This document shows, piece by piece, positions 1 through 64,000 of a DNA stretch of 64,000 nucleotides. The stretch covers positions 1 to 64,000 of the forward strand of contig NZ_UFQQ01000026.1 in assembly GCF_900218015.1 (NCBI RefSeq). Direction: 5' to 3'. Under the pieces are notes generated by a model. It worked only from the letters and a program-made list of their open reading frames with translations, did no database searches and was not told the DNA's origin. How positions within the stretch are numbered: the first letter of the stretch is position 1; each line of letters starts with the position of its first letter. Source of the stretch: Rhodopseudomonas pentothenatexigens. Its GTDB lineage: Bacteria; Pseudomonadota; Alphaproteobacteria; Rhizobiales; Xanthobacteraceae. The position numbers and the translations under genes were made by a program.

Positions 1-261
1 GAGGCAATGCTGCGCGAGCTCGGCATCGTGCACCGTTACACTCGGCCTTACCGCCCCCAGACCAACGGCAAGATCGAGCGCTTCTGGCGGACCCTGGACG
101 ACGACGTGATCGACGGAGCCACCTTCGACAACCTCGACCACTTCGCCAACGAGTTGTTCGAATACATGGTCTATTACAACAACTTCAGGCCCCACCAGGC
201 CCTCGGCGGCAAAACCCCGAAGGACTTCGCCGCCGACAAAAAAATCCGATCACCGAATTAG
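1..261 (+). CDS. rve/DDE transposase, C-terminal fragment (runs off left edge)
   Basis: The frame is open to base 1 and stops with TAG at 259-261, leaving about 86 residues. The visible part is the C-terminal part of an integrase-core (rve) domain. It has a TRPYRPQTNGKIERFWRTL stretch whose Glu should be the last residue of the DDE catalytic triad, followed by the YNNFRPHQALGGKTP tail common in IS481/IS3-like transposases. The rest of the element, including the first two Asp residues, lies outside the window, so I cannot say whether the element is intact. No terminal inverted repeat is obvious after the stop, where a palindromic repeat begins within 15 bases. The family assignment to IS481-like rests on the tail motif only. 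Confidence 0.8.
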   Translation, partial: EAMLRELGIVHRYTRPYRPQTNGKIERFWRTLDDDVIDGATFDNLDHFANELFEYMVYYNNFRPHQALGGKTPKDFAADKKIRSPN

Positions 262-273
262 TGAACTCGCACA

Positions 274-350
274 ATTGCGAGGAGCGTAGCGACGAAGCAA
301 TCCAGTGCCGGAGCACGGGGCTGGATTGCTTCGCTTCGCTCGCAATGACG
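274..350. repeat. Dispersed palindromic repeat, family A, copy 1
   Basis: An imperfect palindrome. The left arm begins ATTGCGAGGAGCG and ends AAGCAATCCAG; the right arm begins CTGGATTGCTTCG and ends CTCGCAATGACG. The centre is a short unpaired stretch. Related copies occur near 36842-36953 and 55609-55686, always between genes. It lies between the transposase fragment and the convergent COQ10-like gene. Confidence 0.85.
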
Positions 351-363
351 ACGGAGGCGTGAA

Positions 364-837
364 CTACACCTGGGACAGTTTCGGGCCGGTGCCGTAGATC
401 TGGTCGGCGCGGGTTTCGAACGCTTCGGCGAAGCGATGAAACGCGGTGTCGAACATCGCGCCCATCAGCGTGGCGAGCATCCGGCTCTTGAATTCATAGG
501 CGATGAAGAAGCCGACCTCGCAGGCGCGCTCGGTCTTGGCTGTGAAGGTCCAGCGGTTCTCCAGGTTGGAGAACGGGCCTTTCAGATACTCGACCAGGAT
601 CGTCAGATTGGCGCGGTCCAGAGTGACGCGGCTGGTGAAGGTCTCCTGCACCAGCTTGAACGACACCGTCATGTCGGCGATCACCACTTCGGTGCCGTCC
701 GGCTGCGGGTTGCGCTCGCGGATTCTCAACGCCTTGCACAGCGGCACGAATTGCGGATAGCGCTCGACGTCGGCGACGAGGTCGAACATCTTCTCGGCAC
801 TGTGCGGCACTCGGCGCCTGTTGGAAAACTGCGGCAT
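364..837 (-). CDS. COQ10/RatA-like START-domain protein
   Basis: 157 residues, matching the usual size of the COQ10/RatA family (SRPBCC fold, also called polyketide cyclase/START). Family features visible are an N-terminal segment with AEKMFDLVADVERYPQFVPLC and a C-terminal helix with the FDTAFHRFAEAFETRA pattern. Members bind ubiquinone or its precursors and support respiration; the E. coli member RatA was also described as a ribosome-association toxin, so bacterial naming is inconsistent. The gene lies 25 bp downstream of lipA on the same strand and is probably cotranscribed with it. The ATG at 837 is the only sensible start. Function as a quinone-handling protein is inferred from the family. 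Confidence 0.85.
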   Translation of the reverse strand: MPQFSNRRRVPHSAEKMFDLVADVERYPQFVPLCKALRIRERNPQPDGTEVVIADMTVSFKLVQETFTSRVTLDRANLTILVEYLKGPFSNLENRWTFTAKTERACEVGFFIAYEFKSRMLATLMGAMFDTAFHRFAEAFETRADQIYGTGPKLSQV

Positions 838-862
838 CGTCTCGGGCTTCAGATCTTGGCTC

Positions 863-1822
863 TCAGCGGGCTCGCGCCGCGCGCGCCGCCTTGAGCTTGG
901 CGAAATCGTCGCCGGCGTGGTGCGACGAGCGCGTCATCGGCGACGCCGACACCATCAGAAAGCCCTTGGCGTAGGCGGTGGTCTGATAGCCGGCGAACTC
1001 GTCCGGCGTGACGTAGCGCATCACCGCGTGATGCTTGCGGGTCGGCTGCAGATACTGGCCGATGGTGAGGAAATCGACCTCCGCCGAGCGCAGATCGTCC
1101 ATCACCTGCAGCACCTCGTGGCGCTCCTCGCCGAGCCCGACCATGATGCCGGATTTGGTGAAGATGCCGGGGTCGAGTTCCTTCACCCGCTGCAACAGCC
1201 GGATCGAATGGAAGTAACGCGCGCCCGGCCGCACCGACAGATAGCGCGACGGCACGGTTTCGAGATTGTGGTTGAACACGTCCGGCTTGGCAGCGGCCAC
1301 CACTTCAAGCGCGCCGTCCTTGCGCAGGAAATCCGGGGTCAGGATCTCGATCGTGGTGGTCGGGCACGCCGCGCGCACCGCACGGATCGTCGCCGCGAAA
1401 TGCGCAGCGCCGCCGTCGACGAGATCGTCGCGATCGACCGAGGTGATCACGAGATGCTGCAGCCCGAGCTTGCGGGTCGCCTCGGCGACGTAAGCCGGCT
1501 CATTGGGATCCAGCGCGCCGGGCAGCCCGGTCTTGACGTTGCAGAACGCGCACGCCCGGGTGCAGGTGTCCCCCATGATCATGAAGGTGGCGTGCTTCTT
1601 GTCCCAGCACTCACCGATGTTCGGGCAGCCGGCCTCCTCGCACACCGTGTGCAGGCCGTTTTCCTTGACGATGCCGCGGGTCTCGCCGTAGCCGCGGGTG
1701 GTCGGCGCCTTGACCCGGATCCAGTCCGGCTTCTTCGGCGACAGCGCATCCGGCCGCGCCGCCTTCTCCGGATGCCGGGGGCGGACAGGATTGGCGGACA
1801 CCGTATCGACGAGAACGACCAT
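863..1822 (-). CDS. lipA: Lipoyl synthase
   Basis: 319 residues. This radical SAM enzyme inserts two sulfurs into octanoyl groups on lipoyl carrier proteins of 2-oxoacid dehydrogenases and the glycine cleavage system. Both cluster-binding motifs are present: the auxiliary [4Fe-4S] set C61-x4-C66-x5-C72 and the radical SAM set C87-x3-C91-x2-C94 (CTRACAFC). The C-terminal part carries the [11 protein letters not shown]-type segment, whose RSSxH element includes the conserved Ser that ligates the auxiliary cluster. Start ATG at 1822. The gene is divergent from the glycosylase gene at 1985 across 162 bp, so a lipA promoter should lie in that gap. Confidence 0.97.
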
Positions 1823-1984
1823 GAGCTGCCTGGGGTTTGCGCGAGAACCCTACCTAATCCGGCCGTCCCCGTCCCGCAACCCGGGCGGCTTGCAGGCCGT
1901 TATCCCTTGGAATAATGCTCGAATTGTAAGCATAACGCGCGCCGCCGGCCGCCCCCTCACGGCGCCTCGATCCTTGTCCCACAG

Positions 1985-2605
1985 ATGACCAAGCCCCGCG
2001 TTCCGAAGCCCTCGTCGGACGGAACACATCCAGCTCTCGGCCCGCTGCTGACGCGCCGGTTCTTCGCCCGCAGCGTCCATGAGGTCGCGCCCGAGCTGAT
2101 CGGCGCGACGCTGCTGTTCGGCGGCACGGGCGGCATCATCGTCGAGGTCGAAGCCTATCACCACACCGACCCGGCCGCGCATTCCTTCGGTGGCCAGACC
2201 CCGCGCAACGCGGTGATGTTCGGCCCGCCGGGCTTCGCCTATGTGTACCGGTCCTACGGCATCCATTGGTGCGTCAACGTCGTCTGCGAGCCCGAAGACT
2301 CGGCCAGCGCCGTCCTGATCCGCGCGCTGGAGCCGACCCACGGCCTCGCGGCGATGCGCAAGCGCCGCGGCCTCGACGAGCCGCGCAGCCTGTGTTCCGG
2401 CCCCGGCAAGCTGGCGCAGGCGCTCGGCATCACCATCGCCCACAACGGCCTGCCGCTCGACGCCGCACCGTTCGCGATCCATCGCCGACCCAGGACTCCG
2501 GAGGTCGTCACCGGCCCGCGCATCGGCATCACCAAGGCGGCCGACTATCCGTGGCGCTATGGGCTGAAGGGGTCGCGGTTTTTGAGCAAGCCATTCCCAG
2601 GTTGA
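1985..2605 (+). CDS. 3-methyladenine DNA glycosylase (AAG/MPG family)
   Basis: 206 residues, typical for bacterial members of the AAG/MPG (type II 3-methyladenine glycosylase) family, which excise alkylated purines in base-excision repair. Visible family signatures are the [20 protein letters not shown] segment, whose EAY glutamate is the general-base region, the [20 protein letters not shown] block, and [16 protein letters not shown]. Start ATG at 1985; no strong Shine-Dalgarno is visible. It stands alone on this strand, divergent from lipA and followed by a palindromic repeat. Confidence 0.94.
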
Positions 2606-2637
2606 ATGTCTCGGGCAGCGCTTCTCCAACCTCTCCG

Positions 2638-2738
2638 GTCATCGCCCGACTTGATCGGGCGACCCAGTATTCCAGAGCGCTTCAACTACCAACGACCGCT
2701 CTGGGATACTGGACCCTCCGCTTTCGCGGAGGGTGACG
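2638..2738. repeat. Palindromic repeat, family C
   Basis: Composite inverted repeat: a short hairpin TCGCCCGACTTGATCGGGCGA, then long arms GACCCAGTATTCCAGAGCG and CGCTCTGGGATACTGGACCC, closing with a GC hairpin CCTCCGCTTTCGCGGAGG. It fills the space between the glycosylase stop and the convergent membrane-protein gene. I see no second copy in the window. Confidence 0.7.
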
Positions 2739-2764
2739 TGTGTTTGCGGCGCAGCGCCGCGGAC

Positions 2765-3331
2765 TTAGCTTGCCGCCGCCCGCGCCTTCCGCAAATGGTC
2801 CGGGTACCAGACCGTGAAGATCGCGGTGCCGATCAGCACCGCGTAGGAGATCAGCTCGTAAGCGAGTTCGGGAAGCGCGAACTGCTCCATCTTGCCGAAT
2901 GCCAGCACAGCGTTGATCGTGAAAGCCGTCGCCCAGATGCCGGTCATCAGCACGTTGATGCGGATGAATTTCGGATCGTTCCAGACCGCCGGATCGACAT
3001 GCTCCTTGGCGTAGTCGAGCGTGAACGGCTTGCCGAGCAGGATGGTCAGCCAGGCGCCGGCCGCCAGCGCGCCGTTGGCCAGCACGCCGAGATGGCGCAG
3101 CGTCCAAGTGTCGTGGAAGCCGATCACCGCGATGGTCGCGGCGCCGAAGAACACCACGCCGACCCACAGAATGATACCGCGATGGAGCTTCAACACGCCC
3201 ATCACGACCGTCAGCGCCAGTGCAACGCAGAGGCCGATCTCGACCCGGAGCAACGTGTCACGGGCGATGATCAGGAACGACAGCCACGGCGCAAACGAGA
3301 TCAGTAGCTTGAGGAAGGCGAGCATCGGCAC
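2765..3331 (-). CDS. Multi-pass membrane protein of unknown function
   Basis: 188 residues with five or six likely membrane helices (around residues 5-22, 31-46, 52-70, 80-97, 125-142, 155-175). I do not recognise a characterised family. The loop between helices 4 and 5 is polar and carries the conserved-looking segment HVDPAVWNDPKFIRIN; the C-terminus ends in a short basic tail. The start is either GTG at 3331 or the ATG six bases further in (3325); I kept the longer form. It is the last gene of a minus-strand run that begins with valS and the VOC protein. No enzymatic motif is visible. Confidence 0.8.
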   Translation of the reverse strand: MPMLAFLKLLISFAPWLSFLIIARDTLLRVEIGLCVALALTVVMGVLKLHRGIILWVGVVFFGAATIAVIGFHDTWTLRHLGVLANGALAAGAWLTILLGKPFTLDYAKEHVDPAVWNDPKFIRINVLMTGIWATAFTINAVLAFGKMEQFALPELAYELISYAVLIGTAIFTVWYPDHLRKARAAAS

Positions 3332-3427
3332 AGCCCCGTTGATGCCCGATCCTACGCGACTGCCGCGGTGTCATACTTTGGCGCCGATCAACGCCGCGGC
3401 GACGGACAGCAGGTGCAAGGAAAGAGC

Positions 3428-3814
3428 TCAATCGAGCGCGTGGCACACCGCTTCGAGCCGGTTGCCGTCAGGGTCGGTGATGAAGGCCGCGTAGTAACCG
3501 GGATGATAATCGCGCAGTCCTGGCGCGCCCTGATCGACGCCGCCGTGAGCGAGCCCGGCTTGCCAGAATGCATCGACCACCGAGCGGCTGTTCGCCTTGA
3601 AGCACCAGTGCCGGCCATAGGCCGGCTCCGGCCTGTCGCCCTTGCGGATCGACAGATAGACGCGGTCCGGATGCTCAGGCCGCGCCCGCTCGCCATAGCC
3701 GAGCCAATCGCCGCGGGCGCCGACCTTGACGACGCCGAGCGCCGCCATGATCGCGTCGTAGAACGGCTCGGCCACCGCAATATCGGACACGGTGATCGAG
3801 ACGTGGTCGAGCAA
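3428..3814 (-). CDS. VOC (glyoxalase/bleomycin-resistance fold) family protein
   Basis: 128 residues with two beta-alpha-beta-beta-beta modules of the vicinal oxygen chelate fold. MLDHVSITVSD opens module one, and the C-terminal module ends with the typical YYAAFITDPDGNRLEAVCH segment containing the metal-site Glu. A His early in module one (DHVSI) and in RHWCF are candidate ligands. The substrate is unknown; the superfamily includes lyases, dioxygenases and drug-binding proteins. The start appears to be TTG at 3814, only 3 bp after the valS stop, so translation is probably coupled to valS. No better ATG preserves the first strand. Confidence 0.85.
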   Translation of the reverse strand: MLDHVSITVSDIAVAEPFYDAIMAALGVVKVGARGDWLGYGERARPEHPDRVYLSIRKGDRPEPAYGRHWCFKANSRSVVDAFWQAGLAHGGVDQGAPGLRDYHPGYYAAFITDPDGNRLEAVCHALD

Positions 3815-3817
3815 GGG

Positions 3818-6691
3818 TCAGCTCGCGTTCTTGATCCGCAACAGCGCTTCGAGGATTTTGACCTTGCGGGCGATCGCGGCTTCGCGCTTTTCGCGCTCTT
3901 CCTCGACCACTTCCTCGGCGGCGTTGGCGACGAACTTCTCGTTCGCCAGTTTGGCCTCGGCGCGCTTGATGTCGGCTTCGGCCTTGCCGAGCTCCTTCTC
4001 CAGGCGCGCCTGTTCGGCGGCGAAATCGATCACGCCCTTCAGCGGCAGGGCCGCGACCTCGCCGCGCACCAGGAGCTGCACGGCGCCCTGCGGGGCTGCG
4101 TCGGCGAACGAGATTTCGCCGACCCGCGCCAGCCGCTTGATCACGTCGCTCCAGCGCCCGGCCCGGGCGTTGGTCGCCGCCGAGGCGCCGGCCAACACCA
4201 GCGGCGTCAGGGTCGACGGCACGATGTTCATCTCGGCGCGCACCGAGCGGATCGCGGTGACGAGATCGACCACCCAGCCGATCTCGGCCTCGGCGGCCTC
4301 GTCGGTGAAGTCCGGCTCCTGCGGCTCCGGAATCGCCAGCATCGCCGGCCCGGCCATCGGGTCGGTCGCGGCTGAGCCCGCCAGCACCGAGACCTCTTCG
4401 TCCGACATCCCGGACTTGCGCGACCACGGCGCCAGTGCCAGCAGGCCGTCGCGGGATGCCGTCACCGCCCACAGTTCCTCGGTGATGAACGGCATGAACG
4501 GATGCAGGATCTTCAGGATCTCGTCGCGCGCCCACGCCACCATCGCGCGGGTCTCGGTTTTGGCGGCGCCGTCCTCGCCCATCAGCACCGGCTTGGCGAG
4601 TTCGAGATACCAGTCGCAATACACGTTCCAGACGAAGCGATATGCGGCTTCGGCGGCGTCGTTGAAGCGATAGGATTCGATCGCCTCGGTGACCTCGCGC
4701 ACCGCGCGCACGGTCTCGTGCGCGATCCAGCGGTTCAGCGTCTCCTTCGCCGCGGTGTAGTCGAAATCCGCCGGCGCGACGCAGCCGTTCATCTCGGCGA
4801 AGCGGCAGGCGTTCCACAGTTTGGTGGCGAAGTTGCGGTAGCCTTCGACGCGGCTGGTCGCGAGCTTGATGTCGCGGCCCTGCGCCGCCATCGCGGCCAG
4901 CGTGAAGCGCAGCGCGTCGGCACCGTATTGGTCGATCAGGTTGAGCGGATCGATGACGTTGCCCTTCGACTTCGACATCTTGGCGCCCTTCTCGTCGCGA
5001 ACGAGGGCGTGGATGTAGACGGTCGGGAACGGCACGTCGTCCATGAAGTGCAGGCCCATCATCATCATCCGGGCGACCCAGAAGAAGATGATGTCGAAGC
5101 CGGTGACCAGCACGTTGGTCGGATAGTAGCGGTCGAGCTCGGGCGTCTCGTCCGGCCAGCCCAGCGTCGAGAACGGCCACAGCGCCGAGGAGAACCAGGT
5201 GTCGAGCACGTCCTCGTCGCGGGTGATGAAGCCCTCGCGCTTGACGGGATCTTCCGCCATGTCGTGCGCCTGGGCGGGCGTCAGCACTTCCTGCTCGACG
5301 TAGTAGCCGAGCGCGTTACCGACCGCCTCTTCTTCGGTTTCGGCGACGAACACCTTGCCGTCCGGCCCGTACCACGCCGGGATCTGATGGCCCCACCACA
5401 GCTGGCGCGAGATGCACCACGGCTGGATGTTTTCCATCCACTCGAAATAGGTCTTTTCCCAGTTCTTCGGCACGAAGTTGGTCTCGCCGGAACGCACCGC
5501 GGCGATCGCCGGCTGCGCCATCGTCTTGGCGTCGACGTACCACTGGTCGGTGAGGAACGGCTCGATCACCACGCCGGAGCGGTCGCCGTGCGGCACCATG
5601 TGGACGTTGGGCTCGATCTTCTCCAGGAAGCCGAAATCGTCGAGCCGCGCCACGATCATCTTGCGGGCGACGAAGCGGTCGGTGCCGTCGATCTCCTCGG
5701 CGAATTCACGCGCGCCCTCCGGCAGGCCTTCGAGATAGGCGCTGTTGTCGGCGACCGAGATCTTGCCCTCGATGTCGAGCACGTTGATCTGCGGCAGATG
5801 ATGCCGCTTGCCGACCTCGAAGTCGTTGAAGTCGTGCGCCGGCGTGATCTTCACCGCGCCCGAGCCCTTCTCGGGATCGGAGTACTCGTCGGCGACGATC
5901 GGAATTCGCCGGCCGACCAGCGGCAGGATGACGTGCTTGCCGACCAGATGCGTATAACGCTCGTCTTCCGGATTCACCGCCACAGCGGTGTCGCCCAGCA
6001 TCGTCTCGGGCCGGGTGGTGGCGACGACGATGAAGGTCGAAGGATCGGCCGGGTCGAAGCTTTTGCCTTCGATCGGATAGCGCAGGTGCCAGAGATTGCC
6101 CTTCACCTCGATCTGCTGGACCTCCAGATCGGAGATCGCGGTGAGCAGCTTCGGGTCCCAATTGACCAGCCGCTTGTCCTTGTAGATCAGGCCCTGGCGG
6201 TGCAGCTCGACGAACACCTTGGCGACGGCGCGCGACAGCCCCTCGTCCATCGTGAAGCGTTCGCGCGACCAGTCGCACGAGGCGCCGAGCCGCTTGAGCT
6301 GGTTGACGATGACGCCGCCGCTCTCGGCCTTCCACTGCCACACCCGCTCCAGGAACCTGGCGCGGCCCATGTCGCGGCGGCTCGGCTCCTGGCGCTCCAT
6401 CAGCTGGCGCTCGACCACCATCTGGGTGGCGATGCCGGCGTGGTCGGTGCCGGGCTGCCACAGCACGTCGCGGCCGCGCATCCGCTCGAACCGGCACAGG
6501 ATGTCCTGCAGCGTGTTGTTGAGCGCATGGCCCATGTGCAGCGAGCCGGTGACGTTCGGCGGCGGGATCACGATCGAGTACGGGATGGCGTCACGGCGGT
6601 CCGGACGACCGGCCTTGAAGGCCTCCGCGTCTTCCCAGGCGCGCGCGATGCGGGCCTCGATGTCGGCAGGCTGGTAGGTTTTCTCGATCAT
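3818..6691 (-). CDS. valS: Valyl-tRNA synthetase
   Basis: 957 residues, the normal size for bacterial ValRS. The class I signatures are present: HMGH at residues 52-55 (HIGH motif) and KMSKS near residue 572. An editing (CP1) domain lies between them, and the C-terminal coiled-coil arm contains the [20 protein letters not shown] region. The start ATG at 6691 gives the standard [15 protein letters not shown] opening. There is no Shine-Dalgarno in the 12 bases before it; instead a hairpin followed by six U residues ends there (see 6704-6735). The VOC gene follows after 3 bp. Confidence 0.98.
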
Positions 6692-6703
6692 GGCGCTGCA
6701 ATC

Positions 6704-6735
6704 AAAAAAGGCGCGTCGCCGGGCTGCGGACGCGC
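6704..6735 (-). terminator. Hairpin plus U-tract directly upstream of valS
   Basis: Read on the minus strand: GCGCGTC, an 11-nt loop, GACGCGC, one C, then TTTTTT. This is a standard intrinsic-terminator shape. The U-tract ends 12 nt before the valS ATG. It could end popZ transcription (popZ stops about 100 bp earlier), but any valS transcript must also cross it, so it may act as an attenuator. Confidence 0.7.
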
Positions 6736-6749
6736 TCGCTGGACGTCGC

Positions 6750-6778
6750 TAGAAACCTTCCGGCGCGCCGCAAGTCAA
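6750..6778 (-). promoter_or_regulatory. Possible valS promoter
   Basis: On the minus strand, TTGACT (6773-6778) is followed after 17 bases by TTTCTA (6750-6755). The -35 match is good and the -10 match weak. If used, the transcript would start near 6742 and its short leader would be almost entirely the hairpin described above. Confidence 0.35.
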
Positions 6779-6836
6779 CAATGGAAGGCCGATCCATTCG
6801 ATCAGGCCGCCGGCAGGCGCAGCCGCGGTCCGCCGC

Positions 6837-7622
6837 TCAGCGCCCGCGCGAGACCCGCTCGATCTCCTGGCGGACGATCCGCTCGACCAGCGTCGGCAGA
6901 TTGTCGTCGAGCCAGGCCTTCAGCATCGGCCGCAGCATCTCCTTCACCAGGTCCTCGAGGGTCCGGGCATTGTTGCTGAGCACGGTGGTGGCGAGCGAAT
7001 TGAACGCGGACTCGACCGCCGCGGCGGTGGTCCGCGACAGGATCGGCTGCTGCGGCTCTTCGCTCCAGGCCGCTGCAGGTGGCGGCTCGTAAGCCGGCTC
7101 CGGCGCGCGCGGCTTCGGCGCGGCTTCGGCGAATTCGATGTCGTCCTCGACCGGCGCCTTCTGAACCGGCGACGGTGGCGGCGGCGGCGGAGTCGGCTCA
7201 GGCTCCGGTTCGGGCTCCGGCAGCGCCATCTCGTCGGTCAGCTCGAGGACGTCGCCGTCCGGCTGCGGCGGCCGGACTTCTTCCTCGGTGGTGCCGGCGT
7301 CGAGGCCGGCCAGCAGCGCGTCGATGTCGTCCTGGCTGTTGCTCTCGGCTGCGGCCGGCATCGGCGGAGGCGCCGGCTTCGGCGCGGCAGCGGGCTTCGG
7401 CGGCGCAGCTTGCGACACCGGACTGGGTGCAGACGGAGGTGGGGTCATGGCCGCGGGCTTGCTCGGCGGGGGAGCCGGCTTGGGCGGCTCCGGCTTCGGG
7501 GCAACGGCCGCCGGCGCAGGGGCCGGGGTCGCGGGCTTGGCTTCGTCATCGGCGATGATGCGACGGATCGACGCCAGAATCTCCTCCATCGAAGGCTCTT
7601 GGGCCTTTGCAGGCTGCGTCAT
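6837..7622 (-). CDS. popZ: PopZ-type cell-pole organising protein (DUF2497)
   Basis: 261 residues from the ATG at 7622, which has GGAGTCGGAG directly before it; a 15-residue longer form from 7667 is possible but lacks family support. The N-terminus has the EPSMEEILASIRRIIADDE helix that binds client proteins in Caulobacter PopZ. The C-terminal 50 residues form the oligomerisation helices (ARTLEDLVKEMLRPMLKAWL). Between them lies a very long Pro/Ala-rich and acidic linker, making the protein longer than Caulobacter PopZ (177 residues from memory). PopZ forms polar condensates that anchor the chromosome-partition complex. It lies upstream of valS and downstream of tolC on the same strand. Confidence 0.9.
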   Translation of the reverse strand: MTQPAKAQEPSMEEILASIRRIIADDEAKPATPAPAPAAVAPKPEPPKPAPPPSKPAAMTPPPSAPSPVSQAAPPKPAAAPKPAPPPMPAAAESNSQDDIDALLAGLDAGTTEEEVRPPQPDGDVLELTDEMALPEPEPEPEPTPPPPPPSPVQKAPVEDDIEFAEAAPKPRAPEPAYEPPPAAAWSEEPQQPILSRTTAAAVESAFNSLATTVLSNNARTLEDLVKEMLRPMLKAWLDDNLPTLVERIVRQEIERVSRGR

Positions 7623-7865
7623 CTCCGACTCCACATCATCACGCCCTTCCCGGCGTTGTAACATCAAACTCTGCGGGAGAGACCGGTTCCGAACAGGCGG
7701 CGCTGGGTTTCGCGTTCGAAGCAGGACTTGTCCCCAGCTTCAACTGCGGTTCTCACCGAGGTCAGGCTCGGCAGCGAACGGCGCTACGCACCACGACGCG
7801 GCGCATCTCCGACTCGAATCGCTACCACGATTCCGTCGAACGGTAGGCACCGTGTTAGTTGTTTG

Positions 7866-7899
7866 CAAGCAAACGCACCCGCGGCAAGCCCACGGGTGC
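7866..7899 (-). terminator. Candidate terminator downstream of tolC
   Basis: On the minus strand, stem GCACCCG (pairing with CGGGTGC; outer bases 7875-7899) follows the tolC stop by about 14 bases. It is followed by GTTTGCTTGC, a broken U-tract. The shape is right but the tail is weak. Confidence 0.45.
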
Positions 7900-7913
7900 C
7901 GGCGCGACCGCAA

Positions 7914-9305
7914 TCAGCGGCCGTCGGGAGTCCGCACGCCGCCCCAGCTGTCGCGCACCTGATGATAGTGCACGCTGGGATCATAGACGTTGGTCTTCAG
8001 GCCGAGCACCTGCGGCGAGAGACGGCCGACCGCGTTCAGCACCGCGTAGGACGCCACCACGCGATCATGCTGCGCGGTCACCAGCGCGACGCGGGCATTC
8101 ACCAGCGCCTGCTGCGCGTTCAACACGTCGAGCGTGGTGCGCTGGCCGGCGCGGGCTTCCTCGCGGACGCCGTTGAGCGCGATCTCCGAGGCCTTCACCT
8201 GCGATTGCGCCGAGGACACCTGCGCCTTCGCCGCCTGCAACTGGCCCCACGCCTGCACCACGCTGGCGCGGGTCTGGTCGCGGACCTGTTCGAGATTGAG
8301 ACGCTGCTGCGCCAGGCTTTCCTTCGACTGCCGGATCAGCGCGTATTCGCCGCCGCCCTGATAGATCGGGATCGAGAGCTGCGCCACGCCGGACGCCAGG
8401 AACTGCCGCGGCGACGAGATCGACGGTTCCCACGACTGCTGCGCGCTGGCCTGCAGCGTCAGGGTCGGGAACAACGCGCCTTCGTTGATCTTCACGTTGA
8501 GATAGCTGACGTCGATGCCGTACATCGCGGCGGTGACGTTCGGATTCTCGACCAGCGCCAGATTGATCGCCTGCGCCAGCGTGCTCGGCAGATACCGATC
8601 GACCGGCGAGCCCGGTGCGAGATTGCCCGGCTCGTTGCCGATGATGCGCCGGTAGTTCGACCGGGTGGTGGTCAACGTCGACTCGGCGGCGAGCTGCTGG
8701 GTGTTGCCGGCGGCGAGCTGCGCCTGCGACTGCGCGACGTCGGTGCGGGTCACCTCGCCGACGTTGAATCGATCGTTGGTCTGCCGCAGCGTCTGCTCGA
8801 GCACCCGCACGTTCGACCGCTGCACTTCCAGGGTCGCGGAGTCGCGCAGATAGTCCATGTAGATGGTGGCCGCCGACAGCAGCACCGACTGCTCCAGCAC
8901 CCGCAGGCCCTCGCGCGCCGAGGAAACCTGGCTCTCCGCCGCACGGGTGCGGTTCGCGGTCTGATTGCCGTTGAACAGCGTCTGCGACGCGGTCACGCCG
9001 ACCGAGCGCGGGATCTGCGTGCCGTTGAGATGAAACTGATTGCCGCCGACGCTCGAGATCGCATCGGTGTACTGATAGCCGCCGCTCGCGGTGATCGACA
9101 CCTTCGGCCGGTAACCGGACAGAGCCTGCGGCACCGATTCGTCGGTGGCACGGACAGATGCGCGCTGCGCGTTGAGCTGGGGATTGTTCTGGTAGGCTCG
9201 GATCAGCGCCGCTTCGATCGTCTCGGCCCCGGCCACGGTCGGAGAAACGCACGCCAAAACGATGCCGGCAGCCGCGAGGCCGGAAATCCGCTTAAGCCCA
9301 TCCAT
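7914..9305 (-). CDS. tolC: TolC-family outer-membrane channel protein
   Basis: 463 residues from the ATG at 9305, chosen because it starts a clear Sec signal peptide (MDGLKRISGLAAAGIVLACV, cleavage likely after VAGA). The upstream in-frame extension is Arg/Pro-rich and implausible. The mature part begins with the ETIEAALIRAYQNNPQLNAQR repeat typical of TolC, and a second related repeat (LAQAINLALVENPNVTAAMYG) lies mid-protein. The protein should trimerise as the exit duct for type I secretion and RND efflux pumps. It is separate from the NodT-type channel at 23898, so the window encodes two channel proteins. It is preceded on the same strand by the PIMT-like gene. Confidence 0.93.
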   Translation of the reverse strand: MDGLKRISGLAAAGIVLACVSPTVAGAETIEAALIRAYQNNPQLNAQRASVRATDESVPQALSGYRPKVSITASGGYQYTDAISSVGGNQFHLNGTQIPRSVGVTASQTLFNGNQTANRTRAAESQVSSAREGLRVLEQSVLLSAATIYMDYLRDSATLEVQRSNVRVLEQTLRQTNDRFNVGEVTRTDVAQSQAQLAAGNTQQLAAESTLTTTRSNYRRIIGNEPGNLAPGSPVDRYLPSTLAQAINLALVENPNVTAAMYGIDVSYLNVKINEGALFPTLTLQASAQQSWEPSISSPRQFLASGVAQLSIPIYQGGGEYALIRQSKESLAQQRLNLEQVRDQTRASVVQAWGQLQAAKAQVSSAQSQVKASEIALNGVREEARAGQRTTLDVLNAQQALVNARVALVTAQHDRVVASYAVLNAVGRLSPQVLGLKTNVYDPSVHYHQVRDSWGGVRTPDGR

Positions 9306-9516
9306 TCTGGCAATCCAATCCTGAACTTTTCCCCACACCGAACCCACCGGTGCACCATGACGCGCGCCCAGCCGAACAATGTCCGGTAAGTCCATCCTCA
9401 CCATAGGACACCGAACTGGCCGAAGAAACCCCCTGCCCCGGTCCCGCGTCGAAACTTCCAATCTGGGGCATTCGCGCCACAGGTATGATTTCCCAGCAGA
9501 ATTCGGACGATTCCGA

Positions 9517-10182
9517 TCAGAATTCGAAGGCCGGAACACGCTCCAGGCCGGGCAGAACCGGCACCGAGGCATCGAACAGGATGCGGGTGCCGAAGTCGCA
9601 GTGCGACCGCGTCACCACCGTGACCCGCTGCGGCCTGCCGGTCGCGAACGCGCCGACCAGACGCCCGCCGAGCTTGAGCTGCTCGTACAGCGCGGTCGGT
9701 TCCACCTCGGCGGCACCGCACAGCAGGATCGCGTCGAACGGCGCGCCGTGCAGATCACCGCGCGCCGCCTCGGCAACCCGGACATCGACATTGGCGAAGC
9801 CGAGCGCCGGCAGCGTCGCACGCATGCGCTGCGCCAGCGTCTCGTCGTCGATGGTCGTGACGACACGATCGGCGAGCTTGGCCACCACTGCGGCGACGTA
9901 GCCGGTCGGACAGCCGACCACGAGGACGCGATCGTCCCGCTGGATCTCCGCGGCCTGGATCAGGCGCGCCGTCATGATGGGGTTGAGAAGGAAATGCTTG
10001 CGGCCATCGCCGCCGTCGATCTCAAGGTCGAGATCGAGATAAACCAGTTCGCGCTTCGAGTCCGGAACGAACGCCTCGCGCGGCAGCGCGCGCATCGCGT
10101 CGATGATTCGCCAATCCGTCACGCTGGCGGGCCGGATCTGGCCGTCGACCATGTTCTGCCGCGCGCGCTCGAATTTCAACAT
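9517..10182 (-). CDS. Protein-L-isoaspartate O-methyltransferase-like protein
   Basis: 221 residues from the ATG at 10182, preceded by GGGGATCGGGG. The sequence matches the PIMT/Pcm family: MLKFERARQNMVDGQIRP at the N-terminus, then a Rossmann methyltransferase core with VLVVGCPTGYVAAVVAKLADRV where SAM should bind. The glycine motif reads VVGCPTGY instead of the usual GxGTGY/GSGSGY, and the family Ser-Gly pair after QTISQP is replaced (KHFLLNPIMTARL). It belongs to the diverged PIMT-like branch often found next to tolC in Alphaproteobacteria, and repair activity on isoaspartate is uncertain. Confidence 0.85.
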   Translation of the reverse strand: MLKFERARQNMVDGQIRPASVTDWRIIDAMRALPREAFVPDSKRELVYLDLDLEIDGGDGRKHFLLNPIMTARLIQAAEIQRDDRVLVVGCPTGYVAAVVAKLADRVVTTIDDETLAQRMRATLPALGFANVDVRVAEAARGDLHGAPFDAILLCGAAEVEPTALYEQLKLGGRLVGAFATGRPQRVTVVTRSHCDFGTRILFDASVPVLPGLERVPAFEF

Positions 10183-10383
10183 CCCCGATCCCCTGCGATG
10201 AAACCCGGCGCCATCCATGCTGCAACGCGGTTCAAAACGCAACTGGCCAAGGGCGGTCCACAGAATTGGCGTGATGGGGGCTTCACGCCGGGCTTCACAT
10301 CCCCTACATACGACCCGCGCCGCCACGGCGGCTGCGCCGCGCTGCGGCGGCGGAACGGACGATCCCGATCGACCGATTTCCGC

Positions 10384-10412
10384 TTTCCAACGCCGAACGG
10401 CTTTGTTATACG
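10384..10412 (+). promoter_or_regulatory. Possible tRNA-Asn promoter
   Basis: TTTCCA (10384-10389), 17 bases, TATACG (10407-10412). A start near 10419 would give a short leader containing a perfect 7-bp hairpin GCGAAGC-GAT-GCTTCGC (10420-10436) just ahead of the tRNA. Confidence 0.4.
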
Positions 10413-10440
10413 CTGCCCCGCGAAGCGATGCTTCGCATGT

Positions 10441-10515
10441 TCCCTGGTAGCTCAGTGGTAGAGCAACCGGCTGTTAACCGGTTGGTCGCTGGTTCGAATC
10501 CGGCCCGGGGAGCCA
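10441..10515 (+). tRNA. tRNA-Asn (GTT)
   Basis: Full cloverleaf of 75 nt with encoded CCA. Acceptor TCCCTGG pairs with CCGGGGA, the anticodon stem CCGG encloses loop CTGTTAA with anticodon GTT, and the T-arm has GGTTCGAATCC. It lies between the divergently oriented PIMT-like gene and a small secreted protein. Confidence 0.97.
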
Positions 10516-10716
10516 TTTCCATTTTCCATCATTGCAGATCGTGACGTCCACGACAGTTCGTGGGCTTCCGAGGATGCGTCCTTGTTCGCGCACCCGGCTT
10601 CGCGCCCAAGGCCGCGTGCCCTTCACGCCGCTGTGAATCCGCCTCCCCCCGCTCCCGGAACGTTCTCGCGTCGCCGCACGTTGCGTCCGCATCGGAGACA
10701 ATGAGGGAGACCGAAG

Positions 10717-11088
10717 ATGTTGAAGCCGACGACCTTTGCGGCCGCTGTATTCGCAGGCGCCGTGGCCCTGAGCAGCGCCGCTTCGGCGCAGCAACCGATG
10801 CAGACGCGTGGCCAGCACTACGGCGAGACCTATCGCCATCAAGGTTATCAGGACCGCGGCTATCAGCAGCGCAATTGGCGCGACAGCAACGCGTTCTGGC
10901 CGGGTCAGGTCGCCGCGGGTGTGGTCGGCGGCGCGATCGGCGCGGCCGGTGCGATCGCCACCGCGCCGTTCCAGGCCGGCTATCAGGGCGACTACGACAT
11001 GCGCAGCTATGCCGAGCGCAACGGTTTCGTCTGTCTGCCGGGCACCACGTTCCGCGGCGAAGACGGCCGGATGCATCTGTGCCAGTAA
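10717..11088 (+). CDS. Small secreted protein of unknown function (BA14K-like layout)
   Basis: 123 residues. It has a Sec signal peptide with cleavage likely after ASA (residue about 24), a Tyr/Gln/Arg-rich region, then a glycine-rich hydrophobic stretch AAGVVGGAIGAAGAIATAPF (about residues 68-87). The C-terminus holds two cysteines (GFVCLPG and MHLCQ) that could form a disulfide. This order resembles the BA14K family of rhizobial surface proteins, but I would not assign it firmly. A good ribosome site GAGGGAG precedes the ATG, and a strong terminator follows. Confidence 0.8.
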   Translation: MLKPTTFAAAVFAGAVALSSAASAQQPMQTRGQHYGETYRHQGYQDRGYQQRNWRDSNAFWPGQVAAGVVGGAIGAAGAIATAPFQAGYQGDYDMRSYAERNGFVCLPGTTFRGEDGRMHLCQ

Positions 11089-11117
11089 CGTTGCATTCAG
11101 CAACGCGTCTGAATCGA

Positions 11118-11147
11118 GCCGCCTCCCGTTCGGGGGCGGCTTTTTTC
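11118..11147 (+). terminator. Intrinsic terminator
   Basis: GCCGCC and GGGCGGC arms around a short loop, followed by TTTTTT at 11141-11146. It lies 30 bases after the stop of the secreted-protein gene and is the clearest terminator in the window. Confidence 0.9.
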
Positions 11148-11193
11148 ATGGCGACCGATGCATCGGCAGCGGGCGATCCGGTACCAATCGGCC

Positions 11194-11215
11194 GATCGCT
11201 AAAATTGTAGCGATC
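11194..11215. promoter_or_regulatory. Inverted repeat, possible operator
   Basis: GATCGCTA (11194-11201), 6 bases AAATTG, TAGCGATC (11208-11215): a perfect 8-bp inverted repeat with an AT-rich centre, 60 bases upstream of the small gene at 11276. No T-tract follows, so a protein-binding site is more likely than a terminator. Confidence 0.4.
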
Positions 11216-11275
11216 CGCTCAACCGCGCTCACAGCTGTTTTTGCCAGACTCCGGTTCGGACAGGGGAGCCGAACC

Positions 11276-11449
11276 ATGAGCGAAGCCGAATACGATCTGA
11301 TGCTGGAAACGATCAGCGGTGCCGTCGCCGAAAGCGCGCAGGACAATGTCGCACGTTCGACCGTGGCGACGATGCGACGCGCCGCCAACGACAACTCGGT
11401 CGAATGGCCGCTGCTGCCGTTCCCATCGGACTGGTACGCTTCCTGCTGA
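11276..11449 (+). CDS. Small protein of unknown function (57 aa)
   Basis: Starts MSEAEYDLMLETISGAVAES with CAGGGGAG seven bases before the ATG at 11276. It is acidic in the first half and ends EWPLLPFPSDWYASC. The predicted structure is helical, and there is no signal peptide or membrane segment. It lies between a terminator with an inverted repeat upstream and the convergent AlgJ/X-like gene, so it is probably its own unit. The strong ribosome site is the main support. I recognise no family. Confidence 0.55.
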   Translation: MSEAEYDLMLETISGAVAESAQDNVARSTVATMRRAANDNSVEWPLLPFPSDWYASC

Positions 11450-11463
11450 CGGCCCTCGCCGGC

Positions 11464-12597
11464 CTACCGCCCGTCCGGCGCGACGGTGTCGGCGAGCGAG
11501 TCGAGATGCCGCTCCGCCAGCTCTTCGATTACCATGTCGGGCGCCTCCCGCTCGATCAGCGGCACGATCTGGCGTGACGGCTTGAAGCCCGAACGCGCGA
11601 CGTAAACCACTTCCCCGAAACTGCGCGACAGATACTTCACCAGACCGTCGGTGAAGGAGTCGCCGACGAATACGATCTTGAACTTCGCCTGCGGACAGAA
11701 CGTCCGCCGCACCGCAATGTCGTCGCCGACGTGCTGGAAGGCAGTGGCGGTGAAAGCGCATCGATCGGCCGGCACCTGCGCAACCCGGGTCGGCTCGCGC
11801 CGCGACAGACCCGCCATGCCGGCGAGATCGCCCGCATGGTCCGCCGGGACCGCGAACTGCCGCGCATCGAGATCGAGCACCGGCAGACCGGGCAGCGGCA
11901 GCGCGGCCATGATGCGACGATAGCCGAGATAGGCGCCCCAATCGCTCCAATGCGAGTCGTCTTTGAAGTACACCTGCCCGTCCGCCTTTCCGGCCCGCAA
12001 CGCGGCGCGCAGATCGAGGACCGGCAATCCCGCCGCACCGGCGATCGCGACGACCTGATCGAGCTGCGACGGCGGATCGCGCCGCGACATGTAGGTCGGC
12101 ATCATCTCCGGGTAGATCGTGTGCTTGTCCGGCGCGACGACGAACAGATACGGCCGGTTCGCGGCCTGCATCGCGCCCACCCGGCGCTGCAGAGCCGTTC
12201 GGGTATTGTCGAGCTGCAGCGAACTGAGCGGACGCTGGTTGCGATACAGTTCGATCGAATTGTCGCCGGCGTAGAACAGCCAGTCGTTATGGCCGAACAC
12301 CACCTTGTCGGACGGCGAGCGCCCCAGCATCACGGTGCTGAAATTCGAGTTCAGCCGCAGCAGCAGCGTCCGCAACCCGAAATTGTCATTGAAGAACGCG
12401 TCGAACCGCTGCGGAAAGCTGTCCCATTCGGCACGCGTGCGCGGCCATCCGGGCATCTGCGCCAGCGCCCGGTTCTCGACTCTGCTGATCTCGGCGTGCT
12501 TGAACGCCATGGCGATCAGCGAGGCGAACGGAAACACCAGCACCAACCCGACCAGAGCGCCGCCGTACAGTCGAGCGTAGAACGGTGATCGCCGCAT
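11464..12597 (-). CDS. AlgJ/AlgX-like (SGNH/DHHW) O-acetyltransferase-associated protein
   Basis: 377 residues: an N-terminal membrane anchor (about residues 9-31), then an SGNH-hydrolase-like domain. Visible family motifs are FNDNFGLR near residue 70, KDDSHWSDWGA (the DxHW motif) near 215, and VFVGDSFTDG (the GDS block) near 315. These proteins work with an MBOAT acyltransferase: the MBOAT passes acetyl groups across the membrane and the SGNH partner transfers them to an exopolysaccharide. The MBOAT gene ends 2 bp upstream, so the pair is one operon. The polymer is unknown; no other alginate genes are nearby. Confidence 0.88.
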   Translation of the reverse strand: MRRSPFYARLYGGALVGLVLVFPFASLIAMAFKHAEISRVENRALAQMPGWPRTRAEWDSFPQRFDAFFNDNFGLRTLLLRLNSNFSTVMLGRSPSDKVVFGHNDWLFYAGDNSIELYRNQRPLSSLQLDNTRTALQRRVGAMQAANRPYLFVVAPDKHTIYPEMMPTYMSRRDPPSQLDQVVAIAGAAGLPVLDLRAALRAGKADGQVYFKDDSHWSDWGAYLGYRRIMAALPLPGLPVLDLDARQFAVPADHAGDLAGMAGLSRREPTRVAQVPADRCAFTATAFQHVGDDIAVRRTFCPQAKFKIVFVGDSFTDGLVKYLSRSFGEVVYVARSGFKPSRQIVPLIEREAPDMVIEELAERHLDSLADTVAPDGR

Positions 12598-12599
12598 CG

Positions 12600-14069
12600 C
12601 TAGAACCGGAAATAGATGAACGGATTGTAGGTGCCGGCCGCGACCTGGCTGGCGGCCAGCAGCCCGGTGGTCAATAGCACCATCAGACGCGCGCCGAGCA
12701 CCACGGCGCCGTCACGACCCAATTGCAGGCAGCCGATCCCGGGTTCGACGCGGCCCTCCCGCTGGTTTCGGCGCAGCCGCCAGTCCGAGGTGAGCGGGCT
12801 GAACAGCGCCGCGCTCGCCAGGCTGCCCATCACCAGACAGATCACCACCAGCGGATCGATCTCGTACAGGAAGTCGAGCGACCAGCCGGCGCCGAGACCG
12901 GCCATCGCCTGGAGATAGCCGATCGCGTGGGGCAGATCGGCGGCGCGGAAGAACACCCAGGCCAGCGACACCACGGCCAGCGTGTAGAGGTGGCGCACCG
13001 GCCTCGGCATCCGCGCCAGCAGCGCCGCCAGACCGAGGCGCTCCAGGATCAGGAACAGACCGTGGATCAGCCCCCAGACCACGAACGTCCAGTTGGCGCC
13101 GTGCCAGAGCCCGCACAGCAGGAACACGGTGGCGAGGTTGAAATACACCCGCCATGGCGGCATGCGATTGCCGCCGAGCGGGATGTACAGATAATCGCGC
13201 AGCCAGTTCGACAGCGAGATGTGCCAGCGCCGCCAGAATTCCTGCAGCGACTGCGACAGATACGGATAGTTGAAATTCTCCAGGAAGGTGAAGCCGAACA
13301 GCCGCGCCAGCCCGATCGCCATGTCCGAATAGGCGGAGAAGTCGAGATAGATCTGCAAGGTGTAGCAGACCAGCCCGAGCCAGGCCGCACCCGGACTGAG
13401 CTCGGCGGCCGGCAGCGCGAAGATCCGGTCGGCGACCTCGCCGAGCGGATTGGCCAGCAGCATTTTCTTGCCGAAGCCGGCGAGGAAGCGCTCGATCCCG
13501 GACGTCGCCAGTTCGAGCGTCACGGGCCGTCGGCGGAGCTGGTCGGAGATATCGTGATAGCGGATGATCGGGCCGGCGATCAGTTGCGGAAAGAACGCGA
13601 TGTACAGCGCGAAGTCGACCGGCCGGCGCTGCGCGCGCGCGACGCCGCGATACACGTCGATCACGTAGGACAGCGCGTGGAAGGTGAAGAACGAAATCCC
13701 CAGCGGCAGATGCGGCGCCACCACCGTGATCGGGGCAATCCCGACGGCGCCGAGCACGGCGTTGAGATTCGAGATCAGGAACTCGGAATACTTGAACACC
13801 GCGAGCAGGCCAATGTTCAGCACCACCGCGGCAGCGACCACCAGCTTGCGCCGACGCGGATCGGCGAGGCCGTCCAGCGCCAGCCCGAGCAGCCAGTTGC
13901 CGAAAATCGACCCCAGCATCACCAGCGCGAAGAACCGCTCGCCCCAGGCGTAGAACACCAGGCTGGCGGCCAGCAGCACGCTGTTGCGCAGCGGACGCGG
14001 CACGCTCCAGTAGACCAGGAGCAGCAGCGGCATGAACAGGAACAGGAAGACCGGCGAACTGAACAGCAT
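12600..14069 (-). CDS. MBOAT-family O-acyltransferase (AlgI-like)
   Basis: 489 residues, polytopic, opening MLFSSPVFLFLFMPLLLLVY as AlgI-type proteins do. The catalytic region is clear: FWRRWHISLSNWLRDYLYIP followed by LLCGLWHGANWTFVVWG, whose His near residue 320 is the MBOAT active-site residue. Such proteins move acetyl groups to periplasmic or surface glycans. It is the first gene of a two-gene operon with the AlgJ/X-like gene (2 bp gap). The start ATG at 14069 fits the family. The upstream 390 bp should contain the promoter. Confidence 0.93.
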   Translation of the reverse strand: MLFSSPVFLFLFMPLLLLVYWSVPRPLRNSVLLAASLVFYAWGERFFALVMLGSIFGNWLLGLALDGLADPRRRKLVVAAAVVLNIGLLAVFKYSEFLISNLNAVLGAVGIAPITVVAPHLPLGISFFTFHALSYVIDVYRGVARAQRRPVDFALYIAFFPQLIAGPIIRYHDISDQLRRRPVTLELATSGIERFLAGFGKKMLLANPLGEVADRIFALPAAELSPGAAWLGLVCYTLQIYLDFSAYSDMAIGLARLFGFTFLENFNYPYLSQSLQEFWRRWHISLSNWLRDYLYIPLGGNRMPPWRVYFNLATVFLLCGLWHGANWTFVVWGLIHGLFLILERLGLAALLARMPRPVRHLYTLAVVSLAWVFFRAADLPHAIGYLQAMAGLGAGWSLDFLYEIDPLVVICLVMGSLASAALFSPLTSDWRLRRNQREGRVEPGIGCLQLGRDGAVVLGARLMVLLTTGLLAASQVAAGTYNPFIYFRF

Positions 14070-14459
14070 CAGGCCGTCGTCCTCGTGCCGTTCCGGCCCC
14101 TGCAGTCGCGATCCGGCATCGCCATCGTGTCCCCTGGTGTTTCCCCTCCTTGCGCGACTGTTTCTGAATGTTCAAGACCGCCGGAGCCGAGATGCGGTGC
14201 CGCCGTTCACCGTCCGGACGCGCCGCGACGCCGAACTGCGCAGGTCGCGGCGGATCACACTGCCGGCAACGCCGCCGTCACGATTCGAGGTTGGGAAGAG
14301 CTTCCAGAGAAGCGGCGCGTCACGGCCAAATCGCCTCGACCGCGGGCCGGATCGCCCCCGGGCGCAAGCTGTCGCCCAGCCCAAAGACAGGCCGGCGGCG
14401 AGCGGCGCTGGGCTCGCGCAGCGAGCCAAGACAATGCACTAACGCGTTGGAATTGAAAG
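14070..14459. other. Gene-free stretch between MBOAT gene and tRNA-Cys
   Basis: I see no convincing gene. The half next to 14069 must hold the promoter for the acetylation operon. A perfect hairpin GGCTCGC-GCA-GCGAGCC lies at 14411-14427, downstream of tRNA-Cys on its strand, without a U-tract; it could help 3' processing or termination. Confidence 0.5.
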
Positions 14460-14533
14460 TGGAGGCCACGACCAGAATTGAACTGGTGTACACGGTTTTG
14501 CAGACCGTTGCGTAACCACTCCGCCACGTGGCC
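14460..14533 (-). tRNA. tRNA-Cys (GCA)
   Basis: Cloverleaf of 74 nt with encoded CCA. Acceptor GGCCACG pairs with CGTGGCC, discriminator U, anticodon stem ACGGT/ACCGT enclosing loop CTGCAAA with anticodon GCA, and T-loop TTCAATT. Confidence 0.95.
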
Positions 14534-14547
14534 CCACACGGCGACCT

Positions 14548-14577
14548 TCTATAGGCGATCCGTCGGCGAGGCAACAA
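14548..14577 (-). promoter_or_regulatory. Possible tRNA-Cys promoter
   Basis: On the minus strand, TTGTTG (14572-14577), 18 bases, TATAGA (14548-14553), 15 bases before the tRNA 5' end. Position and AT content stand out from the GC-rich surroundings. Confidence 0.4.
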
Positions 14578-14620
14578 CCGAGACGCCGCCCGCTCCAGCG
14601 CGGATCGGCCCCGGTCGGGT

Positions 14621-15400
14621 TCAAGGCTTGCGCAGCACGATCCAGGCCGGAGCATGATCGCTCGCGCCCGGCCCGGCCCGGACGTCGCGGTCGACGCCGC
14701 CGCGGATGAGGCGGTTTGCCAGCGCCGGGGCGAGCAGCAGATGATCGATCCGCAGCCCGGCGTCGCGCTCGAACCGGTTTCGCCAATACGACCAGAAGGT
14801 ATAGGGCGGGCCAGCGGGATGCAGCGCGCGCAGCGCGTCGCTCCAGCCCTGCTTCAGCAGCTTGGCGTAGAGCGCGCGGGGCGCAGGCTGCACCAGCGCG
14901 TCCTTGTCCCATGACCGCGTCGGATAGATGTCGTCCGGCGTCGGCACCACGTTGAAGTCGCCGGCCAGCACCACCGGCGCGCCGCTCTCGAGCAGCGTGG
15001 CGGCGTGGCGGTTGAGTCGCTTCAACCAAGCCAACTTGTAGTCGAACTTCGGTCCCGGCTGCGGGTTGCCGTTCGGTGCATACAGGCAACCGACGATCAT
15101 CCCGGCGACGGCGGCCTCGATATATCGGCTCTGACTGTCCTTCGGATCGCCTGGCAGCCTGGTCCGCGTGACCACGATCCGGGCCCTGCCCCGCGCCAGA
15201 ATGGCCACGCCGTTCCAACTCTTCTGCCCGACCCAGGCCGCCGAATACCCGGCCTTGCGGAGCGCCACCTCGGGAAACTCGGCCTGCGCCGCTTTCAGCT
15301 CCTGCAGGCAGACCACGTCCGGCTTCGCCGCCCGCAGCCAGCCGAGCAGAACCGGCAGCCGCTTGTTGACGTCGTTGATGTTGAAGGTGGCGATCTTCAC
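14621..15400 (-). CDS. xthA: Exodeoxyribonuclease III
   Basis: 259 residues of the EEP (endonuclease/exonuclease/phosphatase) fold. Catalytic landmarks are VCLQELKA (metal-binding Glu near residue 34), GVAILAR, the LAGDFNVVPTPDDIY block, and the C-terminal SDHAPAWIVL with the catalytic Asp-His pair. The enzyme cuts at abasic sites and removes 3' blocking groups in base-excision repair. The start is a GTG at 15400, giving the standard MKIATFNIN opening. It is downstream of the DTW gene on the same strand (about 93 bp gap). Confidence 0.95.
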   Translation of the reverse strand: MKIATFNINDVNKRLPVLLGWLRAAKPDVVCLQELKAAQAEFPEVALRKAGYSAAWVGQKSWNGVAILARGRARIVVTRTRLPGDPKDSQSRYIEAAVAGMIVGCLYAPNGNPQPGPKFDYKLAWLKRLNRHAATLLESGAPVVLAGDFNVVPTPDDIYPTRSWDKDALVQPAPRALYAKLLKQGWSDALRALHPAGPPYTFWSYWRNRFERDAGLRIDHLLLAPALANRLIRGGVDRDVRAGPGASDHAPAWIVLRKP

Positions 15401-15493
15401 CGCGGGGCCCCCGCGCCGGCTAAGGTCGGCGACGCGTCGGACAACCGATCGAGGCCTGAGAAGATCCTCCTCTCCCCGCCGCGAGAGTCGCCC

Positions 15494-16225
15494 TCACCCG
15501 CGCCGCTTGCGCCGCCAGTCGCGCTTCTTCGGCTTCGGCGCCAGGTCGGGGCGCTCGGCCTGGACCTGCTTGAACCGCACCAGCATCCGGTCGAACGCGG
15601 ACAGCAGCACGGTCTCGATCTCGGGGCGGTGCTCCAGCCGCGACAGCAGCATCGCGGCGGCTTCCAGCGTCGACAGCCCGTCGCGGCGCGGCTCCTTGCG
15701 CAGCCGGCCGTAGCGCGACGGCGCAGCGGGATCGAGAATCACCCGCTGGCATTTCAGCATCCAGGCGTTGCGCCACCACAGCGCCTTGGCCTGGCTCCAG
15801 GTGCCGTCGAGCAGCACCACGCCCTCGATGTCGTCGAGGATCATGTCCTGGTGCGGCTCAGGCTGCCCCTTGGCGTCGACCGCGACGATGTCGCGCCCCT
15901 CCGCGAGCTCCGCGGCGCGCGCGGAGCCGAGATACAGCACCGCCCAGCGCGACGGATCGTGCACGGTGCGGCCGAGCGCCTTGGACAGGCTCGGCCACGA
16001 CAGCCCGATTCGAACCACGGCGTTGTTGAAATGCTGCGCGGTCAGCCGGGCGGTGCCGAGTGCGCGATCCTGCTCCTGCGGGTGCTGCAGGATCAGAAGC
16101 TGGATGCGGCTGGCGATCGGCTCGACGGTGTCGCAAATGCACAGCGGCAGCGGCTTGCCGCAGCGGTCGCACTCCGGCTCCGGGGCGCCCAGCTCTGCCG
16201 TGTGCGTCTCGTGTTCGGTCGTCAT
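15494..16225 (-). CDS. DTW-domain protein, probable tRNA aminocarboxypropyltransferase
   Basis: 243 residues. The N-terminus has a zinc-type cluster CDRCGKPLPLCICD, followed by LLILQHPQEQDRALGTARL and the family signature DGTWSQAKALWW near residue 145. Characterised relatives (TapT/YfiP and human DTWD1/2) attach acp3 groups to uridine in tRNA, so that is the likely reaction here. The C-terminus is Lys/Arg-rich (PKPKKRDWRRKRRG), suitable for RNA contact. The gene starts only 7 bp after the second RND pump gene and may be read through from the efflux operon. Confidence 0.9.
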   Translation of the reverse strand: MTTEHETHTAELGAPEPECDRCGKPLPLCICDTVEPIASRIQLLILQHPQEQDRALGTARLTAQHFNNAVVRIGLSWPSLSKALGRTVHDPSRWAVLYLGSARAAELAEGRDIVAVDAKGQPEPHQDMILDDIEGVVLLDGTWSQAKALWWRNAWMLKCQRVILDPAAPSRYGRLRKEPRRDGLSTLEAAAMLLSRLEHRPEIETVLLSAFDRMLVRFKQVQAERPDLAPKPKKRDWRRKRRG

Positions 16226-16232
16226 CTTGTCC

Positions 16233-19200
16233 CTACTCCGCCGGCACCGCGGCTCGCGCGCCGCGGCGCCAGCGCCACTGCCGTCCGCGGTCGATCAGAA
16301 GATAAATCACCGGCGTGGTATACAGCGTCAGCACCTGCGACACGAACAGCCCGCCGATGATGGTGATACCGAGCGGCCGGCGCAGCTCGGTGCCAGGGCC
16401 GACCGCGACCACCAGCGGGATCGCCGCGAACAGCGCCGCCAGCGTGGTCATCAGGATCGGCCGGAACCGCACGATGCAGGCTTCGAAAATCGCGTCCGCC
16501 GACGACAGTCCGCGGTCGCGCTCCGCCTCCAGCGCAAAGTCCACCATCATGATCCCGTTCTTCTTGACGATGCCGATCAGCATGATGATGCCGACGAAGG
16601 CGATCACCGAGAGTTCGGTCCCGGTGACCAGCAGCGCCAGCAGCGCGCCGAGTCCGGCCGAGGGCAGCGTCGAGATGATCGTCAGCGGATGCGCCAGACT
16701 CTCGTAGAGCACGCCGAGCACGATGTACATCGCGATGAACGCCGCCAGGATCAGCAGCGGCTGCTTGCTGGACGCGGCGCGGAAATCGCCAGCATTGCCG
16801 TCGAACGAGCCGCGGATGCCCTCCGGCATGTGCAGTTCGTCGACTGCGCGCTGGATGTTTCCGGTCGCCTCCTGCAGCGGCACGTCGGGCAGCGTGTTGA
16901 ACGACACCGTGGTCGAGGGCACGCCCTGGGTGTGGGCGACCGCCAGTGCCGCCAGCCCGCGCTCGGCGCGCACCACGGCGGACAGCGGCACCTGCTCGCC
17001 ACTGGAGCTGTCGACGTAGATCCGCTTCAAATCGGTCGGATCGGTCTGGAATGCCGGGTCGGTCTCCAGCACCACCTGATACTGGTTGCGCTGGGTGTAG
17101 ATCGTGGCGATCTGGCGCTGCGAGAAGGCGTTGTTGAGCGCGTTGTCGATGTCCTGAACCTTGACGCCGAGCCGCGACGCCATGGTGCGGTCGATCGACA
17201 GCGTGAGCTGCAGGCCGCCGTCGTCGCGATCGCTGGTGACGTCGGTGATGCCCTCGACGGTCTGCATCCTTTTGGCGACGATCGGCGCCCATTTCTGCAA
17301 CAGGTCGAGGTCGGGACTGCTCAGCGTGTATTGGTAGTTGGACTCGCTGGAGCGTCCACCACCACGCAGATCCTGCGCGGCGAACATGAACAGCCGGATG
17401 CCGGCGACCTGGCTGAGCTTCCGCCGCAGCCGGTCGATCACCATCTGGGTGGTGACGCCCGGCCGCTCCGCGTTCGGCTTGAGGTTGATGAACATCGTGC
17501 CGCGATTGGAGCCGCCGGCGCCCGGCCCGCCGCCTCCCAGCACCGAGCCGACGCCCGCCACCGCCGGATCGGCCATCACGATGTCGGCGAGCTGTTCCTG
17601 CAGCTTGCGCATCGACTGGAACGAAATGTCGGCCGAGGCCCGGGTCGATCCGATCACGAAGCCGGAATCGTCGATCGGGAAGTAACCCTTCGGCACCTTG
17701 ATATACAGCGTGATGGTGAGCGCGATGGTGGCGATGAACACCACCACCGTCAGCCACGGCACGCCGAGCACGGCGCGCAGCGTCCAGGCGTAGAACCCGA
17801 CCATGCGGCCGAGCGTGCCTTCCACCAGGCGATCGAACCAGGTCTGCTTCGGCGCCGCCCCGGCGCGGATGTAGTGCGCGCAGATCATCGGCGTCAGCGT
17901 CAGCGACACCACGGTCGACACCGCAATGGCGAAGGTCAGCGTCAGCGAGAATTCGCGCAGCAGCCGGCCGATCAGGCCGTCCATGAAGATCAGCGGCGCG
18001 AACGCGGCGACCAGCGACAGGCTGATCGACAGCACCGTGAAGCCGATCTGCCGGGCGCCATCGATCGCCGCCGGCAGCGGCGCCATGCCGCGTTCGAGAT
18101 TGCGATACATGTTCTCGATCATCACGATCGCGTCGTCGACGACGAAGCCGACCGCGATCGCCAGCGCCATCAGCGACAGATTGTTGATCGAGAACCCGCT
18201 GATCCACATCCCGGCGCAGGTGCCGGCCAGCGCCAGCGGCACCGATACGCCGGCGGCGATGGTCGGCGTCAACCGGCGCAGGAACAGCAGCACCACCACC
18301 ATCACCAGCACCGCGGTCGCCAGCAGCGTCCATTGCATGTCGTCGACGCTGGCGCGGATCGTTCCGGTGCGGTCGGCCAGCACCGAGATCTCGACGCCCG
18401 CCGGAATCCACTGTTTCAGTTCGGGCAGCAGGGCTTTGACGCGGTCGACGGTCTCGATGACGTTGGCGTCGCCCTGCTTGGTGATCTGGATGATCACCGC
18501 CGGCTGCTTGTTGTACCAGGCGATGGTGCGGGCATTGCGCGTGGCGTCACTGACCGTGGCGACGTCGGACAACCGCACCGTACCGTTGGCGTCGCTCTTG
18601 ATCACGATACTGCGGAATTCCGCCGCGGTGCGCATCTGCGGATTGGTCGACAGCGTCTCGGTCAGATGCGGCCCGTCGAACGCGCCGACCGGGCCGACCG
18701 GATTGGCATTGACGATCGCGGTGCGGACGTCGTCGGTGGAGATGCCGGCGTTGGACAGCGCGACCGGATTGAGCGCGATCCGCACCGCCGGTTGGTCGGC
18801 CCCCGAAACCGTGACGTCGCCGACCCCCGGCACCTGGGAAATCCGCTGCGCCAGCACGGTGTCGGCGACATCGTAGATCGCGCTCGCCGGCATCGTCTTC
18901 GAGGTCAGCGCCAGGATGTACACCGGCGCGGCGGCGGAGTTGAACTTGCGGAACTTGGGCAGCGTCGGCAGGTCGGTCGGCAGGTCGCTGACGGCCGCAT
19001 TGATCGCCGCTTGGACGTCGCGCGCGGCGCTGTCGACGTTGCGGCCGATCGAGAACTGCAACTGGATTCGGGTGTTGCCGAGCGAACTGGTCGAGGTGAT
19101 CTGGTCGAGCCCAGCGATTTCGCCGAGCCGCCGTTCCAGCGGCGCCGCAACGGTCGAGGCCATCACCGACGGCGCCGCGCCCGGCCGCGACGCCTGCACC

Positions 19201-19340
19201 ATGATCATCGGGAAATCGACGTTCGGCAGCGCCGCCACCGGCAGCACCGCATAGGCCACCATGCCGACCAGAAACAACCCGATCGCCAGCAGCGTGGTAC
19301 CGACCGGCCTGCGAATGAACGGGTCGGACATCGAGGCCAT
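16233..19340 (-). CDS. RND efflux pump, MdtC-like subunit
   Basis: 1035 residues, with the twelve-helix RND layout: helix 1 at MSDPFIRRPVGTTLLAIGLF, two large periplasmic loops, and the proton-relay pair in helix 4 (VGFVVDDAIVMIEN). The IVKKNGIMMVDFALE segment follows helix 10. The start ATG at 19340 overlaps the stop of the preceding pump gene by one base (TAATG), so translation is coupled; a second ATG at 19331 is also possible. Two different RND proteins in tandem resemble MdtB-MdtC, which assemble as a mixed trimer. Substrates cannot be read from the sequence. Confidence 0.93.
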   Translation of the reverse strand: MASMSDPFIRRPVGTTLLAIGLFLVGMVAYAVLPVAALPNVDFPMIMVQASRPGAAPSVMASTVAAPLERRLGEIAGLDQITSTSSLGNTRIQLQFSIGRNVDSAARDVQAAINAAVSDLPTDLPTLPKFRKFNSAAAPVYILALTSKTMPASAIYDVADTVLAQRISQVPGVGDVTVSGADQPAVRIALNPVALSNAGISTDDVRTAIVNANPVGPVGAFDGPHLTETLSTNPQMRTAAEFRSIVIKSDANGTVRLSDVATVSDATRNARTIAWYNKQPAVIIQITKQGDANVIETVDRVKALLPELKQWIPAGVEISVLADRTGTIRASVDDMQWTLLATAVLVMVVVLLFLRRLTPTIAAGVSVPLALAGTCAGMWISGFSINNLSLMALAIAVGFVVDDAIVMIENMYRNLERGMAPLPAAIDGARQIGFTVLSISLSLVAAFAPLIFMDGLIGRLLREFSLTLTFAIAVSTVVSLTLTPMICAHYIRAGAAPKQTWFDRLVEGTLGRMVGFYAWTLRAVLGVPWLTVVVFIATIALTITLYIKVPKGYFPIDDSGFVIGSTRASADISFQSMRKLQEQLADIVMADPAVAGVGSVLGGGGPGAGGSNRGTMFINLKPNAERPGVTTQMVIDRLRRKLSQVAGIRLFMFAAQDLRGGGRSSESNYQYTLSSPDLDLLQKWAPIVAKRMQTVEGITDVTSDRDDGGLQLTLSIDRTMASRLGVKVQDIDNALNNAFSQRQIATIYTQRNQYQVVLETDPAFQTDPTDLKRIYVDSSSGEQVPLSAVVRAERGLAALAVAHTQGVPSTTVSFNTLPDVPLQEATGNIQRAVDELHMPEGIRGSFDGNAGDFRAASSKQPLLILAAFIAMYIVLGVLYESLAHPLTIISTLPSAGLGALLALLVTGTELSVIAFVGIIMLIGIVKKNGIMMVDFALEAERDRGLSSADAIFEACIVRFRPILMTTLAALFAAIPLVVAVGPGTELRRPLGITIIGGLFVSQVLTLYTTPVIYLLIDRGRQWRWRRGARAAVPAE

Positions 19341-22300
19341 TACAGCCCCTCTCCGGCGCCGGCCAGCGGCGGCGACGGTGTCGCCGGCGGCACCGGCGGC
19401 AGCGCCCGCTCCAGCTTCCGGTTGATGCGGTCGAGCGCCAGATAGATCACCGGCGTGGTGTACAGCGTCAGCAACTGGCTGAGCAGCAGACCGCCGATGA
19501 TCGAGATGCCGAGCGGAAACCGCAGCTCGGAGCCGGTACCGCTTTCGACCGCCAGCGGCAGCGCGCCGAACAGCGCCGCCAGCGTTGTCATCATGATCGG
19601 CCGGAACCGCAGCCGGCAGGCCTGCACGATCGCTTCGTAGGACGACATCCCCTGCCCGCGCTCGGCGTCGAGCGCGAAGTCGATCATCATGATGGCGTTC
19701 TTCTTGACGATGCCCATCAGCAGGATGATGCCGATCAGCCCGATCACCGACAGATCCTGGCCGAACAGCATCAACGCCAGGATCGCACCGACGCCGGCCG
19801 ACGGCAGCGTCGACAGGATGGTGATCGGGTGGATGTAGCTCTCGTACAATACGCCGAGCACGATGTAGATCGCCACGATCGCCGCCAGGATCAGCCACGG
19901 CTGCCCGGCCAGCGCCTTCGAGAATTCGGCGGCGTCGCCATAGAACACCCCGACGATGCTGCCGGGCATCCCGATCTGCTTCTCGATGGTTTCGATCCGC
20001 TTCAACGCCTCGCCGAGCGAGGCATCGGGCGCGAGGTTGAAGCTCATCGCCACCGACGGGAACTGCGCCTGGTGTGAGATCGCCAGCGGCGCGATGGTGC
20101 GCTTCAACTCCGCCACCGCCGAGATCGGCACCTGCGCGCCGGCATTGCCGGGCACGTACAGCTTGGACAGGATCGACGGATCCTGCTGATAGATCGGCAT
20201 CGCCTCCAGCACCACGCGATACTGGTTGGCCTGGCCGTAGATCGTCGAAATCTGCCGCTGCGCGAAGGCGTCGTTGAGCGTGTCGTTGATCGCCTGAACG
20301 CTGACGCCGAGCTGTCCGGCGCGTTCGCGGTTGACGTCGAGCGCGGCGCGCAGGCCGCCCTCCTGCGCCTCGGTCGAGACGTCGCGGAACAGCGGATCGC
20401 GGCGCAGTTCGCCGAGCAGCCGGTTCGTCCATTGCGACAGCAACGCCGCATCGGTCGCGGTCAGGGTGTACTGATATTGCGACCGGCTGGCCTGGGTCGA
20501 GATCTGCACGTCCTGCACGGCCTGGAAATACACGGTCATGCCGGGGATCGCCGCGACGCGCTGCTTCAGCCGCACGATCACTTCGCCGACGTCGGAGGCA
20601 CGGTCGCCGCGCGGTTTCAGCGTCAGCACCAGCCGGCCGACATTCGGCGTCGGATTGACCGAGCCGGCGCCGATCACCGACACCACGCCGACCACGTCGG
20701 GATCGGCTTCGATCGCCTTGGCGATTTCGGTCTGGCGAGCCTTCATCTCGGCGAACGACACCGCCGGTCCGGCTTCGGTCACCGCGGTGATCGAGGCGGT
20801 GTCCTGCAGCGGCAGAAAACCCTTCGGCGCGATCACATAAAGCACCAGCGTCGCCGCGATGGTCAGGAACGTCACCACCAGCGTCGCCCGCTGATGTTTC
20901 AGCACCCACAGCAGGCTGCGGTGATACGCGTCGGCGCCGCGGTCGATCCAAGCGGTGATGGTGGCGAGCCCGGGCACCTGCCGCTCCTCGCGGGCGTGTT
21001 TGAGCAGCCGAGAGCACATCATCGGCGTCAGCGTCAGCGACACGATCGCCGAGGTGACGACCGCGATCGTCAGCGTCAGCGCGAACTCGCGGAACATCCG
21101 GCCGACCAAGCCGGACATGAACAGCAGCGGGATGAACACCGCGATCAGCGACATCGTCAGCGAGATCACGGTGAAGCCGATCTCGCTGGCGCCTTTCAGC
21201 GCCGCCTGCATCGGGCTCTCGCCGTCCTCCATGTGGCGGACGATGTTCTCGATCATCACGATGGCGTCGTCGACCACGAACCCGGTGCCGATCGTCAGCG
21301 CCATCAGCGACAGATTGTCGAGGCTGAAACCGGCGAAATACATCACCCCGAAACTGGTGATCAGCGACAGCGGCAGCGCCACCCCGGCGATGATGGTGGC
21401 CCGCATCGAGCGCAGGAACAGCAGCACCACCAGCGTCACCAGCACCACGCTGAGCAGCAGCGTGAACTGCACGTCGTGCACCGACGCCCGGATCGTCTCG
21501 GTGCGATCGCTGACCACGGTGAGCTTGACGCCGGCCGGCACCAGCCGCTGGATTCGCGGAATCTCCGCACGGATTCCCTTGACGACGTCGATGACGTTGG
21601 CGCCGGGCTGGCGCTGGATGTCGAGGATCACCGCCGGCGTTCCTTGGTACCAAGCGCCGGTGCGCTCGTTTTCGAGCCCGTCGATGATCTGGGCGACGTC
21701 GCCGATCGTCACCGGCGAACCGTTGCGGTACGCTACGATGATCGGCCGATAAGCATCCGCGGCAGCAATCTGGTCGTTCGCCGCGATGGTGTAGGCCTGC
21801 TGGGCGCCGTCGAGCGAGCCTTTAGGCCCCGACACGTTGGCGTTGGCGATCGCGGTGCGCAGGTCTTCCATCGAGATGCCGTAGGCGGCGAGCCGGGCGA
21901 GGTCGGCCTGCACCCGCACCGCGGGCTTCAAGCCGCCGAGCACCGAGACCCGCCCGACGCCGGAGATCTGCGCCAGCCGCTGCGCCAGCAGCGTGTCGGC
22001 GAGATCGCTCATGTTGCGCAGTGACACCGTGGTCGACGTCAGCGCCAGCGTCATCACCGGCGCATCGGCCGGGTTCACTTTGGCGTAGACCGGCGGATAC
22101 GGCAGGTTCTTCGGCAGAATGCCGGCGGCGGCGTTGATCGCCGCCTGGACGTCCTGAGTGGCGCCGTCGATGTCGCGGTTGAGGTCGAACTGCAGCGAAA
22201 CCTGGCTGACGCCGAACGACGAGGTCGAGGTCATCGCCGTCAGCGACGGGATCTGGCCGAGCTGTCGCTCCAGCGGCGCGGTGATCAGCGAGGCAACGAC

Positions 22301-22471
22301 GTCCGGGCTCGCGCCGGGGAGCTGCGTCGTCACCTGCACGGTCGGAAAGTCGACCTGCGGCAGCGCCGACACCGGCAGCGCCAGATAGCCGAGCAGACCG
22401 CCGATCATCAGCGCCACGCCGAGCAGCGAGGTCGCGATCGGACGTCGGATGAACGGCTCGGATACGCCCAT
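19340..22471 (-). CDS. RND efflux pump, MdtB-like subunit
   Basis: 1043 residues from ATG 22471, which has GAGGTGAG a few bases upstream; a GTG at 22480 would add three residues. It shows the usual RND pattern: SEPFIRRPIATSLLGVALM at the start, helix-4 aspartate pair (GFVVDDAIVMIENIV), and the GIVKKNAIMMIDFALDAERG motif. The C-terminus is proline-rich. It overlaps the next pump gene by one base. Together with the membrane fusion protein upstream it forms the inner-membrane part of an MdtABC-like proton-driven exporter. Confidence 0.93.
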   Translation of the reverse strand: MGVSEPFIRRPIATSLLGVALMIGGLLGYLALPVSALPQVDFPTVQVTTQLPGASPDVVASLITAPLERQLGQIPSLTAMTSTSSFGVSQVSLQFDLNRDIDGATQDVQAAINAAAGILPKNLPYPPVYAKVNPADAPVMTLALTSTTVSLRNMSDLADTLLAQRLAQISGVGRVSVLGGLKPAVRVQADLARLAAYGISMEDLRTAIANANVSGPKGSLDGAQQAYTIAANDQIAAADAYRPIIVAYRNGSPVTIGDVAQIIDGLENERTGAWYQGTPAVILDIQRQPGANVIDVVKGIRAEIPRIQRLVPAGVKLTVVSDRTETIRASVHDVQFTLLLSVVLVTLVVLLFLRSMRATIIAGVALPLSLITSFGVMYFAGFSLDNLSLMALTIGTGFVVDDAIVMIENIVRHMEDGESPMQAALKGASEIGFTVISLTMSLIAVFIPLLFMSGLVGRMFREFALTLTIAVVTSAIVSLTLTPMMCSRLLKHAREERQVPGLATITAWIDRGADAYHRSLLWVLKHQRATLVVTFLTIAATLVLYVIAPKGFLPLQDTASITAVTEAGPAVSFAEMKARQTEIAKAIEADPDVVGVVSVIGAGSVNPTPNVGRLVLTLKPRGDRASDVGEVIVRLKQRVAAIPGMTVYFQAVQDVQISTQASRSQYQYTLTATDAALLSQWTNRLLGELRRDPLFRDVSTEAQEGGLRAALDVNRERAGQLGVSVQAINDTLNDAFAQRQISTIYGQANQYRVVLEAMPIYQQDPSILSKLYVPGNAGAQVPISAVAELKRTIAPLAISHQAQFPSVAMSFNLAPDASLGEALKRIETIEKQIGMPGSIVGVFYGDAAEFSKALAGQPWLILAAIVAIYIVLGVLYESYIHPITILSTLPSAGVGAILALMLFGQDLSVIGLIGIILLMGIVKKNAIMMIDFALDAERGQGMSSYEAIVQACRLRFRPIMMTTLAALFGALPLAVESGTGSELRFPLGISIIGGLLLSQLLTLYTTPVIYLALDRINRKLERALPPVPPATPSPPLAGAGEGL

Positions 22472-22546
22472 GAAACTCACCTCAGCGTTGCGTACTGACG
22501 TCTCGCACTCCGGCCTTCGCCGCCGCGCCGCCGGCAGCGAACGGCA

Positions 22547-23908
22547 TCAGGGCGCCTTGGGCGCTCCGGACGCCGGCGCCGCGCCGGACGTCGGCGCCTG
22601 CTGTGCGGCCTCGCCGCGGCGACGCTTGCCCTGCCCCTCGCCCGCATCTCCGCCACTGCTCTGCGCGCCGGGCGGGCGCCGGCGCTTCTGCGGGGCGAGA
22701 TCGGCGGCTGGCGTCTGGCTGGCGTCGCCGACCGTCACCTTGGCGCCTTCGGCCAGATTGGCGAAGCCGGTGGTGACGACGCGGTCGGCCGGCGTCAGCC
22801 CTTCGGCGACCACCGCCTCGCTTTCGTTCTGCTGCGTCACCTTCACCGGGCGGGCATGAACGATGTTGTCGTCGCCGATAACGTAGCTGAAAGTGCCGGC
22901 GGGACCGCGCTGCACCGCCGACACCGGCACCACGATCGCCTGCTTCAGCGTATCGACCTTGAGCCGGACGTTGACGAACTGGCCCGGCCAGAGCTGCATT
23001 CTGGCGTTGGGGAATTCCGCCTTCAGCTTGACCGTGCCGGTGGTCTGGTCGACCTGGTTGTCGATGCCCTTCAGCACCCCGGTGTCGATCACGGTGACGC
23101 CGTCGTTGCCGAACACGTCGACCGGCAGCGGAGCCTCGGCGGCCGCGGCGTTGACCCGCACGATCTCCTGCTGCGGCAGGCTGAACTGCACGGCGATCGG
23201 CTGCAACTGGGTGATCACCACGATGCCGGTGGTGTCGGCGGACTTGACCAGATTGCCCTTGTCGACCTGGCGCAGGCCGGCGCGGCCGGAGATCGGCGCC
23301 ACCACCTTGGTGTAGCTCAGCGTCGCCGCCGTATTGTCGATCGCCGCCTGATCGGAGCGCACCTGCGCCTCGAGCTGCGCGACGGTCGCCTTCTGAGTGT
23401 CGGCCTGTTGCTTGGAGCCGGCATTCGAGGCCGCAAGCTGCTGGTAGCGCGCCAGATCGATCCGGGCGTTGGCGAGCTGCGCCTCGTCCTGCGCCTTCTT
23501 GGCGACCGCTTGGTCGTACGCCGCCTGATAGATTGCGGGGTCGATCTCGGCCAGCACGTCGCCGGCCTTGACGTCCTGACCTTCGGTGAAATTCACCGCG
23601 ATCAGCTTGCCGTCGACCTGGGCCCGCACCGTGACGGTGGCGAGCGGCTTCACCGAGCCGACGCCGTCGAGATACACCGGCACGTCCGCGACCTTCGGCA
23701 CCGCCGCCAGAACCGGCACCGCGAGGTCGGGCGGCATCCGCCGCTCCGCCTGCTTGGTCTGCATCGCCCGCCAGGCGACGAAGCCGAGTCCGCCGAGGAT
23801 CAGCACGACCAGCAGCAGCGAGACGCCACGGCGTCCCAGCCGCGCACCCCAGCCGCTCCGTGCCTTTCCGGCGTCGGACGTATCCTTCGCATCCGGCTTA
23901 AAGAGCAT
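22547..23908 (-). CDS. RND efflux membrane fusion (periplasmic adaptor) protein
   Basis: 453 residues from ATG 23908 (GGAAAGAACGG upstream). A single membrane anchor (about residues 29-47) is followed by the lipoyl/hairpin/beta-barrel order of HlyD/AcrA-type adaptors: DVPVYLDGVGSVKPLATVTV, a long coiled-coil hairpin rich in Ala and Gln, and PISGRAGLRQVDKGNLV. The last 60 residues are a basic, low-complexity tail (KRRRPPG, GKRRRGE) not usual for the family. The MdtA-like placement between an outer-membrane factor and two pumps fits. It overlaps the NodT-type gene by 11 bp. Confidence 0.93.
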   Translation of the reverse strand: MLFKPDAKDTSDAGKARSGWGARLGRRGVSLLLVVLILGGLGFVAWRAMQTKQAERRMPPDLAVPVLAAVPKVADVPVYLDGVGSVKPLATVTVRAQVDGKLIAVNFTEGQDVKAGDVLAEIDPAIYQAAYDQAVAKKAQDEAQLANARIDLARYQQLAASNAGSKQQADTQKATVAQLEAQVRSDQAAIDNTAATLSYTKVVAPISGRAGLRQVDKGNLVKSADTTGIVVITQLQPIAVQFSLPQQEIVRVNAAAAEAPLPVDVFGNDGVTVIDTGVLKGIDNQVDQTTGTVKLKAEFPNARMQLWPGQFVNVRLKVDTLKQAIVVPVSAVQRGPAGTFSYVIGDDNIVHARPVKVTQQNESEAVVAEGLTPADRVVTTGFANLAEGAKVTVGDASQTPAADLAPQKRRRPPGAQSSGGDAGEGQGKRRRGEAAQQAPTSGAAPASGAPKAP

Positions 23909-25346
23909 CGGCCGTTCTTTCCATCTTTGGCTCCCAGCCGCCCCCGAGTGCCTGAAACAGGCTGACGATCGCCTGGAAGCGCGCAAGCTGCGTCTGGATC
24001 AGCGCGTCCTCGGCCTGGAATAGCGTGAGCTGCGTATTCAGCACGGTGACGATGTCACTGGTGCCGGCGCGGAGCTGCTGTTCGGCGAGATCGAACGCGC
24101 GCCGCGACGACGCCACCACAACGCGCTGCAGCCGCAGCCGGTCGGTGTTCTGCTTGATCGATTCGAGGGCGTTGTCGACGTCGGCGAACGCCGACACCAC
24201 GGTCTTGCGATAGGTCTGCAGCAGTTCTTCCTGCTGCGCCCGCGTCAGGTCGAAATTGCCCTGGATGCGGCCGCCGTCGAAGATCGGCTGGGTCAGCCCC
24301 GCGGCGATGTTCGAGAACGTCGCCTGCGGGGTGAACAGCGACGCCAGCGCCGCGCTCTGGTATCCGCCCTGGGCGGTGAGCTGGATGGTCGGGAAGAACT
24401 GCGCCCGCGCGCTGCCGACATTGGCGGTGGCCGAGGCGAGCTGAGCCTCCTGGCGGCGGATGTCGGGCCGCTGGGTGAGCAGATCCGACGGCAGCCCTGG
24501 TGTCACCCGCGGCGCCGCCAGGCGGGTCAGCGAACCGCCGGCGATCTTCACGCTCTCCGGCGGACGCGCCACCAGCGTCGCCAGCGCGTTGACGTTCTGG
24601 GCCAGCGTCAGCCGCAGCGGCGGCAGCGCGGCACGCTGATTCGCAACCACGCTCTCCTGCTGGGCGACGTCGAGATCGGTGCCGGTGCCGGCTCCGAGGC
24701 GTTGCTTGATCGCGTCGAGGATGCGGCTGGCGCTCTTGATGTTGCTTTCGGCGGTGCGAATCCGGTCCTGCGCCGCCAGCACCTGGAAGTACGCATTGGC
24801 GACGCTCGCCATCGTCGTCAGCATCACGGTGTCGCGGTCGAACCGGCTGGCGGTGGCGGTCTCCTCGGCGGCGAGCGCGGCGTCGTGGTTCTTGCCCCAG
24901 AAATCGATTTCGTAGGACGCGCTGAGCGACGACGAATAGGTGCTGTAGCGGCGGCCGGCGATCGTGGTGTTGGAGATGTTCGAGCCGGAGGTCTTGACTT
25001 GAGAGCCGTTGCCCGTCCCGCTGAGGCTGGGCAGCAGCGCCGCGCCGGTGATCCGCGCCTGCGCGTCCGCCTGGCGGATGCGCGCGACAGCGGCGGCGAC
25101 GTCGAGATTGACGGTCTGCGCCTCTTCCATCAGCTGGGTCAGTTCGGCCGAACGGAAGCCCCGCCACCAATCCAGCGCCGGCGGCTTCTCGGCCGTGGTG
25201 TACGCGGCAGCCTTGTAGCGATTCGGCAGGTCGAGCGCCGGATCAGGCAGGTCTTGGGTGAGGATGCAGCCGCCCGAGGCCGTGACCAACACCGAGGCCA
25301 CCACCAATCGGGCTGCGCGGCCAAGGTAGCGAAGTGTGGTGCTCAT
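23898..25346 (-). CDS. NodT/OprM-type outer-membrane efflux lipoprotein
   Basis: 482 residues from ATG 25346. It begins with a lipoprotein signal (MSTTLRYLGRAARLVVASVL) ending in a lipobox-like TASGGC, so the Cys is probably lipidated. The body has the two outer-membrane-factor repeats: WWRGFRSAELTQLMEEAQ with LDVAAAVARIRQADAQARI, and later RPDIRRQEAQLASATANVG. First gene of the four-gene efflux operon; its 3' end overlaps the adaptor gene by 11 bp. The longer in-frame extension to 25523 lacks a signal sequence and was rejected. Confidence 0.93.
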   Translation of the reverse strand: MSTTLRYLGRAARLVVASVLVTASGGCILTQDLPDPALDLPNRYKAAAYTTAEKPPALDWWRGFRSAELTQLMEEAQTVNLDVAAAVARIRQADAQARITGAALLPSLSGTGNGSQVKTSGSNISNTTIAGRRYSTYSSSLSASYEIDFWGKNHDAALAAEETATASRFDRDTVMLTTMASVANAYFQVLAAQDRIRTAESNIKSASRILDAIKQRLGAGTGTDLDVAQQESVVANQRAALPPLRLTLAQNVNALATLVARPPESVKIAGGSLTRLAAPRVTPGLPSDLLTQRPDIRRQEAQLASATANVGSARAQFFPTIQLTAQGGYQSAALASLFTPQATFSNIAAGLTQPIFDGGRIQGNFDLTRAQQEELLQTYRKTVVSAFADVDNALESIKQNTDRLRLQRVVVASSRRAFDLAEQQLRAGTSDIVTVLNTQLTLFQAEDALIQTQLARFQAIVSLFQALGGGWEPKMERTADAL

Positions 25347-25775
25347 GCCGGGCGCGATCCATCTCCCGGCGCGGCGTAACGCCGCGCACCCCGCGCCACA
25401 GACCGTTTCGGCGCACGATGTTTTCTGCCAGCCACTTGCAACTCGATCACGGAAGAATGCTGTCTCAAGCCAGATGCCATTGTAACCGGCGGATTCGGTA
25501 ACGGACAGAGCCGTCATGGGCACAGTTCGCTACAAGTTGTTTCCAGTGTGGCGGCGGCGCCGCCGACGCGATCGCGAATCTCCCGATTCCATCGGTGTTC
25601 CCTCAGCTTGACGGCCTCCCGGATTGCGGCAAAGCTTACGAAGATTTCATCTGGTGATACGGCCGTCCGAGGACGATTCCCTGCCCGCCCTTCGAATTTT
25701 TTCGCTGCCGGACGTGCTGAAACTCTCGCCCCTCGATGCCGTAGCTCGGTCGCCGGTGGGTAGAGGGGGCTTGGA
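25347..25775. other. Divergent intergenic region, efflux operon / lipid-modification trio
   Basis: 429 bp without a convincing gene. It must contain promoters for both directions. Visible elements are a perfect GGCGGCGCCGCC palindrome near 25550, a TTGACGG near 25610 that could be a -35 for the rightward genes (no good -10 after it), and a stretch around 25470-25530 less GC-rich than its flanks. I cannot name a regulator-binding site. Confidence 0.4.
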
Positions 25776-27089
25776 ATGCGCGTTGCTATCGTCGGAACGG
25801 GAATCGCGGGGAATGCCGCCGCATGGGCGCTGTCGCAGCGTTATCCCGTCACAGTCTATGAGCGCGAGCCGCGCCCCGGCGGCCATAGCCATACCGTCAC
25901 CGTCGACTATGACGGGACCGAAATTCCGGTCGACATCGGCTTCATCGTCTACAACCAGCTCAACTATCCCGACCTCACCGCGATGTTCGCGCATCTCGGC
26001 GTCGAGACCGTCGAAAGCTGCATGAGCTTTTCGGTCAGTGCCGACGCCGGACGATTCGAATGGAAAGGCGGCGGCTCGAACTGGCTGGAGACCGCGGACG
26101 GCCTGTTCGCGCAGCGCCGCAACCTGCTGTCGCCGTCCTATTTGAAGATGCTGCGCCACATCCTGATCTTCAACGAGCAGAGCGTCGAAGACTTCAAGAG
26201 TGGTGCCCTCGCCGGGCTGTCGCTCGGCGACTATTTCACCAGCCGCAAATTCGCGCCGCGGCTGCTGACCGACTACCTGGCGCCGATGGGCGCGGCGATC
26301 TGGTCGGCGCCGGCGTCGGAGATCCTCGACTTCCCGGCCGAGAATTTCGTCGCCTTCTTCAACAACCATCGGCTGCTGCACTACGAGCGCCCGATCTGGC
26401 GCACGGTGAAGGGCGGCAGCGCGCGCTATGTCGAGAAGCTGACGGGCGCCTTCAAGGACGACATGCGGCTCGGGGCCGCCGTCACCTCGATCGAACGCTC
26501 GCCGAAGGGCGTGATCGTCCGCGACAGCCTCGGCGGTCTCGGCGTATACGATCACGTCGTGATCGGCGCCCACAGCGATCAGGCGCTGGCGATGCTCGCC
26601 GATGCCAGCGACGTCGAGCGCGACATTCTCGGCAGCATCGGCTACGCGCCGAACATCGTGTATCTGCACCGCGACCCGCGGCTGATGCCGAAGCGCAAGC
26701 GCGCCTGGGCGTCGTGGAATTTCCTGCGCTGGCAGCGCGAAGGCTCGCCGGTCAACGACGTCGCCGTCACCTATTGGATGAACCGGCTGCAGGGCATCGA
26801 CGCCGACAAGCCGCTGTTCGTCAGCCTCAACCCGCCGTTCGAACCCGCCCCCGAGCTGACCTTCGGCCGCTACGAATGCGAGCATCCGCAATACACCGCC
26901 AAGGCGTTCGCCGCGCAGCGCCGCGTCGGCGAGCTCCAGGGCCACCGCAACACCTGGTTCTGCGGCGCCTGGACCGGCTACGGCTTCCACGAGGACGGGC
27001 TGCGTTCGGGACTCGCGGTCGCCGAACATCTCGGCGCCCCGGTGCCGTGGCGCGGCCCGCCGTCGGAATTCCGCGAAGCGGCCGAATGA
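25776..27089 (+). CDS. FAD-dependent NAD(P)-binding amine-oxidase-like protein (COG2907)
   Basis: 437 residues. A Rossmann FAD-binding motif opens the protein (VAIVGTGIAGNAAAWALS), followed by VYEREPRPGGHSHTV, as in flavin monoamine-oxidase/desaturase relatives. The C-terminus has the second FAD contact WFCGAWTGYGFHEDGLRSG. The ribosome site AGAGGGGG precedes the ATG. The next gene starts inside its stop codon (ATGA overlap). This trio with DUF1365 and a cyclopropane-synthase-type methyltransferase is a known conserved cluster in Proteobacteria. In Rhodobacter sphaeroides related genes act in modification of unsaturated membrane lipids (from memory), so the substrate is probably a phospholipid acyl chain. 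Confidence 0.88.
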   Translation: MRVAIVGTGIAGNAAAWALSQRYPVTVYEREPRPGGHSHTVTVDYDGTEIPVDIGFIVYNQLNYPDLTAMFAHLGVETVESCMSFSVSADAGRFEWKGGGSNWLETADGLFAQRRNLLSPSYLKMLRHILIFNEQSVEDFKSGALAGLSLGDYFTSRKFAPRLLTDYLAPMGAAIWSAPASEILDFPAENFVAFFNNHRLLHYERPIWRTVKGGSARYVEKLTGAFKDDMRLGAAVTSIERSPKGVIVRDSLGGLGVYDHVVIGAHSDQALAMLADASDVERDILGSIGYAPNIVYLHRDPRLMPKRKRAWASWNFLRWQREGSPVNDVAVTYWMNRLQGIDADKPLFVSLNPPFEPAPELTFGRYECEHPQYTAKAFAAQRRVGELQGHRNTWFCGAWTGYGFHEDGLRSGLAVAEHLGAPVPWRGPPSEFREAAE

Positions 27090-27937
27090 CCATGGCCGCC
27101 CTCGCCGCTCCCACCTCATCGACCAGCGCCACGCCGCCCGCAGCGGCCGCGGCGCTGTATGTCGGCGAGGTGATGCACGCGCGTCTGAAGCCGGTCGGAC
27201 ACCGTTTCCAATATCGGGTGATGTCGCTGCTGATCGATCTGGACCGGCTGGATGACGCCGACCGGATGTCGCCGCTGTTCGGCGTCAACCGCCGCGCGCT
27301 GTACAGTTTCCACGAGGCCGATCACGGCCCGCGCGACGGCTCCTCGCTGCGCGCCTACGCTCAGGCCAGCGCCGCGGCGCAAGGCGTCGATCTCAGCGGC
27401 GGCCGCGTGCTGCTGCTGACCTATCCGCGCATCGCCGGCTACACCTTCAACCCGTTGTCGGTGTATTTCTGCTACGATGCATCCGGCGCGCTGGTGCTGG
27501 TGATCTACGAAGTCCGCAACACCTTCGGCGACATCCATCCCTACGCGCTGCCGGTGCGAGCCGGCGAACTCGGTCCCGCCGGTCTGCGGCAGGAGCAGGA
27601 CAAGCTGTTCTACGTCTCGCCGTTCATCGAGATGGCGATGCGTTATCACTTCCGCATCGTGCCGCCGGGCGAGATCGTGCGCTTGCGAATTCTCGAAACT
27701 GACGCCGAAGGCCCGGTGCTTGCTGCCACTTTTGCCGGCACACGCCGCGCATTGTCGACGGCGTCGCTGCTCCGGCAATTTTTCGCGCTGCCGCTGATGA
27801 CGTTGAAGGTGATCGCGGCGATCCATTGGGAAGCGCTGAGACTGTGGATCAAGGGCGCCAAGCTCGTTCCACGTCCCGCCTCGCCGCCGCCCCCGCCGGG
27901 CTTTGCAGCCCGCGGCCCCGATGCTTATAATCCCTAA
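27086..27937 (+). CDS. DUF1365 family protein
   Basis: 283 residues from the ATG that overlaps the upstream stop by 4 bases. Family blocks are ALYVGEVMHARLKPVGHRFQYR, the YPRIAGYTFNPLSVYFCYD motif and YVSPFIEMAMRYHFRI. The biochemical role of DUF1365 is not established. It almost always sits between the flavoprotein and the cyclopropane-synthase-like gene, which argues for a part in the same lipid reaction. The last 30 residues are proline-rich and poorly conserved-looking. No signal peptide; one hydrophobic stretch near residues 220-240 could touch the membrane. Confidence 0.9.
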   Translation: MTMAALAAPTSSTSATPPAAAAALYVGEVMHARLKPVGHRFQYRVMSLLIDLDRLDDADRMSPLFGVNRRALYSFHEADHGPRDGSSLRAYAQASAAAQGVDLSGGRVLLLTYPRIAGYTFNPLSVYFCYDASGALVLVIYEVRNTFGDIHPYALPVRAGELGPAGLRQEQDKLFYVSPFIEMAMRYHFRIVPPGEIVRLRILETDAEGPVLAATFAGTRRALSTASLLRQFFALPLMTLKVIAAIHWEALRLWIKGAKLVPRPASPPPPPGFAARGPDAYNP

Positions 27938-27991
27938 AGTGTGTGCCCGGCGCCGCCGTCGGTTCCGCTGGGCGCGAGCGATGGAACAGCA

Positions 27992-29221
27992 ATGCCCGAG
28001 TTGGTAGCGCTCACCCCCGACAACGTCGATGCTGCGGTGGCCGATCTGCCCCGCGTGGTGCGGATGGCGCTGGCGTTTGGTGCGCGGCTGCGGCGCGGAA
28101 CGCTGGACGTCACCCTGCCCGACGGCCGCCGCTTCCGGCTCGGCGGCGCCGAGCCCGGCCCGGCCGCGGAGATGCGGCTGCACAGCTACGCGTTCGCCAC
28201 GCGCCTGATCAATGGCGGCGACATCGGCATCGCCGAGGCCTATCTCAATCGCGACTGGGACACGCCCGATCTCACGCAGTTCCTGTACCTGTTCTGCGTC
28301 AACCACGAGATGATCCAGGCGATGCTCGGCGACAATCCGCTGATGCGGTTCGTGCAGATGGTGCGGCATTGGTTCAACCGCAACACCAAGCGGCAGGCGA
28401 AGAAGAACATCTACGCCCATTACGACATCGGCAACGCGTTCTACTCGGCCTGGCTCGATCCGAGCATGACCTATTCGTCGGCGCTGTTCGAAGACCACAC
28501 CGACGATCTGACCGCGGCGCAGATCAACAAATATCAGCGGCTGGCTGAAGCGATCGACCTGAAGCCGGGCCAGTCGGTGCTGGAGATCGGCTGCGGCTGG
28601 GGCGGCTTTGCCGAATATGCCGCCAAGACCTTCGACGTCCGCATCGTCGGCCTGACCATCAGCCGGGAACAGCGCGACTTCGCCCAGCGGCGGATGTTCG
28701 AGGCCGGGCTCGCCGACAAGGTCGAAATCAAGCTGCAGGACTACCGCGACGAACGCGGTCGCTACGACCGGATCGCCTCAATCGAGATGATCGAAGCGGT
28801 CGGCGAGGAATTCTGGCCGAAATACTTCTCACAGTTGCGCGATCGGCTGATGCCGGGCGGGCTGGTCGGCATCCAGGCCATCACCATCCAGGACCGCTTC
28901 TTCCAAGCCTACCGCCGCGAGGTCGATTTCATCCAGCGCTACGTCTTCCCCGGCGGGATGCTGCCCTCGCCCGGCGTGCTCAAGTCGCTCGGCGAGACGT
29001 TCGGCGTGCCGGTGGTGCGCGAGCGGGTGTTTGGAGAAGATTATGCCAAGACGCTCGCGACCTGGAGAGACAATTTCCGCGCCGCCTGGCCGAACCTGAC
29101 CGCGCAGGGCTTCGACGAGCGCTTTCGCCGGCTGTGGGAATACTACCTGTCGTATTGCGAGGCGGGCTTCCTGTCCGGCAACATCGACGTCCGCCAGGTG
29201 GTATTCGCCAAAACAGGCTGA
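27992..29221 (+). CDS. Cyclopropane-fatty-acyl-phospholipid synthase family methyltransferase
   Basis: 409 residues from ATG 27992; a GTG at 27941 would add 17 unlikely residues. The C-terminal two thirds form the CFA-synthase methyltransferase: YDIGNAFYSAWLDPSMTYS, the SAM motif VLEIGCGWGGFAEYA, ASIEMIEAVGEEFWP and QRYVFPGGMLPSP. The enzyme uses SAM to add a methylene or methyl to a double bond in phospholipid acyl chains; whether the product is a cyclopropane, a branched methyl or a furan-precursor lipid cannot be decided from sequence. Third gene of the trio, 54 bp after DUF1365. Confidence 0.9.
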   Translation: MPELVALTPDNVDAAVADLPRVVRMALAFGARLRRGTLDVTLPDGRRFRLGGAEPGPAAEMRLHSYAFATRLINGGDIGIAEAYLNRDWDTPDLTQFLYLFCVNHEMIQAMLGDNPLMRFVQMVRHWFNRNTKRQAKKNIYAHYDIGNAFYSAWLDPSMTYSSALFEDHTDDLTAAQINKYQRLAEAIDLKPGQSVLEIGCGWGGFAEYAAKTFDVRIVGLTISREQRDFAQRRMFEAGLADKVEIKLQDYRDERGRYDRIASIEMIEAVGEEFWPKYFSQLRDRLMPGGLVGIQAITIQDRFFQAYRREVDFIQRYVFPGGMLPSPGVLKSLGETFGVPVVRERVFGEDYAKTLATWRDNFRAAWPNLTAQGFDERFRRLWEYYLSYCEAGFLSGNIDVRQVVFAKTG

Positions 29222-29331
29222 TGCAGCGACAGCTTCGCCGTCGCAGTTGCTCAATGCAGCGGCATCGATGCCTTGTCTCGCGCCGTCCGGTCTCCTAACT
29301 TGAGGGCCCGCAACGTCACCAGCCGGACAGC

Positions 29332-30369
29332 ATGAACATCAAGAACGACGTCGTCGACGCCATCGGCAACACGCCCCTGATCAAACTGAAGCGCGCGTCG
29401 GAACAGACCGGCTGCACTATTCTCGGCAAGGCCGAGTTCATGAATCCGGGCCAGTCGGTGAAGGATCGCGCCGCGCTGTTCATCATCCAGGACGCGGTGA
29501 AGCGCGGTGCGCTGCGTCCGGGCGGCGTCGTCGTCGAAGGCACCGCCGGCAACACCGGCATCGGGCTGGCGCTGGTCGCCAACGCGCTCGGCTTCCGCAC
29601 CGTGATCGTGATCCCGAACACCCAGAGCCAGGAAAAGAAGGACATGCTGCGGCTGTGCGGCGCCGAGCTGATCGAAGTTCCGGCGGTGCCCTACGCCAAT
29701 CCCAACAACTACGTGAAGCTGTCCGGCCGGCTCGCCGCGCAACTCGCCGAGACCGAACCGAACGGCGCGATCTGGGCCAATCAGTTCGACAACGTCGCCA
29801 ACCGCCAAGCCCACATCGAGACCACCGCGCCGGAGATCTGGAATCAGACCGAAGGCAAGGTCGACGGCTTCGTCGCCGCGGTCGGCTCCGGCGGCACGCT
29901 GGCCGGCGTCTCGATCGGCCTGAAGCAGTTTAGTCCGAAGGTCCGCGCCGTGCTCGCCGACCCGATGGGCTCGGCGCTGTACAATTACTACAAGAACGGC
30001 GCGCTGAAGGCGGAAGGCTCCTCGATCACCGAAGGCATCGGCCAGGGCCGCGTCACCGCCAATCTGGACGGCGCGCAGATCGACGACGCTTACCAGATCC
30101 CCGACGATGAAGCGGTGCCGCTGATCTACGATCTGCTCGAGCACGAGGGCCTGTGCCTCGGCGGCTCCAGCGGCATCAACGTCGCCGGCGCGATCCGCCT
30201 CGCACGCGATCTCGGTCCCGGCCACACCATCGTGACCATCCTGTGCGACTACGGCAGCCGCTATCAGTCCAAGCTGTTCAACCCGGACTTCATGCGTAGC
30301 AAGAACCTGCCGGTACCGGACTGGATGGAGACGAAGAGCACGATCCAGGTGCCGTTCGAGCAGATCTGA
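29332..30369 (+). CDS. cysK: Cysteine synthase A
   Basis: 345 residues, PLP fold type II. The PLP lysine lies in MNPGQSVKDRAA (near residue 44). The sulfide/O-acetylserine loop is EGTAGNTGIGLA, where most cysteine synthases have TSGNTG: the Ser is Ala here. The phosphate-binding glycine loop VGSGGTLAG and the C-terminal CLGGSSGINV are intact. It condenses O-acetylserine with sulfide to cysteine. About 20-35 residues longer than the E. coli CysK, with a C-terminal extension LFNPDFMRSKNLPVPDW. Stand-alone gene, 110 bp after the lipid trio. Confidence 0.92.
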   Translation: MNIKNDVVDAIGNTPLIKLKRASEQTGCTILGKAEFMNPGQSVKDRAALFIIQDAVKRGALRPGGVVVEGTAGNTGIGLALVANALGFRTVIVIPNTQSQEKKDMLRLCGAELIEVPAVPYANPNNYVKLSGRLAAQLAETEPNGAIWANQFDNVANRQAHIETTAPEIWNQTEGKVDGFVAAVGSGGTLAGVSIGLKQFSPKVRAVLADPMGSALYNYYKNGALKAEGSSITEGIGQGRVTANLDGAQIDDAYQIPDDEAVPLIYDLLEHEGLCLGGSSGINVAGAIRLARDLGPGHTIVTILCDYGSRYQSKLFNPDFMRSKNLPVPDWMETKSTIQVPFEQI

Positions 30370-30514
30370 AGATCACCAACCACGGGCGCGGCCGCGACAT
30401 CCTGAGCGACCGCATTAACCCGCCGCCAACCGTGCCGTCACAGCACGCGGCGCATTAAACTGAAACTTCATGGCGCCGGCCGATCCTTGCGCAAAACAAG
30501 GAGCGCGTCGGCTC

Positions 30515-30784
30515 ATGTCCGGGTTCAGGTCGTTCGGCGCCACGCTGGTGGCGGCGGTTGCTGTGCTATTCGTGTCGGATGCCCTGTTCGGCAACGACAG
30601 CTACCGTTTCGACCGGTCGCTGTACGACAGCGCATTGTACGCGCCGCGTCACGTGCCGAGCACGGCGGCAACGCTGGAGTTCGACCAGGCGATGACGCCC
30701 GCCGAGCGCATCCGGGAGACGTTCAGCCAGTTCAGCGTCAGCAGCCCCAGGCGGTACTCGTCCCGCGCCACCATCATCCGATAG
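30515..30784 (+). CDS. Small exported or membrane-anchored protein, unknown
   Basis: 89 residues from ATG 30515, with AAGGAG 11 bases upstream. Residues 1-26 (MSGFRSFGATLVAAVAVLFV then SDALFG) look like a signal anchor or an uncleaved signal peptide. The rest is polar: NDSYRFDRSLYDSALYAPR and TPAERIRETFSQFSVSS. I recognise no family. It ends 21 bp from the convergent aapP stop. Confidence 0.6.
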   Translation: MSGFRSFGATLVAAVAVLFVSDALFGNDSYRFDRSLYDSALYAPRHVPSTAATLEFDQAMTPAERIRETFSQFSVSSPRRYSSRATIIR

Positions 30785-30805
30785 CCGGCGGCCCGACGCG
30801 GCACG

Positions 30806-31546
30806 TCAGCGAAGGATCTGGCTGAGGAACAGCTTGGTCCGCGCGTGCTGCGGATCGGCGAAGAACTTTTCCGGCTCGTTCGCCTCGATGATCTGGCCGG
30901 CATCCATGAACACGACGCGGTCGGCGACCTCGCGGGCAAAGCCCATCTCGTGCGTCACCACCAGCATGGTCATGCCCTCCTCGGCGAGGTCGACCATGGT
31001 GTCGAGCACCTCCTTCACCATTTCCGGGTCGAGCGCCGAGGTCGGCTCGTCGAACAGCATCACCTTCGGGTTCATCGACAGCGCCCGCGCGATCGCCACG
31101 CGCTGCTGCTGACCGCCGGAAATCTGCCCCGGATATTTGTCCGCCTTGTCGGGGATCCGCACCCGCTCGAGATATTTCATCGCGGTGGCTTCGGCGTCCT
31201 TCTTCGGCACGTTGCGGACCCAGATCGGCGCCAGCGTGCAGTTCTCCAGCACGGTGAGATGCGGAAACAGGTTGAAGCTCTGGAACACCATCCCGACTTC
31301 GCGGCGGATCGCATCGACGTGCTTCAGGCTCGGCCCGAGATCGATGCCGTCGACCACGATGTCGCCTTCCTGAAACTCCTCCAGGGCGTTGATGCAGCGG
31401 ATCAGCGTCGACTTGCCCGAGCCCGACGGCCCGCAGATCACGATGCGCTCGCCGCGTCCGACGTCGAGGCTGATGTCGCGCAGCACATGGAACTCGCCGT
31501 ACCATTTGTTGAGACCCGCGATTCTGACGATCGGAGTATCAGCCAT
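30806..31546 (-). CDS. aapP: General L-amino acid ABC transporter, ATPase
   Basis: 246 residues from ATG 31546 (GGAAGG eight bases upstream; a TTG three bases earlier is less likely). All ABC motifs are present: Walker [12 protein letters not shown]-loop [12 protein letters not shown], signature [15 protein letters not shown], Walker [15 protein letters not shown] and the switch His VTHEMGFA. It powers uptake through AapQ/AapM. The gene is last in aapJQMP, 15 bp after aapM. Confidence 0.95.
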
Positions 31547-31561
31547 CAATCGATCCTTCCG

Positions 31562-33067
31562 TCAGGTCCGCCGGTGCGCGTTGAGCCGGTGCTCGACCGA
31601 CAGCGAATAGCGCGACATCCCGAAGCAGAACACGAAGTAGATCAGCCCGGTGAAGGCGAAGCCGGTGAACAGCGTCGTCGGCGTCGACCAGGTCGGATCG
31701 GCAAAGGCGGCGCGGAGCTGGCCGAGCAGATCGAACAGCGCCACGATCGACACCAGCGAGGTATCCTTGAACAGCGCAATGAAGCTGTTGACGAGGCCCG
31801 GAATGACGTGGCGAAGCGCCTGAGGCAGCACGATCAGTCCGGTCGTCTTCCAATACGACAGCCCGAGCGCGCTCGCCGCCTCGGCCTGGCCGCGCGGAAT
31901 CGCATTCAGGCCGCCGCGAACCACCTCGGCATTGTAGGCGCCGGCGAACAGCGCGATGCCGATCAGTACCCGCATCAGATTGTCGATGGTGAAATTGCCC
32001 GGCAGGAACAGCGGCAGCATGTAGGTGGCGAAGAACATCACCGTGATCAGCGGCACGCCGCGCCAGAACTCGATGAAGGCGACCGAGAAGATCCGGATCA
32101 AGGGGATTGTCGAGCGCCGGCCGAGCGCCAGCGCGATGCCGATCGGCATCGAGGCGACGATGCCGGTCACCGACACCACCAGCGTCACCAGCAGGCCGCC
32201 CCACATCCGGGTATCGACGATCGGCAGACCTCCCCGATCCAGCCGCAGCACCGCGATCACGATCGCGATGCCGACGAAGGTCGCCACCGTGGTCGCCAGC
32301 GCCCGCCAGCCGTTGCGCACCCCGGTCAGCACGAACACCAGCGCGGTGACGGCGACGGCCGTGCACAGAAGATCGAGCCACAGCGGCTGCGACGAGGCCT
32401 GAATCCAATCGCGCAGCGCCACCAGCGGCCAGCTCAGCCAGACCAGGACGGTGCCGAGGCCGAGCAGCACTGGACCGATCGTACGGCCGATCGCCCCGCC
32501 CGCCGCCAGTTTCCGTCCGGCGCTGCCGACGCTGTCCGCCAGGCTGCTTGCCAGATCGGCGCTCCAGGTCACCCCGAAGCCCTGCAGCCCGCCGCCGTAC
32601 AACAGGAAAAACGCCAGCACCGGAAAAGCGATGAAGAACAGGCCGGCATTCAACGTCTTGGCCGGTGCCCGCGGGATCAATAGCGGCAGCAGCAGCAGCG
32701 CACCAAGCGCGAACACCAGGTCGACCCGCCATCGCTCCGGCGTCGGATAGAAGCCGTAGATGAATTGCGAGAACTTGGCCTGGACGAACGGCCAGCACGC
32801 GCCGACCGGATGCCCCGCCTGGTCGGCGAGGCAGTCGGTGCGGTTCGAGCCGGTCCACACGGCGTCGACCAGCAGAAATTTCACCGTCGGCACGATGGTG
32901 AAATACAGCAGCAGCACCCCGACGATGGTCAGCAGAATGTTGGTCGGCGAGTTGAACAGCCGCTGCCGCATCAGTCCGAGCACGCCCGGCCGATCGACCG
33001 GCGGCGGCCGCTGCGGCACCATCTCGCCGCGGACGAACACCGGGGTGACGGAGCCGAGTTCGCTCAT
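31562..33067 (-). CDS. aapM: General L-amino acid ABC transporter, permease
   Basis: 501 residues from ATG 33067, which overlaps the aapQ stop (ATGA). The protein is longer than common amino-acid permeases, as is typical for AapM: an N-terminal extension, extra membrane helices before residue 280, and then the BPD_transp domain with GGLLVTLVVSVTGIVASMPI and the EAA-type loop RGGLNAIPRGQAEAASALGLS that contacts the ATPase. LPQALRHVIPGLVNSFIALFKDTSLVS is the usual end of the HisMQ family fold. It works as a heterodimer with AapQ. Confidence 0.94.
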   Translation of the reverse strand: MSELGSVTPVFVRGEMVPQRPPPVDRPGVLGLMRQRLFNSPTNILLTIVGVLLLYFTIVPTVKFLLVDAVWTGSNRTDCLADQAGHPVGACWPFVQAKFSQFIYGFYPTPERWRVDLVFALGALLLLPLLIPRAPAKTLNAGLFFIAFPVLAFFLLYGGGLQGFGVTWSADLASSLADSVGSAGRKLAAGGAIGRTIGPVLLGLGTVLVWLSWPLVALRDWIQASSQPLWLDLLCTAVAVTALVFVLTGVRNGWRALATTVATFVGIAIVIAVLRLDRGGLPIVDTRMWGGLLVTLVVSVTGIVASMPIGIALALGRRSTIPLIRIFSVAFIEFWRGVPLITVMFFATYMLPLFLPGNFTIDNLMRVLIGIALFAGAYNAEVVRGGLNAIPRGQAEAASALGLSYWKTTGLIVLPQALRHVIPGLVNSFIALFKDTSLVSIVALFDLLGQLRAAFADPTWSTPTTLFTGFAFTGLIYFVFCFGMSRYSLSVEHRLNAHRRT

Positions 33068-34269
33068 GCGCCCATGCTCCGGTTGATCCGCCACGCGTAC
33101 AGACTCATCAGCGCGCTGGTGACCAGCGAAATCAGCAGGTAGACGCCCATCGTGATCGCGATCACCTCGATCGCCTGCCCGGTCTGGCTCAGCGTGGTGC
33201 CGGCGAACACCGAGAACAGGTCGGGATAGCCGATCGCCACCGCCAGCGACGAGTTCTTGGTCAGGTTGAGATACTGGTTGGTGAGCGGCGGCAGGATCAC
33301 CCGCAGCGCCTGCGGGATCACGATCAGCCGCAGCGTCTGGCCGCGCGACAGGCCGAGCGAGGCCCCCGCCTCCATCTGCCCCTTGTGCACCGACAGGATG
33401 CCGGCCCGGACCACCTCGGCGATGAACGCCGCCGTGTAGGTCGACAGCGCCAACGTCAGCGCCACGAACTCCGGCGCCAGCCGCGCGCCGCCGGCGAAGT
33501 TGAAGCCGCGCAGCACCGGCACTTCCAATGAAAACGGCTTGCCGAAGATGAGAAACGCGATCAGCGGCAATCCGATCAGCAGGCCGAGCACGATCGGCCA
33601 CACCCGCATCGGCTTGCCGGTCGCGAACAGCCGGCGCCTGGCATATAGCGGCAGCACGATCGCGGCGGCCAGAGCCACCAGCATCGCAATCAGGAAGCCG
33701 TCGAGCCCCGCCTCGCCGACCGGGCGCGGCACCACGATGCCGCGATTGGACAGAAAGAAGCTGTCCAACACCGACACGCTTTGGCGCGGCGACGGCAGCG
33801 CCCCGAGCACGGCGAGATACCAGAACAGGATCTGGAACAGCAGCGGCAGGTTGCGGACGATCTCGACGTAGCCGCCACCGATCCGGGAGATCAGCCAGTT
33901 CGGCGACAGCCGCGCCAGCGCGACCGCGAATCCGATCAGCGTGGCGAAGAAGATGCCGACGACGGACACCAGCAGCGTGTTGACCAGGCCGACCAGGAAG
34001 ACCCGCGTATAACTATCCGACTCCTGATACGGAATCAGCGTCTGACTGACGCCGAATCCCGCCGTTTGCGACATGAAGCCGAAACCCGAGGCGATCCGCT
34101 GGTTGGCGAGATTTTCACGGGCATTGTCGAAGATCTCGTAGCCGATCCAGACCAGCGCGGCGACGAACAGCACCTGGGCGAGCAGCCCCTTCCAGCCTGA
34201 GCGACCGCCGAGCGCCCGTCGCAGTTTCGCGACGAGCTGCGGCGGCGGTGGGCGGGCGTCGATCGCCAT
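33064..34269 (-). CDS. aapQ: General L-amino acid ABC transporter, permease
   Basis: 401 residues. An N-terminal cytoplasmic stretch, one helix near residues 29-45, a large insertion, then the HisMQ permease domain with FLVGLVNTLLVSVVGIFFAT and the ATPase-contact loop RAGILSVHKGQMEAGASLGLS. The last helices match AapM in pattern. The stop overlaps the aapM start by 4 bases; aapJ ends 20 bp upstream. Confidence 0.94.
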   Translation of the reverse strand: MAIDARPPPPQLVAKLRRALGGRSGWKGLLAQVLFVAALVWIGYEIFDNARENLANQRIASGFGFMSQTAGFGVSQTLIPYQESDSYTRVFLVGLVNTLLVSVVGIFFATLIGFAVALARLSPNWLISRIGGGYVEIVRNLPLLFQILFWYLAVLGALPSPRQSVSVLDSFFLSNRGIVVPRPVGEAGLDGFLIAMLVALAAAIVLPLYARRRLFATGKPMRVWPIVLGLLIGLPLIAFLIFGKPFSLEVPVLRGFNFAGGARLAPEFVALTLALSTYTAAFIAEVVRAGILSVHKGQMEAGASLGLSRGQTLRLIVIPQALRVILPPLTNQYLNLTKNSSLAVAIGYPDLFSVFAGTTLSQTGQAIEVIAITMGVYLLISLVTSALMSLYAWRINRSMGA

Positions 34270-34289
34270 CGGCGCGGATCTTCAGGCGA

Positions 34290-35306
34290 TCAGCGGATCG
34301 GCGGGGCGTACATGATCCCGCCCTTGTTCCACAGCTTGTTGAGGCCGCGAGCGATTTCCAGCTTGGAGCCGGTCCCGACATTGCGCTCGAACGACTCGCC
34401 GTAATTGCCGGTGGCCTTGATGATGCGAGCCACCCAGTCCTTGGTCAGGCCGAGCTGTTCGCCGAGATTGCCGTCGGTGCCGAACACCCGCTTCAGCTCC
34501 GGCTTGTCGGACTTGGCGCTCTCGTCGACGTTCTTTTGGGTGATGCCGAGCTCTTCGGCATTGATCATCGCGAACAGCGTCCACTTGACGATGTCGAACC
34601 ATTGGTCGTCGCCGTGGCGGACCAGCGGGCCGAGCGGCTCCTTCGAGATCACCTCCGGCAGGACGACGTGCTCCATCGGGGCCGCCAGCTTCAGGCGTTG
34701 GGCGTAGAGCTGCGACACGTCGGAGGTGAACACGTCGCAGCGGCCGGATTCATAGGCCTTGACCGCCTCGTCGGCATTGGCGAAGGCGATCACCTCGTAT
34801 TTCATGTTGTTGCCCTTGAAATAGTCGGCAACGTTCTGCTCGTTGGTGGTGCCGGTCTGAACGCAGATCGAGGCGCCGTTCAGTTCCAGCGCGGAGTTCA
34901 CCTTCAGGGCCTTTTTCGCCATGAAGCCCTGGCCGTCGTAATAGCTGACGCCGGCGAAGTTGACGCCGAGCGAGGTGTCCCGCGACAGCGTCCAGGTGGT
35001 ATTGCGTGACAGCACGTCGATCTCGCCCGACTGCAACGCAGTGAAGCGATCCTTGGCCGACAGCGGCACGAACTTCACCTTGCTCGGATCGTCGAAGATC
35101 GCCGCGGCGATCGCGCGGCAGACGTCGACGTCGAGTCCGGTCCAGTTGCCCTTGTCGTCGGGAGACGAGAATCCCGGCAGTCCCTGGCTGACGCCGCAGG
35201 ACAACATGCCGCGATCCTTGACGGTCTTCAGAGTCTGCGCATCCGCCGACGACACCGAAAACACGGCAGCGGCAGCAAGGGTGACGACGAGCGATACACG
35301 TTTCAT
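34290..35306 (-). CDS. aapJ: General L-amino acid ABC transporter, periplasmic binding protein
   Basis: 338 residues from ATG 35306 (AAAGGTC upstream). Sec signal peptide MKRVSLVVTLAAAAVFSVSS, cleavage likely after ADA. The mature part follows the type II amino-acid-binding fold: GMLSCGVSQGLPGFSS, GLDVDVCRAIAAAIF, the LSRNTTWTLSRDTSLGVNF hinge region and DVFTSDVSQLYAQR. It captures a broad range of L-amino acids and feeds AapQMP. First gene of the operon; the promoter must lie in the 325 bp shared with metC. Confidence 0.95.
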   Translation of the reverse strand: MKRVSLVVTLAAAAVFSVSSADAQTLKTVKDRGMLSCGVSQGLPGFSSPDDKGNWTGLDVDVCRAIAAAIFDDPSKVKFVPLSAKDRFTALQSGEIDVLSRNTTWTLSRDTSLGVNFAGVSYYDGQGFMAKKALKVNSALELNGASICVQTGTTNEQNVADYFKGNNMKYEVIAFANADEAVKAYESGRCDVFTSDVSQLYAQRLKLAAPMEHVVLPEVISKEPLGPLVRHGDDQWFDIVKWTLFAMINAEELGITQKNVDESAKSDKPELKRVFGTDGNLGEQLGLTKDWVARIIKATGNYGESFERNVGTGSKLEIARGLNKLWNKGGIMYAPPIR

Positions 35307-35631
35307 GCAATGACCTTTCAAGGGATGTCCTGGCCGCTTCAATCGGCTTCGTAGGCGATGCGTTCCGATTGGATCCGCCGTTCGATCGCCCGAAGGCCCG
35401 CGCGCGGCAGCCGTCATTCCGGCGCCGCGCATGCGTAACACTCGCCCCGGCATTCGCGAGCCCCTCAGCACGGCGTCCAGACAGACCGGTATGCATCACA
35501 GAACGAGTTGCGCGCCGGGTCAAGGGGTTGACGGCCGTCTTCCAGAAGCTGCTATTACGCCCATTCGTCGAACCGGCCGTTTCGTGCGCCTCGCACGCAG
35601 TGTTAAGCGGTCCAACCATCAGCGAGCCGTC
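35307..35631. other. Divergent intergenic region aapJ / metC
   Basis: 325 bp with no convincing gene; carries promoters for both sides. A candidate rightward promoter is listed at 35528-35558. I looked for a SAM-type riboswitch before metC and for sigma-54 signature spacing (GG-N10-GC) before aapJ and saw nothing convincing. Confidence 0.4.
35528..35558 (+). promoter_or_regulatory. Possible metC promoter
   Basis: TTGACG (35528-35533), 19 bases, TATTAC (35553-35558). The -35 is good; the spacing is longer than ideal. It is about 70 bases upstream of the metC ATG. Confidence 0.35.
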
Positions 35632-36828
35632 ATGGACTCTTCCGATTCCCACGGGACATCATCGCCGCTCAGCACGCAGACCCGTCTCGTCACCGCGGGC
35701 CGCGACACGGCGTCCCAGAAGGGTTTCGTCAATCCGCCGGTGGTGCACGGTTCGACGGTGCTGTACCCGACCGCGGCCGACCTGCACGCCCATCGCGGCG
35801 AGTACTCCTATGGCCGGCACGGCACGCCGACCACCAAGGCGCTGCAGCAGGCGCTGATGGCGCTGGAAGGCGAGCGCTGTGCCGGTGTCGGCATCACCCC
35901 CTCCGGGGTGTCGGCGATCTCGACCGCCCTGCTCGCGGTGGTGAAGGCCGGCGACCATGTCCTGGTTTGTGACAATGCGTATCGCCCGACCAGGCTGTTC
36001 TGCGACCAGATGCTGAAGCGGCTCGGCGTCGAGACCAGCTATTTCGATCCGCTGATCGGAGCCGGCATCGCCGACCATCTTCGCCCGAACACGGCGGCGG
36101 TGGTTGTCGAAGCGCCGGGCTCGCAATCGTTCGAGATACCGGACATCCCGGCGATCGCCGCGGTCGCCAAGCAGCACGGCGCACTGGTGATCGACGACAA
36201 CACCTGGGCGACGCCGCTGTATCACCGCTCGCTGGAACAGGGCGTCGACATCTCGATCCAGGCCGCCACCAAATATATCGGCGGCCATTCCGACATCATG
36301 TTCGGCACCATCTCGGCCAACGCGGCAGCGTGGCCGAAAGTGTCGGAGGCGATCCGGCTGCTCGGCGTCTGCGCCGGGCCGGACGACGTGTTCCTGGCCC
36401 TACGCGGCTTGCGCACCCTCGAGGTGCGGCTCGCCCGGCACTATCAGGCGGGCCTCGAAATGGCCCGCTGGCTCGCCGCGCGTCCCGAAGTGCAGCGCGT
36501 GCTGCATCCGGCGCTCGAAACCGACCCGGGCCATGCGATCTGGAAGCGCGACTTCACCGGGGCGTCGGGCCTGTTCTCGATCGTGCTGCAGGATGCGCCG
36601 CAGGCCGCGGTCGACGCGCTGCTGGATACCGTCAGGCTGTTCGGCATGGGTTATTCGTGGGGCGGGTTCGAAAGCCTGGTGATCCCGTTCGACTGCGCGT
36701 CGTACCGGACGGCGACGGCGTGGAACCCCGGCGGTCCGGCGCTGCGTCTGCATGTCGGGCTGGAATCGACCGACGATCTGAAGGCCGATCTCGACCGCGG
36801 CTTCGCCGCCTTCAACGCGGCGCGGTAA
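35632..36828 (+). CDS. metC: Cystathionine beta-lyase
   Basis: 398 residues from ATG 35632. Cys/Met-metabolism PLP enzyme (fold type I): EYSYGRHGTPTTKALQQAL near the N-terminus, the cofactor Asp in VIDDNTWATPLYH, and the PLP lysine in IQAATKYIGGHSDIMFG (near residue 207). The YSWGGFESL segment near 345 is characteristic of bacterial MetC. It splits cystathionine to homocysteine, ammonia and pyruvate in methionine synthesis. Some alphaproteobacterial members also act on cystine. Upstream in-frame codons were rejected because they lie in the intergenic region. Confidence 0.93.
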   Translation: MDSSDSHGTSSPLSTQTRLVTAGRDTASQKGFVNPPVVHGSTVLYPTAADLHAHRGEYSYGRHGTPTTKALQQALMALEGERCAGVGITPSGVSAISTALLAVVKAGDHVLVCDNAYRPTRLFCDQMLKRLGVETSYFDPLIGAGIADHLRPNTAAVVVEAPGSQSFEIPDIPAIAAVAKQHGALVIDDNTWATPLYHRSLEQGVDISIQAATKYIGGHSDIMFGTISANAAAWPKVSEAIRLLGVCAGPDDVFLALRGLRTLEVRLARHYQAGLEMARWLAARPEVQRVLHPALETDPGHAIWKRDFTGASGLFSIVLQDAPQAAVDALLDTVRLFGMGYSWGGFESLVIPFDCASYRTATAWNPGGPALRLHVGLESTDDLKADLDRGFAAFNAAR

Positions 36829-36841
36829 CCGTTCTCTCCGT

Positions 36842-36953
36842 TATTGCGAGGAGTACCCGGATCGGCGCTTCGCGCCGTCCGAGCACAGGCTCCGCGACGA
36901 AGTAATCCAGCGCCGTGCACTGAGCTGCTGGATTGCTTCGCTGCGCTCGCAAC
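36842..36953. repeat. Dispersed palindromic repeat, family A, copy 2
   Basis: Arms ATTGCGAGGAG and AAGTAATCCAG on the left, CTGGATTGCTTCG and GCTCGCAA on the right. Compared with copy 1 the left arm carries about 40 extra bases that form their own hairpin (CGGCGCTTCGCGCCG). It sits between metC and the convergent LAB_N gene. Confidence 0.8.
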
Positions 36954-37012
36954 GGCGGGGATCGTCTTCGTTCCGATCGCCGCCGAGCAGCATCGAGACG
37001 GTCCGCCGCCGA

Positions 37013-37351
37013 TCAGTTCGGCAGGCTCTCCGAGCCGCGGGCGTGCGTCTTGATGATCAGCATGATGTTGCGGACGTAGATGATGGTGGCCATCGCCTGG
37101 CCGACGATGATCACCGGCTCGCGCTTGGCGATGCCGTAGACCAGCGTCATCAGGCCGCCGCCCATCGAGAAGAACCAGAACGCGATCGGCACCACGCTCT
37201 TGCCGGCGCGCTCGCTGGAAATCCACTGCACCAGGAAGCGCGCAGTGAACAGCAGTTGCGCGACCAGCCCGAACGCCAGCCAGAAATCGAACTTGGCGAC
37301 GAACACGTCGTACAGATAATCGCCCAGTTCCTGGCCATATTGAATCAGCAT
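37013..37351 (-). CDS. LAB_N (lipid A biosynthesis N-terminal domain) small membrane protein
   Basis: 112 residues from ATG 37351, which overlaps the stop of the GT2 gene by one base (TGATG). Three likely membrane helices (about 17-36, 48-68, 76-94). The family signature LLFTARFLVQWISSERAGKS followed by VVPIAFWFFSMGGGLMTLVYG is clear. Stand-alone LAB_N proteins lie beside polyprenyl-phosphate glycosyltransferases. In size and position this one resembles the ArnE/ArnF flippase subunits, so a role in moving lipid-linked sugar is a reasonable inference, not shown. Confidence 0.88.
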   Translation of the reverse strand: MLIQYGQELGDYLYDVFVAKFDFWLAFGLVAQLLFTARFLVQWISSERAGKSVVPIAFWFFSMGGGLMTLVYGIAKREPVIIVGQAMATIIYVRNIMLIIKTHARGSESLPN

Positions 37352-38103
37352 CAGTTCACCTCGGTGGCGACCGGCGTTGCTTTCTTGCGGCGGATCAGCC
37401 ACCACACCCCGGCCAGATCCATCAGTCCGACCCACAGCCGGTCGAAGAAGCCGTAGTTGGACCTGCCCGACAACCGTGGCCGATCGGCGACGTCGACATA
37501 GACGATGTCGAAACCTTCGCGGCGCACCAGCGCCGGCAGGAACCGGTGCAGCCCGTCGAAATACGGCAGTGACAGAAACACCTCGCGGCGGAACGCTTTG
37601 AGACCGCAGCCGGAGTCCCTGGTTCCGTCGCGCAGGATGCCGTTGCGCACCTTGTTGGCGACCCGAGACTGCAGCCGCTTGAACCCGGTGTCCTTGCGCC
37701 CTACCCGCTGGCCGGCGGCCAGACCGACCCGGGCGCCGCCCTGCTCCAGCGCGAAGATCAGATCGGGAATGAACGCCGGGTTGTTCTGGCCGTCACCGTC
37801 GAGCGTTGCCACGATTGCCCCGCGCGCCGCCCGTACTCCGGTCCGCACTGCGGCCGACTGGCCGCACGACGAGCGATGGCGGATCTGGCGTAGATTGGGC
37901 CGCTCGGCGCGTAGCGCGGCGAGCCGCTGCGGCGTGGCATCGGTCGAGCCGTCGTCGACATAGACGATCTCGTAAGCCCAGCGCCCGTCCAGTGCCGCAG
38001 CGATCTCGGCGATCAACGGAGCGACGTTTTCGGCTTCGTTGCGCACCGGTACGACGATGGACACCGCGGGCTGCGGTCCGGACTGGGTCATCGGTTCAGG
38101 CAT
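37351..38103 (-). CDS. Family 2 glycosyltransferase, ArnC/DPM1-like polyprenyl-phosphate sugar transferase
   Basis: 250 residues. GT2 fold: SIVVPVRNEAENVAPLIAEI, the IVYVDDGSTDATPQRL motif, and IVATLDGDGQNNPAFIPDLI with the DxD equivalent. It follows the DPM1/GtrB pattern but has no C-terminal membrane pair, so it is the soluble or peripheral type. It should load a sugar onto polyprenyl phosphate for the ArnT-like enzyme two genes upstream. RgtE of Rhizobium, which makes a polyprenyl-phosphate galacturonate, is a plausible functional relative. Start ATG 38103; an ATG at 38091 is also possible. The sugar is not determinable from sequence. Confidence 0.9.
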   Translation of the reverse strand: MPEPMTQSGPQPAVSIVVPVRNEAENVAPLIAEIAAALDGRWAYEIVYVDDGSTDATPQRLAALRAERPNLRQIRHRSSCGQSAAVRTGVRAARGAIVATLDGDGQNNPAFIPDLIFALEQGGARVGLAAGQRVGRKDTGFKRLQSRVANKVRNGILRDGTRDSGCGLKAFRREVFLSLPYFDGLHRFLPALVRREGFDIVYVDVADRPRLSGRSNYGFFDRLWVGLMDLAGVWWLIRRKKATPVATEVN

Positions 38104-38171
38104 GCTTCGGGACAATCCGGGGCCGTCGGGAACTCGCGGCCGGGGCGCGAACTTGGCGCGCGCCCCGCTTC

Positions 38172-39014
38172 TTATGGGGCCACAGCGTCGCGGGCAACCC
38201 TTTTGAGGCGGTCCCAGGAGGGCCCGTCGAGCGGGTCGATGCCGCCGTCGGGGCGGATGGTGAAGGCCAGCCGACGGGCGGCGAACCAATACCGCACCGC
38301 CATCGCCCCGACGATGCCGAGCAGCGCCCCGGCGACCACGTCGCTGGGGTGATGGGCGAGCAGCACCAGCCGGGTCGCCAGGATCGTCAGCGCATAGACG
38401 ATCATCACACCGGTCAGCCGCGGCCACAGCGCCGAGACCGCAAACGCCAGCGCGGCCGCGGTGATCGAGTGGCCGGACGGCAGGCTGGCATAGGCTTCGT
38501 TCCAGGCGAACAAAGTGAAGTTGAACGGGTCGGCGGCCCCGCCGACGAACGGGCGGCCGCGGCCGATCACGCCCTTGAACACCTCGCCGGCGAGCACCGG
38601 CACCAGGACGGCCAGCAGCAGGTACTGTACCCGGGTGCCGACACCGATCAGCACCGCGCGCGACGCCCCGTGCAGCCGGGGCAGCAGCAGCCATACAGCC
38701 ACCGCCAACCCCGCCAAAATCCAAAGCACGTAACGCGACTTGCCGAATTCGGTCAGGATCCTGATCGGCCACAGCGACGGCGTGCCGCGCGGCAACATCG
38801 CGGAGATCACGACCGCATCGACGGCAAACATCAAGGCTACCGCCACCAGCGACAGCAGCGCCGCCAGCAACAGCGCCTGCCGCGCCGCCCGCCGGGCTGC
38901 CGCCGCGCGTCGCGAATGCGACGGCTCGCGCACCAGCCGTTTGAGCGACCAGCCGATCGCGCGCGGCAGCTCCACCATATAGCCGGGCCTGCCGACGCTG
39001 TTCCTGCCGGCCAT
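38172..39014 (-). CDS. PAP2-family membrane phosphatase
   Basis: 280 residues from ATG 39014, one base from the stop of the ArnT-like gene. Five or six helices, with the three PAP2 phosphatase motifs: KGVIGRGRP (K-x6-RP), SLPSGHSITAA (PSGH) and TRLVLLAHHPSDV (SR-x5-H-x3-D type). Such enzymes dephosphorylate lipid A (LpxE), undecaprenyl pyrophosphate or phosphatidylglycerol phosphate. In this operon removal of a lipid A or polyprenyl phosphate would make room for, or recycle, the lipid carrier. Which substrate is open. Confidence 0.9.
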   Translation of the reverse strand: MAGRNSVGRPGYMVELPRAIGWSLKRLVREPSHSRRAAAARRAARQALLLAALLSLVAVALMFAVDAVVISAMLPRGTPSLWPIRILTEFGKSRYVLWILAGLAVAVWLLLPRLHGASRAVLIGVGTRVQYLLLAVLVPVLAGEVFKGVIGRGRPFVGGAADPFNFTLFAWNEAYASLPSGHSITAAALAFAVSALWPRLTGVMIVYALTILATRLVLLAHHPSDVVAGALLGIVGAMAVRYWFAARRLAFTIRPDGGIDPLDGPSWDRLKRVARDAVAP

Positions 39015-39015
39015 G

Positions 39016-40761
39016 CTATTGCGTGCCCTCGGAGCGGAAGATCGCAATCGACACCGGCTTGCCCTGCGAGAAGTTGTAGCCCTCGATCCGCGCCGCCACG
39101 TTGTAGCGCAACCCGATCGCCTCGGCCCGGCCGGCGAAGGCGCGTTCGCTGCGCGACTCCACGATCGCGAACCGGCAGGTGCCACCGAGCAGGAAGTCGG
39201 CGGCGCCGGAACCGTCGGTCAGCAAAGTCCGGGTATCGGTCATGAACACCAGGCTCGGCTCGTGATAGCCGGCGGCGGCTGCCTTCGGACCGACGCAGAC
39301 TACCTTGCGCAGTTCACGCGCGATCTCGACGCTCGGAAACACCGGACGCAGCGTCGGCACCACCACGCCGAACACCGCAACGCCGAGAAACAGCGACGCC
39401 AGCGCGGCGTTCAACAGCGAGGCTTCGGCGCGGTTGTCGTCGAACAGACGCCACGCGAACAGGCCGAAGATCAGCGACGCCGCCGCGAACGGCCAGGCCA
39501 GAAACATCGGATGACGCGTCAGATACACCGAGCCGATCACCGCCAGCGGCAGGATGATGGCCGGGATCGCGAACCACCACGCCGAGCCGCGGGCCAGCCA
39601 GGAGCGCGACAGCACTTTCCGCTCAATCGCCCCGGCCGTCATGATCGCGATCGCCGGATACAGCGGCAGCACGTAATGCGGCAGCTTGGTGATCACCAGT
39701 TCGAACACGATCCAGGACGGAATCAGCCAGGCCAGGAGGTATTGCGCGCCCGGCTCCCGCCGCGCCCGCCACACCGCGGGAGCGGCCATCGCCGCCAGCG
39801 GCGCGCCGGGCCAGAACGTCGCCCAGAACAGCAGGAAATACAGGCCGGGCGGCGCGCCGTGCGACTCCATCGGGCTGGCGATCTTGCTCAGCATGTCGCC
39901 GCCCACCGAGTCGGCGAAGAAGGTGTCGCCGGCGCGCAGATAGATCGCGATGAACCACGGCAGCACCAGAACCAGCATCCACGGCAGGCCGAGCAGCGGC
40001 CGCAGCCGCCACAGCCAGGCGGCCGAACGGTCGAGGATCGCCAGCGGGATCACCGTCAGCGCGATGAACATCAGGATCAGCGGGCCCTTCAGCAGGATGC
40101 CGCCCGCCAGCGCGGTCCAGAACACCGCCGGCACGATCAACGACCGCTCCGGCCCGATGTCGCCGCGCTGCCAGCCGAGATAGGCCCGCGCCATCGCGCC
40201 CATCGCCGCGGTGACGGCCAGCAGCAGCACCGCGTCGGTCTTGGCGAGTCGCGCCTCGACCCCGAGCAGGATGCAGCTACACAGCAGCAGGCCGGCGACG
40301 ACCGCCCCGCGCCGGCCGACGAACGCCAGCGCCGCCCAATAGGTCATCAGCACCGCACCGATCGCACCGGCGAGCGACGGCACCCGATACAGCCAGATCC
40401 GGACCTGCGCGCGCGGCAAGCCGAGCTTGCCTGCGGTCTCCACCACGGCGGCCTGCAGCCAATAGATGCCGACCGGCTTCTTGTAGCGAACCTCGTCCTG
40501 ATAGCGGATGTCGATGAAATCGCCGGTCTCGACCATCTGCTTGGTCGCCTGCGCGAACCGCGCTTCGTCGCGGTCGATCGGCGGGATGTTGAAGAATCCC
40601 GGCAGGAAGAACAGCAGCCCGACCACCACCAAAAACGCGGTCGCGCGCAGATGGCTCACCGTGACGAAATCCAGCACCGCGACCAGCCCGCGGCCGGGAT
40701 CGACGGTGGTTTTAGGTTCGCGCGGCGCGCCGAAACGGGGTCTGGCAGAGGTCTCGATCAT
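39016..40761 (-). CDS. ArnT-like GT39/GT83 polyprenyl-phosphate glycosyltransferase
   Basis: 581 residues with about 12 membrane helices. The first periplasmic loop has the catalytic region IPPIDRDEARFAQATKQMVE (Asp-Glu motif), followed by RYKKPVGIYWLQAA, typical of ArnT and related enzymes that transfer a sugar from a polyprenyl phosphate onto lipid A or other envelope glycans in the periplasm. The C-terminal soluble part (about 470-581) is also ArnT-like. First gene of a four-gene operon with PAP2, GT2 and LAB_N. In Rhizobium lipid A, related enzymes add galacturonic acid, so lipid A decoration is my preferred role. Confidence 0.9.
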   Translation of the reverse strand: MIETSARPRFGAPREPKTTVDPGRGLVAVLDFVTVSHLRATAFLVVVGLLFFLPGFFNIPPIDRDEARFAQATKQMVETGDFIDIRYQDEVRYKKPVGIYWLQAAVVETAGKLGLPRAQVRIWLYRVPSLAGAIGAVLMTYWAALAFVGRRGAVVAGLLLCSCILLGVEARLAKTDAVLLLAVTAAMGAMARAYLGWQRGDIGPERSLIVPAVFWTALAGGILLKGPLILMFIALTVIPLAILDRSAAWLWRLRPLLGLPWMLVLVLPWFIAIYLRAGDTFFADSVGGDMLSKIASPMESHGAPPGLYFLLFWATFWPGAPLAAMAAPAVWRARREPGAQYLLAWLIPSWIVFELVITKLPHYVLPLYPAIAIMTAGAIERKVLSRSWLARGSAWWFAIPAIILPLAVIGSVYLTRHPMFLAWPFAAASLIFGLFAWRLFDDNRAEASLLNAALASLFLGVAVFGVVVPTLRPVFPSVEIARELRKVVCVGPKAAAAGYHEPSLVFMTDTRTLLTDGSGAADFLLGGTCRFAIVESRSERAFAGRAEAIGLRYNVAARIEGYNFSQGKPVSIAIFRSEGTQ

Positions 40762-40811
40762 CGGTTTCGCATACGCTGAAACCGATACAGCGACAACCGG
40801 TTAGCCGGGCA

Positions 40812-43007
40812 CTATTGAATTCTGACGACAACTGTGTCCGCGGCGCCAGCGGCGTCCATCACGGTGAGCCGGACGAACCCCGGACCGGGCGGCGCGATCA
40901 GCCGTTGTCGCCGTCCGTCGAGCTCGCCGACCGACAGTCCGTTGACCATCACGGTCATCGGCAGCACCCCGCCGGCGACTTTCACCGGCAGCGCGCCGAT
41001 CGACGCTTCGCTGACCGCGTCGATCCGTGATCCGTTCAGCGGAAACTGGATCCGCAGCGCCTTGTCGTCGCCGGCTTGCATCAGGTCGCCTGCCGGCCGG
41101 AACCGGCGGAGCGGCAGCGGCAGCTTGGCATTGCTGGCGACCAGCGTTCCCCGCGGCGCCTTCGGCAGAGGTGCCCGCAGATGCCCGCTGCGGGCGAACG
41201 CGTCGAACAGCACCGGCGCCGCGGCGACGCGGCCGATCATGCCGGGCACCGGAGCACCATCGGGCCGGCCGACCCAGACCCCGATGGTCATCCGGCCGTC
41301 GAATCCGACCGACCAGGCGTCCCGGTAGCCGTAAGACGTGCCGGTCTTGAATGCGATCTGGCTGCGCGCCGCGTTCTCCGGCGGCGGCGTGCCGAGCAGA
41401 ACGCTGCCGACCTGCCACGCCGCAACCTGATCCATCAGACGCAGACTCTCGCGCTTGTCGTTGCCGGAACTCGCGATTTCGCGCAGCGGCAGCACGCTGC
41501 CGAGACGCGGCAGCCCGCTGTAGAGCTGCACCAGGTCGATCAGCTTGACGCCGACGCCGCCGAGCCCCATCGCCAGACCCGGCACCTCGTCCTTGGGCAG
41601 CACCAGCTCGGTGCCGGCCTGCTTCAGCCGCGAGGTCAGGCGCGCCGCACCGACACGGTCGAGCAACGAGATCGCCGGGACGTTGAGCGACAATTGCAGC
41701 GCCTTGCGTATCGGCACGGTGCCCTGGAACGTCATGTCGAAATTCTCCGGCGCATAGGCGCCGAACCGCACCGGCCGGTCGTCGATCAGGCTTTCCGGAT
41801 GAACGAAGCCGTCCTCGAAGGCGAGGCCGTAGATGAACGGCTTCAAGGTCGAGCCAGGCGAGCGAACCGCCCGGGTCATGTCGACCTGGCCGGCGCGGCG
41901 ATCGTCGAAATAATCGGCCGAACCGACATGGGCGAGCACCTCGCCGCTGGCATTGTCGACCGCCACGATGCCGATCGAGATCTCCGGCCCGAGCGCCGCG
42001 GCGCGGTCGCGTGCCAGCGTCTCCAGCGCGCGCTGCATTCCGGCGTCGAGCGTCAGCCGGATCAGCGCCGACTCCTTGTCGGTCGCCACCGCCTGGTCGG
42101 CGGAATGCGGCGCCAGGATCGGCATCGGCTTGCGCTGGCGCAGCACCGGCACCGCCCTCGCCTGGGCCGCATCCTCGGCGCTGACCACGCGATCCTCGAC
42201 CATCCGCGCCAGCACCCGGTCGCGCGCCTCCCGGGCCACGTCCGGATGGCGGTCGAGCCGGCGATGTTCGGGCGATTGCGGCAGCGCCACCAGCAGCGCC
42301 GCTTCGGCCAGCGACAGCCGTTTCGGCTCCTTGCCGAAATAGGCGATCGACGCGGCGCGGATGCCTTCGAGATTGCCGCCATACGGCGCCAGCGCCAGAT
42401 ACAGATCGAGAATCTGCTGCTTCGACAGCGTCTGCTCGAGCTCGACCGCCCGCACCATCTGCCGCAGCTTGGCGCTGAGCGATCGCTGCCGCCGCGGCTC
42501 CATCAGCCGCGCCAGCTGCATGGTGATGGTGGAGCCGCCGGACACGATCCGGCCATGGCTGACGAGCTGCAGCGCGGCGCGCCCGACCGCCAGCGGATCG
42601 ACGCCATGATGCGACCAGAACCGCTTGTCCTCGTAAGCGAACAGCAGCTTGAGGTAGCGCGGATCGACTTCGGTGGCTGCGTCGACGGGCAGCCGCCAGC
42701 GCCCGTCGGCCATCGCGAACGCCCGCAGCAGCTTGCCGTGGCGGTCGACCACCGTGACCGAGGTCTGCCGCGCCTCGTCGAGCGGCAACGGGCCGAGCGA
42801 GACGGCGTAAGCGAAAAGGCCGCCGACCGCTACAACGACCGCAACCGCCGACACGATCGCGCCCCGCTTGAGCCACGCCCATCCTCTCCGCCGGTCATGG
42901 CCGGGCTTGTCCCGGCCATCCACGTCTTTCGCCGTCGACGAGTCAGGCGTGGATGCCCGGGACGAGCCCGGGCATGACGATCGTGGTGGTGTGGGCGCCA
43001 CGCTCAT
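40812..43007 (-). CDS. pbpC: Penicillin-binding protein 1C
   Basis: 731 residues. Membrane anchor near 48-70, GT51 transglycosylase domain about 80-250 (catalytic Glu in YEDKRFWSHHGVD, E126), transpeptidase domain with S386-T-L-K389, S440-L-N442 and K554-T-G556, and a C-terminal BiPBP_C domain (about 640-731). The ATG at 43007 overlaps the alpha-2-macroglobulin stop by 4 bases. Residues 10-38 (SSCPGSSRASTPDSS and on to KPGHD) are encoded entirely by a palindromic repeat, so the cytoplasmic N-terminus is an insertion product. PbpC and alpha-2-macroglobulin are commonly linked; PbpC is thought to repair peptidoglycan after envelope damage. Confidence 0.95.
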   Translation of the reverse strand: MSVAPTPPRSSCPGSSRASTPDSSTAKDVDGRDKPGHDRRRGWAWLKRGAIVSAVAVVVAVGGLFAYAVSLGPLPLDEARQTSVTVVDRHGKLLRAFAMADGRWRLPVDAATEVDPRYLKLLFAYEDKRFWSHHGVDPLAVGRAALQLVSHGRIVSGGSTITMQLARLMEPRRQRSLSAKLRQMVRAVELEQTLSKQQILDLYLALAPYGGNLEGIRAASIAYFGKEPKRLSLAEAALLVALPQSPEHRRLDRHPDVAREARDRVLARMVEDRVVSAEDAAQARAVPVLRQRKPMPILAPHSADQAVATDKESALIRLTLDAGMQRALETLARDRAAALGPEISIGIVAVDNASGEVLAHVGSADYFDDRRAGQVDMTRAVRSPGSTLKPFIYGLAFEDGFVHPESLIDDRPVRFGAYAPENFDMTFQGTVPIRKALQLSLNVPAISLLDRVGAARLTSRLKQAGTELVLPKDEVPGLAMGLGGVGVKLIDLVQLYSGLPRLGSVLPLREIASSGNDKRESLRLMDQVAAWQVGSVLLGTPPPENAARSQIAFKTGTSYGYRDAWSVGFDGRMTIGVWVGRPDGAPVPGMIGRVAAAPVLFDAFARSGHLRAPLPKAPRGTLVASNAKLPLPLRRFRPAGDLMQAGDDKALRIQFPLNGSRIDAVSEASIGALPVKVAGGVLPMTVMVNGLSVGELDGRRQRLIAPPGPGFVRLTVMDAAGAADTVVVRIQ
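42895..42979. repeat. Dispersed palindromic repeat, family B, copy 1 (inside pbpC)
   Basis: Inverted arms TCATGGCCGGGCTTGTCCC and GGACGAGCCCGGGCATGAC, with inner arms CATCCACG and GGCGTGGATG. The entire unit is open in the pbpC frame. A second copy lies at 56709-56797. Confidence 0.85.
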
Positions 43008-46000
43008 TTCGCCGCCCGCACCTCGATCGTGCCGGTGCCGGTGCGGCCGTAGCGCGAGGGGTTGTACATGTCCTCGACCACGGCCTGCGGCAGCACGTAT
43101 TTGCCGGGCGACACCGCGCGCACCACATAGGCGACCGTGAACACCGCCTTGTCGTCGGCCTTGCGGTCGATCGCCGCGGTGAAGCGGTCGTCGCGGAACT
43201 CGGTGTTCACCGGCTCGGCGCCGTCGGCGATCCAGCCCAGCGTGCCGGAGTCGCCCGACGACACCAGATGCGGATTGTCGATCTCGAGGCCCGCCGGCAG
43301 GTAGTCGGCGATCATGACGTGGCCGTATTCGGGCTTCGGCTCGGTGATCGTCAGCACCACCGCGAAGCGCTCGTTCTGCTTTGCCTTGGTGATGTCGGCC
43401 GGCTCGCCGCCGAGCGTGAAGTAGTTGCGCTCGATCTTGAAGCCGTGGCTGGCGGCCGGCTCCGGGGTGACCGGCGAACCGCTCACCGTCACCACCGCCT
43501 GCACCGGATTATCGCCGGCATTGGCGATCCGGAGCGGCTGCGCCTTCACCTCGTCAGCCTTGTAGCTGCGATACAGCGCGGTCTTCACCGCGTCGCCGTT
43601 GAGGTCGAGCGCCATCGTCTCCTTGGCGAGCGCGCGCGCCGCCAGCACCAGCCAGGCGTTCTCCTGGGTCGAGGTGTAGGGCGACAGTCCGCGCGCGGCT
43701 TCGACCCGCTGCACCGCCGTGGTCAGCGTCGGCCGCGGTGCGCTGCCTTCGCTGGCGAGCGACACCAGGGCCGCGGCATCGCGCAGCGCGGAGCCGTAGT
43801 CGGTCCGGCCGAACACGAGCGACGGCTTCGGATTGAGGCTGTCGGCCGCCGCCGCATAGACCCGTTCGGCCCGGGCGCGGTCACCGACCAGCGCCAGCGC
43901 CGCGGCGAGCTGCGCCTTGGCGATCGGGGTGGCCAGCTTGTCGAGCTTGGTGTCGGCCAGATAGCGCAGGTCGCCGATCGGCGCGGCGCCGTTGCGGGCG
44001 AGCACATAGAGGCCATAAGCGAGATCGCGACCGCCGTCCTTCTCCGGCTCGTCGGCATTGACCACCGAGTTGCGGATACGGTCGAGCGCGCTGCGGAACG
44101 CGACGTCCGGCACCACGAACCGCTTCTCGCGCGCCCGGGTCAGGAAGTCGGTGACGTAGGCGTCGAGCCAGGCATCGTCGCCACCGGTCGACCACAGCCC
44201 GAACGAGCCGTTCGAGCCCTGCCGCGACAGCAGCCGGTCGATCGCGCCCTTGATCCGCTCGTCGGCGCTGCCGTCCATCGCCAGATGCGCGCCGGCGGCG
44301 AGATCGTTGACGTAGAGCAGCGGCATCGCCCGGCTGGTGATCTGCTCGGAGCAGCCGAACGGATAGCGGTCGAGCGCCTTGAGAATGGTGGCGGCGTCGA
44401 GCGCGGTCGATAGGCTGACCGACAGCGACAGCCCGCCGGTGCCCGGCACCAGGTCCGAGAACACGTCCGAGGTCAGCGTCAGGCTTTCGCCCTTGGCGAG
44501 CGTGCGGACCGAGCGCCGCGCCAGGGTCTGGTTGGCGGGACGAATGTCGAGCGCATAGTGCCGCGCCAGCGACAGACCGTTCGGGCCCTGGATCGCGACG
44601 TCGAGCGTGGCGGTGCCTGCCCCACCCGCGTCCAGCATCAGCTTGGCCGAGCCGCGCTGCTTGGCGGCGAGCTTCAGCGTCGTCGCCGCCTCGCCGCTCA
44701 GCTTCACCGGACCGCCGGCGCTGACCTTGATGGTGTAGTCGCCCGGCGCGCCTTCGACGTTGTCGAGATCGAACGCCATGGTGCCGCGGTCGCCGTTACG
44801 CAGGAAACGCGGCAGCGTCGTGGTCAGCACCACCGGGTCACGCACGGTGACGTCGGTATTGGCGCGCCCGACCTTGGTGGCGGTCCACGCCACCGCCATC
44901 ACCCGCGCGGTGCCGGCGAATTCGGGGATGTCGAAATCGATCGTCGCGGTGCCGTCGGCGGCGACGGTGACGATGCCGGAATACAGCGCCAGCGGCTTTT
45001 GCGTCGGCGGGCTGCCCTGCAGCTCCGCCGCCGAGGCGTCACCGCCGGAGCGGATCGCGCCGACCGCGCCCTGCATGCCGTCGATCAACTGGCCGTAGAG
45101 GTCGCGGATCTCGGCGCTGAGCCGGCGCTGACCGAGGTAATAGGCATCCGGCGCCGGCGGCTTGTAGCCGGTGAGATTGAGGATGCCGACGTCGACCGCC
45201 GCGACCACGATCTTGGCGTCCTCGCCGGGCGACAGGCCGCCGAGCTTGACCGGCAGCTTCAGCGTGGTGGACGGCCGCACCAGCGCCGGCGGCGACAGCT
45301 CGACGGTGAGCGTCCGCGCCGCCTTGTCGATGCTGAACCATTTCAGCCCGATCGCACGGCCCGGCATCCGCTGCGCCGCCGAATCCAGCGGTCGCCGCAG
45401 CGTCGCCACCACATAGGCGCCCGAGCCCCAGTCCTTGCCGACCGCGAGCTTGACCTGAGCGCTGCCCGGCTTGACCTGCAGCGACTGCGTCGTCAGCAGC
45501 CGGTCGCCGAGCACGTTGACGGTCAGGAGCCCCGCGGTCCGCGCATTCACCGTCACCGTCATGGTGTCGCCGGAGGCGTATTCCGGCTTGTCGATCGAGG
45601 TCTCCAGCAGGTCGGGCGTATCCGCCGAACCGTCCGAATACCAGCCGACATCGAACTGCACCGAGGTCAGCGGACCGGCCGCATCGGCGGTCTTGACGTC
45701 CAGCCGGTAGCGGCCGGGCTCCGGGTTGAACTGCAGCCGCGCCGGCTCGCCGGCCTTGATCGACAGATCGCCATCGGCGACCCGCTTGGTGGATTTCACC
45801 GGCTCGTAATTCCACGACGAATCCTGCCGGTACCATTGATAGCGCGACTCGACCTTGAGCAGCTCGTAGCGCAGGCCGCTGCGCGCCAGCGAGGTGCCGT
45901 CCGGTGCCACGAACGCGACGTCGAACTTGGCGACATCGCCCTCGGCGACGTTGCGGTCGGCGAACAGCGGCTTGACGCCGATCATCGCCGCCGCCGGCGC

Positions 46001-48217
46001 GACCGGCAGCACCAGCTTGCGCTCGACCGCGCGACCGCCGGCTTCCGCCATCCGGATGAACACCTGCGCCTCCTGCGGCCGGGTCGAAGACGGCGGCTTC
46101 GGCAGGCTCACCTCGAAAGTGGCGGCGCCATTGGCGTCGGTCTCGGGCAGGTTCTCCAGCGGCGTGCGCTCGTTGCTGGTGGTCTCCTCGTCGGCGACGC
46201 CGAACTGATAGCCGGCATAGCCCGGCCGCGCTTCGGCGGGTGAGATCAGCAGGTCGCCTTCGAGCTGCAGCGCCGAGGCCGGCGCGCCGTACAGGAAGCG
46301 GCCATCGACTTGAAGTTCCACAGGAGCATCAGCTTTAATCGCCTTGTCCTTGGTGGAAATGTCGAATTCGATCCGATCGGGAACATAGTCTTCGACCATG
46401 AAGGTGGTTTCGCCGACGCTGCTGCCCTTCGGATCGGTGAACGCCCGCACCCGCCAGGTGCCGGTGGGCACCGCCGAGTTGAGCGCGACATCGAGGCTGC
46501 GGCCGCCGGCGCCCTGATCGGACAGCACGGCGCGGCGGTATTCGACACCATCCGGGCGCTCCACCACCAGCGTCATCGGGCTGGCGGTCATCGCCACGCC
46601 CTGCCCGTCGCGCAGCAGTGCGGTGAGATGCACCGTCTCGCCGGAGCGGTAGACGCCGCGCTCGGCATAGACGAAGGCGTCGGCGCCGGCCGGCACCGCG
46701 CGCCCGGCGACGCCGCGGTCGGACAGGTCGAAGGCGTTGGTCTTGAGGCTGAGGAAGGCGTAATCGGCCTTGTCGCGACTCGCGGTGAGCAGCGCCGGCG
46801 ACAGCCCGCCCTCGCCGCGCGCCAGCCCGGCTTCGAACAGGATATGGCCGGAGGCGTCGGTCTTGCGGGTCGCCAGCACTTCGTTGTTGCGCGCGATCAG
46901 CCGCACCTCGGTATTGGCGAGCGGATCGGTCGAGGCCAGCGAATTGACGAAGACGTGGATGCCGTCGTTGCCGGAGAACGCCGTCAGGCCGAGGTCGGAG
47001 ACGATGAACCACTGGGTTGCGATCTGGCCGTCATCGTCGGAATTGGGGATCGGCCCTTTCGGCGCCGCGGTCATCACATAGACGCCGGGCTGCAGATCGC
47101 CGAGCACCTGGTCGACCGGGAACGCGGTGGTGACGTCGGCATTCAGCGCTGCAGCGGCGGTGTCGAGCTCACCCTCCCACACCTTGGTGCCGCGCTCGCT
47201 GCCGAGATCGCCGAGCTGATAGCTGTTCAGTGTGCGCTGGAAGTCGCTGTCGACCACGGTGTTGATCAGATTGCGGTCGCCGATCCGGAACACCTGCGCC
47301 TTCACGGTCTGGGTGTTGACGCTGACCAGCGGAATGCCGCGCTGCCCGGTGCGTGGCAGCACATAGGCACGCCCGGTGAAGCGGACGAACGGCTTGCGGT
47401 CGCGGACATAGATGTTGAACTCGGCCGACTTGGCCAGCGCCTCCTTCACCGTCGACGGCAGCCCGGCGCGCAAATTCACCGTGTAGCGCTCGCCGTGCTT
47501 CAGCCCCTCGACGCAGAGCTGGCGTTCTTCGGCGCTGAGCGCCGGCTTGTCGGTGCCGGCCAGCGCCACATAGGGCGCAAAATCGGTGCGCTTGGCGAGT
47601 TCCTCGGAGAACTGGAAACACACCCGCGGCGACGCCGAATCCGAATCCACCGTGTAGTCGAGCAGCCGGAAGCCGTGGTCGGCGCGCAGCTTCTCGTATT
47701 GGCCGCGGATGTCGGCGACCTCGCGCAGATCCAGCGACAGCCGCAAGGCGTCCAGCGCCGGCCGCCACAGGCTGCGATCGGCCATCGCGCGGCCGAGCAG
47801 CGCCAGGGCGTCGGCTTCCTCGCCCGGGCTCTTGGCGCGCTGATAGGCGATATAGGCCGCCGTCGCGGCACGTTCGCGCAGGAAGGTCTGTTCGGAACTG
47901 GTGGCGCCCTTGATCTGCAACACGGTCTTGGCCAGCCGCAGCCAATTGTCGCTGTCGGCGGGGTCGATCGAGGCGATCTGGCCCATATATTGGAGGCCGG
48001 TGCGGTAGTCGCCGCGCCGGAACGCGGCGTCGGCCTCGCCGCGCAGCGACGCTGTCGGCTTGTTGGTGGCCGCCGCTTCGCTCTTGATCTGGGCTTCGAG
48101 CTTGATCGCGGCGTCGGCCAGCTCGTCGCGCTGGAACGCCTTATCGGCCGCCTGCGCGGATGCGAGCCCGAGCGCCAAACCGGCGCAAAGCGAAACCGCA
48201 CGAACCCAACCGATCAT
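43004..48217 (-). CDS. Bacterial alpha-2-macroglobulin (YfhM-like)
   Basis: 1737 residues from ATG 48217, with AGGGGAG upstream. Sec signal peptide MIGWVRAVSLCAGLALGLAS, cleavage probably after AQA. There is no lipobox, unlike E. coli YfhM, so the protein may be free in the periplasm. The body has MG-type beta domains, a bait region, an A2M core and the thioester domain with GCSEQ near residue 1288, whose Cys and Gln form the reactive bond that traps proteases. It probably guards the periplasm while its partner PbpC repairs the wall. The stop overlaps the pbpC start by 4 bases. Confidence 0.95.
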   Translation of the reverse strand: MIGWVRAVSLCAGLALGLASAQAADKAFQRDELADAAIKLEAQIKSEAAATNKPTASLRGEADAAFRRGDYRTGLQYMGQIASIDPADSDNWLRLAKTVLQIKGATSSEQTFLRERAATAAYIAYQRAKSPGEEADALALLGRAMADRSLWRPALDALRLSLDLREVADIRGQYEKLRADHGFRLLDYTVDSDSASPRVCFQFSEELAKRTDFAPYVALAGTDKPALSAEERQLCVEGLKHGERYTVNLRAGLPSTVKEALAKSAEFNIYVRDRKPFVRFTGRAYVLPRTGQRGIPLVSVNTQTVKAQVFRIGDRNLINTVVDSDFQRTLNSYQLGDLGSERGTKVWEGELDTAAAALNADVTTAFPVDQVLGDLQPGVYVMTAAPKGPIPNSDDDGQIATQWFIVSDLGLTAFSGNDGIHVFVNSLASTDPLANTEVRLIARNNEVLATRKTDASGHILFEAGLARGEGGLSPALLTASRDKADYAFLSLKTNAFDLSDRGVAGRAVPAGADAFVYAERGVYRSGETVHLTALLRDGQGVAMTASPMTLVVERPDGVEYRRAVLSDQGAGGRSLDVALNSAVPTGTWRVRAFTDPKGSSVGETTFMVEDYVPDRIEFDISTKDKAIKADAPVELQVDGRFLYGAPASALQLEGDLLISPAEARPGYAGYQFGVADEETTSNERTPLENLPETDANGAATFEVSLPKPPSSTRPQEAQVFIRMAEAGGRAVERKLVLPVAPAAAMIGVKPLFADRNVAEGDVAKFDVAFVAPDGTSLARSGLRYELLKVESRYQWYRQDSSWNYEPVKSTKRVADGDLSIKAGEPARLQFNPEPGRYRLDVKTADAAGPLTSVQFDVGWYSDGSADTPDLLETSIDKPEYASGDTMTVTVNARTAGLLTVNVLGDRLLTTQSLQVKPGSAQVKLAVGKDWGSGAYVVATLRRPLDSAAQRMPGRAIGLKWFSIDKAARTLTVELSPPALVRPSTTLKLPVKLGGLSPGEDAKIVVAAVDVGILNLTGYKPPAPDAYYLGQRRLSAEIRDLYGQLIDGMQGAVGAIRSGGDASAAELQGSPPTQKPLALYSGIVTVAADGTATIDFDIPEFAGTARVMAVAWTATKVGRANTDVTVRDPVVLTTTLPRFLRNGDRGTMAFDLDNVEGAPGDYTIKVSAGGPVKLSGEAATTLKLAAKQRGSAKLMLDAGGAGTATLDVAIQGPNGLSLARHYALDIRPANQTLARRSVRTLAKGESLTLTSDVFSDLVPGTGGLSLSVSLSTALDAATILKALDRYPFGCSEQITSRAMPLLYVNDLAAGAHLAMDGSADERIKGAIDRLLSRQGSNGSFGLWSTGGDDAWLDAYVTDFLTRAREKRFVVPDVAFRSALDRIRNSVVNADEPEKDGGRDLAYGLYVLARNGAAPIGDLRYLADTKLDKLATPIAKAQLAAALALVGDRARAERVYAAAADSLNPKPSLVFGRTDYGSALRDAAALVSLASEGSAPRPTLTTAVQRVEAARGLSPYTSTQENAWLVLAARALAKETMALDLNGDAVKTALYRSYKADEVKAQPLRIANAGDNPVQAVVTVSGSPVTPEPAASHGFKIERNYFTLGGEPADITKAKQNERFAVVLTITEPKPEYGHVMIADYLPAGLEIDNPHLVSSGDSGTLGWIADGAEPVNTEFRDDRFTAAIDRKADDKAVFTVAYVVRAVSPGKYVLPQAVVEDMYNPSRYGRTGTGTIEVRAAK

Positions 48218-48249
48218 GTCGAACTCCCCTGCCGCGAACGAACGTCGCG

Positions 48250-48272
48250 TTAGACCCTTGCGCTTTAGACCC
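48250..48272 (-). promoter_or_regulatory. Direct repeats upstream of the alpha-2-macroglobulin gene
   Basis: On the minus strand GGGTCTAA occurs twice (48265-48272 and 48250-48257), 15 bases apart start to start, 33-55 bases before the ATG. Two copies on nearly one face of the helix suggest an activator or alternative-sigma site. Low confidence. Confidence 0.3.
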
Positions 48273-48509
48273 ACGTCATGCCGTGACGAAGATGACGCCG
48301 TGATGGCTTGCAGAGGACCTACCGCCCTGCTCGCCCTTCATCTTCCGCCCCGCGCCGGCCGCCGGCCCGCCCGGGACTCGCATCCTCGCCCGCGCGCGCC
48401 CCAATGACAACGCGCCGCATGCGTTGGACGCAACATGGTGGCAAATGGTTCGGGGCGGTTGTGGCGGAAGCGGATTTTTTGTATCCGGTGGTGCTATAAA
48501 GCCCCCAAC

Positions 48510-48586
48510 GGTCCCATAGCTCAACTGGATAGAGTAGCGGATTTCTACTCCGCGGGTTGCAGGTTCGAATCCTGCTGGGATCGCCA
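48510..48586 (+). tRNA. tRNA-Arg (TCT)
   Basis: 77 nt with encoded CCA. Acceptor GGTCCCA pairs with TGGGATC (one G-U), anticodon stem GCGGA/TCCGC, loop TTTCTAC with anticodon TCT, T-arm GGTTCGAATCC. A TATAAA box lies at 48495-48500, ten bases upstream. The DNA immediately downstream is AT-richer than the rest of the window. Confidence 0.97.
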
Positions 48587-48643
48587 GTTTTCGATTCTTG
48601 CGGCAGAACGCAGACAGATTCACCAATTTAGTTGCGATATGAC

Positions 48644-49168
48644 ATGTCGAACTGGCAAATGTTCTTTTCCACATACGGATCGATAATCGCCGGCTTCTTC
48701 GCCGCCGCTGGCGTAATAATCGGCATCATATCAAGTGTCGCGAGTTCGCAACTCGCAGATAAGTCGAATGCCGATCTCAAGCGGGCCGTTGAAATCATTG
48801 AGCGGCTCGAAGTTGTTATCGGAGAACAATGGAGCCCACTCGACACAGAACAGGTTGAAACTCTGCGAGTAGCGGTTACAAGAATACCTTTCAAGGGAAC
48901 CATTCAAGTGATGTACTTGAATGCGCTTGGCAAGTCTCTTGCACAAAGCATAGCTACCGCGTTTCGCGCAGCACAGTGGGAAGTGAGATTCAGCACCGGC
49001 GGTGGGTTCGAATCCGGCGTAGAATATGGTCGGGGCACGCACGCGATGGAATTGGGGAAAGCACTAGCGTCCGTGATCGACCCGGCTCTTCTAAATGGAA
49101 GAGGCACTGAAGAGACCAGTCAGAACTTGTACTTCATTGGCGTTGGGTCAAAGCCCCCCAAGCGATGA
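48644..49168 (+). CDS. Membrane-anchored protein of unknown function next to tRNA-Arg
   Basis: 174 residues from ATG 48644 (a TTG at 48632 is the alternative). One membrane helix (about residues 10-30, GSIIAGFFAAAGVIIGIISS), a coiled-coil-like stretch (38-60, with RAVEIIERLEVV), then an alpha/beta domain with IQVMYLNALGKSLAQSIATA, RAAQWEVRFSTGGGFE and a C-terminal strand LYFIGVGSKPPKR. I recognise no named family; the C-terminal pattern (A-x2-l-A-x2-i-x3-F-x3-x-W-V ending in VGxKP) looks like a small ligand-binding or sensor domain. Codon use is clearly more AT-rich than neighbouring genes, and no Shine-Dalgarno is visible. Confidence 0.7.
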   Translation: MSNWQMFFSTYGSIIAGFFAAAGVIIGIISSVASSQLADKSNADLKRAVEIIERLEVVIGEQWSPLDTEQVETLRVAVTRIPFKGTIQVMYLNALGKSLAQSIATAFRAAQWEVRFSTGGGFESGVEYGRGTHAMELGKALASVIDPALLNGRGTEETSQNLYFIGVGSKPPKR

Positions 49169-49327
49169 CGAGACATTCGGTCTCGGTCGCTTAATATCGC
49201 CACTCCCGCTCCGATCCCTCTGACTATCCAAACAGAGAAATCTTAAGTCGACAAACGGCGTTCTTTGTATCGCAGTATGGTATTGCCCCTTGAGCGAATA
49301 TAGTCCTCACCAGATTACGTTCAGAGT

Positions 49328-49777
49328 TTAGCTCACCGGCACGCGCGGCTTGCGATGACGCCGAACGACCGGTGCCGGCGCCGCCGGTGCAGGCACCGGC
49401 TGCAGCGTCACCACGACCGGGTTGGGCTTGTGATCCATCGCGGCGCCGGTGGCGGCGTCGACGCCCATGCCGACGACGCCGCCGAGCAGCAGGTTGCCGG
49501 CAAAGCCGGCGCCGCCGCTGCCGGAGATTTCCCGGGTCAGCGGGATGATCTGCGGCTCATAGCCCTCTTTGCTCAGGCTGACGGTGATGTCGGCGTTGCG
49601 GTTGACCTCGACCACGCACGGCGTGACGCAGGAGAACGGCGCCTCGGTGCCGGATACATCGGCCTTGGCGCCGGCCGGCGTGCTCGCAATCGAAATGTTC
49701 TCCGTGGTGCCGCGCGTCACCGACGCACACCCCGACAGCAACAACGCGGCCAGCGCCGCGCCTCCCCATGACCGCAT
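49328..49777 (-). CDS. PEGA-domain lipoprotein
   Basis: 149 residues from ATG 49777, chosen over the in-frame ATG at 49798 because AGAGGG lies seven bases before it. Signal peptide with lipobox LLLSGC. The mature part has a PEGA-like beta domain (ISIASTPAGAKADVSG, then VEVNRNADITVSLSKEGYE), a glycine-rich hydrophobic segment GFAGNLLLGGVVGMGVDAAT, and a basic tail RRHRKPRV. PEGA domains occur in surface-associated proteins of many bacteria; a specific role is not assigned. Confidence 0.85.
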   Translation of the reverse strand: MRSWGGAALAALLLSGCASVTRGTTENISIASTPAGAKADVSGTEAPFSCVTPCVVEVNRNADITVSLSKEGYEPQIIPLTREISGSGGAGFAGNLLLGGVVGMGVDAATGAAMDHKPNPVVVTLQPVPAPAAPAPVVRRHRKPRVPVS

Positions 49778-50016
49778 CACAATCCCTCTGATACCCATGC
49801 CTTCAGAGCACCGTGTTCGAGGGGGATTTCAAGCCGCGGCGGCCCGCCAAAGCCGCAACTGAGACGCAGAGACAACGCTATCTGCAGGATGTCCCCACGC
49901 CGCGGGATCGACACCGGCGACGGCCGACTGCCCCCGCGTCCTGCAAACACGACGCGGCAGCGGACCAGCGACCGAATCGGATACCGATCGCCTGACCGGA
50001 AAACCATTGAGATCTC

Positions 50017-50370
50017 GTGGACCAGTCCCAAGCCCGAGCGATTCTGCATCTGAAGGCGGAGATCGTCCGCGTCCGCTCGTTCGGCCAGTCGCACCGCTAC
50101 AAGTTCTGGGCCTTCAAGGTCGACGAGATCACCGATCCGCTGTGGACCGACGGCGCGACCACCACATCGACGGTGTGGCTCAGCACCGACTACGGACTGC
50201 TCGACGGCACCGGCTATCGCGACCGCCGCAAATTCCGGATCGATCCCGGCGGCCGGGTGTCGCTGATCCAGGCCAGCAGCCACGACGGCAGCATCGTCGA
50301 GGGCCGCAACGCCGGACGGCTGGCGAGCGGGGTGGCGCGCTCGGTGGCGTGGCCCGGCATCGGGCGCTGA
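50017..50370 (+). CDS. Conserved-looking protein of unknown function
   Basis: 117 residues from a GTG at 50017. It is composed mostly of beta-type sequence with many aromatic and basic residues: ILHLKAEIVRVRSFGQSHRYKFW, STVWLSTDYGLLDGTGYRDR. No signal peptide or membrane helix. I do not recognise the family. It is convergent with the ThrE pair, whose stop codon abuts its own at 50370/50371. Confidence 0.6.
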   Translation: MDQSQARAILHLKAEIVRVRSFGQSHRYKFWAFKVDEITDPLWTDGATTTSTVWLSTDYGLLDGTGYRDRRKFRIDPGGRVSLIQASSHDGSIVEGRNAGRLASGVARSVAWPGIGR

Positions 50371-50850
50371 TCAGAACTGCCGGCTCTTCAAGAGATACGC
50401 CGGGATCGCCAGCCCCGCCCCGATCGCGCCGACGATCGACAGCACCCGCACGAACGCCTGCGAGGCGGCGACGATCTGCGCCGTCGAGGAGCCGGTGGTG
50501 TCGGCGGCCACCGCCATATAGCCGAGCATCGCCTGGCCGAAGAATGCGCCCGGCACCATCGGGATGCAGCCGGCCAGCGCAACGGCGTTGCACGCCGGGC
50601 CGAGCCAGCGCAGCGCCAGGATCGCGGTGAACGAGGTGACCAGCGCAGCGACGAAGGTCGCGGCCTCGATACTGCCGCCGGTCTGCTGCACCACGGTGCG
50701 CACCGCCAGCGCCAACGCGCCGGCGACCGCGCACCACGCCAGCGAGCGCCAGCCGAAATTGAACAGCACGCCGAAGCCGGCGGCCGCCAGCGCCCCGAAC
50801 GCCGCCTGATGCGCCAGATACGGCAGCATCGCCATCCAGCTCGCGCTCAT
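50371..50850 (-). CDS. Threonine/serine exporter, ThrE C-terminal half (DUF3815)
   Basis: 159 residues, four or five membrane helices. Family signs are GFGVLFNFGWRSLAWCAVAGALA and ALAGCIPMVPGAFFGQAMLGYM. In Corynebacterium ThrE the two halves are one polypeptide; here they are separate and the ATG overlaps the stop of the N-terminal half by 4 bases, so the two are made together. Likely exports small amino acids. Confidence 0.88.
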   Translation of the reverse strand: MSASWMAMLPYLAHQAAFGALAAAGFGVLFNFGWRSLAWCAVAGALALAVRTVVQQTGGSIEAATFVAALVTSFTAILALRWLGPACNAVALAGCIPMVPGAFFGQAMLGYMAVAADTTGSSTAQIVAASQAFVRVLSIVGAIGAGLAIPAYLLKSRQF

Positions 50851-51653
50851 GCGTGAACCCTCAGCACGAACTCGGCCAGCCACAGCCCGGTGACGGCGAA
50901 CACCATGATCATGATCACGGTGACGGCACGGGCGCTGCCCATGGTCGGGTAACCGTCCATCACGTCGGTCTGCGCGTTGGTCGACGGCACGCCCGGCACC
51001 AGCAGCAGGATCGACGCCATCATCGCCAGCTCGGTGGTCGCGCTGCCGACCAGCCGGGCACCGAACCCGCCGAGCGCCGCCGACACGCAGCCGACGATCG
51101 CCGCGACCACGAACACGTTGACGCGGCGGCCGAGCAGCAGATGGCGGACGCCCTGCCCGATGCTCGCCGCCGCCAGCACCGGCCCGAACGACAGCCAGTC
51201 GGAGCCGAGCAGCCGGCCGAACGCCGCGCAGGCGGCACCGGTGGCGATCGCCACCAGCCACGGCGGATGCCGCGGCGTCTCGCTCTGCAGCCGCTTCAGT
51301 TCGGCCTCGATCGCATCCGGCGTCATGTCGCCGCGCGAGGCGCGCTCGAGCAGCTCGCGCACCGCGAAGTCGAGCCGGTGGTTGACGCCGTGCGGACCGA
51401 TCTGAATCATGCGGGTGAAGCTGTGATGGCCGCGCGCCAGCGTGATCTCGAACGAGGCGTAGCCGGAGCGCATCCCCAGCACCTCGACGCCGAGCCCCTC
51501 CGCCACCATCCGCGCGCCTTCATGCACCACGCGCACCGACGCCCCGCTCTGCGCCAGCACCGCGCCGGCCTGCAGCGCGACGTGCGAGATTCGCGCCAGC
51601 GAATACGGGTGAATCGGTTCGAGGTCGGCGGGATCGGGCTGAATCATCGTCAT
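50847..51653 (-). CDS. Threonine/serine exporter, ThrE N-terminal half (DUF1212)
   Basis: 268 residues. A soluble region (1-120) with GAVLAQSGASVRVVHEGARMVAEGLG, then five helices with the family motif ILLLVPGVPSTNAQTDVMDG. Partner of the gene above. ATG at 51653; divergent from the small Cys-rich protein at 51874 across 220 bp that contains an inverted repeat. Confidence 0.9.
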   Translation of the reverse strand: MTMIQPDPADLEPIHPYSLARISHVALQAGAVLAQSGASVRVVHEGARMVAEGLGVEVLGMRSGYASFEITLARGHHSFTRMIQIGPHGVNHRLDFAVRELLERASRGDMTPDAIEAELKRLQSETPRHPPWLVAIATGAACAAFGRLLGSDWLSFGPVLAAASIGQGVRHLLLGRRVNVFVVAAIVGCVSAALGGFGARLVGSATTELAMMASILLLVPGVPSTNAQTDVMDGYPTMGSARAVTVIMIMVFAVTGLWLAEFVLRVHA

Positions 51654-51776
51654 GCTGGATCGCTATACAGGTCGAAGGTGGGCGAAAGCGGGATTAGTAC
51701 AGGATGTGCGCGAAGCGGATACCACCACGCAAGTAATCGCGGTCACATCTTACCATTTGCGCGCCATCAGTGACGA

Positions 51777-51798
51777 GTTAACGCCATTGGCGTTGAAC
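51777..51798. promoter_or_regulatory. Inverted repeat in the thrE / 51874 intergenic region
   Basis: AACGCCA-T-TGGCGTT (51780-51794), extended by GTT and AAC with one mismatch on the outside. No T-tract, and placed between divergent genes, so an operator is more likely than a terminator. Confidence 0.4.
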
Positions 51799-51873
51799 TC
51801 TTCCAATTCCGCAATGCAGGTCTATGCTCAGCACGGCCTCTACTGCCGCCGATCACGAGGAATGGGGTTGAAG

Positions 51874-52218
51874 ATGAAGTTATCGACATTGATCGTCGCC
51901 TGCATCGCTGTCGCCGTGGTGGTGTTCGGCGTGCGCAATTTCCAGTCCGACTCCGATCCGGCCAAGGACGCCGATGCGCAAGCGGTGGCGACCGCCGCGG
52001 CGGTCCCGGTGAGTCCGATCAAGACGGTGACCTCGACCTCCTGTGCGTCGGACGGCTGCCCGGTGTCCTGCGCCGACGACGATACGCTGCTGTCGGCGTT
52101 CTGCGTCAGCGGCACCAAGGCCCGCTTCGCCGATACGATCAAGCTCGCCGGCGGCAAGCTGACCGCAACCTGCGGCATGGGCGCCAGCAGCGTGCTGATG
52201 TATTGCGGCCGGCCGTAA
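51874..52218 (+). CDS. Small membrane-anchored Cys-containing protein, unknown
   Basis: 114 residues from ATG 51874 (GGGG eight bases upstream; an ATG at 51862 is possible but crowds its ribosome site). N-terminal helix LSTLIVACIAVAVVVFGVRN, then a polar, probably periplasmic region with six cysteines in two clusters (SCASDGCPVSC, and FCVSG, TCGMG, MYCG). The Cys pattern suggests disulfides. I recognise no family. Confidence 0.7.
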   Translation: MKLSTLIVACIAVAVVVFGVRNFQSDSDPAKDADAQAVATAAAVPVSPIKTVTSTSCASDGCPVSCADDDTLLSAFCVSGTKARFADTIKLAGGKLTATCGMGASSVLMYCGRP

Positions 52219-52235
52219 CGGCAGCCGGTGACGAC

Positions 52236-52255
52236 GGCCCGGCGATCGCCGGGCC
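52236..52255. terminator. Perfect 20-bp palindrome between convergent genes
   Basis: GGCCCGGCGATCGCCGGGCC lies between the stops at 52218 (+) and 52271 (-). It would form an 8-bp stem with a GATC loop on either transcript. There is no U-tract, so termination is inferred from position. Confidence 0.5.
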
Positions 52256-52270
52256 ATCGCGCGATCGGCA

Positions 52271-52729
52271 TCACTTGATGCCGAGCAGCTCCACCTCGAA
52301 GATCAGCGTCGCGTTCGGCGGGATCACGCCGCCGGCGCCGCGCGCGCCGTAGCCGAGCTGCGGCGGAATGATCAGCGTGCGCTTGCCGCCGACCTTCATG
52401 GTCGAGACGCCCTCGTCCCAGCCCTTGATCACGCGGCCCATGCCGATCGGAAATTCGAACGGCTCGTTGCGGTCGACCGAGGAGTCGAACTTGCGGGTCT
52501 TGGCGCCGTTCTCGTACAGCCAGCCGGTGTAGTGCATCACGCAGATCTGGCCCGGCTTCGGCGAGGCGCCGGTGCCGACCTGGGTGTCGACGATCTGGAG
52601 GCCCGACGGTGTGGTCACGGTGTTGGCGGGTTCGGACATGGCGGGGGTGCTCGACATCAGGGCCGCCGCCGGAAACAGCGCAGCGACGGCCAAAGCCAGC
52701 ACAGCGCCGGCGGGAAAAGCGAAACGCAT
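52271..52729 (-). CDS. FKBP-type peptidyl-prolyl cis-trans isomerase, exported
   Basis: 152 residues; AAAGGAC precedes the ATG. A signal peptide (about 1-32) is followed by a single FKBP domain with [21 protein letters not shown], the [21 protein letters not shown] core and [23 protein letters not shown]. Residues of the active-site pocket (Tyr, Phe, Asp, Trp, Ile) are present. It should catalyse proline isomerisation in folding periplasmic proteins. Confidence 0.93.
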
Positions 52730-52946
52730 CGGATTGTCCTTTGGGAAGATCGACGTCGGTCGCAGGGTGAGGCCCGGTTGTAGCCAGATGCGGCCGGGCT
52801 CACAACCATCGGCACGGAACCGGCTCGTGACGGAACGCCGCGCCGTCGCCGCCCCAATTTGCGCGAACGGCTCGCAACGCTAAGCTGCCTGATCGGCGCT
52901 GTCAGGTTCCCGCTGCAGGGCGGCCCGGCCGGAGACCGGAAATCCG

Positions 52947-53294
52947 ATGCAGAACGGCCTGTATTCGATCCACATCCGAATGCTGGACGGCATTCGCGCC
53001 CGCTCGAACGGCGTGATCATCCTGCGCGACGGCCACCTGCTGGGCGGCGATCCGTATTTCTTCACCACCGGTCACTACGACGTCGGCGATGGCCGCTGGA
53101 AAGGCGAACTGGTGACACGACAGCACACGCCCTACAGCGAAACGCCGGGCCGGCCGCTGTTCTCCGGACACGAGGTCACCACCGGGTTTTCCGGCAGTTT
53201 CACAGGCGGCTGGTCGGAAGTGTTCGGCACCTCGCTGGTCGGCAGCCGCAGCGTCGCGTTCCGCGCCACGCTCCGGCTGCTCGCCGCCGACTGA
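52947..53294 (+). CDS. GrlR-like small beta-barrel protein
   Basis: 115 residues. It matches the GrlR-type pattern: MQNGLYSIHIRMLDGIRARS, GVIILRDGHLLGGDPYFFTTG, GRWKGELVTRQHTP and FRATLRLL at the end. GrlR in enteropathogens represses the type III secretion activator GrlA, but most homologues, including those in rhizobia-like bacteria, occur without any secretion system; none is in this window. The role here is therefore unknown. Confidence 0.75.
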   Translation: MQNGLYSIHIRMLDGIRARSNGVIILRDGHLLGGDPYFFTTGHYDVGDGRWKGELVTRQHTPYSETPGRPLFSGHEVTTGFSGSFTGGWSEVFGTSLVGSRSVAFRATLRLLAAD

Positions 53295-53296
53295 AC

Positions 53297-53318
53297 GGAC
53301 GGCGCTCGCGCGCCGTCC
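53297..53318. terminator. Hairpin between convergent genes
   Basis: GGACGGCG (53297-53304), a 6-nt loop, CGCCGTCC (53311-53318). It lies between the stops at 53294 (+) and 53338 (-) and lacks a U-tract. Confidence 0.45.
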
Positions 53319-53337
53319 GGCTCCGGTTGCGGCCGGA

Positions 53338-53580
53338 CTACTTCTTCATCTGATCCTTCGCCATGCCGTCCTTGTGCATGCCGTCTTTGTGCATGCCGTC
53401 CTTGGCCATGGTGTCCTTCTTCATGCCGTCCTTGGACATGGAGTCCTTGGACATCGAGTCTTTGGCCATGCCGTCCTTCTTCTCCATCTTGTCCATGGCA
53501 TAGGCGGCCGGCGCCGCGGCGAGGCTGGCGGAGAAGGCGGCGAAGACGAGAGCGAAAACGAAGCGGGTGCGCAGAGTCAT
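53338..53580 (-). CDS. Exported MxKDx-repeat protein
   Basis: 80 residues from ATG 53580. A signal peptide (MTLRTRFVFALVFAAFSASL, cleavage likely after AYA) is followed by about ten pentapeptides of the form M-x-K-D-x (DGMAK, DSMSK, DGMHK and so on) to the end. This is the known pentapeptide MXKDX repeat type, found as short exported proteins in many Proteobacteria. The charged, Met-rich repeats could bind metal (the Met and His side chains suggest copper or similar), which is inference only. Repeat number probably varies among strains. Confidence 0.85.
   Translation of the reverse strand: MTLRTRFVFALVFAAFSASLAAAPAAYAMDKMEKKDGMAKDSMSKDSMSKDGMKKDTMAKDGMHKDGMHKDGMAKDQMKK
53341..53499. repeat. 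15-bp tandem repeat (coding, MxKDx)
   Basis: About ten imperfect 15-base units, typically CCGTCCTTGTGCATG on the plus strand, encoding the pentapeptides above. The best-conserved neighbours (near 53375-53405) differ at one or two bases, which suggests recent duplication. Confidence 0.85.
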
Positions 53581-53817
53581 GGTGCTGTCATCCTGTTGAC
53601 GTCGATCCAATGCGGCGATGGCCGCCAAGAGAGAGACGCAGCCCGCGGTACGGTTGTTACGCGACCGCCGGAAATTTCATTTCGAGCAGCGATGCGCGCA
53701 ATCGCGCCGCGTGCGTCGCAGCACGTCCTTTCCGCTGGCGGCCCGGAACCTGATGGTCAAGCTGCGCGCCGGGCTGCTGCCGTGCGGCACGGATGTCGAA
53801 CGGTCCGGCTCTGCCGC

Positions 53818-54714
53818 TCAGCCGGCGTCCACATCCGCAAGCCGCGGATCTTCCGCGAAGTAATCGAGCAGCATCTCGATCAGCGCCCGCACCTTCCGAT
53901 CGGGATGAGTCCCTGCGGGGCGGACCACATAGGCGCCGGCCGCCGGGGGCGGATGGCGGGTCATCACCACGATAAGTTCGCCGGATTCCAGATACTCATG
54001 GATCACACAATCCGGGAGCCAGGCGATGCCGAGTCCGGCAGCCGCGGCGACCGCAAGCGCCGTGCCGTTGTCCGCCTTGAAGCGGCCGCGTGGATGCACC
54101 GTGACGATCTGGTTGCCGTCGACGAACTGCCAGCTTTCGGTCCCCTGCATCAGGGCTTGATGAGCGGCGAGGTCGTCGAGCGTTTCCGGCGCCCCGTGCG
54201 CTGCGATGTAGTCCGGGCTGGCGACGAGTTTTCCGGTGATCGCGCCGATACGTCGCGCGACCAGGTTGGAATCCTGCAGATAGCCGACACGGATCGCACA
54301 GTCGAAGCCTTCAGCGACCAGATCGACAAAGCGATCGCTGTAGGAGCTGTGGATCTGAAGCTGCGGATGACGTCGCGCCATCTCGGCCAATGCGGGAGCG
54401 AAGTGGTTCGGACCGAACGACAGCGGCACGGAAACACGCAGGCGCCCGCGAAGCTCGCCGCTCGGCAGGATGGCTTCCCTGGCCGCGTCGATCTCGGCGC
54501 CGACCCGGGCCGCATGATTGCGTAGCGTCGTGCCGGCCTCGGTGAGTGCCGCGCCGCGTGTGGTCCGCGCCAGAAGCTGCACACCGAGCTCCGCCTCGAG
54601 CCGGAGCAGCCGCCGGCTGACGACCGACTTGGCGACGCCGAGCCGGCGCGCTGCGGCCGATACGCCGCCGGAGTCGGCGACCTCGACGAAGGTCGCCAGG
54701 TCTTCGATGTCCAA
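53818..54714 (-). CDS. LysR-family transcriptional regulator
   Basis: 298 residues. An N-terminal winged helix-turn-helix (MDIEDLATFVEVADSGGVSA with AARRLGVAKSVVSRRLLRLE), then the periplasmic-binding-like effector domain (LRVSVPLSFGPNHFAPALA, DCAIRVGYLQDSNLVARRIG). The AARRLGxxxSVVSRR helix fits the CrgA/DsdC subgroup of LysR. It is divergent from the hydrolase at 54859 with 144 bp between, where GTTCCGGAAC (54821-54830) is a possible binding site; it probably controls that gene. Confidence 0.93.
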   Translation of the reverse strand: MDIEDLATFVEVADSGGVSAAARRLGVAKSVVSRRLLRLEAELGVQLLARTTRGAALTEAGTTLRNHAARVGAEIDAAREAILPSGELRGRLRVSVPLSFGPNHFAPALAEMARRHPQLQIHSSYSDRFVDLVAEGFDCAIRVGYLQDSNLVARRIGAITGKLVASPDYIAAHGAPETLDDLAAHQALMQGTESWQFVDGNQIVTVHPRGRFKADNGTALAVAAAAGLGIAWLPDCVIHEYLESGELIVVMTRHPPPAAGAYVVRPAGTHPDRKVRALIEMLLDYFAEDPRLADVDAG

Positions 54715-54858
54715 TTCAGCGTTCCCCGGATGGCGACACAGCTTCGCGCCCTACAGCGCTACCGCATCACACCTCCGAATGCCAGTTTCCGCGCGTCCAG
54801 GCAGCGCCACGCCCGGTCCTGTTCCGGAACTCGCGCCACCCACAACAGCAAAGGATGA

Positions 54859-55512
54859 ATGATGCCCCTTCGTAATGGTCTTGCGTCGCTTCTGCGCCCC
54901 GAGGATTCGGTGCTCGTGCTGATCGATCACCAGCCCTATCAGCTCGCCAACGTGAACAGTCACGAACCGCAGATGGTGATCAACAACACGGCCGGTCTGG
55001 CGAAGGTCGCCAAAGCGTTCGGCGTTCCCACAATCCTGACCACGGTGATCGCCAAGCGCGGCGGCCTGCTGTTCCCGCAGATCACCGACGTGTTCCCCGG
55101 CCAGGAGGTGATCGACCGGACCTTGATCAACACCTGGGAGGACCGCAAGGTGGTCGACGCCGTCAAGGCAACCGGCCGCAAGCAATTGGTGATCGCCGGG
55201 CTGTGGACCGAAGTCTGCGTCGCGATGCCGGCGATCCAGGCGGCCGGCGAAGGCTGGGACGTCACGGTCATCACCGATGCGTCCGGCGGCACGTCGGTCG
55301 AGGCCCACCACGTGGCGATCCAGCGCATGATCGCGGCCGGCGTCAACATGATGACCTGGATGGCGATCGCCGCCGAATGGCAGCGCGATTGGGCTCGGCT
55401 CGAACAGGCCGCCAAGCTCACGGAGGTGATCGTCGAGCACGCCGGCGGCAGCGGCATCGCCTTCCTGTGGGAACAGCAGCTCCTCAACACCCCGGTTCCA
55501 AAGGCCGGCTGA
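54859..55512 (+). CDS. Isochorismatase-like cysteine hydrolase (YcaC type)
   Basis: 217 residues; AAAGGA upstream of ATG 54859 (another ATG follows at once). Isochorismatase-like fold: VLVLIDHQPYQL with the catalytic Asp (D23), a Lys in the ATGRKQLVIAGL region and the nucleophile in WTEVCVAMPA (Cys near 120). The length and sequence pattern resemble E. coli YcaC, a hydrolase of unknown natural substrate. Likely regulated by the divergent LysR gene. Confidence 0.9.
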   Translation: MMPLRNGLASLLRPEDSVLVLIDHQPYQLANVNSHEPQMVINNTAGLAKVAKAFGVPTILTTVIAKRGGLLFPQITDVFPGQEVIDRTLINTWEDRKVVDAVKATGRKQLVIAGLWTEVCVAMPAIQAAGEGWDVTVITDASGGTSVEAHHVAIQRMIAAGVNMMTWMAIAAEWQRDWARLEQAAKLTEVIVEHAGGSGIAFLWEQQLLNTPVPKAG

Positions 55513-55608
55513 TCGAAGCAGGTACGCCGGCTTTCGACCCGCTGCTTGGCCTCGGGCGGCCGTGATCGACTCGAACTGAGAGCAACAAGATCAGGCTGTC
55601 GAGTTTAT

Positions 55609-55686
55609 CATTGCGAGAAGCGAAGCGACCAAGCAATCCAGAAGTCCCATGCTCGGCGCCTCTGGATTGCTACGCTTTGCTCTCAA
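55609..55686. repeat. Dispersed palindromic repeat, family A, copy 3
   Basis: Left arm TTGCGAGAAGCGAAGCG and AAGCAATCCAGA, right arm TCTGGATTGCTACGCTTTGC and TCTCAA. It is more decayed than copy 1. Located between the hydrolase and the convergent mvaB gene. Confidence 0.8.
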
Positions 55687-55778
55687 TCAAGGGATAGCCT
55701 AATTGATTTGGCGGCCTGGATTGCCATTCTGGCTCACGAGATGACGGTGTATCTGCGCCAGGTCCGAACGCGAATTGC

Positions 55779-56684
55779 CTAACTGCCGCGCTTCTTCTTC
55801 GCGTTCAGCGCATTGACCACGCGGCTCACCGGCGGACGGCCGAGCAGTGCGGCGACGCTGTTGGTCGCGGCGACGAGCTTGTCCATGTCGATGCCGGTCG
55901 ACACGCCGATGCCTTCCAGCATGTACACCACGTCCTCGGTGGCGACGTTGCCGGTGGCGCCCGGCGCATAGGGACAGCCGCCGAGGCCGCCAGCGGCGCT
56001 GTCGATGACGCGGGCGCCCTCCTCCAGGCCGGCATAGAGATTGGCGAGCGCCTGACCGTAGGTGTCGTGGAAGTGCATCGCCAGCGAGGCCATCGGGATC
56101 GCCTCGGCGCAGGCGCGCAGCAGCTCGCGCACCTTCCTCGGCGTGCCGACCCCGATGGTATCGCCGAGCGAGATCTCGTAGCAGCCGAGATCCCACAGCG
56201 TCGTCGCGGCATCGACCACCGCCTGCACCGGCACCTCGCCGTCGAACGGACAGCCGAGCACGCAGGACACGTAGCCGCGCACTTTGACACTGTCGGCCTG
56301 GGCGCGGGCGATCACCGGCTTGAAGCGCTCGATCGATTCCGCGACCGAGCAATTGATATTGGCGCGCGAAAAGCCCTCCGACGCCGAGGCGAACACCGCG
56401 ACGACCTGCGCGCCGGCGGCGCGCGCAGCCTCGTAGCCCTTCTCGTTCGGCACCAGCACGTGGAATTCGCCGGGCAGCTTCAATGCCGCGCGCAGCACCT
56501 CGTCGGAGCCCTGCATCTGCGGCACCGCCTTCGGCGACACGAAGGCGCCGACCTCGACAGTGGTGAGGCCGGCCGCGACCAGCGCCTCGACGAAGGCGAC
56601 GCGGTCGGCGACGCTGACCGGCGTCTTCTCGTTCTGCAGCCCGTCGCGCGGGCCGACTTCGACGATGCGGATGGTGTCGGTCAT
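55779..56684 (-). CDS. mvaB: Hydroxymethylglutaryl-CoA lyase
   Basis: 301 residues, TIM-barrel lyase. Catalytic landmarks are VGPRDGLQNEK with the Arg-Asp pair, and the glycine-rich loop GGLGGCPYAPGATGNVATED with the essential Cys near residue 235. It splits HMG-CoA into acetoacetate and acetyl-CoA, the last step of leucine breakdown. Third gene after mccB and mccA, separated from mccA by a 118-bp gap filled by a palindromic repeat. Confidence 0.95.
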   Translation of the reverse strand: MTDTIRIVEVGPRDGLQNEKTPVSVADRVAFVEALVAAGLTTVEVGAFVSPKAVPQMQGSDEVLRAALKLPGEFHVLVPNEKGYEAARAAGAQVVAVFASASEGFSRANINCSVAESIERFKPVIARAQADSVKVRGYVSCVLGCPFDGEVPVQAVVDAATTLWDLGCYEISLGDTIGVGTPRKVRELLRACAEAIPMASLAMHFHDTYGQALANLYAGLEEGARVIDSAAGGLGGCPYAPGATGNVATEDVVYMLEGIGVSTGIDMDKLVAATNSVAALLGRPPVSRVVNALNAKKKRGS

Positions 56685-56708
56685 GCGCCCTCCAAGTAGT
56701 ATACTCCG

Positions 56709-56797
56709 TCATGCCCGGCCTTGTGCCGGGCATCCACGCCTTTCAGCGGATCAACGCCCGAAGACGTGGATGGCCGGGACGAGCCCGGCCATGACGG
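56709..56797. repeat. Dispersed palindromic repeat, family B, copy 2
   Basis: Arms TCATGCCCGGCCTTGTGCC and GGACGAGCCCGGCCATGAC, inner arms CATCCACG and CGTGGATG. It lies inside the mccA-mvaB intergenic gap, so any mccBA-mvaB transcript must pass through it. Confidence 0.85.
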
Positions 56798-56801
56798 GGA
56801 A

Positions 56802-58820
56802 TTATGACTCCGCGTCCGGCTCGATCTCGGCGAGCTCGGCGCCTTCCTGGACGATGTCGCCGACCTTGCATTTGATCGCCTTCAGCGTGCCGGCGAACGG
56901 CGCGCGCAGGGTCTGCTCCATCTTCATCACTTCGAGCGTGAGGATAGGCGCGCCCTTGTCGAGCTTGGCGCCGGCTTCCGCGAGCAGCGCCACCACGGTG
57001 CCGGGCAGCGGCGCCACGATCTTGTCCTCGCCGACCGCCTCCTCGCTCTCGCCGCCGAACGGATCGACCAGATGCAGCTCGAACCGACCGTTGCGGGTGC
57101 GCACATAAAGCTCGTGGCCGTCGACCACGGCATGGATGCGCGCGCGGGCATCGCCGAGCGACACGTCGATGCCGTCGCCATTGGCCACCCAAGCGAACGC
57201 AAGCTCGCGGCCGTCGATCGTCAGCGACGACGCTCCCCCGCCATAGGTCAGCTCAACCTTGTGATCGGTGTGGTCGGGCCCCTGCCCGCGCCGGAACAAA
57301 AAGGCGCGCTTGCGCCGGCCGACCGGCATCCAGCCGGACGTCCGCCACGGCGACGGGCCCTCGGCCTTGGCGGCTTCGTCCTCGCCGCGCAGGATCGCCG
57401 CGACCGCGGCGGCGAGTTCGAGATCGCCGGGCGCGCTCGGCGCGGCGGTGAGCGCTGCGAGATTGCGCTCGATGAAGCCGGTGTCGATGGCGTTGGCCCG
57501 CACCTCGGAATGCGTCACCAGCGCCGACAGGAACGGAATGTTGGTGACGACGCCGCGGACGTCGGTGTCGTTGAGACCACGGTCGAGCCGGTCGATCGCA
57601 GCCTGACGGGTCGGCGCCCAGGCGATCACCTTGGCGAGCATCGCGTCGTAATACGGCGACACGCTGTCGCCAGCGCGATAGCCGGCGTCGATCCGCAGAC
57701 CGTCCGTCTCCGCCGGCGTCCGCCAGGTCGTGATCTGGCCGACCGACGGCATGAAATTCTTCGCCGGGTTCTCGGCGTAAACCCGAGCCTCGATGGCGTG
57801 GCCATTGAGCCGGAGCTGATCCTGCTTGAGCGGCAGCGCCTCGCCGAACGCGACGCGAAGCTGCCATTCGACCAAATCGACGCCGCTGATCAGCTCGGTC
57901 ACCGGATGCTCGACCTGCAGGCGGGTGTTCATCTCGATGAAGAACACGTCTTTGCCGTCCGAGACGAACTCGATGGTGCCCGCGCCGACATAGTTCACCG
58001 CGCCTGCCGCGCGCCGCGCCGCGGCACACACCGTCTCGCGCTGCGCAGCATCGAGCGTCGGCGATGGCGCCTCCTCGATCACCTTCTGGTGGCGACGCTG
58101 CAGCGTGCATTCGCGCTCGAACAGCGACACCAGATTGCCGTGGCTGTCGCCGACGATTTGCACTTCGATGTGGCGCGGATTGTCGACGTAGCGCTCGATC
58201 AGCAGCGTATCGTCGCCGAATGCCGCCTTGGCCTCGCGCTTGGCACTGACGATCGCGGCGGCAAGTTCGTCGGCCTTGCGCACCACCCGCATGCCGCGTC
58301 CGCCGCCGCCGGCCGAGGCTTTCACCAGCACCGGGAAGCCGATCTTGTCGGCGGCCGCGGCGAGCGTGGCGTCGTCCTGCGCAGCCCCGTGATAGCCCGG
58401 CACCAGCGGCACACCGGCCTTCTCCATCAGCGCCTTGGAGCCCGACTTCGAGCCCATCGCGGTGATCATCTCCGGCGTCGGCCCGACGAACACCAGTCCG
58501 GCGTCGGCGCAGGCCTGCGCGAATTCGGCGCTTTCCGACAGGAATCCGTAACCGGGATGCACCGCCTCGGCACCGCTCTGTCTGGCGGCCGCGATGATCC
58601 GCTCGATGTTCAAGTAACTGTCGCGCGCCCGCGCCGGGCCAAGCAGCATCGCCTCGTCGGCCTCGGCGACGTGCTGGGCGCCGGCGTCGGCTTCGGAATA
58701 CACCGCGACAGTGCGCAAGCCCATCGCGCGCGCGGTGCGGATGACGCGGCAGGCGATCTCGCCGCGGTTGGCGATCAGCAGCGTGCGGAAGCGACGATAC
58801 AGGGCGGTGCTGGTCATCAT
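56802..58820 (-). CDS. mccA: Methylcrotonyl-CoA carboxylase, biotin-carrying alpha subunit
   Basis: 672 residues. Biotin carboxylase domain (1-450): TLLIANRGEIACRVIRTARA, the ATP loop KASAGGGGRGMRVV, and FIEMNTRLQVEHPVTELI. The C-terminal biotinyl domain has EVMKMEQ near residue 632, the Lys carrying biotin. It carboxylates biotin and passes CO2 to MccB, which makes 3-methylglutaconyl-CoA. The mccB gene ends 13 bp upstream. The specific choice of methylcrotonyl-CoA over other acyl-CoAs comes from the neighbouring genes. Confidence 0.93.
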   Translation of the reverse strand: MMTSTALYRRFRTLLIANRGEIACRVIRTARAMGLRTVAVYSEADAGAQHVAEADEAMLLGPARARDSYLNIERIIAAARQSGAEAVHPGYGFLSESAEFAQACADAGLVFVGPTPEMITAMGSKSGSKALMEKAGVPLVPGYHGAAQDDATLAAAADKIGFPVLVKASAGGGGRGMRVVRKADELAAAIVSAKREAKAAFGDDTLLIERYVDNPRHIEVQIVGDSHGNLVSLFERECTLQRRHQKVIEEAPSPTLDAAQRETVCAAARRAAGAVNYVGAGTIEFVSDGKDVFFIEMNTRLQVEHPVTELISGVDLVEWQLRVAFGEALPLKQDQLRLNGHAIEARVYAENPAKNFMPSVGQITTWRTPAETDGLRIDAGYRAGDSVSPYYDAMLAKVIAWAPTRQAAIDRLDRGLNDTDVRGVVTNIPFLSALVTHSEVRANAIDTGFIERNLAALTAAPSAPGDLELAAAVAAILRGEDEAAKAEGPSPWRTSGWMPVGRRKRAFLFRRGQGPDHTDHKVELTYGGGASSLTIDGRELAFAWVANGDGIDVSLGDARARIHAVVDGHELYVRTRNGRFELHLVDPFGGESEEAVGEDKIVAPLPGTVVALLAEAGAKLDKGAPILTLEVMKMEQTLRAPFAGTLKAIKCKVGDIVQEGAELAEIEPDAES

Positions 58821-58833
58821 CAGATCCTGATCA

Positions 58834-60438
58834 TCACATCCGGAACAGGCCGAACCTGGTCGGTTCGATCGGCGCGTTACTGGACGCCGACAGGCCGAGA
58901 CCGAGCACCAGCCGCGTATCGGCGGGATCGATCACGCCGTCGTCCCACAGCCGTGCGGTCGCGTAGTACGGGCTGCCCTGGGTTTCGTATTGCGCACGGA
59001 TCGGCGAGCGGAAGTCCTCCTCCTCCTCCGCACTCCAGCTGCCGCCCTTGGCCTCGATATTGTCGCGGCGGAGCTGGCTCAGCACCATCGCGGCCTGCTC
59101 GCCGCCCATCACCGAGATCCGCGCGTTCGGCCACATCCACAAAAACCGCGGCGAATACGCCCGTCCGCACATCCCGTAATTGCCGGCGCCGTAGGAGCCA
59201 CCGATCACCACGGTGAATTTCGGCACGTTGGCGGTCGCGACCGCGGTCACCAGCTTGGCGCCGTCGCGGGCGATGCCGCCGGCTTCGTATTTCTTGCCGA
59301 CCATGAAGCCGGTGATGTTCTGCAGGAACACCAGCGGAATGCCGCGTTGGCAGCACAGCTCGATGAAATGCGCCCCCTTCAGCGAGCTTTCGCTGAACAG
59401 GATGCCGTTGTTGGCGATGATGCCGACCGGAAAGCCCCAGATATGCGCGAAGCCGCACACCAGGGTCTGGCCGTACAGCTTCTTGAATTCGTCGAACTCG
59501 GAGCCGTCGACGATCCGGGCGATGATGTCGCGCACGTCGAACGGCTTGCGCGCTTCCGCCGGTACGATGCCGTAGAGCTGCTCGGCCGGATACAGCGGCT
59601 CGCGCGGCTGCCGCATGTTCAGCGCCGGCCGCTGCGGCGGCTTCAACGTGCCGACGATTTTTCGCGCGATGCCGATCGCGTGGGCGTCGTTCTGCGCGTA
59701 GTGATCGGTGACGCCGGACTGCCGCGAATGCACGTCGGCGCCGCCGAGTTCTTCGGCCGACACCACTTCGCCGGTCGCCGCCTTCACCAGCGGCGGGCCG
59801 CCGAGAAAGATCGTGCCCTGATTGCGGACGATGATGCTCTCGTCCGACATCGCCGGCACATAGGCGCCGCCGGCGGTGCACGACCCCATCACCACCGCGA
59901 TCTGCGGAATGCCGGCAGCCGACATGTTGGCCTGGTTGAAGAAGATCCGGCCGAAGTGCCGCTCGTCCGGAAACACCTCGTCCTGCTGCGGCAGGAAGGC
60001 GCCGCCGGAATCCACCATGTAGATGCACGGCAGGTTGTTCTGCCGCGCGATGTCCTGCGCGCGCAGATGCTTCTTCACCGTCAGCGGATAATAGGTGCCG
60101 CCCTTCACCGTCGCATCGTTGGCGACGATCATGCATTCGCGGCCCATCACGCGACCGATGCCGGTGACGATCGATGCCGAATGCACGTCGCCGCCATACA
60201 GGCCGTTGGCGGCGAGCGGCGACAGTTCGAGAAACGCGGTGCCGGGATCGAGCAGCAGGTCGACACGGTCGCGCGGCAGCAGCTTGCCACGCGCGGTGTG
60301 CTTGGCGCGGGCCGCATCGCCGCCGCCGGCGGCGACCGCCGCCAGCTTGTCGTTCAGTTCGGCGACCAGCGTCCGCATCGCATCGGCATTGCGCGCGAAA
60401 TCGGCCGAACCGGGATCGATCTTGGAGTGCAGCGACAT
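58834..60438 (-). CDS. mccB: Methylcrotonyl-CoA carboxylase, carboxyltransferase beta subunit
   Basis: 534 residues from ATG 60438, standard for MccB. Carboxyltransferase features: [38 protein letters not shown], and [20 protein letters not shown] with the GG oxyanion elements, then [15 protein letters not shown]. Upstream in-frame extension to 60489 is rejected because it lacks family similarity. It transfers CO2 from biotin to 3-methylcrotonyl-CoA. First gene of the leucine-catabolic operon; isovaleryl-CoA dehydrogenase, often upstream, is not in this stretch. Confidence 0.94.
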
Positions 60439-60637
60439 GGCGTTTCCGGCAGGTTCTGACTCGCTTCGGAACCGAAGCGTTGAAGACATCGTGTCATCGC
60501 CGGGGCGCCAGGCGCAACCCTAACCTGACCCAGCGCAGTGCAGGACGCGCATAGCCGTTCGCCGCAGCCTCAGGCTTGCGCCGAGCGGTCGTGCGGCTCG
60601 CCGCGGCGTCCGCGAGAAGCCGCGGGCAATGGTCGGA

Positions 60638-60943
60638 TCAATGCGTCCAGGGCTCGGGACGGCGGAAGGCGAAATTGTCGGCATAGGCCGCGCGGCGGCG
60701 CGCCGGCTCCTTCGGCTCGATCACCTGATACGGAATGCCTTCCCGCTCACAATAGGCGATCGCCTCGTCGCGGGTGTGGAAATGCAGGCTGATCTGCTGC
60801 TGCATGTCGGAGGACGAGGTCCAGCCCATCAGCGGCTCGATCATGCGCGGCTTCTCGGGCTCGTAATCGAGCTGCCATTCCCGGGTCTTGGCGGTCCCGG
60901 ATTGCATCGCGTTCTTGGCGGGCTTGAAGATCCGTGCGGTCAT
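60638..60943 (-). CDS. NADH dehydrogenase (complex I) NDUFS4-like accessory subunit
   Basis: 101 residues from ATG 60943, the usual size of the alphaproteobacterial protein. Family blocks: ARIFKPAKNAMQSGTAKTREWQL, EPLMGWTSSSDMQQQI, and FHTRDEAIAYCEREGIPYQV, then NFAFRRPEPWTH. It corresponds to the 18 kDa subunit of mitochondrial complex I, an accessory subunit that alphaproteobacteria share with mitochondria. Stand-alone here; no other nuo genes are nearby. The longer in-frame extension is spurious. Confidence 0.92.
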   Translation of the reverse strand: MTARIFKPAKNAMQSGTAKTREWQLDYEPEKPRMIEPLMGWTSSSDMQQQISLHFHTRDEAIAYCEREGIPYQVIEPKEPARRRAAYADNFAFRRPEPWTH

Positions 60944-61184
60944 GGAAGGGTCGAACCTATCGAGGAATGGCGGTGTGCCGGTTTGGTGGAAGCGGCGGTC
61001 CTGGTGTATCGTTCCCGAGCGTAACGGACCATGCCGGATTTGCGTAGAGGTGTACGGTCGGTCCCGGCCACTCGTGATTCCGTCGCTCGGCGGTTCAGTT
61101 TCCTGAATTCCTATATTCCGTCCCCGGCATCGTGACAATCACAGCCCGGGCGACGATTTGGCAACGATACGGACGGTCCATTCT

Positions 61185-62471
61185 ATGGAAATTCAGGCCA
61201 TTCTGCCCAGCAAGGGGCGCGATCTCCGGCTCGACCTGTTCCGCGGCGTCGCCAACTGGGCGATCTACCTGGATCACATCCCGAACAACGTGGTGAACTG
61301 GATCACCACGCGGAACTACGGGTTCAGCGATGCCGCCGACCTGTTCGTGTTCATCTCCGGCTACACCGCCTCCTTCGTCTACGCCAAGATGATGCTCGAG
61401 CGCGGCTTCATCGTCGGCGGCACAAGGCTGACCAAGCGGGTGTGGCAGCTCTACGTCGCGCATATCGTGCTGTTCGTGATCTACATCGTGGCGATCGGTT
61501 ACGTCGCGCAGCGCTTCAGCGATCCGGAGATCATCAACGAATTCAACGTCGCCGGTCTGATCGCCAACCCGATCGAAACGCTGCGGCAGGGATTGCTGCT
61601 GAAGTTCAAGCCGGTCAATCTCGACGTGCTGCCGCTGTACATCGTGCTGATGGGGCTGTTCCCGCCGGTGCTGTGGCTGATGCTGCGCAAGCCCGATGCG
61701 GTGATGATCGGCTCGCTGGTGCTGTATTTCGCCGCCCGCTATTTCGAATGGAATCTGCAGGCGTTTCCGGAAGGCACCTGGTACTTCAATCCGTTCTGCT
61801 GGCAGCTGTTGTTCGTGTTCGGCGCCTGGTGCGCGCTCGGCGGCACGGTGCGGTCGCGCTCGATCATCGACTCGCGCGGCATGTTGTGGTTCTGCCTGGC
61901 GTATCTGGTGTTCGCGCTGGTGATGACGATGGCCGGCCGCTTCCAGGACTTCGGCGATCTGTTCCCGCGCTGGCTGTACGATGCGTTCAATCCCAACGAC
62001 AAGACCAACCTCGCGCCCTACCGCTTCCTGCATTTCGCGGTGATCGTGGTGCTGGTGATCCGGTTCGTGCCGAAGGACTGGAAGGGATTGGAGTGGCGGG
62101 TGTTCGATCCCTTGATCAAATGCGGCCAGCAGTCGCTCGCGGTGTTCTGCGTCGGCGTGTTCCTGTCGTTCGTGGCGCATTTCGAACTGATGATGAGCTC
62201 CGGCTCGCTGCTGGCGCAGATCCTGGTCAGCGCCGCCGGCATCGCGCTGATGACGGTGGTGGCCTACTACATCTCCTGGTCGAAGAAGCAGGACAAGCCC
62301 GCGAAGCCGGCAGCGAAACCGGCGCCGCAGCCGGCCGGCATGGCCGCTTCGGCGACGACGGTGGCGGCCTCGGGCGTAGACAGCGGACCGGCGCGGCCCG
62401 CCAGTCAGGGCTCCGGCGTGCCTGCGGTGGCCCCGGCGATGATGTCGGCCGCGCGATCCAGCCCCGAATAG
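61185..62471 (+). CDS. opgC: OpgC-family membrane acyltransferase
   Basis: 428 residues from ATG 61185, about ten membrane helices. OpgC hallmarks: RDLRLDLFRGVANWAIYLDHIPN, NYGFSDAADLFVFISGYTA, and FYLDVLPLYIVLM-like NLDVLPLYIVLMGLFPPVL. In other bacteria OpgC adds succinyl groups to osmoregulated periplasmic glucans. The last 60 residues are a Pro/Ala-rich tail. The 3' end overlaps the convergent GT4 gene by 67 bases. Confidence 0.92.
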   Translation: MEIQAILPSKGRDLRLDLFRGVANWAIYLDHIPNNVVNWITTRNYGFSDAADLFVFISGYTASFVYAKMMLERGFIVGGTRLTKRVWQLYVAHIVLFVIYIVAIGYVAQRFSDPEIINEFNVAGLIANPIETLRQGLLLKFKPVNLDVLPLYIVLMGLFPPVLWLMLRKPDAVMIGSLVLYFAARYFEWNLQAFPEGTWYFNPFCWQLLFVFGAWCALGGTVRSRSIIDSRGMLWFCLAYLVFALVMTMAGRFQDFGDLFPRWLYDAFNPNDKTNLAPYRFLHFAVIVVLVIRFVPKDWKGLEWRVFDPLIKCGQQSLAVFCVGVFLSFVAHFELMMSSGSLLAQILVSAAGIALMTVVAYYISWSKKQDKPAKPAAKPAPQPAGMAASATTVAASGVDSGPARPASQGSGVPAVAPAMMSAARSSPE

Positions 62472-63523
62472 AGATCGTGGCTGGCGCCGTAGTCGGCGCC
62501 ATTGTGGCTCCATTGCGCCCGGCGTGCCGGCGCGGACGCCTGGCGTAGCGCCTCGATCAGATTGCCAGGCCCGAACGGTTCCGGCATCACCACGCCGGCC
62601 TGGGCCGCGGCGACATGCACCGAATAGCCGCACACCGCCGTGGCGATCACCGGCAGTCCGTTGACCACCGCTTCCAGAATCGCCGTGCCGGTGGTGTCGA
62701 CCCGGGCGGGATGAACCAGGAGATCGGCGCCAGCCATCAGCTCCGGGATGTCGCGCCGCATCCCCAGCAGTCCGATCCGTTCCGACACCTTGGCATCACC
62801 GCCGAGCCGCCGGATCAGCCGGCCCTGCTTGGCGCCTTCGGCCACGCCAGCGACGACCAGCCTGGCGTCCGGAAACGCCGGCAGCGCCGCGATTGCCCGG
62901 TCGAGCCCCTTGGTGGATGGATGCGCCGCCACCGCCAGCCATACGACGGCATCGGCAGCGATGCCGAGTTCGCGGCGGATCCGCTCGCGGGTGCCATCGG
63001 CTCGAAATTCCGGGTGCCGGCGGGTGCGATCGATCGTCGGCGGCATCAGCGCCAGCCGCTCCGGCTCGGTGCCCCAGGCGCGCGCGAAGTCGTCGAGCTG
63101 GTTCTGGCTCAGCAACAGACACCGGGTCGGTCGACCGGGTGCGAAGCTCGCCGCCTCCAGGCTGAGCTTGATGCGCCGTCGTGCAGTGAAGCGATCAGAC
63201 CACCGCGTGGGCCGCGCCTTGTCGCAGCCGTCGGCGCAGTACAGCACGTCGAGATCGGTCAGCTTGCCGAAGCCGGCCAGGCGGTCGAACTCGGCCTTGC
63301 GCCGCGCCACCGCCGCGGCGAACGCCCGGTCGCGGCCGTGGTTACTCCAGGCGCTGACCGGCAGCAGCTCGATGGTCAGATCGGTCGGAAGCTCGCCCTG
63401 CCGCCGCGACGCCAGAATGGTGACCTCGTGGCCGCGCCCCATCAGCCGCCGGGCGATGCCCATGCAGTCCCGCTGCAGGCCTCCGCTCGGGAACAGCGAC
63501 ACGATCGCCAGCGCGATCTTCAT
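62405..63523 (-). CDS. Family 4 glycosyltransferase (WaaG-like)
   Basis: 372 residues, GT-B fold. N-terminal LFPSGGLQRDCMGIARRLMGR, then ESR-type SLEAASFAP, and the donor-binding EX7E region VHPARVDTTGTAILEAVVNG. It resembles LPS core glucosyltransferase WaaG/RfaG and heptosyl-specific relatives, but donor and acceptor cannot be assigned. Convergent and overlapping with opgC; tRNA-Pro lies just upstream. Confidence 0.88.
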   Translation of the reverse strand: MKIALAIVSLFPSGGLQRDCMGIARRLMGRGHEVTILASRRQGELPTDLTIELLPVSAWSNHGRDRAFAAAVARRKAEFDRLAGFGKLTDLDVLYCADGCDKARPTRWSDRFTARRRIKLSLEAASFAPGRPTRCLLLSQNQLDDFARAWGTEPERLALMPPTIDRTRRHPEFRADGTRERIRRELGIAADAVVWLAVAAHPSTKGLDRAIAALPAFPDARLVVAGVAEGAKQGRLIRRLGGDAKVSERIGLLGMRRDIPELMAGADLLVHPARVDTTGTAILEAVVNGLPVIATAVCGYSVHVAAAQAGVVMPEPFGPGNLIEALRQASAPARRAQWSHNGADYGASHDLYSGLDRAADIIAGATAGTPEP

Positions 63524-63620
63524 CGTCCGAACTCCCCAGCGGCCTCTAATTCAATTGTGACGCGGCTCCGCGCGCCCGAAGCAGCCGTGCCGAAGCCAAC
63601 GCAGGATGAAAGAAGGCGGG

Positions 63621-63697
63621 TGGTCGGGGCAGCTGGATTCGAACCAACGACCTGCAGTACCCAAAACTGCCGCGCTACCAGGCTGCGCTATACCCCG
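63621..63697 (-). tRNA. tRNA-Pro (TGG)
   Basis: 77 nt with encoded CCA. Acceptor CGGGGTA pairs with TGCCCCG (one U-G), discriminator A, anticodon stem GCAGT/ACTGC, loop TTTGGGT with anticodon TGG, and T-arm GGTTCGAATCC. Confidence 0.96.
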
Positions 63698-63765
63698 TTC
63701 CATCGGCTGCCGCCCGTCGATACACGGTTCAAGCCAGCCCAGCAAGCCAGCCCAGCAAGCCGCCC

Positions 63766-64000
63766 TCAGCGCGACTTGAACAGCGGGTGCGCCACCCGAT
63801 CGCCGGCGGCAATCCCGAGCTTCTTGGCGGTGCCGCCCGCCACCTCCAGCACCCCGCTCACCGGACCACCGGAAGCGATGATCCGGGTCGACATCGGTTC
63901 GGTGTTCTCGGCGATCCGCAGGATGGTGCCGTCGCCGCGGATGAAGATCATGTCGAGCGGGATGTAGGTGTTCTTCATCCACATCGCCACCTGCTGCTCG
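63766..64000 (-). CDS. DUF192 protein (5' end outside window)
   Basis: The C-terminal 78 residues of a DUF192 protein; the frame stays open to base 64000 (EQQVAMWMKNT), so the start is beyond the edge. The family signature MWMKNTYIPLDMIFI and IASGGPVSGVLEVAGGTAKK are present. The complete protein normally has about 150-170 residues and a signal peptide, and its function is not established. Upstream of tRNA-Pro on the same strand. Confidence 0.9.
   Translation of the reverse strand, partial: EQQVAMWMKNTYIPLDMIFIRGDGTILRIAENTEPMSTRIIASGGPVSGVLEVAGGTAKKLGIAAGDRVAHPLFKSR

Follow-up and report, generated by a model that had tools for sequence, protein, structure and literature searches.

A small membrane protein of the LAB_N family encoded in Rhodopseudomonas pentothenatexigens is, from its sequence and gene context, a plausible and good candidate for a polyprenyl-phosphate-sugar flippase comparable to MPDU1, with a transport activity that we infer. 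We regard it as a good candidate because of observations that are new here: LAB_N genes co-occur with and adjoin the gene for an RgtE-type synthase, they exchange with VTT genes in the same slot, and two LAB_N domains occur fused on the 3-1-3 plan of SWEET transporters. The best explanation of the whole locus, which we judge evenly balanced between right and wrong, is that the operon is a lipid A 1-galacturonosylation module in which LAB_N flips the lipid-phosphate-linked sugar.

The window, the whole 64,000-nucleotide stretch of DNA that was analyzed, holds four contiguous minus-strand genes from 40761 to 37013, read from the sequence as follows.

40761..39016, minus strand: ArnT-like (rgtF-like) GT-C, 581 aa
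39014..38172, minus strand: PAP2, lpxE-like phosphatase, 280 aa (Pfam PAP2, 8e-21)
38103..37351, minus strand: GT2, rgtE-like, 250 aa (Pfam Glycos_transf_2, 5.9e-27)
37351..37013, minus strand: LAB_N protein (PF07578), 112 aa (Pfam LAB_N, 7.3e-31)

The ArnT-like and PAP2 genes are separated by 1 bp and the PAP2 and GT2 genes by 68 bp, while GT2 and LAB_N overlap by 1 bp (TGATG), and the nearly contiguous arrangement described in the initial annotation is thus confirmed in its coordinates and spacing. The GT2 gene has a second in-frame ATG at 38091. LAB_N was found in every one of the 16 genomes searched within the genus, this one included, and all 80 named relatives (the top 80 among 581 matches) had an RgtE-type GT2 immediately 5' of it, so the arrangement is not a product of chance.

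The ArnT-like protein is predicted to transfer sugar in the periplasm from a polyprenyl-phosphate donor to C-1 of lipid A. It had no Pfam match above cut-off, and its match to NCBIfam NF009784 (4.6e-20), far under the cut-off of that family, marks it as ArnT/PMT-like; among PDB entries it matched ArnT (5ezm, 5.1e-13), and in its own genome it matched only itself. As an ArnT-like GT-C adjoining rgtE-like and lpxE-like genes, with the place and order of rgtF in the published Oligotropha cluster, it was assigned as a putative RgtF on the basis of gene types and published order. The PAP2 protein is a predicted lipid A 1-phosphatase that would free the acceptor position. Its sequence contains KGVIGRGRP, PSGHS, and RLVLLAHHPSD, which we take to follow the PAP2 motif pattern; LpxE (6ebu) was its only PDB match up to E 0.01, with an E of 0.0035, and its best NCBIfam match, PgpB (2e-8), was under the PgpB cut-off. 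The GT2 protein, a predicted polyprenyl-phosphate sugar (GalA) synthase of the cytoplasmic face, has no TM helix by hydropathy and gave ArnC-like matches; at an E limit of 1e-30, its own genome yielded a single match. From these matches and its position, that of a short polyprenyl-phosphate-sugar-synthase-like GT2 adjoining rgtF, it was assigned as a putative RgtE.

In excerpts of the published accounts, the rgtF-lpxE-rgtE set comprises a lipid A alpha-(1,1)-GalA transferase, a 1-phosphatase, and a polyprenyl-phosphate-GalA synthase (PMC7663294, PMC7795004, PMC5644692), and R. palustris BisA53 is listed in connection with alpha-GalA at C-1 of lipid A (PMC7795004). The excerpts place the Oligotropha carboxidovorans homologues of rgtF, lpxE, and rgtE (OCA5_c19750/40/30) in the gene types and order seen here, and the Mesorhizobium loti cluster in the identical set of three clustered gene types, with the match in order taken from the Oligotropha locus tags; the predicted product of both clusters is lipid A with alpha-GalA at C-1, as here. 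Those excerpts mention neither a LAB_N gene nor a flippase for either cluster, whereas the locus here has LAB_N; in M. loti, to judge by the tag numbers, one further gene could lie between rgtE (RS01125) and rgtF (RS01135). It is most likely that the PAP2 protein prepares the acceptor, because the genes match this set in type and order. The initial annotation was therefore right to read the locus as a set for loading sugar on a lipid carrier for lipid A and to point to related enzymes of rhizobial galacturonosylation; the reading now narrows to the known rgtF-lpxE-rgtE set, the M. loti cluster included.

In the proposed scheme, RgtE would transfer GalA from UDP-GalA to polyprenyl (dodecaprenyl or undecaprenyl) phosphate at the inner leaflet, and two LAB_N three-helix bundles of the SWEET/SemiSWEET fold, paired in parallel as a dimer, would pass the lipid-phosphate-sugar to the outer leaflet by facilitated flipping or scrambling. 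In the periplasm, lipid A would lose its 1-phosphate to LpxE and receive GalA at the vacated C-1 from RgtF. We infer that the sugar is GalA, that C-1 of lipid A accepts it, that LAB_N dimerizes, and that it carries out the flipping step. The Arn (ArnC, ArnE/F, ArnT) and Gtr three-component systems, as excerpted from PMC11127046, likewise consist of a GT2 synthase, a small membrane protein, and a GT-C transferase, which act on a polyprenyl-phosphate-sugar. Unlike in those systems, the small membrane protein here comes from the SWEET/PQ-loop clan and gave no EamA or GtrA match, the GT2 is without predicted TM helices, and the locus includes an LpxE-like gene.

The LAB_N protein scored 106.6 bits against PF07578 (cut-off 26.7) and has three TM helices and an N-terminal helix. 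By its sequence profile the family belongs to the SWEET/PQ-loop (MtN3-like) clan, a membership already recorded in Pfam, and a clan listing with Lab-N is printed in an excerpt of PMC4499210. Aligned by hhalign with 18 SemiSWEETs, LAB_N matched the three-helix unit over 86 columns, in line with clan membership (E 5.6e-5, probability 66%; two control families gave E 0.5 and 0.16). SemiSWEET entries made up 7 of 10 matches of the LAB_N profile in the PDB (best E 0.0056), and the sub-threshold LAB_N profile matches G116 and G124 were SemiSWEET genes. The protein fell below the cut-off of the SemiSWEET (MtN3_slv) family (SemiSWEET_3, 18.6 bits versus 100), and its own genome gave no MtN3_slv match.

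SemiSWEETs bind sugar through a Trp and an Asn. LAB_N shares with these transporters profile-level homology, the three-helix unit, the PQ-loop Gln (73 of 73 sequences), and a Tyr. In contrast to SemiSWEETs, the 73 LAB_N sequences lack the PQ motif with Trp and Asn: the Pro position is mostly Val or Ile, Trp is replaced by Leu in 58 of 73, and Asn by Gln in all 73. Further differences are the additional invariant residues Arg38, Trp43, Glu47, Arg94, and Asn95 and the genetic link to a lipid-sugar synthase. Arg94 is missing from the four sequences read of a diverged LAB_N group in other Pseudomonadota, which also adjoins RgtE. A further match of LAB_N is to the N-terminal region of the LpxB family NF002173 (E 4.4e-12), a fusion left unexplained by the flippase model.

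Identity with ArnE/F (EamA/DMT fold) was rejected, as LAB_N was the sole Pfam match up to E 1, with no EamA or SMR. The earlier proposal of LAB_N as the flippase accordingly loses any similarity to ArnE/F (EamA) and gains the RgtE co-occurrence and adjacency, the VTT slot exchange, and the transporter clan. The best Foldseek matches were a SemiSWEET for the monomer model (E 0.48) and a SWEET for the two-domain model described below (E 0.63), and fold search was set aside as proof of the LAB_N fold; since these E values are weak, the case for the fold rests on the sequence profiles. The VIA-align list for the monomer, topped by complex I and designed (unrelated helical) chains, does not discriminate, and the lack of ArnE/F and GtrA among the fold-search matches listed has no bearing either way. 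We found no paper on LAB_N function among the open-access papers searched.

The initial annotation had proposed a survey of neighborhood co-occurrence, which we ran on 290 alphaproteobacterial genomes, where RgtE-type GT2s score at least 263.5 bits and other GT2s at most 232. Every LAB_N-positive genome (85 of 290) had an RgtE-type GT2; one of these is truncated at a contig end. The GT2 lay directly upstream of LAB_N on the same strand in 85 of 101 alphaproteobacterial loci, with LAB_N not adjoining RgtE in the other 16; in other Pseudomonadota the GT2 was directly upstream in 15 of 20 loci. DPM2 and DPM3 are anchor or activating subunits for DPM1, and by analogy LAB_N may be a membrane anchor or activating subunit of a soluble RgtE, with flipping left to another protein or to slow scrambling. 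We consider this unlikely. It is consistent with the finding that, of 41 aligned RgtE-type GT2s, 40 have no TM helix predicted, with the open frames of 303-418 aa in the lower-scoring GT2s (at most 232 bits, save one cut), and with the tighter link of LAB_N to RgtE (adjoining in 85 of 101 loci) than to a recognized GT-C, which 81 of 101 loci have at any point of the stretch. However, LAB_N belongs to a transporter clan, and in its alignment of 73 sequences 19 positions other than the start Met are invariant, many being polar residues within helices, which is more than a plain tether would need; moreover, 32 of the 117 genomes with RgtE (of 290) have no LAB_N. Caulobacter vibrioides, one of 14 control genomes, gave no LAB_N match, and in an excerpt of PMC7663294 C. 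crescentus CB15 has rgtE/rgtF homologues and GalA-lipid A; this counts against the flippase reading.

Of 34 loci without LAB_N, 12 carry a gene of the VTT/DedA superfamily directly 3' of RgtE, versus 0 of 85 with LAB_N (Fisher 5.8e-8, relatedness of the genomes uncorrected); the slot held no VTT gene in the other 22. The recognized flanking genes of locus L159 match those of loci L128/L132, and neighbors were read by eye for part of the LAB_N-less loci. This exchange also fits an improbable reading in which LAB_N, like UptA/DedA, recycles the carrier, bringing used polyprenyl phosphate back from the outer leaflet to the inner one, and moves no sugar outward: 3 of 7 slot VTT proteins scanned weakly matched NCBIfam UptA (best E 6.3e-5), and according to an excerpt of PMC12893004, Ara4N-lipid A fell to undetectable levels in a constitutive arn strain that had lost a DedA UndP flippase. 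Yet by eye the slot proteins more resemble the COG0398 group, which PMC10127716 considers unlikely to flip UndP, than the UndP-flippase group. Bacteria also tend to carry several genes for recycling, a general service (PMC10127716), so a dedicated, synthase-coupled gene would fit outward flipping better. A 4-TM family adjoining RgtE, with no Pfam match above cut-off, was dropped as a replacement flippase because five loci have it next to LAB_N and one has it next to VTT.

The earlier statement that no flippase is present holds at the locus and fails genome-wide: the genome encodes a GtrA domain joined to another GT2 (at C29), and of its 29 EamA matches one is a single-domain protein of 145 aa (at C30). 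A distant gene, for instance either of these, could supply the flipping, leaving LAB_N as an unrelated accessory, a reading we hold to be very improbable. Against it, the GtrA domain has its own fused GT2 and its own GT-C following it, no glycosyltransferase was recognized by eye among the ORFs listed in about 4 kb round the EamA gene, and neither gene accounts for the presence of RgtE in all 85 LAB_N genomes.

The flippase reading of LAB_N is further suggested by a natural fusion, L206, in which two LAB_N domains and a linker helix reproduce the SWEET 3-1-3 plan. The best structural match of its model, which has alignment rows for the first half only, was PnuC (Z 11.9); cystinosin, the KDEL receptor, and SemiSWEET and SWEET chains aligned with it as well. 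The fusion is a singleton, in 1 of 79 genomes of its family with a partial match only in six more, and is therefore weak evidence.

Tentatively, with doubt slightly outweighing belief, we propose LAB_N as a class of SemiSWEET-fold polyprenyl-phosphate monosaccharide flippases, a bacterial counterpart of MPDU1 that, in three-component systems of extracytoplasmic glycosylation, would take the place of ArnE/F, GtrA, or VTT proteins and that in one lineage would have fused into a 3-1-3 SWEET-like transporter. In an excerpt of PMC3281891, MPDU1 is a PQ-loop protein needed for the use of dolichol-phosphate-mannose; its likeness to LAB_N lies in the clan and in a role tied to a monosaccharide-phosphate-polyprenol donor, and it differs in being eukaryotic with seven helices. 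If the proposal is true, LAB_N, a small bacterial member of the clan tied to a DPM1/ArnC-like synthase, would offer a simple test system, and a family whose only name to date comes from lipid A biosynthesis would gain a role.

Four genes are packed on the minus strand of the window, and re-reading the sequence bore out the positions proposed for them in the initial annotation, with the same coordinates, strand and spacing (gaps of 1 and 68 bp, then a 1-bp overlap).

Genes of the operon (read from the sequence) and the pbpC-type gene next to it
40761-39016, minus strand, ArnT-like GT-C
39014-38172, minus strand, PAP2 phosphatase
38103-37351, minus strand, GT2
37351-37013, minus strand, LAB_N protein
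40812-43007, minus strand, pbpC-type gene, with its stop at 40812, 50 bp upstream of the operon

An alpha-2-macroglobulin gene on the same strand also lies upstream, and a convergent gene for a Cys/Met metabolism enzyme lies downstream. In two loci of family f48 (L062 and L066) LAB_N directly follows a pbpC-type gene; in the window pbpC stands just upstream of the operon.

The enzyme set of the operon is already known. PMC7663294 gives OCA5_c19750, c19740 and c19730 of Oligotropha carboxidovorans as rgtF, lpxE and rgtE homologues, and the window shares these gene types and their order. PMC5644692 describes an M. loti cluster of rgtF and lpxE with a putative rgtE, for which Brown et al. 2013 are said there to have suggested a joint role in lipid A alpha-(1,1)-GalA, and PMC7795004 lists R. 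palustris BisA53 in connection with alpha-GalA at C-1. The match to this published gene set suggests GalA as the sugar and lipid A as the acceptor; the names RgtF, RgtE and LpxE, as used for the window, rest on gene type and order. The window PAP2 protein keeps its active-site motifs, as read in the sequence, and LpxE was its sole match among solved structures up to an E value of 0.01 (the best NCBIfam model, PgpB, scored below its cut-off). Because of this structure match and the kept motifs, we read it as a putative 1-phosphatase that would prepare the lipid A acceptor.

To follow LAB_N across genomes, we searched 290 alphaproteobacterial genomes with profiles for LAB_N and for the RgtE-type GT2, the latter made from an alignment of 41 neighbours. 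GT2 matches split into those of at least 263.5 bits, taken as RgtE type, and those of at most 232; a GT2 of 192 bits in G060, cut by the contig end just before its LAB_N, was counted as RgtE type. LAB_N exceeded its cut-off in 85 genomes, and all 85 held an RgtE type (84 whole, 1 cut) by a profile that, having been built from LAB_N neighbours, may favour GT2s of that kind. RgtE occurred alone in 32 genomes and neither occurred in 173 (Fisher 7e-47, uncorrected for relatedness). Among 101 alphaproteobacterial LAB_N loci (the window, the other 84 of the 290-genome set and 16 of 27 from further relatives), RgtE was the immediate upstream neighbour, on the same strand, in 85; a GT-C and a PAP2 of the operon kind were present anywhere in the stretch in 81 and 33, respectively. 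Outside the class, 25 genomes had a LAB_N match, 24 of them over the cut-off, and the two genes were adjacent in 15 of 20 loci examined from 19 genomes. They were likewise adjacent in 80/80 named relatives (the best 80 of 581 matches), the nearest to the window LAB_N being that of Rhodopseudomonas sp. AAP120 (90%), which places the genome in the Rhodopseudomonas group. In one family, four genomes (L193-L196) have LAB_N at a site away from a cluster formed by RgtE, a GT-C and a PAP2. One LAB_N protein (L139:5932-6765, plus strand) has a C-terminal extension that by eye resembles a glyoxalase-type domain.

The 32 genomes with RgtE alone gave 34 LAB_N-less RgtE-type loci. Directly downstream of RgtE, 12 of these (12 genomes, 7 families) carried a gene for a VTT/DedA-superfamily domain protein, called by PF09335 for five and for the rest by a profile built from seven of the VTT proteins; none of the 85 loci with LAB_N adjacent to RgtE did so (Fisher 5.8e-8, uncorrected for relatedness). 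L159 reads GT-C, GT-C, RgtE, VTT, 4-TM protein, and L128 and L132 are the same except for LAB_N instead of VTT; family f101 holds both forms (L073 versus L169, L179 and L192). In the remaining 22 loci the position held a GT-C in 5 and a 4-TM protein in 3. According to PMC10127716 and PMC12893004, some VTT proteins of the DedA type act as undecaprenyl phosphate flippases and eukaryotic members as phospholipid scramblases, and the swap therefore points to a common lipid-moving step, in either direction. By motifs read by eye, the VTT proteins next to RgtE look more like the COG0398 group, whose members PMC10127716 considers unlikely UndP flippases, and the UptA model gave a weak match in 3 of 7. 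The 4-TM protein family recurs downstream of RgtE beside LAB_N, beside VTT or beside neither (L166:5964-6389, L170:4493-4993, L175:4376-4966, L185:5898-6341 and L167:3594-4103; also L128, L132, L140-L142 and L159), and the five members scanned matched no Pfam family over its cut-off.

LAB_N is already known to belong to the SWEET/PQ-loop clan, which profile comparison re-derived: against 18 SemiSWEETs it gave an E value of 5.6e-5 (probability 66%, 86 columns), versus 0.5 and 0.16 with two control membrane families. SemiSWEET entries, 4qnd among them, made up 7 of the ten PDB matches listed (best E 0.0056). The predicted LAB_N model (pLDDT 92.5) has a short helix followed by three long ones. 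In a column comparison, LAB_N keeps the PQ-loop Gln and a Tyr of SemiSWEETs (each 73/73), but has lost the PQ-loop Pro and replaced Trp by Leu (58/73) and Asn by Gln (73/73); it has gained the invariant residues Arg38, Trp43, Glu47, Arg94 and Asn95. The charged invariant residues face the side of the positive loop and C terminus, taken to be cytoplasmic, and could hold a phosphate or uronate. Six loci from Pseudomonadota other than alphaproteobacteria (L203, L207, L208, L213, L220 and L222) carry a diverged group of LAB_N proteins (E about 1e-18) beside RgtE-type GT2s; Arg94 is missing from the four sequences read, and is therefore not essential to the RgtE link.

A single 264-aa frame in G381 (L206) holds a pair of LAB_N domains (112 and 107 bits, Pfam) joined by a further hydrophobic stretch; it is the sole instance among 79 genomes of its family. 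A GT-C gene and a gene for an RgtE-type GT2 lie close to it on the opposite strand. The two-domain layout matches the 3-1-3 plan of SWEETs and implies a parallel pair. The G381 model (pLDDT 82) aligned best with PnuC (Z 11.9, rmsd 4.9, 171 residues; next row Z 9.4). The first half of the model matched cystinosin (Z 7.6, rmsd 2.0 over 84) and, in four rows, KDEL receptors (Z 6.2-6.3, rmsd 1.6-2.0 over 80-82). For helical proteins a Z below 13 does not amount to proof. The best Foldseek E value was 0.63.

Judged by families, gene order, co-occurrence and homology, the most likely scheme is that RgtE would make polyprenyl-P-GalA on the inner side, LAB_N dimers would flip it, LpxE would free lipid A C-1 and RgtF would transfer GalA. 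That LAB_N instead anchors RgtE is a serious rival, as 40 of 41 RgtE-type members have no predicted TM helix. As to a flippase role for LAB_N, the 32 RgtE-only genomes count against a strict requirement, as does Caulobacter: C. vibrioides, one of 14 controls, gave no LAB_N match in the profile search, although PMC7663294 reports that C. crescentus CB15 has homologues of rgtE and rgtF and makes GalA-lipid A. The source genome itself shows another solution beside the LAB_N operon, a second polyprenyl-P-sugar module on contig C29 (L334:3721-6350, plus strand) in which the gene for a 378-aa GT2, with a GtrA domain fused at its C terminus, overlaps one for a GT-C (498 aa). Contig C30 holds a lone single-domain EamA protein of ArnE/F size (L333:4037-4474, plus strand, 145 aa), around which no glycosyltransferase was recognised by eye among the listed ORFs.

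We found no open-access paper on LAB_N function or its link to RgtE and, as far as our searches of that literature go, the RgtE link, the VTT swap and the two-domain LAB_N are new. These observations make LAB_N, whose family name refers only to lipid A, a flippase candidate that can be tested.
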